Of a stretch of DNA of 34,316 bases, positions 1-34,316 are shown piece after piece. The DNA comes from Fimbriiglobus sp. GTDB lineage: Bacteria > Planctomycetota > Planctomycetia > Gemmatales > Gemmataceae. The translations under genes were made by a program, and so were the position numbers. The notes under the pieces were generated by a model. The model was given only the letters and a program-made list of their open reading frames with translations, did not search any database and was not told where the DNA came from. Where the stretch lies: assembly GCA_025351325.1 (NCBI GenBank), contig JANXWE010000196.1:1-34316 (forward strand), read 5' to 3'. Every line of letters starts with the position of its first letter. Position 1 is the first letter of the stretch.

Positions 1-2174
1 AGTTCGTGGATGAAAATGATGAAGCTCAGCCCGAAGCCGGCCACTTCACCGCGGCCAAGCTGTGTGACGTCCACGTTAAGACCTTCAGCATCGGCTTCGG
101 CCCGGCGCTGCCGTTCTGCTCGTACAAGTACGGCGAGACGACGTACAAGGTGGCACTGATCCCCCTGGGCGGCTTCGTCGCGATGGTCGGCGAGGGCGAC
201 GGCCAGAGCGGCGACGTGGTCGCCGAGGAGACCGAGGACCAGAAGTCCGACCCGCGCAACTTGAAGAACAAGACGGTCCTCCAGCGGATGTTCATCATCA
301 GCGCCGGCGTGATCATGAACGTGATTCTGGCGGCGTGCCTGTTCGTCGGCTGCTACCTGCACGGCGTCGAGGAGTCGCCCGGCGTCATCGCTCAGGTCGA
401 GGCCGGCAGCGGGGCGTGGAAGGCCGGCATCCACTCCGGCAGCGAAGTGCGTCGCATCAACAGCCGCGAGAACCCGTGGTTCGACGACATCCGGCCGATC
501 GTGTTCAGCACCGACCGCAACGCCAGCGTCAACCTCGACCTCGAGTACCGCGGCACCCGCACCGTACTCGATGCGGAGCCGTTCAAGCTCGAAGGCGGCA
601 TGGCCCCGATGCTCGGCATCGCCCCGCCGAACAGCCTCGAACTGTTCCACGCCAAGCGCGACCCCGGCCTGCCGTACCTGCCCGGCAGCGTCTACGCCCA
701 GGCGAGCCGCACCGACGGCCAGCCGGGCTTCCTGCCGGGCGACACGATCGTCGGCATGACCGACCCCGCCAACCCCACGGCCGTGACGCCGATGGACCCG
801 CGCGCTAACGGCATGCCCGGCGCGTTCTTCGACTACCAGAACCGCCAGCGGCTGCTGCTCGGCAAGCCGGTGACCTACGACCTGACCCGCCGCGCCATTG
901 AAGGGGCGGTGACCGACGCCGCGGTGGTGCGCGTGACCGTCCCGGCGGCGTTCCACTACGACCTCGGCCTGCGCATGCGCATGGGCGAGGTGACGGCCGT
1001 GCGCCGCGACTCGCCGGCGTCCAGGTCCGAGTTGATGGCCCGCCAGCCGGAGACGAAGAAGTCCCCGCTGACGCCCGGCGACACGATCGTCGCGGTCGAG
1101 TTGCCCGAGGCCGACGGCCGGACGACGCGACTGACCACCGACGCGACCGAGGCCCCGCCGACCGACGCCAAGGTGGCCGTCAAGCCGCTCGACCCGGTGC
1201 GGCTGCCGCACGACCTGTCGCAGTGGGCCGCCCGCACCGCCGCCGGTCGCAAGCTGAAGCTCACCGTGCTGCGGACGGTCGAGCACTCGCCGCAGCGCAA
1301 GACGCTCGACCTGGCGTGGGACGACGCCTACGCCGACGAGGTCGCCCCGCTGTTCGGCTCCGGCACGCCGGTGGCGCTCAACGGCCTGGGGCTAACGTAC
1401 CAGGTGCTCGCGGTGGTCCACGCCGTCGAGCCGTTCGCCGCCGCCGAGCGGAACTTGCCGGCCCCGGAGCGCCGCACCCCGTCGCCGGCCGCGAAGGCCG
1501 GCTTGCAGCCGAACGACAAGATCCTGGAGGTGAAGTTCCGGGCGGTCGATCACCAGGGCAAGGAGGCCGACACCAAGTTCGAGCCGGTCAAGCCGCACCA
1601 GTGGCCGTTCGTCGATAACACCCTGCAACTCCAGGCCCCGCACGTCGTCGAGTTCAAGTTCGAGCGCGACGGCCAGGAGCAGACGGCGGAACTCGCGGCC
1701 GACCTCGACCGGAGCTGGCCGCTCTTCCCGCTGGGCCTGAACTTCGCCAAGGCGACGGTGGTCCAGCGGGCCGACGAAATGCTGGGCGCGCTCAACATGG
1801 GCGGCTACCGCACCTACCGCGGCATCCGCATGACCTACCAGGGCCTGTACGGCATCGTGTTCGGCGACGTGTCGGTGAAGTCGATGTCCGGCCCGATCAC
1901 CCTGGGCCGCATCTCGTATCTGATCGCGGGCCAAGACGTGTGGCACCTGCTGTTGTGGATGGCGATGATTTCGATCAACCTCGCGGTCGTGAACTTCATG
2001 CCGATCCCGGTGCTGGACGGCGGCCACATGGTGTTCCTGCTGTACGAGGGGATTCGCGGCAAGCCGGCCCCCGAGTCGGTACAGGTGCTGCTGACGTACG
2101 CCGGGTTGGCGTGCGTACTGAGCCTGATGCTCTTTGTGGTCGGCCTCGACATCTGGCGACTCTTCGTGGGGTAA
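1..2174 (+). CDS. rseP: RseP-like site-2 metalloprotease (M50), 5'-partial, multi-PDZ
   Basis: This is an intramembrane zinc protease of the RseP/RasP family, which cuts membrane-anchored anti-sigma factors and signal-peptide remnants. The reading frame is open to the left edge, so the true start lies outside. Near the N-terminus are the family signature FSIGFGPAL and the ALIPLGGFVAMVGEG loop. A TM segment follows at about residues 95-117 (counting from the GTG at position 6). A long periplasmic part has a clear first PDZ domain (about 125-205) and three further GDTIV- or NDKIL-type PDZ-like segments. The C-terminal membrane part carries the second zinc motif NFMPIPVLDGG (about 663-673), then a last TM helix. 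At over 722 residues it is much longer than the roughly 450 of E. coli RseP. Oddity: the first zinc motif reads PEAGH instead of HEAGH, and the residues just before it are DENDEAQ rather than a hydrophobic helix. Family assignment is firm; activity is uncertain. Confidence 0.93.
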   Translation, partial: FVDENDEAQPEAGHFTAAKLCDVHVKTFSIGFGPALPFCSYKYGETTYKVALIPLGGFVAMVGEGDGQSGDVVAEETEDQKSDPRNLKNKTVLQRMFIISAGVIMNVILAACLFVGCYLHGVEESPGVIAQVEAGSGAWKAGIHSGSEVRRINSRENPWFDDIRPIVFSTDRNASVNLDLEYRGTRTVLDAEPFKLEGGMAPMLGIAPPNSLELFHAKRDPGLPYLPGSVYAQASRTDGQPGFLPGDTIVGMTDPANPTAVTPMDPRANGMPGAFFDYQNRQRLLLGKPVTYDLTRRAIEGAVTDAAVVRVTVPAAFHYDLGLRMRMGEVTAVRRDSPASRSELMARQPETKKSPLTPGDTIVAVELPEADGRTTRLTTDATEAPPTDAKVAVKPLDPVRLPHDLSQWAARTAAGRKLKLTVLRTVEHSPQRKTLDLAWDDAYADEVAPLFGSGTPVALNGLGLTYQVLAVVHAVEPFAAAERNLPAPERRTPSPAAKAGLQPNDKILEVKFRAVDHQGKEADTKFEPVKPHQWPFVDNTLQLQAPHVVEFKFERDGQEQTAELAADLDRSWPLFPLGLNFAKATVVQRADEMLGALNMGGYRTYRGIRMTYQGLYGIVFGDVSVKSMSGPITLGRISYLIAGQDVWHLLLWMAMISINLAVVNFMPIPVLDGGHMVFLLYEGIRGKPAPESVQVLLTYAGLACVLSLMLFVVGLDIWRLFVG

Positions 2175-2349
2175 CTCTGTGGCGAGCCAAGAGCGTGAGC
2201 GACTGGAGTTCGGGTCGGCCCGCTCTTAGCGAGCGGGGGACGACAGTCCCCCGAGTTCGCCCCCAAGGGGATGTCACAACTGCCTGCCGGGGTGCAAGTC
2301 CATCGGTGTGACATCGTGAACGCACTGCGTTCGCCCCGAGGACTGCCCG
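2175..2349. repeat. Intergenic hairpin-rich spacer
   Basis: This gap between two + strand genes contains three inverted repeats. CCCGCTC/GAGCGGG pairs 2219-2225 with 2231-2237. GGGGGA/TCCCCC pairs 2235-2240 with 2247-2252 and overlaps the first, so the two are mutually exclusive. GATGTCACA/TGTGACATC pairs 2270-2278 with 2307-2315. None is followed by a T-tract, so these are not textbook terminators. The first could still end rseP transcription, and the whole looks like a dispersed Gemmataceae intergenic repeat, which is inferred. The GAGG at about 2338 serves the next gene. Confidence 0.5.
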
Positions 2350-2985
2350 ATGCCGACGATCGATGAACTGTGGCACTCGAACGACCCGCAAGTGTGGGCC
2401 GCCGCCCTGGAGCGATACTGGGACTACGTGCAGCCGGCGAACCTCGCGCTCGAGCGGTCGCTCGACCGGCTGGACCTGGAGCGGGTCCGCGACTTCGATG
2501 CGCAGGCTTGGTATGACTTCTTGCGCGACGAATACTTCCGCTGGAAGTACACCGCCCCGAACCGCTACGCCACGACGACCCAGAGCCTGTCGAAGCACGT
2601 CGCCGAGCTTGGCGGCCTGGACGGCCTGCACGGGATCAAGGACCAGTTGTTGCACCTCGACCCGACCCAAGTCCGGGCGGGCCTGGCCGTCGCTACCAAG
2701 ATCGGCGGGCTGGGCGTGGCCGGCGCGTCCGGCCTCCTGGCGCTGATGTACCCAGCACACTTTGGTACCGTGGACCAGTTCGTCGTCAAGGCGTTGCGCG
2801 GCGTCAGTGACTTGCCCGAGGCCGTGGCACTCGCGGCCATGAACCCCGAAGGGCTGACCGTGACCGACGGCGTGACGCTCATCGCGATCATGACCCGCCA
2901 GGCGGCCGAGAACAACCGGCGGTTCGACACTGCCGAGTGGACGCCCCGCAAGATCGACCAAGTTGTGTGGACCTACGGCCGGTAG
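2350..2985 (+). CDS. Hypothetical protein with HhH-GPD-like segment
   Basis: This is a 211-residue soluble protein without signal peptide or TM segment. The ATG at 2350 has a GAGG about 8 bases upstream. The C-terminal half contains a Gly-rich turn followed by a helix, GGLGVAGASGLLALMYP, then FGTVDQFVVKAL. This resembles the helix-hairpin-helix and following helix of HhH-GPD base-excision glycosylases (pattern GxGxxxAS...hhP..hxxxD). I do not see a convincing full glycosylase domain, and the N-terminal half (rich in W, Y and D) is not recognised. The next genes on the same strand are a toxin-antitoxin pair 88 bases away, so it could be cotranscribed or stand alone. Function unknown; a DNA-related role is only a guess from the HhH-like segment. 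Confidence 0.75.
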   Translation: MPTIDELWHSNDPQVWAAALERYWDYVQPANLALERSLDRLDLERVRDFDAQAWYDFLRDEYFRWKYTAPNRYATTTQSLSKHVAELGGLDGLHGIKDQLLHLDPTQVRAGLAVATKIGGLGVAGASGLLALMYPAHFGTVDQFVVKALRGVSDLPEAVALAAMNPEGLTVTDGVTLIAIMTRQAAENNRRFDTAEWTPRKIDQVVWTYGR

Positions 2986-3073
2986 CCGGACAGCCGTCCG
3001 CCGGTGGATTCCCATCGCAATGGCCGCTGCGTTCGAGGTATACTGCTGGCGAATTCGGACACCGGGGGAACCC

Positions 3074-3298
3074 ATGAACGACTCGATCGATCGACTCAAA
3101 TCGCAGGCCCAAGACCTGTCGGCGACTGAACGCGCGGACCTCGCGTCGTTCCTGCTCGACTCGCTGGGGCCGGACGCGGCCGTTGAGGACGCCTGGCGGG
3201 CTGAGATCGCGCGGCGGGTCTCGGCCGCCCGCGCGGGCCGCGTGACCGGCCGGCCGCTCGACGACGTGCTAGCCGAGTTGCGTGAGACTTACCCGTAA
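3074..3298 (+). CDS. Antitoxin, putative addiction-module component family
   Basis: A 74-residue protein of the PF09720/TIGR02574 unstable-antitoxin type. The typical core LSATERADLASFLLDSLG lies at about residues 16-33, followed by an acidic/Trp stretch (EDAWRAEIARRV) and a C-terminal VLAELRETYP end. In this family the protein neutralises a RelE/ParE-type toxin encoded directly downstream, and such a toxin follows here in an overlapping arrangement. The ATG at 3074 is preferred over an upstream in-frame GTG at 2963 because the family begins with a short polar N-terminus, and GGGGG lies 5-9 bases upstream. Negative autoregulation by the antitoxin-toxin complex is usual in such modules, but no operator is obvious in the 88-base gap. 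Confidence 0.85.
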   Translation: MNDSIDRLKSQAQDLSATERADLASFLLDSLGPDAAVEDAWRAEIARRVSAARAGRVTGRPLDDVLAELRETYP

Positions 3299-3597
3299 AG
3301 CCGCTCGCGATTGATCCCGACGCGGAACACGAACTGCGTCAAGCCGCGGCCCGTTACGACGCGGAGAAGACGGGCGTCGGCGGGCAGTTCTTGCGGGAGT
3401 TTAGTGCCGCCGCCGCAAGGGTCCGCGGCAACCCGCTGGGCTACGCCGTGGAAGACGGCATGGATGTGCGGCTCTGCCCGCTGCGCCGCTTCCCTTACGC
3501 GATCGTCTACTTGGACGAGCCGGCGCGAATCTGGGTCGTGGCGGTCGCCGACCTGCGCCGCCGTCCGGGCTACTGGGCGCGTCGGTTACCAGGTTAA
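3286..3597 (+). pseudogene. ParE/RelE-family toxin, start lost or frameshifted
   Basis: In the frame that ends at 3597 the translation gives a complete ParE-like toxin: a helical N-terminus (DPDAEHELRQAAARYDAEK), the middle GGQFLREFSAAAARVRGNP, the strands RRFPYAIVYLDEP and IWVVAVADLRRRPGYWARRL. The RRRPxYW end is typical of ParE toxins. Between the in-frame TGA at 3283-3285 and the homologous N-terminus there is no ATG, GTG or TTG; the first canonical start is a TTG at 3391, which would remove the first two helices. A GTG at 3282 overlapping the antitoxin opens a different frame (MRLTRK) that runs into a stop within 11 codons. One inserted or deleted base near 3295-3305 would join the two into a normal toxin. 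So this is either a frameshifted toxin, a sequence error, or use of a rare start (GTA 3295 or ATT 3310). The 5' limit given is the first codon after the stop. Confidence 0.7.
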
Positions 3598-3604
3598 CAG
3601 CACG

Positions 3605-4309
3605 TCACCACGGCCAGGCTTCGGGCGGCAGGAGGCCGACGAGCTTGCGGTACAGCGGCAGCGCCCAGTCGGGCAGCAGGCGGGCGAAACTGGAGCGCCG
3701 TGTCTCGCCGACGACGACCTCGTCGGACGCCCGCAGGATTACGTTCGTGCCGTGGTCGCCCCCGACGACCGCGGCGGCGTCCACGCGGAACGCCTCGGGC
3801 GGGCCGCCGCCGGCGACGTTCGGCCGCAACACCGTCACGTCGCGCAACTCCGCCGACCCCGGCTTCAGCGCCCCGGTCCGCCAGAGGAAGTCGAGCACCG
3901 GCTCCGGGCCGCGGAACGCCACCGTGCGGCGCAGGCGGTTTTCGGGGCCGGTCACGTAGACCCGCCCGGCGCGGCAGTCGGCGAGCGTAACCGTGACGCG
4001 GCCCGGCTCGACCTTGGCGACCTCGGCGACCTTGGCGCGGGCGTCGTCGAGGCTCAAACCCTGGACGTGCGGGCTGCCGGCGTCGCCGAGCGGCACCCGG
4101 CCGTCGAGGCCGACGCTCGCGGCGCAGTCCCACGCGGGGTGGTCGGCGAAGGCGACTTCCAGCACGTCGGCGCAGCCGAGCGCGTAGCCGGCTTCGCCGA
4201 GGGCGCAGGCGGTCTCGGCCGGCAGTTGCGGCGGCCGGCGGCACAGGCCGGTTTCGCAGCACCCAGCCAGTGCGAGGGCCAGAACGACGATGGGCGAGTG
4301 CGGTTTCAC
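3605..4309 (-). CDS. Polysaccharide export lipoprotein (Wza/SLBB-like)
   Basis: A 234-residue outer-membrane or periplasmic lipoprotein of the polysaccharide biosynthesis/export family. The signal peptide ends in the lipobox LAGC with Cys17. The Poly_export domain follows at about residues 40-115 (YALGCADVLEVAF, the LDGRVPLGDAG turn, LSLDDARAKVAEV and the strand GRVTVTL). An SLBB-like part comes next (GRVYVTGPENRLRRTVAF...VLDFLWRTGAL...DVTVLRP). The end (ILRASDEVVVGETRRSSFARLLPDW) fits the family. Such proteins form or line the export channel for capsule or exopolysaccharide. No polymerase, glycosyltransferase or Wzc-type kinase is adjacent, so it is an orphan here. It is shorter than Wza (about 380 residues), with one SLBB-like repeat. 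It converges with the toxin gene, with 7 bases between them. Confidence 0.85.
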   Translation of the reverse strand: MKPHSPIVVLALALAGCCETGLCRRPPQLPAETACALGEAGYALGCADVLEVAFADHPAWDCAASVGLDGRVPLGDAGSPHVQGLSLDDARAKVAEVAKVEPGRVTVTLADCRAGRVYVTGPENRLRRTVAFRGPEPVLDFLWRTGALKPGSAELRDVTVLRPNVAGGGPPEAFRVDAAAVVGGDHGTNVILRASDEVVVGETRRSSFARLLPDWALPLYRKLVGLLPPEAWPW

Positions 4310-4384
4310 ACAGTCGAAATCGGCATCCGGCGGGGGCCGACTGTAACGATTGTGCCGACGAAAGTCGGCGAAGATGGAATGTTA

Positions 4385-4454
4385 GCCGCAGAGAGCGCGG
4401 AGCAATCCAAAACATTGTGTTTTGTTTTCTTTGCGCCCTTTGCGTCCCTGCGGC
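4385..4454. repeat. Palindrome-ended intergenic repeat, upstream of the export lipoprotein
   Basis: GCCGCAG at 4385-4391 and CTGCGGC at 4448-4454 form inverted ends around a purine-rich left half (GAGAGCGCGGAG) and a pyrimidine-rich right half (TTTGCGCCCTTTGCGTCC). I recall very similar text as a dispersed intergenic repeat in many unrelated bacterial genomes, which is knowledge and not shown by this window. The rest of the 182-base gap 4310-4491 holds only the upstream region of the export lipoprotein (a small inverted repeat GTCGGC/GCCGAC is visible nearby) and the end of mfd. No gene seen. Confidence 0.5.
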
Positions 4455-4491
4455 AAAACTGTTTTTCGGCACCAGGTCCGCTCGAATAGCC

Positions 4492-7400
4492 TCACGTCCC
4501 CAACACGCGCTTCAGCAACTCGTACATCCCCCCCAGCGACTCCTCGCCGCGCTCGGGCTTGAGCCGCAGGTACAGGCTCTTGTCATCGACGACCTTGAGC
4601 CGGCCGGCGGAGAGCTTCGCCACCTCGTCGGCCTTCTTGCGGTTGCGGTAGGTGAACACCAGGTCGGCGTTCTCGCGGTGGACCGCCGCGATCAGCCACT
4701 TCACGCACAAAATGCGGATCTCGGTCGCCTTGAGCAGCCACTCCGCGGCGTCCGGCGGGGGGCCGTAGCGGTCGGCGAGTTCGGCCCGGAAGTCGTCGAG
4801 CTTCTTCTGGTCGCGCAACCTCGCCAGGCGTCGATAGACCTCGATGCGCAGCTTCTGGCCCGGCACGTAGTCGCGCGGCAAGTAGGCCGGCCAGGGCAGA
4901 TCGACGTTGACCTCGATCGCGGCCTTGGGCGGCTGGTGCTTCAACTGCCGCACGGCGTTCTCGAGAATCTGGCAGTACATCTCGTAGCCGATGGCGGCGA
5001 TGTGCCCCGACTGCTCGGCCCCCAAAATGTTGCCGGCCCCGCGAATCTCGAGGTCGCGCATGCTGATCTTGAAGCCCGCGCCCAACTCGCTGAACTCCTC
5101 GATCGCCTTGAGCCGCTTCTGGGCCGTCGGCGAGATCATTTTGTGCGCGTCCACAATCAGGTAAGCATACGCCCGCAGCTTGGTCCGGCCGACGCGGCCG
5201 CGCAGTTGGTGCAGGTCGGCGAGGCCGTAGATGTCGGCCTCGTTGATGATCATGGTGTTGGCGTTGGGGATGTCGAGGCCGCTCTCGATGATCGTCGTGG
5301 CGACCAGGATGTCGGCCTCCTTCTTGACGAAAGCGACCATCGCCTTTTCCAACTCGGTCTCGGTCATTTGCCCGTGGGCAATCGCAATCTTGGCATCGGG
5401 GACGATGTACGCCAACTCGGCCGCGATGTCTTTGATGTCGTGGACGCGGTTGTGAACGAAATAGACCTGGCCGCCACGGTTGAACTCCCGGTTGATGGCG
5501 TGCCGGATCATCTTGTCGTCCCAGCTCACGATGCGCGTTTCGACCGGGTAGCGATCCGGCGGCGGCGTTTCCAGATTCGAGATTTCGCGCACACCCAAGA
5601 GCGCGCTGTGGAGCGTCCGCGGGATCGGCGTCGCCGTCATCGTGAGGATGTCCACGGTCGTGCGGAGCCGCTTCAACCGCTCTTTGTGCTCGACCCCGAA
5701 GCGCTGCTCTTCGTCGATGACGACGAGGCCCAAATCTTTGAACTTCACGGCATCGCTGACGAGCCGGTGCGTGCCCACAACGATATCGATGGTGCCGGCC
5801 GCGAGGGCTTTGATCGTCTCTTTCTGCTTGGCGGCACTCTTAAAACGGTTCAGCACTTCGACCCGGAAGGGGTACTCGGCAAGCCGCTGCTGGATGGTCT
5901 TGTAGTGCTGCTCGGCGAGAACGGTAGTCGGCACGAGGATCGCCACTTGCTTGCCGTTGTCAATCACCTTGAACGCCGCGCGGATGGCGACTTCGGTCTT
6001 GCCGTAGCCGACGTCACCGCACAAGAGGCGATCCATCGGCTTCGGCTTTTCGAGGTCGGCACGGATCTCTGCGATGGCCGTGAGTTGGTCGGGCGTCTCT
6101 TGGTAGGGGAAGGCCCCTTCGAACTCCTGCTGCCAGTCGGAGTCGGCCGGGTAAGCGTGGCCCGGAATGGCGTTCCGCACCGCTTGCACTTGGATCATCT
6201 CGGCGGCCATGTCCATGACCGCTTCGGAGATTTTGTCCTTCTGCCGGCCCCACGATTGCCCGCCGAGTTTGGAGAGTTTCGGCTCACCCTGCGAGCCCCC
6301 GACGTAGCGCTGGATCAGGTCGATCCTGGTGGCGGGTACGTACAAAAGTACACCGTCGCGGAACTCGAGAATTAGAAACTCCTCGAATGCGGAGTGCGGA
6401 GTGCGGAGTGCGGAATCGAGGAGTTCGGTGTCTTCATTCCGCATTCCGAGCTCCGCACTCCGACCTTTTTCCAGAGTCCGCATGCCACGGAAGCGGGCAA
6501 TCCCCTGGGCCACGTGGACGACGTAGTCGCCGTCGTTGAGGTCGAGGAAGCTGTCGATGGCCCGCGATTCGATCTTCCGGCCGGTGGCTTTGGTCGACTG
6601 CTTGGCCCCCGGCGGCAGCAGCTCCTTGTGGAAGAGTTCGTGGCTACCGAGCACCAACACGCCGAGATCGACGAGCCGAAACCCGGCCTTAACGTGCCCC
6701 GAGACCAACGTCACCCGGCCGGTTTCCGCGAGTTGGCCCGCCTGGAGGACGTCGGTGAGCCGGTGGATTTCGGATTCGGTCTGGCAGGCGATCCAGACGT
6801 GGGTGCCGGTGTCACCGCTGCCCGCAATCGCGTCCAACTCCTCGCGGACGCGCAGCACGTTGCCACTGAACCGTTCGATACTTTCTACGCGCAAATGGGC
6901 CGTCGCTTCGACACTCGGTCGTGGCATCGCGGAGATGGCCACCGTCGGGAGTTTCATCAACTGCTCGAACGCGCCGGCGGGGCTGAACAGACCGGCGGGG
7001 TTGGCGACACGCTCGAAGAAGTGCCGACCCTGTTCCTTGAGATCACCCGATTCGACTAGGGCGACTATCGAACCGGCCGGGAAATAGTCGAGCAGGAATC
7101 CCAGCCCCCCCCGACCGGCGTGCGGGTCGAAGGCACCCAGAATCAGCAGTTCGGTCTTCTTGTCGAGGCTGCGTTGGGTCTGCGCGGCGAACTGGCGGAT
7201 CGATTCCAGATCGTCGCCGAAGAATTCGAGCCGCACGGGGTCGGTGGCGTCGGGCGGGAAGAGATCGAGGATGCCACCCCGTTTGCCGAATTCACCGGGG
7301 TACTCCACGGAGTCGACCCGTTGATACCCGGCTGTCAGCAGCCACTCGGCGAGTTCATCGGGTGGCAACGATTGGCCGACTTTCACCCGCCGGCCGCGCT

Positions 7401-7833
7401 TGGCGAGTTCGTCCCGCAGTGGCACCGATTGCAGTACGGCGGCGAACGGGGCAATGACCAACTTCGGCGCCGCGGCACCGGCGAGGTTCTGGAGGACGCG
7501 CAACCGCTGTCCCGTTTCCGGGGCGATCTTGCCGGCCTTTTCGACGGGGGGCCAAGACTCGTACGCGGGGAAGATGGCGGGGCGTTGTCCGAAGGTGGCG
7601 AGGTCCTCGGCCCACGGGCCGACATCGGTGAGGTTCGGGACCACCAGCAGCACCGACGCGGGCGTTTCCCCGGCCAGTGCAGCCACGGCCAGCGCCGCCG
7701 AGGACCCCCACGCCCCGTCGATGCCACCGGCTTGCTTCTGTTTCAACGCGGCGCGCAAGTGTGCCCACCCCGGCAACGTCGCCAGCCGGGCGGGGAGATC
7801 GGTGAGGGAAGGTGGTGCGACGACCCGAGCCAT
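4492..7833 (-). CDS. mfd: Transcription-repair coupling factor Mfd
   Basis: An 1113-residue DNA translocase that removes RNA polymerase stalled at DNA damage and recruits UvrA. Order of domains: UvrB-like N-terminal part (about 1-340, with VEYPGEFGKRGGILDLFPP), the RNA-polymerase-interacting CarD/Tudor-like domain (about 430-510, DYVVHVAQGIARFRGM to LLYVPATRIDLIQRYVGG), RecG-like helicase lobes (about 560-930) with Walker A GDVGYGKTEVA near 607, the DEEQRFG box near 704 and TMTATPIPRTL, then the C-terminal TRCF domain. Length and order match the family. Oddity: the RNA-polymerase-binding domain has about 25 extra residues (458-482) encoded by a palindromic repeat inserted in frame. The ATG at 7833 is followed by a normal Mfd N-terminus. 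It lies 40 bases downstream of the DUF3885-like gene, probably in the same transcript. Confidence 0.97.
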   Translation of the reverse strand: MARVVAPPSLTDLPARLATLPGWAHLRAALKQKQAGGIDGAWGSSAALAVAALAGETPASVLLVVPNLTDVGPWAEDLATFGQRPAIFPAYESWPPVEKAGKIAPETGQRLRVLQNLAGAAAPKLVIAPFAAVLQSVPLRDELAKRGRRVKVGQSLPPDELAEWLLTAGYQRVDSVEYPGEFGKRGGILDLFPPDATDPVRLEFFGDDLESIRQFAAQTQRSLDKKTELLILGAFDPHAGRGGLGFLLDYFPAGSIVALVESGDLKEQGRHFFERVANPAGLFSPAGAFEQLMKLPTVAISAMPRPSVEATAHLRVESIERFSGNVLRVREELDAIAGSGDTGTHVWIACQTESEIHRLTDVLQAGQLAETGRVTLVSGHVKAGFRLVDLGVLVLGSHELFHKELLPPGAKQSTKATGRKIESRAIDSFLDLNDGDYVVHVAQGIARFRGMRTLEKGRSAELGMRNEDTELLDSALRTPHSAFEEFLILEFRDGVLLYVPATRIDLIQRYVGGSQGEPKLSKLGGQSWGRQKDKISEAVMDMAAEMIQVQAVRNAIPGHAYPADSDWQQEFEGAFPYQETPDQLTAIAEIRADLEKPKPMDRLLCGDVGYGKTEVAIRAAFKVIDNGKQVAILVPTTVLAEQHYKTIQQRLAEYPFRVEVLNRFKSAAKQKETIKALAAGTIDIVVGTHRLVSDAVKFKDLGLVVIDEEQRFGVEHKERLKRLRTTVDILTMTATPIPRTLHSALLGVREISNLETPPPDRYPVETRIVSWDDKMIRHAINREFNRGGQVYFVHNRVHDIKDIAAELAYIVPDAKIAIAHGQMTETELEKAMVAFVKKEADILVATTIIESGLDIPNANTMIINEADIYGLADLHQLRGRVGRTKLRAYAYLIVDAHKMISPTAQKRLKAIEEFSELGAGFKISMRDLEIRGAGNILGAEQSGHIAAIGYEMYCQILENAVRQLKHQPPKAAIEVNVDLPWPAYLPRDYVPGQKLRIEVYRRLARLRDQKKLDDFRAELADRYGPPPDAAEWLLKATEIRILCVKWLIAAVHRENADLVFTYRNRKKADEVAKLSAGRLKVVDDKSLYLRLKPERGEESLGGMYELLKRVLGT
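6390..6462. repeat. In-frame palindromic repeat element inside mfd
   Basis: Two 27-base arms, 6390-6416 and 6436-6462, are inverted copies matching at 24 of 27 positions, separated by 19 bases. The left arm is a tandem of the unit GGAGTGC; the right arm contains ATTCCGC and ACTCCGC units. A second perfect 10-bp inverted repeat, AACTCCTCGA (6377-6386) and TCGAGGAGTT (6416-6425), overlaps it. On the minus strand the element reads through as GRSAELGMRNEDTELL and DSALRTPHSAF. This peptide text is, from memory, the signature of a dispersed repeat normally found between genes in many bacteria. It adds residues 458-482 to Mfd without breaking the frame. Confidence 0.85.
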
Positions 7834-7873
7834 ACGAAGTTATGATAGGAGCTTATATTCCGCCAATACTCAC

Positions 7874-8419
7874 TTACATTCCATCCTCTCGTGCCGACAG
7901 CCAAGCCAAATGTCGTTCTCGGAGTGTCCGACAGGCTTGAGGTGATTCGGAAAGCACGTCCATCCCACCGTCGTAGGGGTGGAGCATCCACCGGCAGTCC
8001 GGGGCGACGATCAGCACGTCGGCCATCGCATCGGCGGCGATCAAACGAACGAGGGGATCGAATTCGCCGGGCCGCCAGACTCGGATGCTGGTGTAAAGAT
8101 GCCAGTAGTTCGGTTCGTCGAATTCATCTTCCGCCTCGTGCATCGGAATCGTTCGCCAGAGGCTCGCGTTCGGATTGATGGGCGAGGGAGACTCGGAATA
8201 TTCGGTCGTCACCAACACGACGTCGTGTTCGGGATCGGTCAACTCGCCGAGAATGATATTGTGCCGAGCGAGGACTTCAGCGTACTCGGACTCGTTCTCG
8301 GGATAGCGTTTGGAACCCGGCAGACTGTGAAACCGTACCCATCGGGCCGGAAACGCCAGACGCAGCCGATGCCCGAGTGGTGGACAATTCGGAAAGCAGT
8401 GATCCCAATCGGGTGACAT
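7874..8419 (-). CDS. DUF3885-like hypothetical protein
   Basis: A 181-residue soluble protein without signal peptide or membrane segment. Recognisable stretches are RWVRFHSLPGSKRYPE, ARHNIILGELTDPEHDVVLVTTEYS, DVLIVAPDCRWMLHPYDGGMDV and the end RERHLAWLSAREDGM. The HPYDGGMDV box followed by a terminal WLS motif is reminiscent of the DUF3885 family found in planctomycetes and Bacilli; I am only moderately sure of that family. No catalytic motif is evident and the function is unknown. It begins 3 bases after the stop of the lipoprotein gene upstream, so the two are surely cotranscribed, and mfd follows 40 bases later. Confidence 0.75.
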   Translation of the reverse strand: MSPDWDHCFPNCPPLGHRLRLAFPARWVRFHSLPGSKRYPENESEYAEVLARHNIILGELTDPEHDVVLVTTEYSESPSPINPNASLWRTIPMHEAEDEFDEPNYWHLYTSIRVWRPGEFDPLVRLIAADAMADVLIVAPDCRWMLHPYDGGMDVLSESPQACRTLRERHLAWLSAREDGM

Positions 8420-8422
8420 CGG

Positions 8423-8860
8423 CTACTTCTTCTTGAGCAGGAAGAACGAGTGATCCGTTCTGGGCTTTGTGATGAAGGCCGTCGGGCGGTCATCCGGTGG
8501 CCCGACGCAAAGTTTCAGGTGGTCTCCGGTCAACTTGTAGATACCAATTTGACGCGCGTTGCCCCGGAGGAATTCGATCTGCCGGGGGCTTTTGGTCGCG
8601 TCCAATTCGAATGTCCCCTTCTTGCCCAGCACCGTGGCATCATTCCCCGAAAAGGTAAATTTGCCTCCATCGAGCAGCCCGGGTGGCGGAAGCTCGCCAT
8701 TCGACTCCGACGAAACGACATCCCACTCCCCTTGTAAGGCGATGTGATCTTTCTGAGACTCGGCATCCTGCTGCTTGGCCAACTCGGTCTTCTTTCGGGA
8801 ACAGGCCGGTGAAACCAGCAACGACGCTGTGACAAAGACCAAAAACATGTTGCTCCGCAT
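8423..8860 (-). CDS. TIGR03067-type planctomycete lipoprotein
   Basis: A 145-residue exported protein. The signal peptide ends in a lipobox-like SPAC with Cys20. After a charged linker comes LQGEWDVVSSESNGE, the opening of the TIGR03067 domain (pattern LxGxWxVVS...G), which occurs in many copies in planctomycete genomes and has no known function. The domain continues with GKFTFSGNDATVLGKKGTFELD, SPRQIEF, GIYKLTGDHLKLCV and ends KPRTDHSFFLLKKK, a lipocalin-like beta-sheet pattern. GAGGAG lies 6 bases before the ATG. The gene is first in a run with the DUF3885-like gene and mfd, and is divergent from the SGNH hydrolase gene. Confidence 0.85.
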   Translation of the reverse strand: MRSNMFLVFVTASLLVSPACSRKKTELAKQQDAESQKDHIALQGEWDVVSSESNGELPPPGLLDGGKFTFSGNDATVLGKKGTFELDATKSPRQIEFLRGNARQIGIYKLTGDHLKLCVGPPDDRPTAFITKPRTDHSFFLLKKK

Positions 8861-8923
8861 GTCGCACTCCTCGCACCGGGTAATCGCATCGCCAGACTAC
8901 AACTTTTCTAAAACCCATGAAAT

Positions 8924-8944
8924 GCCGGCCGCGCCGGCTACAAT
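8924..8944 (+). promoter_or_regulatory. Possible -10 box with adjacent GC palindrome
   Basis: TACAAT at 8939-8944 is a 5-of-6 match to a sigma-70 -10 box, 38 bases before the SGNH hydrolase ATG. It directly follows the palindrome GCCGGC-CGC-GCCGGC (8924-8938), which sits in the -35 to -10 spacer and could be an operator. No good -35 box is visible, so this is weak. Confidence 0.3.
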
Positions 8945-8982
8945 TCCGTCGTTCCGCTACTTCCCACCGAAAGGCCCTTCCC

Positions 8983-10233
8983 ATGCGTTGCCGTACTCTC
9001 GCGTTGTTGGCACTCTTCTTGGCGGTTCCCGCTCAAGCCGAAGAACCCGCCAAGGAATTCTTCTTCAAACCCAACGACCGCATCGTCTTCCTGGGGGACA
9101 GCATCACGCAGCAGTACCAGTACAGCTCGTACATGGAATTGTACCTCACCACGCGGATGCCGAAAGGGAACTTCGTGTTCATCAACGCCGGCATCGGCGG
9201 CGATACGGCCCAAGGTGGGGCCGGGCGATTCCAGAACGACGTGCTCAACGAGAAGCCGACGGCCGTCACCATCAACTTCGGCATGAACGACGCCGGCTAC
9301 GGCAAGTTCGACGCGGCCAAGAACAAGGTGTTCGTCGAAAAGACCAAGGCGATGGTGGAGATGGCCAAGAAGGCCAACGTCCGCGTGGCCCTCTGCTCGC
9401 CGAATGCCGTCGATAAACGGATCATGAACAACGGTAAAGAATACGTCGAAACGCAGAAGCAATTTTACGCACCACTGAAGGAACTCGCGGCCGGCCAAAA
9501 GATCAGCTTCGCCGATCAATTCACACTCACCCGCGCCGCCACCGACAAGATGGAGACGGTCGACGCCGGTGCGAAAGTGGCCAAGCCGTATTACGATGGC
9601 TTCCACACCGCCCCTCCTGGCGGCATCCTCATGGCCCACGCCATCTTGACGGAACTGAATGCCCCGGCGATCGTCAGCTCGGCCACGGTACTGGCCAACA
9701 ACACGAAAATCGCGGTGCCGATGCCCGTCGGTTGCACCATCAGCGACGTTGAAAAATCGGAGACCGGCGTCACGTTCACCCGGCTCGACGACGCGCTGCC
9801 GTTGCCGGTGCAAAAGGACTGGCTACCCATGCTGCCGTACATGAACGACCTCAAAGACCTCAATGCTTACGGCCTCACGGTGATCGGCTTGAAGGACGGC
9901 AACTACGACGTGTCCATCGACGGTGCCAAGGTGAGCACGGCGACCGCCAAGGAACTCGCCGCGGGCGTGAACCTGGGCAACCTGACGACGGGGCCGATTT
10001 TCGAGCAGAGCAACAAGGTGCTCGTGGCCATCGACGCCAAGAACCGCATGGTGATTGATCGCTTCTTCAACGTCGTCCGCTTCAATGTGCCCAACTGGGT
10101 CGAAGACGTCGCCCCCGGCGTGAAGACCAAAGAGTTGGCCAAGCGCATGGAGAAGATCAGCGCGGCCCAAGCCGAGATCTACAAGCTGGCCACGCCGAAG
10201 TCGCACAAGTTCTCGGTGACCTCGGCGAAGTAA
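8983..10233 (+). CDS. Secreted SGNH/GDSL hydrolase
   Basis: A 416-residue exported esterase-type hydrolase. The ATG at 8983 is chosen because it opens directly into a signal peptide (MRCRTLALLALFLAVPAQAEE); upstream in-frame codons would only add a charged tail. SGNH blocks are complete: block I GDSITQ (Ser40), block II Gly in GIGGDT, block III GMND (Asn102), block V DGFH (Asp205, His208). The catalytic domain takes about residues 25-235. A second part of about 180 residues, with beta-rich text such as NYDVSIDGAKVSTATAKELAAGVNL, is an accessory domain often seen in planctomycete SGNH enzymes. The substrate cannot be told; carbohydrate or polysaccharide deacetylation is common in the superfamily. 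It begins a + strand run with the next two genes. Confidence 0.9.
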   Translation: MRCRTLALLALFLAVPAQAEEPAKEFFFKPNDRIVFLGDSITQQYQYSSYMELYLTTRMPKGNFVFINAGIGGDTAQGGAGRFQNDVLNEKPTAVTINFGMNDAGYGKFDAAKNKVFVEKTKAMVEMAKKANVRVALCSPNAVDKRIMNNGKEYVETQKQFYAPLKELAAGQKISFADQFTLTRAATDKMETVDAGAKVAKPYYDGFHTAPPGGILMAHAILTELNAPAIVSSATVLANNTKIAVPMPVGCTISDVEKSETGVTFTRLDDALPLPVQKDWLPMLPYMNDLKDLNAYGLTVIGLKDGNYDVSIDGAKVSTATAKELAAGVNLGNLTTGPIFEQSNKVLVAIDAKNRMVIDRFFNVVRFNVPNWVEDVAPGVKTKELAKRMEKISAAQAEIYKLATPKSHKFSVTSAK

Positions 10234-10234
10234 C

Positions 10235-11098
10235 ATGCCCGTGACCGCGACCCTGGTGCCGGATCGTCCGACGATCCGGCTGTCGAGTTCTCTCACTCTG
10301 CAAGCCACGTTGCAAGGGCCGGCTCCGCTGCGCATCGAAGTGCCGGCGCAAATTCTCGCCGAGGAATCAGCCCCACTTTGGCAGGTTGTCCCCGTCGGTT
10401 CCGCCAAGCTCGTCGATCTCCCCGATGGCCAACAGCGCTGGAGCCAAGAGTACCGCGCGTCCCCATTCAGCCCCGGTTCGACCGTCCCGCTGGTATTCCG
10501 CGAGTTCACCGTCGCCAGTGGCAACGATGTCACTTCGAAGTCGGTGGCATTTCCCACCCTGACCATCCGTGTTGAAACGACGATCAAAACCGTGAAAGCG
10601 GACGAGGCCCGACCCGCCACCGGGATCGAAGAGCTTCCGCCGTTGCCCACGCCCCCGGCGGTTCCACCGGGTGTCATCGGGTTCGGAATTGCCGTCGCTG
10701 TCTTGCTCAGCATCGGATTATTCTTCGCCCTGCGTCGCCGCAAACCGGTGCCGGACCCGTTACCCCGAATCGAAGCGCTGCGTGAATTGGAATTGCTCGT
10801 GGCGGACGGAACGGCCCCGAACCGCCTCGCGGAGATCGTGCGAACGTTCGTGGGCCAGCAGTACCACGTGCCTGCCGAAACGATGACCACCGCGGAGCTG
10901 GCGACGGCCTACCCCGACGGCGAGCTGCGAGAAATTCTGGAAGAATGCGACCGCGTCCGTTTCGCCGGTGTACCATGGCTACCCGACGAACTCCAGCGGG
11001 CTGTGGAACAGGCCCGGTCGTGGGTGTCGAATTCCAACGAGCCGGGCAAGACGGACGCCCGACCGACGAATCACCAGCATCGTTTCCCTCCAGGTTGA
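10235..11098 (+). CDS. BatD-like membrane protein
   Basis: A 287-residue protein whose ATG lies one base after the stop of the SGNH gene, so the two are translationally linked. Residues 1-115 form a beta-sandwich-like region (PTIRLSSSLTLQATLQGPAPLRIEVPA...FPTLTIRVET). A Pro-rich linker leads to one TM helix (PGVIGFGIAVAVLLSIGLFFAL, about 147-168). The cytoplasmic tail has a helical domain (ALRELELLVADG...LAEIVRTFVGQQYHVPAETMTTAELATAYPDGELREILEECDRVRFAG) like that of BatD/DUF4381-type proteins in MoxR-Bat operons. Odd: there is no N-terminal signal peptide even though the beta-sandwich should be periplasmic, and no start lies further upstream in frame. No MoxR or VWA gene is nearby. Family-level call, function unknown. 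Confidence 0.75.
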   Translation: MPVTATLVPDRPTIRLSSSLTLQATLQGPAPLRIEVPAQILAEESAPLWQVVPVGSAKLVDLPDGQQRWSQEYRASPFSPGSTVPLVFREFTVASGNDVTSKSVAFPTLTIRVETTIKTVKADEARPATGIEELPPLPTPPAVPPGVIGFGIAVAVLLSIGLFFALRRRKPVPDPLPRIEALRELELLVADGTAPNRLAEIVRTFVGQQYHVPAETMTTAELATAYPDGELREILEECDRVRFAGVPWLPDELQRAVEQARSWVSNSNEPGKTDARPTNHQHRFPPG

Positions 11099-11104
11099 GG
11101 ATCC

Positions 11105-11908
11105 ATGGCCGACCCCGCACTCGACTCCTCGTCTCGGCCCGTCACCGATTCGCAAATCCTCCGCTGGGGCAAGGCGTCGTCGCCGGAGACGGATCTTGTT
11201 CCAGAAACCAAGTTCCTCCAAGGCCCGCAGCCACGCGGGTTGGAACTCTGGCACACCTTCCAAGTGATGCGTGAGATGATCCGCGGGTTCCGCAAGCTCA
11301 GCTTCGTCGGCCCGTGCGTCACCGTCTTCGGTTCCGCCCGCTTCGACGAAGACCACGTCTTCTATCGGCAGGCCCGGCTCATCGGTCGCCGGCTCGCCGA
11401 GAACGGCTTCACCGTGATGACCGGCGGTGGCCCCGGCATCATGGAGGCGGCCAACCGCGGGGCCAAGGACGTGCCCGGGGCGCGTTCCGTCGGCTGCAAC
11501 ATCAAGTTGCCGAAGGAGCAGAAGCCGAACCCGTACCTCGATAAGTTCGTCGACTTCGAGAACTTCTTCGTGCGGAAGTTGATGCTGGTGAAGTACAGCT
11601 ATGCGTTCATCGTCTGCCCCGGCGGCTTCGGCACCCTTGATGAACTCTTCGAAGTGCTGACGCTCATGCAAACGGGCAAACTCGCCGACTTCCCGGTGGC
11701 CCTCGTCGGCCGCGACTACTGGGCGCCGGGCATCGAGCAGATGCGGAAGTTCGTGGCCGAGAAGACCATCGACCCGGTCGACTTCGAGAAGCTGTACATC
11801 GGCGACGACCCGAACGAAGTGGCCGAGCACGTGACGGGCATCGCGATGAAGAAGTTCGGACTCAGCTACGGCGCGAAGATGCGCCGCCGCTGGTGGCTGG
11901 GGGAGTGA
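11105..11908 (+). CDS. LOG-family protein (TIGR00730 Rossmann fold)
   Basis: A 267-residue cytosolic protein of the LOG/YgdH family, formerly called lysine decarboxylases. Characterised members hydrolyse nucleoside 5'-monophosphates, cytokinin ribotides in the LOG case, to the free base and ribose 5-phosphate. The diagnostic motifs are MTGGGPGIMEAANRGA (about 102-117) and CPGGFGTLDELFE (about 173-185), with the VFGSARF strand before them and the QTGKLADFPVALVG strand after. The N-terminal 50 residues are a variable extension. The ATG lies 6 bases after the BatD-like gene. The nucleotide substrate is unknown. The 107-base gap to 12015 contains only a weak GGGG/CCCC hairpin at about 11915-11930 and no clear terminator. 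Confidence 0.9.
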   Translation: MADPALDSSSRPVTDSQILRWGKASSPETDLVPETKFLQGPQPRGLELWHTFQVMREMIRGFRKLSFVGPCVTVFGSARFDEDHVFYRQARLIGRRLAENGFTVMTGGGPGIMEAANRGAKDVPGARSVGCNIKLPKEQKPNPYLDKFVDFENFFVRKLMLVKYSYAFIVCPGGFGTLDELFEVLTLMQTGKLADFPVALVGRDYWAPGIEQMRKFVAEKTIDPVDFEKLYIGDDPNEVAEHVTGIAMKKFGLSYGAKMRRRWWLGE

Positions 11909-12015
11909 GGTTGGGGAGTTGGGCCCCTTAATGTGACAATGGGACAAATGGATTTGGTCAGGATAACAGGGCGACCACGGAGTTGAGTGTCCCTGCTGGC
12001 CGTTATAGCACCTAC

Positions 12016-12861
12016 TCATTCAGATGCCGAACCGCCGGGAGGCTGAAGTAAAGCCTCAAAATCTTTGAGGAGTTCTGCCTTGATAATAAGCCCAAGGTTG
12101 TTCGGTATCCGCGAGATTGCAACCGGCTTGGACACAGTTGGAATAGTTTCAATTACAATCTCCCCCGTCGCGGTGTGCTGAGGGCCTGCGTAAAGCACAC
12201 CCATCAACATAATGCGTGAGCCGAATATTACATTTCCCTTACGGTTCGTGTAGTTTCCGCTGTTGTATAGGAGAACTGGAGAACCGCTCGAGCCGGGGAA
12301 ACAGGCAGCATCGATCATAAACTCCCTGCGACCACAATAATCCGTGTTCGGGTGTGTTGCAGTTACGCCGCGTCGGAACAGGGGCATGTTGTTGACGTGA
12401 TCCCAAATCCCGTTCGGGTATCCAACCATCACAACTTCTTCGATCGCCGTCAGATCCGTCAAGTCTGTTTCCGATAGTAGCCAACGCTCATCCATGGGGA
12501 TGTAAAACAGCATCTTCCCCTGCTCCTCAGAAAAGCGCAGTAGGTGAGAGATCGGCATGACGCACAAATCGATGTCTGCATTTGGATGGCCAATCCAATA
12601 TGTCTGAAAATCGGTTACTATGAAGTCTGTATGCGTCGTCGGAACGGAATCCGAGTTCTCTGAAAGATGAAGGTGAAAGCGTCCTGTGGTACTACCTGCG
12701 ATGACATGTTTGTTGGTAACGATTGCGGGCACGCAATGATCGCCTTTCCGGCAGAATTCAAAGTAGAAGCCGGTGCCGGTAGACCTGCCGATTGGGGTAT
12801 CACATTCAATGCGAACCGTGGTATAAGGAAGCTGCTCTGAAGGTGATAAATCAATAGGCAT
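12016..12861 (-). CDS. Cytosolic trypsin-like serine protease, AT-richer than its surroundings
   Basis: A 281-residue protein with a chymotrypsin-fold catalytic triad: His52 in VTNKHVI, Asp98 in NADIDLCVMPI, Ser192 in CFPGSSGSPVLL. Loops such as VGYPNGIWD and RRGVTATHP match the trypsin-2/DegP-like peptidase group. There is no PDZ domain. There is no signal peptide or TM helix, so it should act in the cytosol unless exported otherwise. Base composition is visibly richer in A and T, and codon choice more mixed, than in the neighbours, and the flanks are AT-rich too, suggesting recent acquisition. It lies between a + strand LOG gene and the minus-strand S41-nadC operon without a shared transcript. 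The substrate is unknown. Stand-alone trypsin-like proteins of this kind occur in accessory and defence regions, but no defence partner is seen here. Confidence 0.85.
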   Translation of the reverse strand: MPIDLSPSEQLPYTTVRIECDTPIGRSTGTGFYFEFCRKGDHCVPAIVTNKHVIAGSTTGRFHLHLSENSDSVPTTHTDFIVTDFQTYWIGHPNADIDLCVMPISHLLRFSEEQGKMLFYIPMDERWLLSETDLTDLTAIEEVVMVGYPNGIWDHVNNMPLFRRGVTATHPNTDYCGRREFMIDAACFPGSSGSPVLLYNSGNYTNRKGNVIFGSRIMLMGVLYAGPQHTATGEIVIETIPTVSKPVAISRIPNNLGLIIKAELLKDFEALLQPPGGSASE

Positions 12862-12896
12862 AGTTAGAATTCCTGGCTGTTGATCTACCCAAATTC

Positions 12897-12929
12897 CAAA
12901 ACGATTTCACCCGGTTAGCAATCGTTTTG
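12897..12929 (-). terminator. Hairpin terminator after nadC
   Basis: CAAAACGATT (12897-12906) and AATCGTTTTG (12920-12929) form a perfect 10-bp stem with a 13-base loop, starting 9 bases past the nadC stop. On the minus strand the 3' arm ends in CGTTTTG followed by GGAATTTGGG, a weak T-rich tail. It also lies just upstream of the protease start (12861), so it could act as an operator for that gene. Confidence 0.6.
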
Positions 12930-12937
12930 CGCAGAAA

Positions 12938-13819
12938 TTACCCCCCACCCGAATAATCCAACCCAATATCAAATGCGGGCGCCGAATGCGTGAGTGCGCC
13001 GACGCTGATGCGATCCACACCTGTCTCGGCGACGGTGCGGAGGGTGGCCAGGGTGATGCCACCGGAGGCTTCCAGGAGTGTGGCCGGTGCGAGTTGGTTC
13101 CGCAGTGTCACGCAGGCCCGGAGTTGATCCACGGTCATATTGTCGAGCAGGACAATTTCGGGTTTGGCGGGCAGCACTTCTTGCAGTTGGGCGAACGAGT
13201 CGACCTCCACTTCCACCGATAACCCATGGTTGCCGGGGTAAGCGCGGGCCAGTTCCACGGATCGCCGCACCGGAGTCGGGCCGGGGATACCGGCAATGTG
13301 GTTGTCTTTAATCAAGATGGCATCGTACAGCCCGACCCGGTGATTCGTGCCGCCGCCCATACGCACGGCGTACTTTTCGAGCAGCCGCCAACCCGGCGTC
13401 GTTTTGCGGGTGTCGAGGATTTTCACCGGCAGCCCGGCCACGGCATCGACGTAGTGCCGCGTGAGTGTGGCCACCCCGGTGAGGCGTTGCAGGAAATTGA
13501 GGGCGGTGCGTTCCGCCGCGAGAATCGACCGGAGCGAACCGGAGAGTGTGGCCAAGATCGTCCCGCGCGTGATGTGGGAGCCGTCGGACAATTTGGGAAT
13601 GAAGAGCAGGTGCGTATCGACCGCGTGGCACACAAGTCGGGCCACCGGGAGACCGGCGACGACGCCTGTGTTGCGGGCGAGGAACTGCACCGTGGCCAAG
13701 GTGTCGGCGGGAATCGTTGCCAGTGAAGTGCGATCGCCGAATTCACCGAGATCTTCGGGCAGTGCCAAAGAAATTAAGGATCGGGCGGACGATTCTTCGG
13801 CGGCGGTCAGTTCCATCAT
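12938..13819 (-). CDS. nadC: Nicotinate-nucleotide pyrophosphorylase (carboxylating)
   Basis: Quinolinate phosphoribosyltransferase, 293 residues, which turns quinolinate plus PRPP into nicotinate mononucleotide in de novo NAD synthesis. The family signature is intact: ILDTRKTTPGWRLLEKYAV, then GGGTNHRVGLYDAILIKDNHI, VEVEVDSFAQLQEVL, ILLDNM-type VLLDNMTVDQL and EASGGITLATLRTVAETGVDRISVGALTHS. The N-terminal alpha/beta domain (LALPEDLGEFGDRTS) is complete. The reading frame extends upstream to 14644, but that part is a shadow of the S41 gene. The proper start is the ATG at 13819, which overlaps the S41 stop as ATGA, with a second ATG next to it at 13816. No nadA or nadB is present here. Confidence 0.95.
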   Translation of the reverse strand: MMELTAAEESSARSLISLALPEDLGEFGDRTSLATIPADTLATVQFLARNTGVVAGLPVARLVCHAVDTHLLFIPKLSDGSHITRGTILATLSGSLRSILAAERTALNFLQRLTGVATLTRHYVDAVAGLPVKILDTRKTTPGWRLLEKYAVRMGGGTNHRVGLYDAILIKDNHIAGIPGPTPVRRSVELARAYPGNHGLSVEVEVDSFAQLQEVLPAKPEIVLLDNMTVDQLRACVTLRNQLAPATLLEASGGITLATLRTVAETGVDRISVGALTHSAPAFDIGLDYSGGG

Positions 13820-15444
13820 CGCATGGTGGCCGTGGTGTTGATCAATTCCATCGCTTTGGCGATGGCGATGGTCAGTTGGCGCTCGGGATCGACCTCGGTG
13901 ATGTGCGGTGTGACCCCGATTCCATTGAGGGGCTGGCCACGCGGCGAGAGCGTGCTGGCCACCGAAAGGACGAGGAAGCCGGACTTCCCCTGGGTTTCGG
14001 ACGTGTCGAGCGATTCGAGCCGGATCGGCGATTGCACGAACCCTTTGCCGAACGTCGGCAGTCCCACGAGGATCGCGCGGCCGTGATCTTTCAGCCCGGC
14101 CACAAAGATTTCGGCCGAGGACATGGTTTTGGTGTCCACCAGCAGCACCACCGGCATGGCGTGGGCACTCATGCCCGCGTCCGACGAGAAGATGCGGTTG
14201 CTGAACTCGGCCGACTGACCCAGGGTGGTCACGATGATGCCGTTGGGGAGGAACCGCTGGGCGGTGGCGATGCACGCCGAGAGGGAGCCACCGGGGTTGC
14301 CGCGGAGATCGAGGATCAACGCTTTCATGCCCCGAGCCTTGAGAGACTCGATGGCCTCGTCGAGTTCGCCTGACGTCTGGTTTTGGAAGCCTGCCAAACG
14401 CAGGTAGCCGATGCTCCCCTTGAGGATGCCAGCCCCGTAAACGGTCGGCAGGGGAGTCGGCAGGCGGAACTTCAGCCCCGCGTCTTCGGAGTCGGTGGCC
14501 GCGAGTTCGAGGTCGTGCCCGAGCGTGGACGTTGCGGCTTTCATCGCATCGCGGAGCCGGGCGGGTGTGGCGCCGTTCATGGACTGGTCGTTGAGCTTCG
14601 CCAGCCGATCCCCCTTGTGGAACGGACTGTGCAGCGCCGCCCACGAGTTGGGAACGACGGTTTCAATAACGATCCCCTTGGCGTCGAAGGCGACGAGCAA
14701 CCCGTACCCGGCGAGTTCGAGGATCGGCGCGGCGAGTTCCGCTTGCGGGCCCGAAGGCACCACGTAGGCGGTGTACTCGTCCAATCCACTGCAGGCACCG
14801 CAGAGCAGTTCCAACACGATGGCCGAAGGGTTTTTCACGCCGAGCGACTGCGCCCCCTGCACCACATCGCGGGCCACGCGGCGGATTTCACTGGCGTTGC
14901 TCGGGAGTTTCGCACGCCATCCGTCACGCAGCGACTGGCGGAACTTGGCGACTTTCTTCTCGCTGGCTTCGGGGAGGTATTGCGACCGAAACGCGGAATC
15001 GCTCAGGGCGTGTTCGAGTTCGTCCAAACTCCCCGCCATCAGCTTTTCATACGTCGCCCGTTCACGGTCGACGTACAGCGTTTGAATTTTGATCAGCGCT
15101 TCGGTGTAGAGTGTCAGCGCGTCGGCGACGGGGAGCGTCAAAATGAACTGTTGGAACGCCGGATCCCGGTGCCGTTGAATCTGGGTGACGTTGCGAAGGC
15201 AGGTGCGGATTCGATCGCGCAATTCCGGAGTCGGTTTGCCACTGAGGTACAATTTCAAATACAGATCGAGGGCCGCGTCCCATTTGCCGGCACGCTCGGC
15301 GGTTTCCGCATCCGTCTGAAATTTGCCAGAATCGAGGCTGGGTGCGGAAAGCTTCGGAGCTTCCGCAGCGATTGCCAACTCTGCCACCAGCAACTGTGCC
15401 AGAGCCAGAGAACCGAGTGTGAACCAGCGCGGTGCAACAGGCAT
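13816..15444 (-). CDS. S41-family carboxy-terminal processing protease
   Basis: A 542-residue exported protease of the CtpA/Prc type. A signal peptide (LGSLALAQLLVAELAIAAEA) is followed by an N-terminal helical region with a TPR-like start (AERAGKWDAALDLYLKLYLSG). A PDZ domain lies at about 240-310 (GYGLLVAFDAKGIVIETVVPNSWAA...GDRLAKLNDQSM). The S41 domain is at about 340-510: GSIGYLRLAGF, LILDLRGNPGG, TMSSAEIFVAGLKDHG and GLPTFGKGFVQ. The Ser/Lys dyad fits Ser442 and Lys467, with the 25-residue spacing of E. coli Prc (Ser452/Lys477). It sits in the periplasm. Stop and nadC start overlap (ATGA). A good promoter and a leader hairpin lie just upstream. Confidence 0.92.
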   Translation of the reverse strand: MPVAPRWFTLGSLALAQLLVAELAIAAEAPKLSAPSLDSGKFQTDAETAERAGKWDAALDLYLKLYLSGKPTPELRDRIRTCLRNVTQIQRHRDPAFQQFILTLPVADALTLYTEALIKIQTLYVDRERATYEKLMAGSLDELEHALSDSAFRSQYLPEASEKKVAKFRQSLRDGWRAKLPSNASEIRRVARDVVQGAQSLGVKNPSAIVLELLCGACSGLDEYTAYVVPSGPQAELAAPILELAGYGLLVAFDAKGIVIETVVPNSWAALHSPFHKGDRLAKLNDQSMNGATPARLRDAMKAATSTLGHDLELAATDSEDAGLKFRLPTPLPTVYGAGILKGSIGYLRLAGFQNQTSGELDEAIESLKARGMKALILDLRGNPGGSLSACIATAQRFLPNGIIVTTLGQSAEFSNRIFSSDAGMSAHAMPVVLLVDTKTMSSAEIFVAGLKDHGRAILVGLPTFGKGFVQSPIRLESLDTSETQGKSGFLVLSVASTLSPRGQPLNGIGVTPHITEVDPERQLTIAIAKAMELINTTATMR

Positions 15445-15445
15445 G

Positions 15446-15500
15446 TCCCAACCTCAAGCGGCGAGAAAGTCAATTCGGTGCCGAGGCCGTGAGGTTGGGA
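15446..15500 (-). promoter_or_regulatory. Leader hairpin that can cover the S41 ribosome-binding site
   Basis: TCCCAACCTCA (15446-15456 on the + strand) and TGAGGTTGGGA (15490-15500) are an 11-bp perfect inverted repeat with a 33-base loop. In the minus-strand transcript the 3' arm reads TGAGGTTGGGA and ends one base before the ATG at 15444, so the GAGG Shine-Dalgarno lies inside the stem. The 5' arm is in the leader between promoter and start. This predicts translation control by folding; the trigger is unknown. Confidence 0.55.
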
Positions 15501-15520
15501 GAATTCTCACGACAAGGAGA

Positions 15521-15550
15521 ATAGTACCGTGCCCCGGTCATAGGTGTCAA
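15521..15550 (-). promoter_or_regulatory. Sigma-70-type promoter of S41-nadC
   Basis: On the minus strand TTGACA (+ strand 15545-15550) is a perfect -35 box, followed after 18 bases by TACTAT (15521-15526), a 4-of-6 -10 box. Transcription would start near 15514, giving a leader of about 70 bases that includes the hairpin at 15446-15500. The -35 box lies within GTGTCA/TGACAC (about 15544-15573), an inverted repeat 6 bases past the permease stop that may be that gene's weak terminator. Confidence 0.55.
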
Positions 15551-15578
15551 ATATCTGTTTCGAATTGTGACACGTTCG

Positions 15579-17543
15579 TTACGTGGCCAGAACCGTTTCG
15601 CGGTCGAAGAGGCGTTCCGATGACTTCCAGAAGAGCCACGAGCCGAGCGTCAGGCCCAGTGTCACGACGGTCATGACGATGGCCCAGAGTATCCAATGCG
15701 GACGGTCGGCCCAAGTTGTCACGACCACCGGGAAGAGTACCAAGAACCCAGTCACGGGCAGGAACCACATGATGACGCGGTTCACGTTGCGGCAGCGGAT
15801 CGACAGCCAAAGGGCATAACTGGTGGCGAACGGCAGCATTGCCAGAAAGTAGATCACCCCGGGGGCGAGAAGCACCGGCGCATCGGTGGCGAGCAGCGCG
15901 AAGAGCATTACCCCGCCGGCCGGGCCACCCCACCACCAACCCCGCAGCAGACTGACGACCCACTTGGGCCAAAGGATCGCCGACCGGGGCACGGGGATGG
16001 TCAGCAGCGATTCCAACGTCAGCCGTTGGCGCTCCCGGCAGATCGCCCCGCCGGCGGCAATGCCGATTTGCAACAGGTGGATGAACACGCCGGTGCCGCC
16101 CGTGGTGAGCAAGAGCCATTTGATGACGGAGCGACTGTCACCCCCGCCGTTGTTCGCCATCAACGTGGCCGCCGAAATGGCCAAAATGAACAACACGACG
16201 ACCCCGAGGACGGCCCCGAGCAGATACATCATCGATTTCATGGCGTCGTCGTCTTCGTTCTTCAGTGAGCCGGTGGTGAAGCGCTCCTTCCAATAAAACG
16301 GGTCGGTGGTACCAATACTGGGACGGTCGGCGGTCTGTGCCTCCGTCAACTCATCCATCTGTTGATTGCGGCGCCGCTTCGGTGTTTTGTCCTGCTTCAC
16401 CGGGAGCAGGACTTTGGGAATCACTTCGTTGCGGGGCCGAATCTTCGAATGTTTCGAAACGGGGGCCACGGGAATCCGCTTGGCTCGGGAGACCGCTTGC
16501 GGAACCACCTCCGCGGTGACCTCATCGTCCGGCATCAACACCATCGGCACGTCAATGGTCGGCATGTTGGCGAGTGCGTTCCGACGGAGCCGCTCCGATT
16601 CAAACTGGGCGGCCCGCAATTGCTTCGCCTCTTCGAGGAGTTCCTGATTGCGATCATCCTTGCGGTAGCGATCCATAATCCAGGGTGGCGGCTTCGTCGA
16701 CCGGCGAATCAATCGGGCACGCATATTTCGCACGGATCGGACGGCCATCCCGACGGCAATACCCGACAGCACCAGTTCGCCGACGGTGTAGGCGGCCGTG
16801 ATGATCCAGAATGTCCCGGGGCTGTCCGGTTCGACCACGTACAGCACGGGGATGATGCCGAACGGCCCCGCATAAGGCCCCAACCCACAGCCGGTCAGCA
16901 CGATGATCGCGGTGAGGCCGTACGAGCGGAACATCGCTCCGCGGAAGGTGTCGGCCGAGCAGGCGCAGGCGGCGCTCACCGCGGCGAGGAAGATCACCGT
17001 CGTGGCCGTGATCGCGTAGCTGCACAACAAGAACTTGAGGGTGACACCGCCGTGGAGTTGCGTGATCGCCAAGATCGGCAGGCCGGCGAAGAGGATGCCG
17101 AGCAGGAAGCCGACGCGGCCGAAAAACTTCCCGAAGACGATCTCGCGGTTGGACAAATCGGACACGAGCAAGAAGACGAGTGTCTTGCGGTCCTTCTCTT
17201 CCGCGATCCCCCCGGCCGCATAGGCCGGTGTCAGCAACACGAGAATCGCGAGCTGGGCGATCAGGAACGTCAATGAGAACGATGACCCGAACGCGGACGT
17301 TTCCGCGATGCTGAGCTTCTGCGAGTCACCGAAGAACAGGTCGGCGGGGGCGGTGTTGCTGAACCAGATCATGCTGAACGCGGTGAGCACCAGGAACAGC
17401 AAGAACGCGAGGATGAACCGACCGCGGGCATCTTGGCCCCGACGGGCCAGGCGGAAAAGTTCCCACGAAAACAACGGCCCGATCAAGCCCGCCCGCGGCG
17501 GCTTTTTGGTCTTTGATTTCGCAGTGGTTTTGTCGGTGGGCAC
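15579..17543 (-). CDS. Double-length ABC-2 type transporter permease
   Basis: A 654-residue membrane protein. A Lys-rich N-terminal tail precedes about six TM helices (about 40-275), then a hydrophilic linker of some 150 residues, then a second membrane half of about six helices (about 430-640). Each half carries the ABC-2 permease signature loop: AEEKDRKTLVFLLVSDLSNREIVFGKF in two pieces in the first half, and CRERQRLTLESLLTIPVPRSAILWPKW in the second. The gene therefore looks like two permease subunits fused by a cytoplasmic linker, so one chain could form the whole channel. No ATPase gene is in this window. It starts 8 bases after the zinc-ribbon gene ends, in the same transcript. The substrate is unknown; envelope lipid, polysaccharide or gliding-type export are the usual roles. 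Confidence 0.85.
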   Translation of the reverse strand: MPTDKTTAKSKTKKPPRAGLIGPLFSWELFRLARRGQDARGRFILAFLLFLVLTAFSMIWFSNTAPADLFFGDSQKLSIAETSAFGSSFSLTFLIAQLAILVLLTPAYAAGGIAEEKDRKTLVFLLVSDLSNREIVFGKFFGRVGFLLGILFAGLPILAITQLHGGVTLKFLLCSYAITATTVIFLAAVSAACACSADTFRGAMFRSYGLTAIIVLTGCGLGPYAGPFGIIPVLYVVEPDSPGTFWIITAAYTVGELVLSGIAVGMAVRSVRNMRARLIRRSTKPPPWIMDRYRKDDRNQELLEEAKQLRAAQFESERLRRNALANMPTIDVPMVLMPDDEVTAEVVPQAVSRAKRIPVAPVSKHSKIRPRNEVIPKVLLPVKQDKTPKRRRNQQMDELTEAQTADRPSIGTTDPFYWKERFTTGSLKNEDDDAMKSMMYLLGAVLGVVVLFILAISAATLMANNGGGDSRSVIKWLLLTTGGTGVFIHLLQIGIAAGGAICRERQRLTLESLLTIPVPRSAILWPKWVVSLLRGWWWGGPAGGVMLFALLATDAPVLLAPGVIYFLAMLPFATSYALWLSIRCRNVNRVIMWFLPVTGFLVLFPVVVTTWADRPHWILWAIVMTVVTLGLTLGSWLFWKSSERLFDRETVLAT

Positions 17544-17551
17544 GGAGTCAC

Positions 17552-19435
17552 TCAGCGTTTGGAATCCTGCAACCCCAGAGCCAACCCAGCGAGACCGAAG
17601 GCCCGCAGGTTACCCTTGCCCCAGCTTTCGTACTCTTTGGCTGGGGCGCGATCACCACTGAGTGCGGCGATGTGCCGGGTGACCACCAATGCGGTGAGGG
17701 CCGCCGACACCCGGAGTTTGGCGGGGTCGTCCGGGCGGTCCACCTGCGACAGTTCCGCTTTCTGTTTCGGGTTCGCGGCCAGTTTCAACCGGAGGGCGTC
17801 GGCCTTGGCCCACGTTCGCAGGCCATCCTCGGTGAGTAAATTGCTGAGCACTTCGACTTTGTCCATCTGCCCGGCTCGTGCGGCAGATTGGGCGATGCGG
17901 AGGATGGCATACTGCGGCGACGTTCTGCTAAACGCGGCCCGCTCCTTCGAGACGATCTCGAGCGTCGCATCGACCGCCTCAATTGAAGTTGGCGATTGTT
18001 CCGCGATCATCGCCAAGGCCAGCAATCGGTCATCGAGCGGCCCCGGTCGCACGGCCACTGCCAGCGCTTCCGGCCCACGATGCGTCCCGACGGCGACCAG
18101 CCGAGTATTGCGGGTGATTTCCCCGACGCCGGGTGGTCCGACGATCGTCGGGGCGCCGGGGGTGCCCAATTTCTGCCAAAGCACTTGGGCCGTGATCGCT
18201 CCCGTGGTCGCCTTCAACTCTTCAGCAATCGCTTGCACTTGTGCTGGCGTGGCACCGGCATTCAAAGCTTCCAGTGCCACTTGGGCCCGCGCTTCGGGGA
18301 ACTCCGAATCCGCAAACGCTTGGCTCAGAATCTCCTGGAGAAGATCGGGTTTCCCTGCTTTGGTGAGTTCCCGAGACAGTCGGCGGGCGATCCACAAGCG
18401 CAGGTCGAGGTCGTCGGCTCGGGCGTCATTCTTCAAAATGCTCAGCACCCGGTGGAGCTGCTGCTGAACGTAGCCCATGTCGCCGCCGATGGGCGAGCGC
18501 GTCGCCTGTTGATCTTGGGGCGACCAACGGATCTTCACTTCCCGCAGAACTTGATCTTCATCGCCACCGAGTGTTAGCAGTGCGAGCGCCAACTCGCCGA
18601 CGAGGAGATCCCGTTCGGGCGACTTCGGAGCTTTTGTCAGTTCGTCGCGTGCCGAGTTGAACTGACCAAGCGCTTCCTTCAATTTCTCTTTGGAGTCCGA
18701 CCGTGCCGAATACTCACCGGCTGAAATCAGCAACAGCGCCCGACAGAGGGCCGGCTGCCCCTTCGCCATCGGGCCGTCGTCCTTGTACTCCGTCAGTTCT
18801 TTCAACGCCTCGGCCATGTAAAGGTTTTCTTTACCGTCGCGCCGACTGTTGAAGTAGAACAGCACGCCGAGGCTGACGGCCACCAAGGCGGCGGCCGCGA
18901 GGAAGCCCCACTTCAACTTCGCCATCAGCGGCATCGGCTCCACGTCGTCGGCGATGGCCCCGGCTTGCTTCAAACTCTCGAATTGCGCTTGGGTCGTGCG
19001 CTGCGCTTTCAAATCGTCGGGAAGTTCCGGGCCACGGGCACCACCCGGTTTGTCGGAGTTGGGATCACGCCAGTCGGCCTTCTTGATTTTGCGTTCGGGA
19101 ATTTTCTGCCGGTGCTGGCACTCCGGGCACATCACATTCTTGCCGATTTTGCTCGAAGGTTCGAGCCATTTGTGATCGCACATGGCGCAAATCACGTCGA
19201 CTTGCTGTTCGACCGCCGCGCCAAAACCGGCATTCGGATCGTCGCTGAACAGCGACGCCGCCAGGGCTTCCGCTTCAAACTGCGACCGGTCATCCGCGAG
19301 TTTCTTGACGGCGCTTTCGGGCACGGTGAAGCGCTGACGGCAGTCTGGGTTCGAGCAAGTCGCTCGCTTCCCAGCCAGTTCGTCTTTCAGGCGGTACTTC
19401 TTTTCGCAGTGCGGGCAAGCGGTGTCAATCGGCAT
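17552..19435 (-). CDS. Zinc-ribbon membrane protein with helical repeat domain
   Basis: A 627-residue protein. Two cytoplasmic zinc ribbons open it: CPHCEKKYRLKDELAGK with a second Cys pair CSNPDC (an MJ0042-like ribbon), then CAMCDHKW with CPEC. A single TM helix (GFLAAAALVAVSLGVLFYF, about 175-193) follows. The remaining 430 residues are alpha-helical and repeat-like (AEALKELTEYKDD, ALLLISAGEYSA, ALALLTLGGDED, RLLALAMIAEQSP, ILRIAQSAARAG), like TPR or SEL1 solenoids, presumably periplasmic. The ATG at 19435 is preferred over in-frame upstream starts because it places the zinc ribbon at the N-terminus as in its relatives. It lies between the NPCBM-domain gene and the permease in one operon. 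Function unknown; an envelope scaffold or sensor is plausible. Confidence 0.8.
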   Translation of the reverse strand: MPIDTACPHCEKKYRLKDELAGKRATCSNPDCRQRFTVPESAVKKLADDRSQFEAEALAASLFSDDPNAGFGAAVEQQVDVICAMCDHKWLEPSSKIGKNVMCPECQHRQKIPERKIKKADWRDPNSDKPGGARGPELPDDLKAQRTTQAQFESLKQAGAIADDVEPMPLMAKLKWGFLAAAALVAVSLGVLFYFNSRRDGKENLYMAEALKELTEYKDDGPMAKGQPALCRALLLISAGEYSARSDSKEKLKEALGQFNSARDELTKAPKSPERDLLVGELALALLTLGGDEDQVLREVKIRWSPQDQQATRSPIGGDMGYVQQQLHRVLSILKNDARADDLDLRLWIARRLSRELTKAGKPDLLQEILSQAFADSEFPEARAQVALEALNAGATPAQVQAIAEELKATTGAITAQVLWQKLGTPGAPTIVGPPGVGEITRNTRLVAVGTHRGPEALAVAVRPGPLDDRLLALAMIAEQSPTSIEAVDATLEIVSKERAAFSRTSPQYAILRIAQSAARAGQMDKVEVLSNLLTEDGLRTWAKADALRLKLAANPKQKAELSQVDRPDDPAKLRVSAALTALVVTRHIAALSGDRAPAKEYESWGKGNLRAFGLAGLALGLQDSKR

Positions 19436-19512
19436 GGATGCCTTCAAAGCCGGATGGAATGACCTGATGATTCTATTATGCCCCGTTCCGAGGAGCTCGG
19501 CAATACTCTGGT

Positions 19513-20748
19513 TCATTCCACCAGTTTGGCTTCCGCCCAATTCACGTCATCTTGCACGTCGCCACCGCCACCATATTCGACGATCAAAGTCAGTTCCTTC
19601 GCACCGGTCACATCCAGCCGAATCGCCACGGCGGCATCGGCGGTCAACCCCTTCAGCCCGGCGATGGTTTGTTCGCGACCATCGAGCAGAATCCGGACAT
19701 CGACGTTTCCTTTTCGCCCACTGACACGATCCAAGCCAACCGTGCTGCCGAAGGTGCGGTATTTTCCGGCGAGGTCGTAAACCACGGTGGTCTTCGAGTG
19801 CATTCCCAAGCCACGGTCGAAGGTCTCTTCCCCGAAGCGAGTCGTCAGCCGGAGGGGAGCTTCTCGCACCGAGCGGTTCACCGCGACGGGCCAGACGACA
19901 GTCCCGAATGGTTCGACCTTCTGGCTCTTCGCCGGACGCTCGGCCAAGAAGGCCACTTTGCCACCGACGGTGTCGAGTGCCACCAGGTCATCTTGGGGCA
20001 TGGTGAACTTGGCGCCGGTCGAAGTTGCACCGGCGAACGCCGTACCGTCGAACGATGCTGTGGCCAGAGTGAGCCGCGAACCGCTGCGGGTGACGATGCG
20101 AAAGGACTGGCCGACGGGGGCCTTCATCCGACTCAACGATGGATCGAATGCGACTGCCGCGACCTTGTTCAACTCGAATGGTTTCGCGGTGGTGTCGCCG
20201 CTGGCTTTGAACCGCAGTGGCCCACTCGCGGGGGCGAAGCGTTCCAGGGTTCCGCGCAGGACGTCGCCGTTGCGCAGCTTCAGGGTGTCCTGCTTTTTCG
20301 TGGCATCGATCCACGGATATTTCAGCGCATCGAGCGGGTGATCCTGCGGAGGCGGTGTGAACCAGAGCACCGAAATCGTACTGAGCGGGAATGCCAATTC
20401 CGTGCTCTTCCCGGCTTTTCCGAGCATCGCCGCCACCCGGATCGTCAATCCATCCCCACCGAGAACTTCCCCGGCGATGCGATCCCCGTTGGCCAACACG
20501 ATGTGCGCTTCCGTTGGCAAGGGTGGCAACGGAACCGTGGGCAGACGCAGCGACACGAGATCTTGTACGGGTAACGTCGTGCCATCGAAGGTCAGTTTGC
20601 CATCGGGTGAAAGGACCGCCGCGACCGTGCGTGATTCCTTCGGATCGGTCGTTTGCAATTCGTAACGACCGACCGGCTCTGCGGCACCCACCCGATGGGA
20701 ACCGAGGAGAAATATCAATGGGAAGACGATGCGAAACAGCATGATCAT
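19513..20748 (-). CDS. Secreted NPCBM-domain protein
   Basis: A 411-residue protein with a signal peptide ([20 protein letters not shown]). The first two thirds contain repeated small beta modules of the pattern [21 protein letters not shown] and [19 protein letters not shown], as in planctomycete surface proteins. The C-terminal 130 residues are an NPCBM/NEW2 carbohydrate-binding domain: [24 protein letters not shown] in two pieces, [30 protein letters not shown], and the end [18 protein letters not shown]. It probably binds a glycan in the periplasm or at the cell surface. The ATG at 20748 overlaps the thioesterase stop as ATGA; a second in-frame ATG is 6 bases further on. It shares a transcript with the zinc-ribbon and permease genes. 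Confidence 0.88.
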
Positions 20749-21149
20749 GCCTCCCCCATCAACACGATCGGCCGGCGTTCGGTGACGGGGAGGCTGGCGT
20801 CGACCCCCACATAGACAATCTCGGCATCGGTGACGGGGATTTCTTGGGCACCCCGTTCAGCGATCACATCGATGTGCATGGTCGCGGAGGTGCGGCCGAT
20901 TTTGATCAACCGTGTCTGAAACTTCACCACGTCGCCGACAAGTACGGGCTGTTTGAATTCGACGCGATTGATGGCCACTGTCACGAATGAAGCGCGGGGA
21001 TTACCCCCCCGCAATAACACCTCGCGGCGAGCGCCGATCGAGCCGGCCGTGTCGATGTGGCTGAGGATCACACCGCCAAAAATGGTACCGTACGGATTGG
21101 TATCGCGCGGCATCATGACAACTTGGATGGCGGTGTACGGTTCGGACAT
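20745..21149 (-). CDS. Acyl-CoA thioesterase, YciA-like hotdog fold
   Basis: A 134-residue cytosolic enzyme that hydrolyses acyl-CoA to the free acid. The hotdog signature [21 protein letters not shown] near residues 13-33 is typical of YciA/BFIT-type thioesterases, with the conserved N-G-x-x-F-G-G and following acidic residue. [20 protein letters not shown] and [11 protein letters not shown] complete the fold. The ATG at 21149 begins [11 protein letters not shown]; the frame continues upstream without homology, so this start is chosen. It is first in the minus-strand run that leads to the permease. The stop overlaps the NPCBM-protein ATG. Substrate chain length cannot be told. Confidence 0.9.
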
Positions 21150-21220
21150 GCGAGCCCCTCGGGGGTGATTCTTCGGTGTCCCGTCATGATACGCCACCCA
21201 GTTTTCATGGCGAACTCGAC

Positions 21221-21254
21221 AAACAAAAACGCGACCGGGATTACCCCCGGTCGC
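21221..21254 (-). terminator. Intrinsic terminator after small membrane protein gene
   Basis: GCGACCGGG (21231-21239) and CCCGGTCGC (21246-21254) form a perfect 9-bp stem with a 6-base loop. On the minus strand the stem is followed by GTTTTTGTTTG (21221-21230), a proper T-tract, 26 bases past the stop at 21281. On the + strand it is followed by GTCGTTTTGTTT, so it could end transcription both ways. Confidence 0.85.
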
Positions 21255-21280
21255 GTCGTTTTGTTTCGTTCTATGACCAC

Positions 21281-21493
21281 TCAGCTCAAAACGGGTCGGG
21301 CGGCGTAGCGGTCGAAGCGATCCGACAGGATGAAGAAGGTCGGTGCCCAGAGGCCGACGAAGATGCCGAACCGTTCCCCGTGGGCGAGATCCGGGTCTTT
21401 GGACATGGCCCAAATGGCAATGGACGCGAGGATCGAAACGAAGCCCATGACAAAACAAATGGTGCTCAGAACTCGCAGTAGGCTCGGCGACAT
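21281..21493 (-). CDS. Small two-TM membrane protein
   Basis: A 70-residue protein with two hydrophobic helices, about residues 7-30 ([21 protein letters not shown]) and 43-57 ([15 protein letters not shown]), joined by a short charged loop ([13 protein letters not shown]) and ending in a basic tail ([10 protein letters not shown]). It probably sits in the inner membrane with both ends on the same side. CAGGAGTTTGCC precedes the ATG at 21493, so an AGGAG is 7 bases upstream, and a strong terminator follows. Both support a real gene. It follows the kinase gene after 76 bases on the same strand. No function recognised. Confidence 0.8.
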
Positions 21494-21569
21494 GGCAAAC
21501 TCCTGGTCGGAAATTGGTGTGCGACGTTCAATTCCTAGGCGGACACTTCCTTCCGGTTCCAGTCTGAAC

Positions 21570-23831
21570 TCACTTCTTCAGTTCGGCATACACCACCCGG
21601 AAGCCGATGGCGTTGGTGCTGCTGCGCGGGTCATGGTAGGCACGCGATGCCGAGCGGGCCTTGGCGGCAGTCTCGTTCCAGGCGCCACCCCGGATGACGC
21701 GGACCCCGCCGGCGGAGTCGCTCGGGCCAACCGGATCGGTACGTTCGCCCGGCGGATACGACTCCGAATAGAAGTCGCTGCACCACTCCCAGAGGTTCCC
21801 GTGCATGTCGAACAGTCCGAACGCGTTCGGGGTGCGGCGCAGATCTTCGTACCCCTTTTCGGTCGGATCGCCGTCCTTGGCGGCCACGGGGTAGGGCTTC
21901 GCCTCGCGCTTCTTCCCGAGCAGTTCCGGGTTTGATTCCCAATACAGATCCTCGGGTTCTTCCAGGAAGATCCCCTGCTTCTGAAAGACGATCTTGGTGC
22001 CGAAGGCGAACGGCGTGCTCGTGCCGGCACGGGCGCAATACTCCCATTCCGCTTCGGTCGGCAGCCGGTAGCCCCAACCCGGCCGGCGGTCCTTCTCTTT
22101 CTTGGTCAGCTTGTCGCAGAACTCCACCGCTTTGTCGTAACTGACGTTGTCCACGGGAATCCGGTTGGTCAGTTTCGAGTTGAAGTTCTTAGAATTGCGC
22201 GACGGCGAATCGCCCATGAGATTCAGGTACTGGCCCTGCGTGACTTCGGTGGCCGACAGATAGAACGCCTGCGTCAGCTTGACCGTCTCCATTGGGCCTT
22301 CGTTGTCTTCCCGGCGCACTTCGGCATTCGGGGAACCCATCGCGAATTGGCCCGGCTCGATCTTCACCATCGTCATCCCGAACGAATTGTCGAACTTCGC
22401 TTCCAGTGGCCCGACCACCTTCTCCGGCTCCCCGCCGAAGTACCAAATCCCAATACTCCCCAAGCTGACGAACATCACCATGACCGCGATGCCGGCAAAA
22501 ATCACCAGAGGCAGATTCGACCGTTTCTTCGGCCGGCGTACTTGGATGTTGTCAACCTGCCCACGCTGATCCGACTCAGCCTGTTCATCGTCGGCGGACT
22601 CCTGAACGCTCATATCCGAAAATGGACTCGGTGTGGCCGCAGCGTACTGTGCTGGCACTGGCATAGCCCCGCGGTACGCCGGAGGCTGGCCCGGCACCCC
22701 GTTGATGGCCACGGGCTGCGCGGTGAGTGTGGCCCGAGCAAATGGTTGCGGAAACGGGGCGGGCGTTTGCATCGCCGACGTCGGATAGCTACCCGGTTGA
22801 GGGGGGCAAAACGGCACGAGCGCCTGCGCGACCACGGATGGCATCTGCGGGCGATCTTCCGGACGCTTCGCCATGAACCAGGCAATGAGCTGATCGAGCT
22901 GAGGTGGAGCATCCGGCAGATAGTTCCGCACGCTCGGTGGTGGCTCAGTGACATGCTTCAACAGTTTCTCAGTTGCGGTTTTCCCCTCGTACGGAACACG
23001 CCCGGTCACCAGATAAAAAAGTGTCGCACCCAGTGAATAGACATCAGCGCGGATATCGACAGCCGTGGAGTTCTGCGCTTGTTCCGGTGCCAAGAAATCT
23101 GGAGTGCCGAGGACGAAACCATCTTGCGTCACCCGGGTGGCGTTCTCTCCACCCGCGAAGGTCGGATCGTGCAACAGGGCCAACCCGAGATCGAGCAGTT
23201 TCACTTGACCCCGTGGCGTCAGCAAGAGGTTGCTCGGCTTGACGTCGCGGTGGACGAGCCCACGTTCAAAGGCGTGTTGTAGTCCGGTGGCCGCTTGGCG
23301 GATGGCATCGCAGGCGGCCGGGATCGACATCGGCCCCTTGGCTCGCACGTGCTTGGTCAGGTCGATTCCTTCGACGTACTCCATCGACAAACACAGTCCG
23401 CCATCACCCGCTTCTTCGGCGTCGAAGGCCAGCACCACATTGGGGTGCGACAACTGTGCGGCGGCGTGAATTTCTTGACGGAAGCGACCGACCACGGCCG
23501 GGTTCGACAATTTTTCTTTGCGGATGACCTTGAGCGCGACATCGCGACCGAGCCGCAAATGCTTCGCTTTGAAGACGCGCCCCATGCCGCCTTCGCCGAG
23601 CAACTCGAGCAGCCGATACGAGCCGAGGGTGAGTTCGCGCGCCCGCCCTTTGGAGGTCTCCTTCGCTTGGAACGTCGTGAGCCAGCCACGCCGGATCAAC
23701 TCCTTGGCCAGGGCCGTCGGATCAGGTTGGAACTCAGAGATCCACGACCGCATCTCTTGCAATTGCGACGCATCCAGCAGTTGCGCGTGCCCGAGTGAAA
23801 CGAGGAACGCTTCGGCGGGGTCGTTACTCAT
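21570..23831 (-). CDS. Transmembrane Ser/Thr kinase with C-terminal FGE-like domain
   Basis: A 753-residue receptor-like kinase. Residues 1-60 are the helical region common in planctomycete kinases (ending LIRRGWLTTFQA). The kinase domain (72-340) has the P-loop GEGGMGRV (79-86), Lys101 in VALKV, Glu120, the HRDVKPSN loop (Asp196), DLG in place of DFG (214-216) and APE (248-250), so it should be active. A Pro/Ala linker leads to one TM helix (about 440-464). The outer part, 482-750, is an FGE-sulfatase/SUMF1-type domain: MVKIEPGQFAMGS, RLPTEAEWEYCARAG, FGLFDMHGNLWEWCSDF, RVIRGGAWN and AIGFRVV. The two catalytic cysteines that follow RGG in true formylglycine-generating enzymes are absent (AWNETAAKARSASR), so it is more likely a binding or sensing module than an active enzyme. 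No partner gene is evident. Confidence 0.92.
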   Translation of the reverse strand: MSNDPAEAFLVSLGHAQLLDASQLQEMRSWISEFQPDPTALAKELIRRGWLTTFQAKETSKGRARELTLGSYRLLELLGEGGMGRVFKAKHLRLGRDVALKVIRKEKLSNPAVVGRFRQEIHAAAQLSHPNVVLAFDAEEAGDGGLCLSMEYVEGIDLTKHVRAKGPMSIPAACDAIRQAATGLQHAFERGLVHRDVKPSNLLLTPRGQVKLLDLGLALLHDPTFAGGENATRVTQDGFVLGTPDFLAPEQAQNSTAVDIRADVYSLGATLFYLVTGRVPYEGKTATEKLLKHVTEPPPSVRNYLPDAPPQLDQLIAWFMAKRPEDRPQMPSVVAQALVPFCPPQPGSYPTSAMQTPAPFPQPFARATLTAQPVAINGVPGQPPAYRGAMPVPAQYAAATPSPFSDMSVQESADDEQAESDQRGQVDNIQVRRPKKRSNLPLVIFAGIAVMVMFVSLGSIGIWYFGGEPEKVVGPLEAKFDNSFGMTMVKIEPGQFAMGSPNAEVRREDNEGPMETVKLTQAFYLSATEVTQGQYLNLMGDSPSRNSKNFNSKLTNRIPVDNVSYDKAVEFCDKLTKKEKDRRPGWGYRLPTEAEWEYCARAGTSTPFAFGTKIVFQKQGIFLEEPEDLYWESNPELLGKKREAKPYPVAAKDGDPTEKGYEDLRRTPNAFGLFDMHGNLWEWCSDFYSESYPPGERTDPVGPSDSAGGVRVIRGGAWNETAAKARSASRAYHDPRSSTNAIGFRVVYAELKK

Positions 23832-23931
23832 CGGGAATCCGGTCTGAAGGCAGGTCGATACTCACATTATGCCGACAGTCGGCCACTTCTGCGAGACAAG
23901 ATCCGCACGGAGCTGGGACGGCACCGAATTA

Positions 23932-23965
23932 GCCGCGACGCGAAGTCTTCGAAGCGGAGCGCGGC
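23932..23965. repeat. GC-rich imperfect hairpin beside the large palindrome
   Basis: GCCGCG (23932-23937) and CGCGGC (23960-23965) flank CGCGAAGTCTTCGAAGCG, which has its own inner pairing around CTTCGAAG. It stands 15 bases from the large palindrome and may be part of the same dispersed unit. The rest of the gap 23832-24100 shows no open reading frame or promoter that I can support. Confidence 0.45.
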
Positions 23966-23980
23966 CCGTTGACGAACAGC

Positions 23981-24033
23981 GACCAGGCGGATAACTTTAA
24001 ATTATAAGTAAATTTAAAGTTATCCGCCTGGTC
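23981..24033. repeat. Perfect 23-bp-arm palindrome with AT-rich core
   Basis: The arms 23981-24003 and 24011-24033 are perfect inverted copies of 23 bases, with the 7-base loop ATAAGTA. The outer half of each arm is GC-rich (GACCAGGCGGAT) and the inner half AT-rich (AACTTTAAATT). It lies 67 bases past the thioredoxin-like gene's stop and 150 bases upstream of the kinase ATG. There is no T-tract next to it. It could serve as a terminator, a protein-binding site, or a mobile repeat. Confidence 0.9.
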
Positions 24034-24100
24034 GGTGGAGACGACGTGCGACAGCCTAAAAAATCACCTTCGCTCCGGCAAATTCTGAAACAGCAAACCA

Positions 24101-24520
24101 TCATGGCCGGCCGGATTGGGCTTTCTTAAACACCTGCTTGAGGTACGGCACGTAGGTGGTCTGCTGTTGAATCCCACTGTTGCGGCCGATGATGTTGCCG
24201 CCGTCGAGTGCGACGAAATAGGGGTAACCGGTGGGAGCGTACGCGGTGACGTACCTCTGATTTCCGGGCGTGTCGATGTCGTATTCCCGAAACTTCACCG
24301 TCGGGAAATCGAGCCGCAACTTCTTCAACAGGGCCGGAACCTCGGCGCAATAGTGGCACCAAGAGGCCGTGAGCACCCGCACTTCGAACCGGTTCGCCTC
24401 GATTGGCAAGTCAATCGGCGGTGGCGGGGAGACATCCTTACCTTTGATGACGTTTTGCAGGTCGCACCCGGTGCAGCTCAGAATTAACAACCCAAGCAGA
24501 ATTCGCGCCCTGGCATTCAT
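24101..24520 (-). CDS. Thioredoxin-like lipoprotein
   Basis: A 139-residue exported protein. The signal peptide ends in a lipobox-type CTGC with Cys19, so it is probably lipid-anchored on the outer face of the inner membrane or in the outer membrane. After a Pro-rich linker (SPPPPIDLP) the thioredoxin fold begins with FEVRVLTASWCHYC; the redox pair is Cys55/Cys58 with HY between, an unusual dipeptide compared with the GP of thioredoxin. VKFREYDIDT and the cis-Pro loop (APTGYPYFVAL) follow, then GGNIIGRNSG and a last helix. It likely acts as a periplasmic thiol oxidoreductase. It is divergent from the TPR-glycosyltransferase gene, 106 bases away, and no cytochrome maturation genes are adjacent. 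Confidence 0.87.
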   Translation of the reverse strand: MNARARILLGLLILSCTGCDLQNVIKGKDVSPPPPIDLPIEANRFEVRVLTASWCHYCAEVPALLKKLRLDFPTVKFREYDIDTPGNQRYVTAYAPTGYPYFVALDGGNIIGRNSGIQQQTTYVPYLKQVFKKAQSGRP

Positions 24521-24626
24521 GGTTTCTCATTCCTATTGTTGAACGTCGCATTCGAGGATAGCACGGAAACCGGCAAAAAATTTTGGCACCCGGTTCGCCG
24601 TCGGGTGGAGTCTGTAAATCAAATTC

Positions 24627-26540
24627 ATGCAACTGAACCTCCACGAAGTGCTGAACCGCTTGGCCGAAGAGGCGTTCCGTGCCGGACGGGCCGACTTGGC
24701 CGGCGACCTGTTGCGACAGGCCGTGCGCACGCCTCACCATCCGGCCGACGACGCGGAGCGTCTCTACACCGAAGCGATCCGACTTTTGAATGCCGACGAC
24801 CCGCGTGCGGCGGAGCCACTTCTGCGGCAGGCCTTACAACGGAGACCCGACGTTCCCGCCTGGCACGAAGCACTGGGGGTGATCTTCGCCAAACAATCCC
24901 GTTTCGGCGAAGCGGCCGCGACGTTCCGAGTGGCCGTGCGCCTAGCACCAACGTCCCCGCGTGGCTGGCACAATTTGGCGATGGCCCATCAAGACTTGCA
25001 GCAGTGGCCCGCTGCCGAAGCCGCCCTCCGCGAAGGGCTGAAGCACGATGACGGCACGACACCGACGCTGCACCTCGCCCTCATCCACGCGTGGAACGAA
25101 CTGAAGAAGAGTGCGGAAGCCATCGAACTGGCGCAAGCGGCTTCGCTGAAGTTCCCGACCAGCGCGGCCGTCTGGACGGCACTCGGAATTCTGCTGTCGA
25201 AGTCGAAGACCCCCGAAGAATCGATTGCGGCATTTCAACGTGCGGTGAAACTGGAGCCGACCGTGGCGGAGGCCCATTCCAACCTCGCGGCGGCGCTCGG
25301 CAAATTGAAGCGCTGGCCCGAAAGCGAAACGGCTTGCCTCGAAGCCATCCGCTTGAACCCGGCGCACGCCATGGCCTGGGGGAATTTGGGGAACTGCCTA
25401 CGCGATCAAGGGCGCTATTCGGAAGCGGAACCGGCCCTGCGGGAGACGCTCCGTTTGAACCCCACTGATGCCGATGCGGCTGGGAACTTGGCCCTGACGC
25501 TCGCCACCGTCGGGCAGCACACCGAGGGGTTGACCTGGTACGACCGCAGCTTGCAGTGGAAACCGGCGAACGCCGAAGTCCGATTCAATCGCTCGCTGAC
25601 CCGTCTCGCTCTGGGCGACTTCGAAAATGGCTGGCCGGACTACGAAACCCGCTGGGAGACCGAACAACTGCTGGGCAACAAGCGGACGTTTCCGGTGCCA
25701 CTTTGGGATGGTAGCTCTCTGACGGGCAAAACGATTTTGCTCCACTGCGAGCAGGGGGCCGGGGACACCATTCAATTCGTGCGGTTCGCCACCGTGCTGG
25801 CGGAACGAGGGGCCACGGTGCTGGTGCAGACCACGCCGGCACTGGCTACCTTACTGCGGACGGTGCCTGGAATCACCCGTGTGATTGATGAACCGCGTGC
25901 CGAAGTGACATTCCACTGTCACTCACCGTTGATGAGTCTACCGTACCGGTTGGGGGTGCGGGTGGAAACGATCCCGGCGCCGGTGCCGTACTTGGTGGCG
26001 CCCGTGGATTTGGTGGGAAAGTGGCGCGAGCGCCTCCGTTCGGTAACGGGGTTCAAAGTGGGCATCGCCTGGCAGGGGAACCCCAAACATATCGGCGACC
26101 GGTGGCGGTCGGTGCCGCTGGCTCAATTCGCACCGCTCGGGGAGATTCCCGGTGTGACGCTGTGCAGCTTGCAGATGGGGCCGGGCCAAGAACAACTTGA
26201 GGATTCCCCGATGCGGATTCTCGATCTGGGTTCCGAAATCACCGGCGACTTCGCCGACACGGGCGCGCTGATTGCCAACCTCGATTTGGTGATCGCCGTC
26301 GATACGTCGGTGGTGCATTTGGCCGGGGCACTCGGCCGACCGGTCTGGTCGGCCATCGCGTTCAATAGCGATTGGCGCTGGCTCAAAGGGCGCGACGACA
26401 CCCCGTGGTACCCGACGATGCGTTTGTTCCGCCAACGAAAGCTAGGGGATTGGGACGAGCTGTTCGCGCGGGTGGCATCTCAGTTGAGTTCCATCTCCAG
26501 AACCTCGCCGTCTCGAAACGCGGCCGTCGGTGGGTCGTAG
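24627..26540 (+). CDS. TPR protein with C-terminal GT9-like glycosyltransferase domain
   Basis: A 637-residue protein. Residues 1-340 are tandem TPR units, seen as repeated A..NLA and P....A patterns: AWHEALGVIFAKQSRFGEAAATF, GWHNLAMAHQDLQQWPAAE, AWGNLGNCLRDQGRYSEAEPAL and AAGNLALTLATVGQHTEGL among them. The remaining 290 residues are a heptosyltransferase-like GT-B domain: KTILLHCEQGAGDTIQFVRF, a Rossmann strand GATVLVQTTPAL, FKVGIAWQGNPKH, and near the end NLDLVIAVDTSVVHLAGALG, the typical donor-site text. Such proteins transfer sugars to lipid or protein acceptors; the TPR part may hold the partner. The ATG at 24627 is the first start in the frame and lacks a strong Shine-Dalgarno. The 3' end overlaps the convergent phosphoesterase gene by 61 bases. 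Confidence 0.88.
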   Translation: MQLNLHEVLNRLAEEAFRAGRADLAGDLLRQAVRTPHHPADDAERLYTEAIRLLNADDPRAAEPLLRQALQRRPDVPAWHEALGVIFAKQSRFGEAAATFRVAVRLAPTSPRGWHNLAMAHQDLQQWPAAEAALREGLKHDDGTTPTLHLALIHAWNELKKSAEAIELAQAASLKFPTSAAVWTALGILLSKSKTPEESIAAFQRAVKLEPTVAEAHSNLAAALGKLKRWPESETACLEAIRLNPAHAMAWGNLGNCLRDQGRYSEAEPALRETLRLNPTDADAAGNLALTLATVGQHTEGLTWYDRSLQWKPANAEVRFNRSLTRLALGDFENGWPDYETRWETEQLLGNKRTFPVPLWDGSSLTGKTILLHCEQGAGDTIQFVRFATVLAERGATVLVQTTPALATLLRTVPGITRVIDEPRAEVTFHCHSPLMSLPYRLGVRVETIPAPVPYLVAPVDLVGKWRERLRSVTGFKVGIAWQGNPKHIGDRWRSVPLAQFAPLGEIPGVTLCSLQMGPGQEQLEDSPMRILDLGSEITGDFADTGALIANLDLVIAVDTSVVHLAGALGRPVWSAIAFNSDWRWLKGRDDTPWYPTMRLFRQRKLGDWDELFARVASQLSSISRTSPSRNAAVGGS

Positions 26541-27370
26541 ACCCGGCGCGTCATTGTCAGGGTGCGTCCATCAATGTGGTAGCGATTGAAACAATAGCGG
26601 TGCTCTTGGGTAGCGCTGCCCGAGCAGATCACGGGGAACGGAATCGCTGCGGTCGGGGGCAACGCGAACGGCTTGTGAATGTGCCCGTGAACCCAGAGGC
26701 CGATGCCGCAATCCTCCGCGGCAGCGAGTGCGGACACATGGTCGCGCAAGCGATGGGAAGCTCGTTCAATGTTGCCGCGCGAATCGCGCAGCGGATAGTG
26801 CGTGACCAAAATACGCGGGCCTTCAGACAACCCGGCGCAGAGCGTTTGCAACCGAGCTAACTGCGCGGAACCGATGGTGCCACTGGCCCCGATGCCGAAG
26901 CCCTGATAGCTGCTGTTCACGCCGATGAGCCAAACGGTGCCGACGCGGCGGGCGAACGGGTACATGTGGTCATCGACTCGAATTCCCGTCTGCCAGGGGG
27001 CGAAGGCCCGCTCGAACCCGCCGGCACGTTCGGCGTGCTTGGTGTAGTAGTCGTGGTTACCGGGCACGGCGAAGCCGGGCGGCAATGTGTTATCCGTCAC
27101 ACCGAGGCGTTCGGCCGCGTTGGCGAACTCACGGGGCAGGGCCAGCATGGTAGCATCGCCGCTGAAGAGCAACGCATCGGGCGGAGTCCGGCGGATGTCG
27201 GCGAGCATGGCTTCGACCACCGCGTTCGCATGGCGGAACTTGTGGCCACGACCGAGCAGTTTCACATTCACCAGGCCGACGAGTTTCTTGCTGAAGAGAT
27301 CAGAAGCGCGCCAGCCGCGCAGGGCACCGGGGAAGTGAACATCACCGAAGTGGAGCAGATCGAGTGCCAT
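26480..27370 (-). CDS. Calcineurin-like metallophosphoesterase
   Basis: A 296-residue soluble enzyme with all metal-binding boxes of the calcineurin-like family: GDVH (Asp10, His12), GD (71-72), GNHD (104-107), THY (His191) and GHIH (229-232). It would bind two metal ions and hydrolyse a phosphomonoester or phosphodiester. LLFSGDATML, GFAVPGNHDYY and RILVTHYPLR are typical text. No signal peptide, so cytosolic. The last 20 codons are antisense to the end of the TPR-glycosyltransferase gene; both ends look genuine because the final GEVLEMELN closes a beta-strand. It is divergent from the dihaem cytochrome gene. The substrate is unknown. Confidence 0.9.
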   Translation of the reverse strand: MALDLLHFGDVHFPGALRGWRASDLFSKKLVGLVNVKLLGRGHKFRHANAVVEAMLADIRRTPPDALLFSGDATMLALPREFANAAERLGVTDNTLPPGFAVPGNHDYYTKHAERAGGFERAFAPWQTGIRVDDHMYPFARRVGTVWLIGVNSSYQGFGIGASGTIGSAQLARLQTLCAGLSEGPRILVTHYPLRDSRGNIERASHRLRDHVSALAAAEDCGIGLWVHGHIHKPFALPPTAAIPFPVICSGSATQEHRYCFNRYHIDGRTLTMTRRVYDPPTAAFRDGEVLEMELN

Positions 27371-27480
27371 TGTGTTAAGCTATCAATCTGGGGTGTCCGA
27401 CATCCAAGAGTTATTTTCGGCTCGAAAATTCCGGCATCGAGACTGCACTCCGACGATTGGTAGGGCGAGGTTACGCTGAT

Positions 27481-28425
27481 ATGAAACTCTTGCTCGGCTG
27501 GACTGCAATTCTGATCGGGGTTCTGTGGTTCTTCACATCTGCGACGCCGAGCAATCGCACGATCCAACGGCCCGTTTCGACTCGGGATCAACGCCCGCCC
27601 CGCGCCGTAGGGATGCCGGGCGAAACCGGGTTGCTGCTGGAACCGCCGGTCGATCTGTCCCGATTCAGCCGGGACGACTTTCTGAAATTCAGTGCGACCG
27701 TGGGCCGCGATAAGATCGGCAAAGGGTGGACGTCGGGTGTCACCGCCCTCGCCCCGCACGCCCGTGCGGATGTCTGCGGACTCACCGAACCCGAAGTGAA
27801 AGAGTACATGCTGCGCGTGCGGGATCTGTTCGACCGCGGCGACTCGGTGCCCGTGTCCGATGTCGGCCTCATCAGCACCCAGGAAGACGTCATCCGCAAA
27901 CCGATGTTCAACCACGTCGCCGCGTTCTCGAATTCCACGGTGAACGTTTATCTGCTCGTCCAGACCATCATCGGCAACGGAGGTTGGTCGTATTTCTCGA
28001 TCGTGCAAGACCGTACCACGGAGCCGCCGTTGAATTACTTCGCCGAGATTCAAGGCAAAAACATTAAGTTCGAAGCCAAGAGTTGCTACCAATGCCACTC
28101 GTCCGGAGCACTCGCGATCCACCCCGTGCGAGCGGATCTCGTGAGCGATGCCCGACTGATGCAGGTCGTCAATCGCCACATCGCCGACCAACCCGTATCT
28201 CGTATGTTCTTTCCGAAGAACGATCCCCCTAAAGAATACGGACAACCGCTCGGGTTGAAAGCCTGCGCGAAGTGCCACCAAGACGACGGGGAACGGGCTC
28301 CGTTGTTCCAGGCTCACTCCCACTCCATCCGCGTGCTTGTCGATTTCGGATATATGCCTCCGAAACGCGAATTGGACGCGGGGGAACTCGCGGAACTCAA
28401 GACGTGGCTGAACCGGAAACCTTGA
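27481..28425 (+). CDS. Dihaem cytochrome c-like periplasmic protein
   Basis: A 314-residue exported protein. The ATG at 27481 begins directly before a hydrophobic signal or anchor (MKLLLGWTAILIGVLWFFTS); an upstream in-frame start would add only eight residues. Two c-type haem attachment motifs are present: CYQCH (202-206) and CAKCH (262-266). The second is followed by QDDGERAPLF and a late VDFGYMPPKRELDAGELAELKTWL stretch, in which the Met in GYMPP is the usual distal haem ligand of class I cytochromes. The first 190 residues are not recognised. It resembles cytochromes with planctomycete-type PSCyt modules, but I cannot assign the exact family. The SDR gene follows 23 bases later. Confidence 0.8.
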   Translation: MKLLLGWTAILIGVLWFFTSATPSNRTIQRPVSTRDQRPPRAVGMPGETGLLLEPPVDLSRFSRDDFLKFSATVGRDKIGKGWTSGVTALAPHARADVCGLTEPEVKEYMLRVRDLFDRGDSVPVSDVGLISTQEDVIRKPMFNHVAAFSNSTVNVYLLVQTIIGNGGWSYFSIVQDRTTEPPLNYFAEIQGKNIKFEAKSCYQCHSSGALAIHPVRADLVSDARLMQVVNRHIADQPVSRMFFPKNDPPKEYGQPLGLKACAKCHQDDGERAPLFQAHSHSIRVLVDFGYMPPKRELDAGELAELKTWLNRKP

Positions 28426-28448
28426 ATCCTCCCCACTCGGGTTGCCCC

Positions 28449-29204
<756 letters not shown>

Positions 29205-29278
29205 TACTCGATGGTGGAAGGGGTGAGCAAAATGTTTCTGGCAGGCCGAGACATGTTGAACTACCGGCATTTTGTGAT

Positions 29279-29429
29279 TTGTTGGAGTTCAACATTTAGG
29301 TTGCAACACCTTGGCCGCAGAGTGTCGATCATTTAGGTCGGGCCGAGTCGGCGAAGCCCGACCCTCGTCGACGTCGGAACCTCGAAGACTCGTTCCGACT
29401 AGGACAACCTAAAGGTTGAACTCCAACAA
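29279..29429. repeat. 151-bp element with 25-bp terminal inverted repeats
   Basis: The ends 29279-29303 and 29405-29429 are inverted copies matching at 24 of 25 bases. Inside are two perfect 8-bp stems: GGTCGGGC (29336-29343) with GCCCGACC (29356-29363), and GTCGGAAC (29373-29380) with GTTCCGAC (29392-29399). The right end also holds CAACCTAAAGGTTG, self-pairing around AA. There is no open reading frame inside. It fills most of the 254-base gap between the SDR and methyltransferase genes (29205-29458), whose remaining parts hold nothing I can name. It looks like a non-autonomous mobile element or a structured RNA; no target duplication was identified. Confidence 0.8.
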
Positions 29430-29458
29430 GAATAAACATCACTGCCAATCCGGAAAGC

Positions 29459-30235
29459 ATGGTCATGACGCCCGCGACACGCGACCGGATTCAATCCGAG
29501 CAACACTTCCACGACCGGCAGGCGGCGGAGCGTGGCGAGAGCTTCCGCGTGGGTCGGGCCGAGCTGCGCTTCGACGACGACCTGTTCCTGAACCACGAGA
29601 CGTGGATCCGGCCGGCGTTCGCGCAGCTCGGTGACGTTCGCGGCAAAGCCATCCTCGACTACGGCTGCGGACACGGCATGGCGGCGGTGGTGCTCGCCCG
29701 CGCCGGTGCCCGTGTCAGCGCGTTGGACCTATCCCCTGGTTACATTGCCGAAGCCGGCGAGCGGGCCGCAGCCAACGGGGTAACGATCGATTTCCGGGTC
29801 GCCGATGCGGAGCAGTTGCCCTACGCCGATGGCAGTTTCGATGCCGTGTGGGGCAATGCGATTCTGCACCACCTCGATTTGAACCGGGCCGGTGCCGAGT
29901 TACAGCGCGTGCTGAAACCCGGCGGCGTCGCGATCTTTTGCGAACCGTGGGGCGGCAACCCGCTCTTGAGTTTCGCCCGGCGTCGGCTGCCTTACCCGGG
30001 TAAAGAACGCACGCCCGACGAGCGGCCGCTTACCCGGGGCGATCTGGCTCCGCTGCGTGCGCACTTCCCAAAACTCCGCTGGAGTGGCCACCAACTGTTC
30101 GGCATGATCCGCCGGGTCGTGAAGTCGCGTTGGCTTTTGGTACCGGCCGATTTCGCGGATCGAGTCGCATTCACGGTCTGTCCGCCGCTGGAAAATCTCG
30201 GACGGTATGTGGTGCTCGTTCTGCCGAAGGTGTAA
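29459..30235 (+). CDS. SAM-dependent methyltransferase (Methyltransf_11 type)
   Basis: A 258-residue cytosolic class I methyltransferase. Motif I ILDYGCGHGMAAVVLARAGA (about 62-81), the acidic loop ending strand 2 (VSALDLSP), DAEQLPYADGSFDAVWGNA and ILHHLDL are typical of the UbiE/Methyltransf_11 family, and LKPGGVAIFCEPWGG is the post-motif strand. After the core come about 90 residues with basic helices (SFARRRLPYPGKERTP), which may determine the acceptor. The substrate is unknown; neither quinone nor lipid synthesis genes are adjacent. The start is at 29459 (GTC-ATG could also start at 29465). It is preceded by the 151-bp element and followed after 11 bases by the HhH gene. Confidence 0.88.
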   Translation: MVMTPATRDRIQSEQHFHDRQAAERGESFRVGRAELRFDDDLFLNHETWIRPAFAQLGDVRGKAILDYGCGHGMAAVVLARAGARVSALDLSPGYIAEAGERAAANGVTIDFRVADAEQLPYADGSFDAVWGNAILHHLDLNRAGAELQRVLKPGGVAIFCEPWGGNPLLSFARRRLPYPGKERTPDERPLTRGDLAPLRAHFPKLRWSGHQLFGMIRRVVKSRWLLVPADFADRVAFTVCPPLENLGRYVVLVLPKV

Positions 30236-30246
30236 GATCGACACCT

Positions 30247-30906
30247 ATGGCCACGGCTCCTGCTAATTCGCCGCTACCAACTTCACGGATGCCCCAATCC
30301 CGTTCGGCACAAAGTGCGCTCGCGGTTCTCGTGTTGGTCACCGGCCTGTTCGCCACGTACCGCCTTTATTTTCCGAGTTCGGCGGCGCATCCGACCGAAG
30401 ACGGCGCACCCCGTCGGCAGATCGACCTGAACCGGGCCGACCGCCAAGAACTGCTGCAAATTCCCGGGCTGGGGCCGAGCAATGCCGATGCGATCTTGGC
30501 TTACCGGGCGGAACGCGGGCCGTTCGAAACCTTGGATGATTTGACCCACGTCCACGGCATGGGGCCGAAGACCACCGAGAAGGTGAAGCCCTGGCTCAAC
30601 CTCAGCCCCGTCGGCGATGAACCATTGGAACGGTTGGAACGCAAGCCCGTGGCGATCCCTTCGGCGGTACCGACACCGGGGAAAGCGGGCAAGATTTCGG
30701 CGACGGATGCGAAGATCGATCTGAACGCCGGGACGGAGGCGGACTTCCTGCGCCTGCCCGGGATCGGGCCGACGTTGGCTGCGCGGATCGTGCTTTACCG
30801 GGCGAACAAGGCCTTTGCCAGCTTGGACGACTTGCGCAAGGTCAAAGGCATCGGCGCTAAGACGCTCGATGCCATCCGACCGTTTCTGGCGGTGAACCCG
30901 AAGTGA
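30247..30906 (+). CDS. ComEA-like membrane protein with two helix-hairpin-helix domains
   Basis: A 219-residue protein. One TM helix (SALAVLVLVTGLFATYRLYF, about 23-42) anchors it, and the rest should be periplasmic. Two ComEA-type HhH modules follow: residues about 59-115 (IDLNRADRQELLQIPGLGPSNADAIL in two pieces, FETLDDLTHVHGMGPKT) and about 158-215 (IDLNAGTEADFLRLPGIGP, FASLDDLRKVKGIGAKT). ComEA binds incoming double-stranded DNA during transformation, usually with one HhH domain at the C-terminus; here it is doubled. No comEC is present. The ATG at 30247 is chosen over an upstream in-frame start inside the methyltransferase gene. The stop lies 3 bases from the convergent DUF3500 gene. Confidence 0.88.
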   Translation: MATAPANSPLPTSRMPQSRSAQSALAVLVLVTGLFATYRLYFPSSAAHPTEDGAPRRQIDLNRADRQELLQIPGLGPSNADAILAYRAERGPFETLDDLTHVHGMGPKTTEKVKPWLNLSPVGDEPLERLERKPVAIPSAVPTPGKAGKISATDAKIDLNAGTEADFLRLPGIGPTLAARIVLYRANKAFASLDDLRKVKGIGAKTLDAIRPFLAVNPK

Positions 30907-30909
30907 ATC

Positions 30910-31944
30910 TCACCCGAGTTTCGAGCTGATGTTCACGAAGGTGTGGACGTGCGGGAGTGCCCGGAAGCTCCAGACGAAACCGGGGCCTTCGAGCCGCCAA
31001 AACGTCCATGGCTCTTTGGCCGTCGGTTGCCCTTCTTGGTAGAAGGCCAAGCTCAATTTCTCAAAGCCGCCGTTGGCCTTGATGATCTCCATCACCTCGT
31101 CGCCGTCTTCTTTGCGGTACGGGGAGACCAATTCTTTCATCACCGTTTGCGTCAACTCTTGCTGGTCTTTGCTCAAGGTGCTGTAGGCGACACCCGCGAG
31201 CTTGGCATCCTTCGCGGGCAGTTTCACCGAAGCGACTCCATCGACCCATTTGCCGGGGAGCACGCCGACTTTCTTCTGAGCGTCGTTCAACGAGCCGAAG
31301 ATCTCCCCGACCATCTTGGTTTGATACTGGAAGACGTTCTTCGCGGAAAACCCGTTCGGGCTGTGCCCGTAATAAAGTGGCCCGCCGAACGCCGTGCTTT
31401 CTTCCGAATCACCGTCGCAACGCAACGTGATGTGGTGCCCGGCGAACACCAAAGAGAATTTCTTGCCCTCGACCGGTTCACCGTAGATCACCGCACCGAT
31501 GCTCTCGAAGTTCCCGCTGTCATCGAAGCCCTTCTTGCGGCTCAGTCGTTCGTAGCCTTCGTCGCCGTTGCAGAGCGACTTGAAGATCGTGTGCAGCAGT
31601 TCGACCTGCTTCTTGTCGTACTGCTCGCCGACGACCGATTTGCCAACCGGGGCGTTGTGTGTCCCGAGTCGGGCAGCGGTGTTCCACGGCAACACGAGTT
31701 GCTTGCGTTGATCGGCGCCCATGGATCGGAACAGGTCGAACACCAAGCTCTCGGCTTCGGCCTGTTTCTTCATGCGGGCGGCCCGAGCGAGGGCCAACGG
31801 CGACAGGGGACTGCTCGGCGGGAGGACCGCACCGATGGCCAGTGCGGCGGCCGATGCCCCGAGGACGCGGAGGAAGTCCCGGCGGCCGAAACCGTTGGGG
31901 TCACCGGAACAGTCCGGACAATCGGGGGCGAGAGGCTTGGCCAT
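30910..31944 (-). CDS. Tat-exported DUF3500 protein
   Basis: A 344-residue exported protein. A twin-arginine signal (GRRDFLRVLGASAAALAIGA, about residues 20-39) sends it folded to the periplasm. The four N-terminal cysteine/aspartate residues before it (PDCPDCSGDP) are unusual for a Tat leader. The DUF3500 body has QRKQLVLPWN, the long central region and VFAGHHITLRCDGD, the histidine-rich box typical of the family; the function is unknown. FRALPHVHTFVNISSKLG closes the protein. The ATG at 31944 has GGAG 6 bases upstream; a TTG at 31956 in frame is less likely. It ends 3 bases from the convergent HhH gene. Confidence 0.88.
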   Translation of the reverse strand: MAKPLAPDCPDCSGDPNGFGRRDFLRVLGASAAALAIGAVLPPSSPLSPLALARAARMKKQAEAESLVFDLFRSMGADQRKQLVLPWNTAARLGTHNAPVGKSVVGEQYDKKQVELLHTIFKSLCNGDEGYERLSRKKGFDDSGNFESIGAVIYGEPVEGKKFSLVFAGHHITLRCDGDSEESTAFGGPLYYGHSPNGFSAKNVFQYQTKMVGEIFGSLNDAQKKVGVLPGKWVDGVASVKLPAKDAKLAGVAYSTLSKDQQELTQTVMKELVSPYRKEDGDEVMEIIKANGGFEKLSLAFYQEGQPTAKEPWTFWRLEGPGFVWSFRALPHVHTFVNISSKLG

Positions 31945-32045
31945 AATCGGCTCCAAGAGACAGGAGGCGGAAGGCGAACAGATTTTCTGCCGTCATCCAC
32001 CACGTTAACATCTTGCGAGTTCAACATGAACGATTATCGAGGAGA

Positions 32046-32092
32046 ATTCTACTTTCCGACATTATCCCCCACCCCTCTGTGGAAAGTAGAAT
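32046..32092. repeat. Inverted repeat between the two minus-strand export genes
   Basis: ATTCTACTTTCC (32046-32057) and GGAAAGTAGAAT (32081-32092) are perfect 12-bp inverted arms around a C-rich 23-base loop. It stands about 140 bases downstream of the secreted-protein stop at 32233 and about 100 bases upstream of the DUF3500 ATG. It may be a terminator for the former or a leader structure for the latter. The rest of the gap 31945-32232 is AT-richer than average and shows no gene. Confidence 0.6.
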
Positions 32093-32232
32093 CCGCAAAT
32101 AAAGCAGAAGCAAGTGAATCGGGGCATAATTTGCGCGTTTGAGAGTGGGATTGCGTCGCCGTCCCTGGGCTTCAGGTACCGTGAAGTAAAACTCAAAGAA
32201 GTTCAACTCTCCCCGAGCGTGATGAGAATCCG

Positions 32233-33018
32233 TCACTGGTTCAGTTTCATCTCGGTCGAGACGATCTGAACACTGACCGGGCCTTTTTCAGGTGTTTTCG
32301 TGATATGAGCTATTGCAATGACGTGATACAGCGTGTGTCCGGGAAATGCCAAATTCGAGTGTGCGCCCCAACGGTCAGGAAATGGAAATCCGAACAAAGC
32401 GATCGGACCCCAACTGTTCGGACGCGGAAACCCGAACGCAGCCCCAGTGGAGTCGACGACACCGCCTGGGACGGGCAAACAGTACAATGCGAAATTGGCG
32501 TCGATGGCAGAATCGAAATCAATCCCCTTCGGGGATGGAGCGCGGCCCGCCCCGATCATGACTCCGTTGGCATCGCGGACGGGCTTGCCGTCCGCCCAAG
32601 TCAAGAGCATCTCCGGGGCGGGGAGCGGCCCGATAATGTTGGCAGGAATCTCGATGAACTGTGCGGCTGTTGTGACCGTCTGAACCAAGGCTCCATTTTT
32701 AACATTGTGAAAGACCCATACTGTGTAGGAACCTTTTGGCAGTGGTTGGCTGGTCACAGTCCACATCCCAAGATTTGGAACACAACTTGTGACGACTACA
32801 AATTTTGAGCCTGGAGAGTTTTCGACAATATAGAGTCGCAAATCGACGGTCGCCCAGCCGGGATTTGCTCCATAAACTCCGATTCCCGTGACCGATCCGT
32901 TGTCGTTGACGGCGAAAGGAACCACCGTAATACTGGCTTGCGGCGCCGGGAGTTCCTGTGCGGGCAACAGGGAAGCCAACACCAGGACAATCCATCCACC
33001 GGCGGAAAAGCGGAGCAT
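32233..33018 (-). CDS. Secreted hypothetical protein
   Basis: A 261-residue protein. The ATG at 33018 is chosen because AGGA lies 8-11 bases upstream and the signal peptide begins at once (MLRFSAGGWIVLVLASLLPAQE). The mature part has a beta-sandwich-like first half: ITVVPFAVNDNGSVTGIGVYG, ATVDLRLYIVE, KFVVVTSCVPN, GSYTVWVFHNVKNG, then VQTVTTAAQFIEIPA. The second half (DFDSAIDANFALYCLPVPGG...HTLYHVIAIAHITKTPE) includes Phe/Pro-rich segments. I do not recognise a family. Base composition is lower in GC than the neighbours. The C-terminal INTERFACE resembles none of the known planctomycete cytochrome or sorting motifs. It stands alone between two structured gaps. Confidence 0.7.
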   Translation of the reverse strand: MLRFSAGGWIVLVLASLLPAQELPAPQASITVVPFAVNDNGSVTGIGVYGANPGWATVDLRLYIVENSPGSKFVVVTSCVPNLGMWTVTSQPLPKGSYTVWVFHNVKNGALVQTVTTAAQFIEIPANIIGPLPAPEMLLTWADGKPVRDANGVMIGAGRAPSPKGIDFDSAIDANFALYCLPVPGGVVDSTGAAFGFPRPNSWGPIALFGFPFPDRWGAHSNLAFPGHTLYHVIAIAHITKTPEKGPVSVQIVSTEMKLNQ

Positions 33019-33123
33019 GATGAGTTCCTCGTAAATGATTTGAGGATGGTAATCCAATGCTTTGTTAAAGTCTAATGTTAAATTCCAGAATGTGATAGCC
33101 GTGTACCAACAATGGCATTCTTC

Positions 33124-33240
33124 GCTCCGACGGAGCGGCCGATTTTAGCCAAGCCCGGGAGGGCCTGGTCTCGGACGGACTGTTCTTAGCTCCGAAGGAG
33201 TGCTCGGTACTGCATCAAGACTCCGACGGCTCGCCCCACC
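33124..33240. repeat. Hairpin-chain intergenic repeat upstream of the sigma factor
   Basis: GCTCCG-A-CGGAGC (33124-33136) begins a chain of short hairpins: GCCC-GGGA-GGGC at about 33153-33164, and CTCC-GAA-GGAG near 33191. From memory, a GCTCCGACGGAGCGGCC start followed by TTTTAGCC is a frequent dispersed intergenic element in Gemmataceae. The whole gap 33019-33316 has no gene; the part 33019-33110 is AT-rich and may carry the promoter for the secreted protein on the minus strand, but I cannot define one. Confidence 0.5.
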
Positions 33241-33316
33241 ACTTCTTTTCCCAATTTCTCTTGTAGAACTCCGCCGTCGGTGGGCACCATATCCTTGACG
33301 CCACCGTGAGGCCCCT

Positions 33317-34316
33317 GTGACTTCGCAATCGATCCTCGGAATCCTTCACTCCCTCGCCGCGACCGGGTCGCCGGTGCCGGACGGGGAACTGCTGCGCCGG
33401 TTCTTGGCGAACGACGAACGGGCGTTCGCGGAACTGGTTCGCCGGCACGGGCGGTTGGTCTGGGCGGTCTGTCGGCATCTCACGCGCTCCGATACTGAAG
33501 CCGACGATGCGTTCCAAGCGACATTCTTAGTGTTGCTGAAGAACGCGAAGAAAGTCCGCGATCCGGGCAAACTATCGGCGTGGTTGCACGGTGTCGCTTA
33601 CAAGGTCTGCGCGAAGACCCGGCAGGCGGCGCAGCGCCGGCAGGCCCGTGAGCAAGCAATGGCCGTGCGAGAAGGGAACGGCTCCGCCGTTCCGGATTCC
33701 GCCTGGGATCGGGCGCTCGCGGCCGTGCACGAAGAGGTGGCCAAGCTGCCCGAGACCCTGCGGGTGCCGTTCGTGCTCTGTTGCCTGGAAGGCATTGGCG
33801 TCACGGAAGCGGCCGCGCAACTCGGGTGGAAACTCGGCACCCTCTCGGGCCGGCTGACGCGGGCCAAGGATGCGGTTTTAGTCAAGCTCGAAGCGCGCGG
33901 GATGACGCTCGGCATCGTCGCCACGGTCGGGGTCGTCAGCGTGCCGACAGCGGTGGCAGCCAAGGCGGCCGCACTTGCTCACGTTGGGTTTGCGGTTCCG
34001 ATTACGATTCTTCAACTGTCTCAAGGAGTCATTGGCATGAGTATGAAATCGATGAAAATGCTCGCAGCGGCCGTAATGGTGACCTGTGGGCTGGGCCTCA
34101 GCGTCGGCACCGGCTGGGTGACCCACGCCGAAGCGCAGACAGGTTCGGCGGCTGGTACGCAAGCGAAGCCGAAGGTCGACGACCGCGTGAAGCAGCTCGA
34201 GGCGGAACTGAAGTCCGCGAAGAGACTGGTGCCCCCGGTGATGATCGATCCGAAGGCCGAGGTGGAGCGGTTGCAATCCGAGTTGGATCGAGCCCGGGCC
34301 GTCGCCGAACGAGAAG
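33317..34316 (+). CDS. ECF sigma factor with C-terminal membrane extension, 3'-partial
   Basis: At least 333 residues, running off the right edge. The GTG at 33317 has GAGG 5 bases upstream. Sigma region 2: FAELVRRHGRLVWAVCRHL and ADDAFQATFLVLLKNAKKV, then LSAWLHGVAYKVC. Sigma region 4: LPETLRVPFVLCCLEGIGV, TEAAAQLGWKLGTLSGRLTRA. The usual ECF protein would end here at about 190 residues. This one continues with a hydrophobic stretch (MTLGIVATVGVVSVPTAVAA), a second (MKMLAAAVMVTCGLGLSVG) and then an AEAQT-type signal cleavage-like site and a coiled-coil-rich tail (VDDRVKQLEAELKSAKRL, EVERLQSELDRARAVAE). Such long ECF factors are characteristic of planctomycetes; the tail may act as a built-in anti-sigma or sensor. 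No anti-sigma gene is seen. Confidence 0.92.
   Translation, partial: MTSQSILGILHSLAATGSPVPDGELLRRFLANDERAFAELVRRHGRLVWAVCRHLTRSDTEADDAFQATFLVLLKNAKKVRDPGKLSAWLHGVAYKVCAKTRQAAQRRQAREQAMAVREGNGSAVPDSAWDRALAAVHEEVAKLPETLRVPFVLCCLEGIGVTEAAAQLGWKLGTLSGRLTRAKDAVLVKLEARGMTLGIVATVGVVSVPTAVAAKAAALAHVGFAVPITILQLSQGVIGMSMKSMKMLAAAVMVTCGLGLSVGTGWVTHAEAQTGSAAGTQAKPKVDDRVKQLEAELKSAKRLVPPVMIDPKAEVERLQSELDRARAVAERE

Follow-up and report, generated by a model that had tools for sequence, protein, structure and literature searches.

On the evidence of genome sequences, one loop in the RNA-polymerase-binding domain of the transcription-repair coupling factor Mfd bears different palindromic repeats in different species of a single bacterial family, a result that goes beyond the first-pass annotation of this DNA, in which one such palindrome had been noticed in one gene. 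The explanation that we favor, to which we assign a probability of roughly 0.78, is that small, lineage-specific mobile palindromes repeatedly enter ‘tolerant’ protein loops, that of Mfd included, or replace one another within them.

An in-frame palindrome in the polymerase-interaction domain of Mfd

The window (the whole stretch of 34,316 nucleotides that was analysed) corresponds to contig C244 of genome G000, a draft of 5.09 Mb that is 96% complete. The features of immediate relevance are the following.

4492..7833, minus strand: mfd, transcription-repair coupling factor (open reading frame; Pfam UvrB_inter, CarD_TRCF_RID, DEAD, Helicase_C, TRCF)
6301..6540, minus strand: RNA-polymerase-interaction domain (CarD/TRCF RID, Tudor-like), residues 432-511 (PF02559, 47.9 bits; fold match 2EYQ)
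6385..6462, minus strand: inserted segment RSAELGMRNEDTELLDSALRTPHSAF, residues 458-483, 26 codons (alignment with relatives)
6390..6416, no strand: one palindrome arm, a tandem of CGGAGTG heptamers that codes for the C-terminal portion of the insert (repeat search)
6417..6435, minus strand: spacer, coding strand GAAGACACCGAACTCCTCG, encoding the acidic EDTELL (repeat search)
6436..6462, no strand: second palindrome arm, coding for the N-terminal part of the insert (repeat search)
6472..6474, minus strand: Leu454 codon, the residue lying opposite Leu499 of E. coli Mfd, which contacts RpoB (alignment with PDB 6x26 chain A)

A repeat search of the window placed the two 27-nucleotide arms that the first-pass annotation had reported inside mfd at 6390-6416 and 6436-6462; they are complementary at 24 of 27 positions (89%) and separated by 19 nucleotides. 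With a score of 18 this palindrome is the second strongest in the window, and it exceeds the maximum of 13 found in simulated sequence (eight first-order Markov sequences of the window’s length). Both arms consist of tandems of the 7-base unit CGGAGTG and its near variants, with three to four units in each, and the corresponding RNA is predicted to fold at -46.5 kcal/mol (z -5.5). The mfd frame (1113 amino acids) continues without a stop through the palindrome, so that the open reading frame is intact, as had been claimed, and the presence of an in-frame palindrome inside mfd is confirmed. The earlier estimate of some 25 extra residues also holds in substance, although the limits of the insert are residues 458-483 (26 residues) and not 458-482.

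The placement of the insert in the polymerase-binding, Tudor-like domain, at a loop between strands, was likewise borne out. Residues 432-511 were assigned to the CarD/TRCF RID by a Pfam search, and the best Foldseek match of the structure model (84 sequences, pLDDT 78.7; an earlier, poor model with a pLDDT of 54.6 was set aside) is E. coli Mfd, 2EYQ. In that model two confidently predicted strands, at residues 444-455 and 483-490, flank the insert, which is itself modelled at low confidence and largely without regular structure. In the alignment with PDB 6x26 chain A, the E. coli residues TLEAG (498-502) fall opposite TLEKG (453-457), and Leu454 is therefore the counterpart of E. coli Leu499; the insert begins only four residues beyond it. 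The L499R substitution in E. coli Mfd abolishes RpoB binding (PMC6320318), and the RID holds the protrusion of the polymerase beta subunit through the whole Mfd cycle (PMC7864632). An altered contact between Mfd and the polymerase is possible, and the location of the insert beside Leu454 makes an effect on polymerase binding directly testable.

Two separate observations concern the same genome. A second, partial mfd-like sequence (contig C77, 1-1470) is 84% identical over residues 620-1111; either the assembly is mixed or the gene is present in another copy. Elsewhere in the window, a perfect 24-bp inverted repeat (GACCAGGCGGATAACTTTAAATT...; 23980-24034), found as a single copy in the genome, lies directly upstream of a kinase-like gene (21570-23831, minus strand).

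Dispersed copies in the genome

The mfd palindrome region, used as a BLAST query, matched 69 pieces of the 5.09 Mb genome, which resolve into about 30 distinct places; the best full copy elsewhere matches at 81% over 75 nt. These copies share a common build: about four heptamers lead into a variable spacer, which often has GAAGA before it and TCTTC after it, and the heptamers then follow in inverted form; some have one arm only. Most appear to be intergenic, lying for example just before argS and, by inspection, beside tRNA genes, and the first-pass annotation, which had described the repeat as one otherwise found between genes, was correct in this respect. At least three further copies are in frame within genes, namely those for HisF (C91), KdpB (C322) and a YgiQ-like radical-SAM protein (C46).

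When a heptamer pattern of 23 bases is searched for exactly, it is found, among the matches listed, in Verrucomicrobia, Omnitrophota, Acidobacteria, Nitrospirota, Chloroflexi and others, and the named matches among those listed include several Gemmataceae. Being found across several phyla, the unit is therefore not peculiar to this species. A tblastn search of the loop region against plasmids gave no match. The arms can be translated in any frame because a 7-base unit yields one and the same heptapeptide in three frames and is here free of stops on both strands; CGGAGTG is open in all six frames, but so are about half of all heptamers, and this ‘frame-safety’ is therefore nothing special.

Many of the heptamers from different genomes can be written as AGTNNNN (AGTGCGG, AGTGGGC, AGTTTCG, AGTCAGC, AGTCATT), and GAAGA...TCTTC is common to the cores of dispersed copies in several genomes, hinting at one ‘superfamily’ whose unit may drift. 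An unbroken array of GTCAGCA heptamers, about 350 bases long and comprising some 50 units, was also seen in G004 (C1:396244-396592).

The Mfd loop across the family

In a survey of the family, the RID was recovered from 90 of 95 genomes. An 18-residue segment lacking any insert (of the MHVLEKNGQTEEHLILEF type) is present in 18 of the 90, while the remainder have longer, highly variable loops. The clean gap in relatives that had been anticipated is thus seen against the 18-residue loops, but not against the nearest species in the set, G002, whose Mfd is 86% identical and whose loop consists of 22 residues, non-palindromic and unrelated in sequence to the insert. The first-pass annotation had also raised the prospect of relatives with the same residues and no palindrome; the relatives either lack these residues or carry others.

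Such repeats are present in at least 16 mfd loops among the 90 genomes, and nearly all are strong palindromes. Their arms, assigned to kinds by eye, are built from CGGAGTG, CGGAACG, GTTTCGA, GTCATTC, CAGTGGG, GTCCTTG, GCGAG or the non-heptameric GAGCGGGGGGCGTCAGCCCCC, and the loop of G003 holds a GTCAGCA tandem in one direction. Abundance in the host genome was determined for four mfd inserts as single queries and for one exact pattern, with match counts that take in both orientations of a palindrome, so that elements are fewer than matches. The insert of G001 has 74 matches in its own genome, that of G059 77 and that of G061 67, and the insert of G003 has five (its own mfd counted); each of the four has none in the window’s genome. 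The GTTTCGA repeat has 17 exact matches in G108 and 13 in G109. The three palindromes that were queried as whole inserts (G001, G059 and G061) therefore abound in their host genomes.

On an Mfd tree of 41 species (loop columns removed, short search, a few weak nodes), the repeat state changes at least 14 times when absence is included as a state, and 10 times within the repeat-bearing species alone. These parsimony counts are compatible with new insertion and with conversion of an old insert alike.

In-frame repeats in other genes

The site of the HisF insert is 31 amino acids long in the window’s genome, 10 in the sister species G002 and 8 in over a dozen relatives, and the HisF proteins of G059, G065, G057 and G054 have other inserts at this site. 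No duplicated target site is visible in the single empty/filled HisF pair that was aligned, in which the flanks have diverged. Among the HisF inserts are other kinds of repeat, SEDRE...SSDLCPLTSDL and a SLTVAVRP that occurs twice (L346 in G059, L352 in G054). In addition, Ser/Thr kinase genes of G054 (L216), G065 (L218) and G063 (L219) have the CAGTGGG palindrome in frame at one shared position, which follows NILLQ and precedes the stretch that runs up to SDFGLA (HRDLKPSNILLQ, then ...VSDFGLA). The repeats of HisF show the same recurrence as those of Mfd, and such recurrence at tolerant loops is therefore general, Mfd being one instance of it; the notion of Mfd as a privileged target is correspondingly weakened.

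An acidic centre between variable arms

The spacers of the mfd palindromes encode 50% Asp or Glu, as compared with 26% in the most acidic of the six frames of 30 dispersed copies (p 2e-5, or 7e-5 with 12 lineage units), in tests that were designed after the pattern had been seen. This lower acidity of the dispersed copies weakens the view of the acidic peptide as nothing more than the element’s own core read in frame. In long loops of the same clade that are not palindromic (n=22) the middle is acidic too, with an Asp/Glu fraction of 0.34 where the ends have 0.11 (p 1e-4), while the middle of loops outside the clade is not acidic; in the HisF inserts, by inspection, an acidic centre is not consistently present. 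To judge from these comparisons, an acidic centre kept under changing arms is a feature specific to Mfd, and it would be either selected as protein or a remnant of one old insert whose arms were replaced.

Origin of the inserted segments

The explanation that we favor may be put as follows. The mfd segment would be one copy of a mobile repeat, small and non-coding, in which a short core, often starting with GAAGA and closing with TCTTC, is preceded by some four heptamers and followed by the same heptamers inverted. Its point of entry into mfd would have been a surface loop of the polymerase-binding domain, flanked by two strands, where 20-30 extra residues are probably tolerated, and an insertion in frame would require only that its total length be divisible by three. 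Repeat types that are abundant in their hosts would then have repeatedly entered, or displaced one another in, the loops of Mfd, HisF and other proteins. In Mfd, constraint on the protein probably preserves the middle of the loop (if this is not the relic of a single old insertion), with the arms as passengers. Whereas the palindrome, its frame, position and dispersal, the recurrence and change of repeat type and the acidic centre are observed, the mobility of the element, selection on the centre and tolerance of the peptide are what we infer. The heptamer is absent from the 1.5 kb flanks of all three Y1_Tnp loci in the draft genome, and no link between the element and the Y1 transposases of this genome was found in this way.

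A different history, which we regard as doubtful but not far-fetched, is that a palindrome entered mfd only once, in the ancestor of the clade, and that the acidic core was inherited while the arms were converted, lineage by lineage, to the heptamer current in each genome, some of them decaying. Among mfd loops whose arms are unrelated, the core GAAGAC keeps one reading frame, the flanks K-x-S ... AQEEN recur in many loops, and the acidity in mid-loop of the clade’s non-palindromic loops, which is lacking outside it, points the same way. HisF, however, otherwise has a loop of 8-10 amino acids and has gained different repeats, so that fresh insertion does occur; the repeat of G001 and G064 is non-heptameric, with arms that cannot be derived from the others by drift; and the sister pairs G000/G002 and G001/G003 are unlike.

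That the loop is adaptive, the acidic peptide beside the Leu499 equivalent tuning the strength or duration of Mfd’s grip on stalled polymerase, seems to us unlikely. Its location beside this RpoB-binding residue and the preservation of the acidic centre across repeat families would suit such a role, and Di Nocera et al. 2013 (PMC3733652) make the same speculation for REPs in other repair genes. The arms vary freely, however, many relatives have no loop, and the presence of such inserts in HisF, KdpB and a kinase fits passive tolerance. A combined version is slightly less probable again: the Mfd loop would take up whichever palindrome is active, and selection would retain the acidic centre, tuning transcription-coupled repair by lineage. 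If true, a mobile repeat would be the source, time and again, of an acidic loop that functions next to the point of contact with RpoB. A role as nucleic acid, in which a hairpin of the mRNA or DNA slows translation or reduces expression, is very improbable, since recent insertions would be palindromic anyway and the sister species has no palindrome, for all that the predicted RNA fold is strong and palindromes are kept in arms of widely differing sequence.

Relation to known repeats and significance

Several known systems resemble parts of what is described here. The Rickettsia palindromic elements are dispersed palindromes found in frame in genes that are likely to code for functional proteins (as summarised in PMC3733652). 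In Mfd and HisF, too, an in-frame palindrome is accompanied by orthologues that lack it; in contrast, the phylum is different, the arms are heptamer tandems, and one loop holds various repeats across species. The comparison drawn by the first-pass annotation may therefore stand as an analogy, of in-frame palindromes in apparently tolerant loops, but not as membership of that family.

REPs (GTAG- or CGTC-tagged) are likewise small dispersed palindromes, mostly intergenic, which occur within genes for excinuclease ABC, UvrD/Rep, RecBCD, DNA polymerase I and DnaE2; two Xanthomonas carry different REPs at about the same site of recB, and the main text of that survey makes no mention of mfd (PMC3733652). 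By inspection, the copies described here show no GTAG/CGTC tag at their ends, and typically start with AAGTGCGGA and finish with TCCGCACTT; nor is a RAYT transposase flanked by the repeat, as in REP systems, found at the three Y1_Tnp loci of the draft genome.

The heptameric STRR repeats (of the GGGAATC type, in cyanobacteria and Xanthomonas) are dispersed tandems of 7-base units, sometimes inverted; in Xanthomonas 7-11% of heptameric repeats are intragenic, and such repeats have been little studied (PMC4692102). Tandem 7-base units, three to four per arm and at about 30 places, are shared with the present element, which is usually a palindrome with a core, whereas STRRs are chiefly one-directional arrays. 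Finally, MITEs and REPINs are short, non-coding inverted-repeat elements, thought to be moved by a transposase in trans (PMC3116915, PMC10969869); the present element lacks matching transposase ends at the three Y1 loci.

In-frame palindromes were known before, mostly as scattered cases. What is added is a single loop, beside a polymerase contact, that has been traced through a family while its repeat type changes and its acidic centre persists. Across some 90 species one can follow a single loop of a housekeeping protein in which several unrelated repeats occupy the same point. Nature thus provides a series in which to study how mobile repeats turn into protein, and whether their presence is tolerated by repair proteins or alters them.

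Follow-up and report, generated by a model that had tools for sequence, protein, structure and literature searches.

A repeated 151-bp element of a Fimbriiglobus genome is very probably a REPIN, with ends like those that flank divergent RAYT genes in other bacteria

In the relevant passages of PMC3116915, the REPINs of Pseudomonas fluorescens SBW25 are described as inverted REP doublets with a spacer, which are extragenic, lie near RAYT genes and also occur in tandem clusters and as singlets, the latter being read as decay. According to sections of PMC3116915 and PMC8266576, the RAYT of a studied REPtron binds to a single REP, folded in single-stranded DNA, and transfers the strand after cutting next to that REP; as presented there, REP cutting has so far been studied with gammaproteobacterial RAYTs. 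The corresponding section of PMC8266576 gives a recognition rule for the Marinomonas sp. MWYL1 REPtron (Mb): a tetranucleotide located 2 nt from a 5-bp stem and a TTTA loop in which just the third base is free. In the same source, a change to GTTG abolished cutting by the RAYT of S. maltophilia. GTAG REP families and tyrosine transposases flanked by terminal inverted repeats were reported by Di Nocera et al. 2013 (PMC3733652), who also describe REPs from R. baltica and O. terrae.

The element analysed here lies in a stretch of 34,316 nt (the window), which is contig C244 of a genome of 5.09 Mb (382 contigs, 96% complete) grouped with the genus Fimbriiglobus (Planctomycetota, Gemmataceae). We consider it very probable that this element is a REPIN, i.e. 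a non-autonomous mobile unit made of two inverted REP hairpins and a spacer. It is repeated in its genome, its copies are mostly extragenic and lack target duplications, its end hairpins show covariation and similar ends flank RAYT genes in relatives. The features of the locus are as follows.

28272–29204, + strand: upstream ORF of the short-chain dehydrogenase/reductase type (named by eye from the sequence), outside the element
29279–29429, no strand assigned: the whole element, a probable REPIN (two REP hairpins in inverted orientation and the spacer between them), of which the genome contains many copies, 12 of them full-length and aligned
29281–29303, + strand: left REP, with foot GTTGGAGTT, GGAG at 29284–29287, stem 29290–29294 with 29299–29303 and loop 29295–29298 (TTTA)
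29336–29363, no strand assigned: inner hairpin 1, a perfect 8-bp stem (29336–29343 with 29356–29363) with a 12-nt gap, common to full-length copies
29373–29399, no strand assigned: inner hairpin 2, a perfect 8-bp stem (29373–29380 with 29392–29399) with an 11-nt gap, adjoining the right REP
29405–29427, − strand: right REP, exactly GTTGGAGTTCAACCTTTAGGTTG on this strand, with intact stem and loop TTTA
29459–30235, + strand: downstream ORF of the class I methyltransferase type (name from the original prediction, motif by eye), outside the element

The original prediction had described a gene-free element with 25-bp terminal inverted repeats and two perfect 8-bp stems inside, and this anatomy was borne out. 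The arms (29279–29303 and 29405–29429, 25 nt each, 101 nt apart) are complementary at 24 of 25 positions (96%), the inner stems lie where they had been placed, and the element sits between an ORF that stops at 29204 and the methyltransferase ORF, ending 30 nt ahead of the start codon of the latter. The end conserved across copies can be refined to 23 nt (29281–29303 and 29405–29427), the two outermost bases being variable. Each REP end consists of the foot GTTGGAGTT followed by a 5-bp stem enclosing a TTNA loop. The sole arm mismatch is base 29294, which is A here and C in most copies; the same base breaks the inner stem pair (29294/29299) of the left REP in the window copy. The predicted single-strand folds reach −69.7 kcal/mol for the + strand (z = −6.5) and −77.2 kcal/mol for the − strand (z = −8.5); in neither case did any of 200 dinucleotide shuffles fold equally well. 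No Rfam family was found at the element. The single Rfam match in the whole window lies elsewhere (Acido-Lenti-1 RNA, RF01687; 33123–33168 on the − strand, 38.3 bits for a gathering score of 37).

Searches of the own genome returned 57 match rows for a 251-nt query (self and cross-arm matches included) and 35 for the bare 151-nt element. With up to three mismatches, the 25-nt end occurred 48 times, versus 2 for a reversed control pattern; counted by eye, these ends form 13 inward pairs and 1 outward pair and leave 20 single. The genome search proposed in the original prediction, for which finding no other copies was to be the adverse outcome, yielded dozens of them, ends and whole-length copies alike. 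Twelve full-length copies (that of the window included) aligned with a mean column identity of 88%. A loose typing pattern, allowing up to 9 errors, assigned 53 ends as 35 right and 18 left; most one-ended copies preserve the right end together with inner hairpin 2, which is retained with some compensating changes. Among 30 copies placed with a gene call based on a crude home-made codon score, 24 have a called gene on either side, 2 fall inside a called ORF and the other 4 stand at contig edges. The 24 intergenic gaps are codirectional in 10 cases, divergent in 8 and convergent in 6, and the strand of the element is not constant.

The checks for target duplications and empty sites gave negative answers. 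Direct repeats around the 12 copies averaged 2.42 nt, as against 2.37 nt for re-paired flanks, i.e. there is no target duplication. A query made of the joined flanks matched nothing spanning the join and revealed neither an empty site nor an intact longer unit. The orthologous gene pair (82% and 81% identity) in the congener G002 (contig C570; Fimbriiglobus sp. 339R_metabat_14 MAG) encloses a longer, unalignable gap without the element, which shows that the element is absent there but does not amount to a clean empty site; two further congeners, G001 and G003, have matches to both flanking genes, on separate contigs. No excision or insertion event was seen by orthology or with joined flanks. 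The left flank of the window element (29221–29293) resembles a site in another contig of the same genome (L076, G000:C263:3461-3537; 78% over 77 nt), where just a stump of the left end is present.

In other genomes, the foot and the loop are constant and the stem pairs are swapped in a compensating fashion. The partner end often carries a different stem, for example CACGC/GCGTG or CAAGC/GCTTG, which is still self-complementary. Over 53 distinct 23-mers, selected on the foot alone, 70 of the 106 cells for the two inner stem pairs were Watson–Crick (mean 36.2 and maximum 50 in 1000 shuffles). The loci were partly fetched by patterns fixing the TTNA loop and the outer stem bases, so that their loop counts are biased; one fetch (the exact 23-nt end) fixed the variable pairs too, and the covariation rests on variants outside that class. 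A fairer loop count comes from RAYT loci that were collected through their protein or through a neighbouring Y1 hit, where 31 of 33 full-stem REPs have TTNA and 2 have TGAA. Since the stem pairs covary within each end, the two ends fold independently, and the long stem is incidental: it arises in the window element because both of its ends bear the same stem variant. Covariation, whose absence had been named as the other adverse outcome, is therefore present in the hairpin of each end, whereas none was found in the long stem. Terminal repeats that pair into a long perfect stem should therefore be interpreted with caution, since such pairing can follow from the similarity of two end hairpins. 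As for the hallmarks of REPs, the foot and the self-complementary stem are constant over genomes and the tetranucleotide is conserved, but as GGAG (or GTTG) and not as GTAG.

General Y1 transposases were considered as partners and rejected: among 30 Y1 loci in 14 genomes, a true copy was found near just one (L155), around whose Y1 gene different repeats were seen by eye, 27 were without any end motif (≤1 mismatch in 11 bases) and 2 had chance-like matches without a hairpin. The own genome has three Y1 genes (L087, L088 and L089), none of them with element ends nearby. Around L089, YRTDG.RQSARL-like peptide stretches recur in the ORFs (by eye), possibly a sign of a further repeat family near the Y1 genes of this genome.

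The partner is probably just a divergent Y1 group below the Pfam cut-off. In genome G667, two Y1-like genes scoring below it each lie between inverted pairs of the same ends. Both match the NCBIfam family REP_Tyr_transpos slightly below its cut-off, and the only PDB sequence match of the one that was searched (L255) is TnpArep (4er8). With a profile built from this pair, full-length relatives were found in G599, G564, G676, Stieleria (G041), G045 and the congeners G001 and G003, so that the hosts of this clade comprise Verrucomicrobiota, Stieleria and congeners of the window genome. All nine further members tested match REP_Tyr_transpos, two of them above the cut-off, and NHYH was recognized by eye as the enzyme motif. 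The foot GT[TA]GG[AT]GT.C occurs within 165 bp on both sides of 9 of 11 clade RAYT genes. The complete arrangement (GG[AT]G, 2 nt, 5-bp stem and TTNA) is present on both sides of 7 of the 11, versus 0 with shuffled flanks; in the remainder the stem is longer or bulged (3 cases) or lacking (1 case), and none of five outgroup RAYTs has it. One clade gene lacking the standard foot (L282) is surrounded by different repeats, yet shows GGAG, 2 nt, stem and TTNA on both sides. The second clade RAYT of Stieleria (L281, G041:C167) is flanked by several copies of a different repeat, CTGGTGTGGAGGATTCATCCGAC, without the GGAG-stem-TTNA arrangement; this repeat is apparently a sister family of REPs that has another foot. 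The five outgroup RAYTs have GTAG-type repeats (by eye) and are set apart from the clade with a support of 100/100 in a tree of 16 rows (one of them, L298, a partial sequence), in which 7 of 13 inner forks are open.

In congener G002, a copy of the subtype of the window is directly followed by the first ~43 residues of a clade RAYT, the gene being broken thereafter. In the 382 contigs of the own genome no clear clade RAYT was detected (best profile match 21.6 bits, partial), nor were convincing RAYT remnants seen around its copies. These copies look orphaned, unless the RAYT gene lies in an assembly gap.

Among 41 neighbourhood genomes, matches to the element were confined to its own and three others (15 rows in G002, 2 in G003 and 1 in G018). 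Among named bacterial genomes, exact matches to the 23-nt end were located in 63 stretches, from Stieleria tagensis, Fimbriiglobus, other Planctomycetota, many Verrucomicrobiota MAGs and one Sumerlaeaceae MAG. When the two inner stem pairs were left open, a scan of 392 Planctomycetota genomes hit the own genome 38 times and G155 twice, and 6 of 288 genomes of Verrucomicrobiota (the phylum of a Pedosphaera MAG) had hits (G564, 162; G676, 53; G047, 36; G493, 16; G599, 4; G667, 4); the reversed control pattern gave 0 in each genome listed. In Stieleria the units form tandem arrays with a spacing of ~94 bp. At one Stieleria tagensis locus (L143, 6601–7000), five units ~94 bp apart stand in a direct row right after a coding region, the REP alternating with a partner REP whose foot is changed (CTCTGGCGG side).

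By analogy with the studied REPtrons (PMC3116915, PMC8266576, in the parts devoted to cutting), the family most likely moves as follows. In single-stranded DNA, a hairpin of 5 bp and a TTNA loop would form next to the conserved foot GTTGGAGTT of each end, the guide tetranucleotide probably being the GGAG inside it, 2 nt from the stem. A clade RAYT would bind the REP hairpin once the strand is exposed, its tyrosine would cut adjacent to the hairpin, and the unit would be joined elsewhere without duplication of the target. That RAYT activity spread the copies of the own genome, that it acted on single strands and where it would cut are points that we infer. Under the guide rule of PMC8266576, cuts would be expected at CT for a GGAG foot and at CA for the GGTG foot of L280. 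In this genome the family now looks inactive or orphaned, because there is no clear clade RAYT, the copies have drifted and many are one-ended. The lack of such a gene there and of a clean empty site speaks against the REPIN reading, as do the shared flanks of some copies, which are longer than a plain REPIN would carry, and a foot that is not GTAG, though GGAG may be the true guide.

Three other explanations were weighed. In a classical MITE, the deletion derivative of an IS, a DDE transposase would act on double-stranded DNA at the 25-bp terminal inverted repeats. The long, near-perfect repeats, the many copies and the absence of a gene agree with such an origin; yet we regard it as very unlikely, since the copies lack target duplications, the two ends differ in stem in relatives while each stays self-complementary, the variable loop bases of the left and right ends are complementary in just 5 of 11 cases (12-copy alignment, by eye) and the ends of relatives are borne by Y1/RAYT genes rather than DDE genes. 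The suggestion in the original prediction of a MITE-type element moved by a transposase elsewhere holds in substance, given the many copies and the matching transposase type in relatives, but differs in detail: the enzyme is REP-associated HUH/Y1, there is no target duplication and the unit is a pair of inverted REP hairpins. The alternative offered there, an RNA structure preceding the methyltransferase gene, found no support. A cis-acting leader, attenuator or terminator of this gene or of its neighbours would fit the strong fold predicted on either strand and the nearby start codon; the gaps of every orientation occupied by the copies, with no constant strand (n = 30, crude gene call), the lack of an Rfam family and the G002 gene pair without the element make it extremely improbable. 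The element is repeated, and its copies lie mostly between genes, show no target duplication and keep to no particular neighbouring gene or strand; it is therefore mobile DNA and not the leader of the methyltransferase mRNA. It may still affect mRNA secondarily, which REPs are known to do.

Somewhat less remote, but still unlikely, is a longer mobile unit with the REPIN as its core plus 20–60 nt per side. Several copies have TTCTGGAATTT at the left and GAAAATAAGACATCACTGAA at the right (by eye), the left flank of the window element has its match in C263, and 5 right and 1 left flank pairs were similar at E < 0.01, versus 0 in 5 shuffles of the right flanks (one right pair, with L018, extends into a neighbouring REP and may not count). 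Against this, the flanks of most copies are unrelated right up to the foot, and the joined-flank query, as stated above, gave no intact longer unit. An integron attC site, considered by eye only, was dropped.

Beyond the REPIN reading, we tentatively propose, as a possibility that may well prove wrong, that clade RAYTs read a code made of GG[A/T]G, 2 nt, a 5-bp stem and TTNA, with two stem pairs free to co-change, that this recognition is ancient or convergent, and that right-end singlets reflect one-sided copying and not just decay. The code spans Planctomycetota and Verrucomicrobiota, and such ends also occur in a Sumerlaeaceae MAG. Because it matches the loop rule of a Marinomonas RAYT from another subclass, hairpin recognition would be either ancient or converged.

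An anonymous 151-bp palindrome thereby becomes a member of a traceable mobile family. The 11 RAYTs with adjoining repeats, natural compensating stem variation and a nearly fixed TTNA loop provide enzyme–substrate pairs with which REP recognition by RAYTs becomes testable in other phyla. The kind of element (REP, REPIN, RAYT) is already known; the family itself we judge to be new. Literature searches on REPIN/RAYT in Planctomycetes or Verrucomicrobia, on the foot sequence and on Fimbriiglobus repeats and transposases retrieved no description of it in titles, beginnings of abstracts or passages; for the foot sequence no title among the matches listed concerned REPs, and for Fimbriiglobus with repeat and transposase there was none.

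The comparison with known systems is drawn from the pertinent parts of each source. Like the REPs of Di Nocera et al. 2013 (PMC3733652), those studied here occur in Planctomycetota and Verrucomicrobiota, are single or dimeric and flank tyrosine transposase genes. The tags named in that text are GYAG, GYRG, GTRG, GTMG and GTGG, and not GGAG or GTTG; this distinction is made without its consensus figures, and one of its families is possibly identical with the present one. The REPINs and RAYTs of SBW25 (PMC3116915) share with our family the inverted doublets with spacer, the extragenic location, the coexistence of singlets and doublets, the tandem clusters and the RAYT neighbourhood. Unlike in SBW25, the REP sequence and foot are different here, the spacer contains inner hairpins, right-end singlets are in excess and the own genome is without a clear partner gene. 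With Mb (PMC8266576) the family has in common the 5-bp stem 2 nt from the tetranucleotide and the TTNA loop in which the third base alone is free, here by natural variation. The tetranucleotide is GTAG in Mb and GGAG here, and the enzymes differ in class, Mb being of group 3 whereas the clade RAYTs have NHYH as in subclass 2.8 of PMC6006769 (an assignment made by eye).
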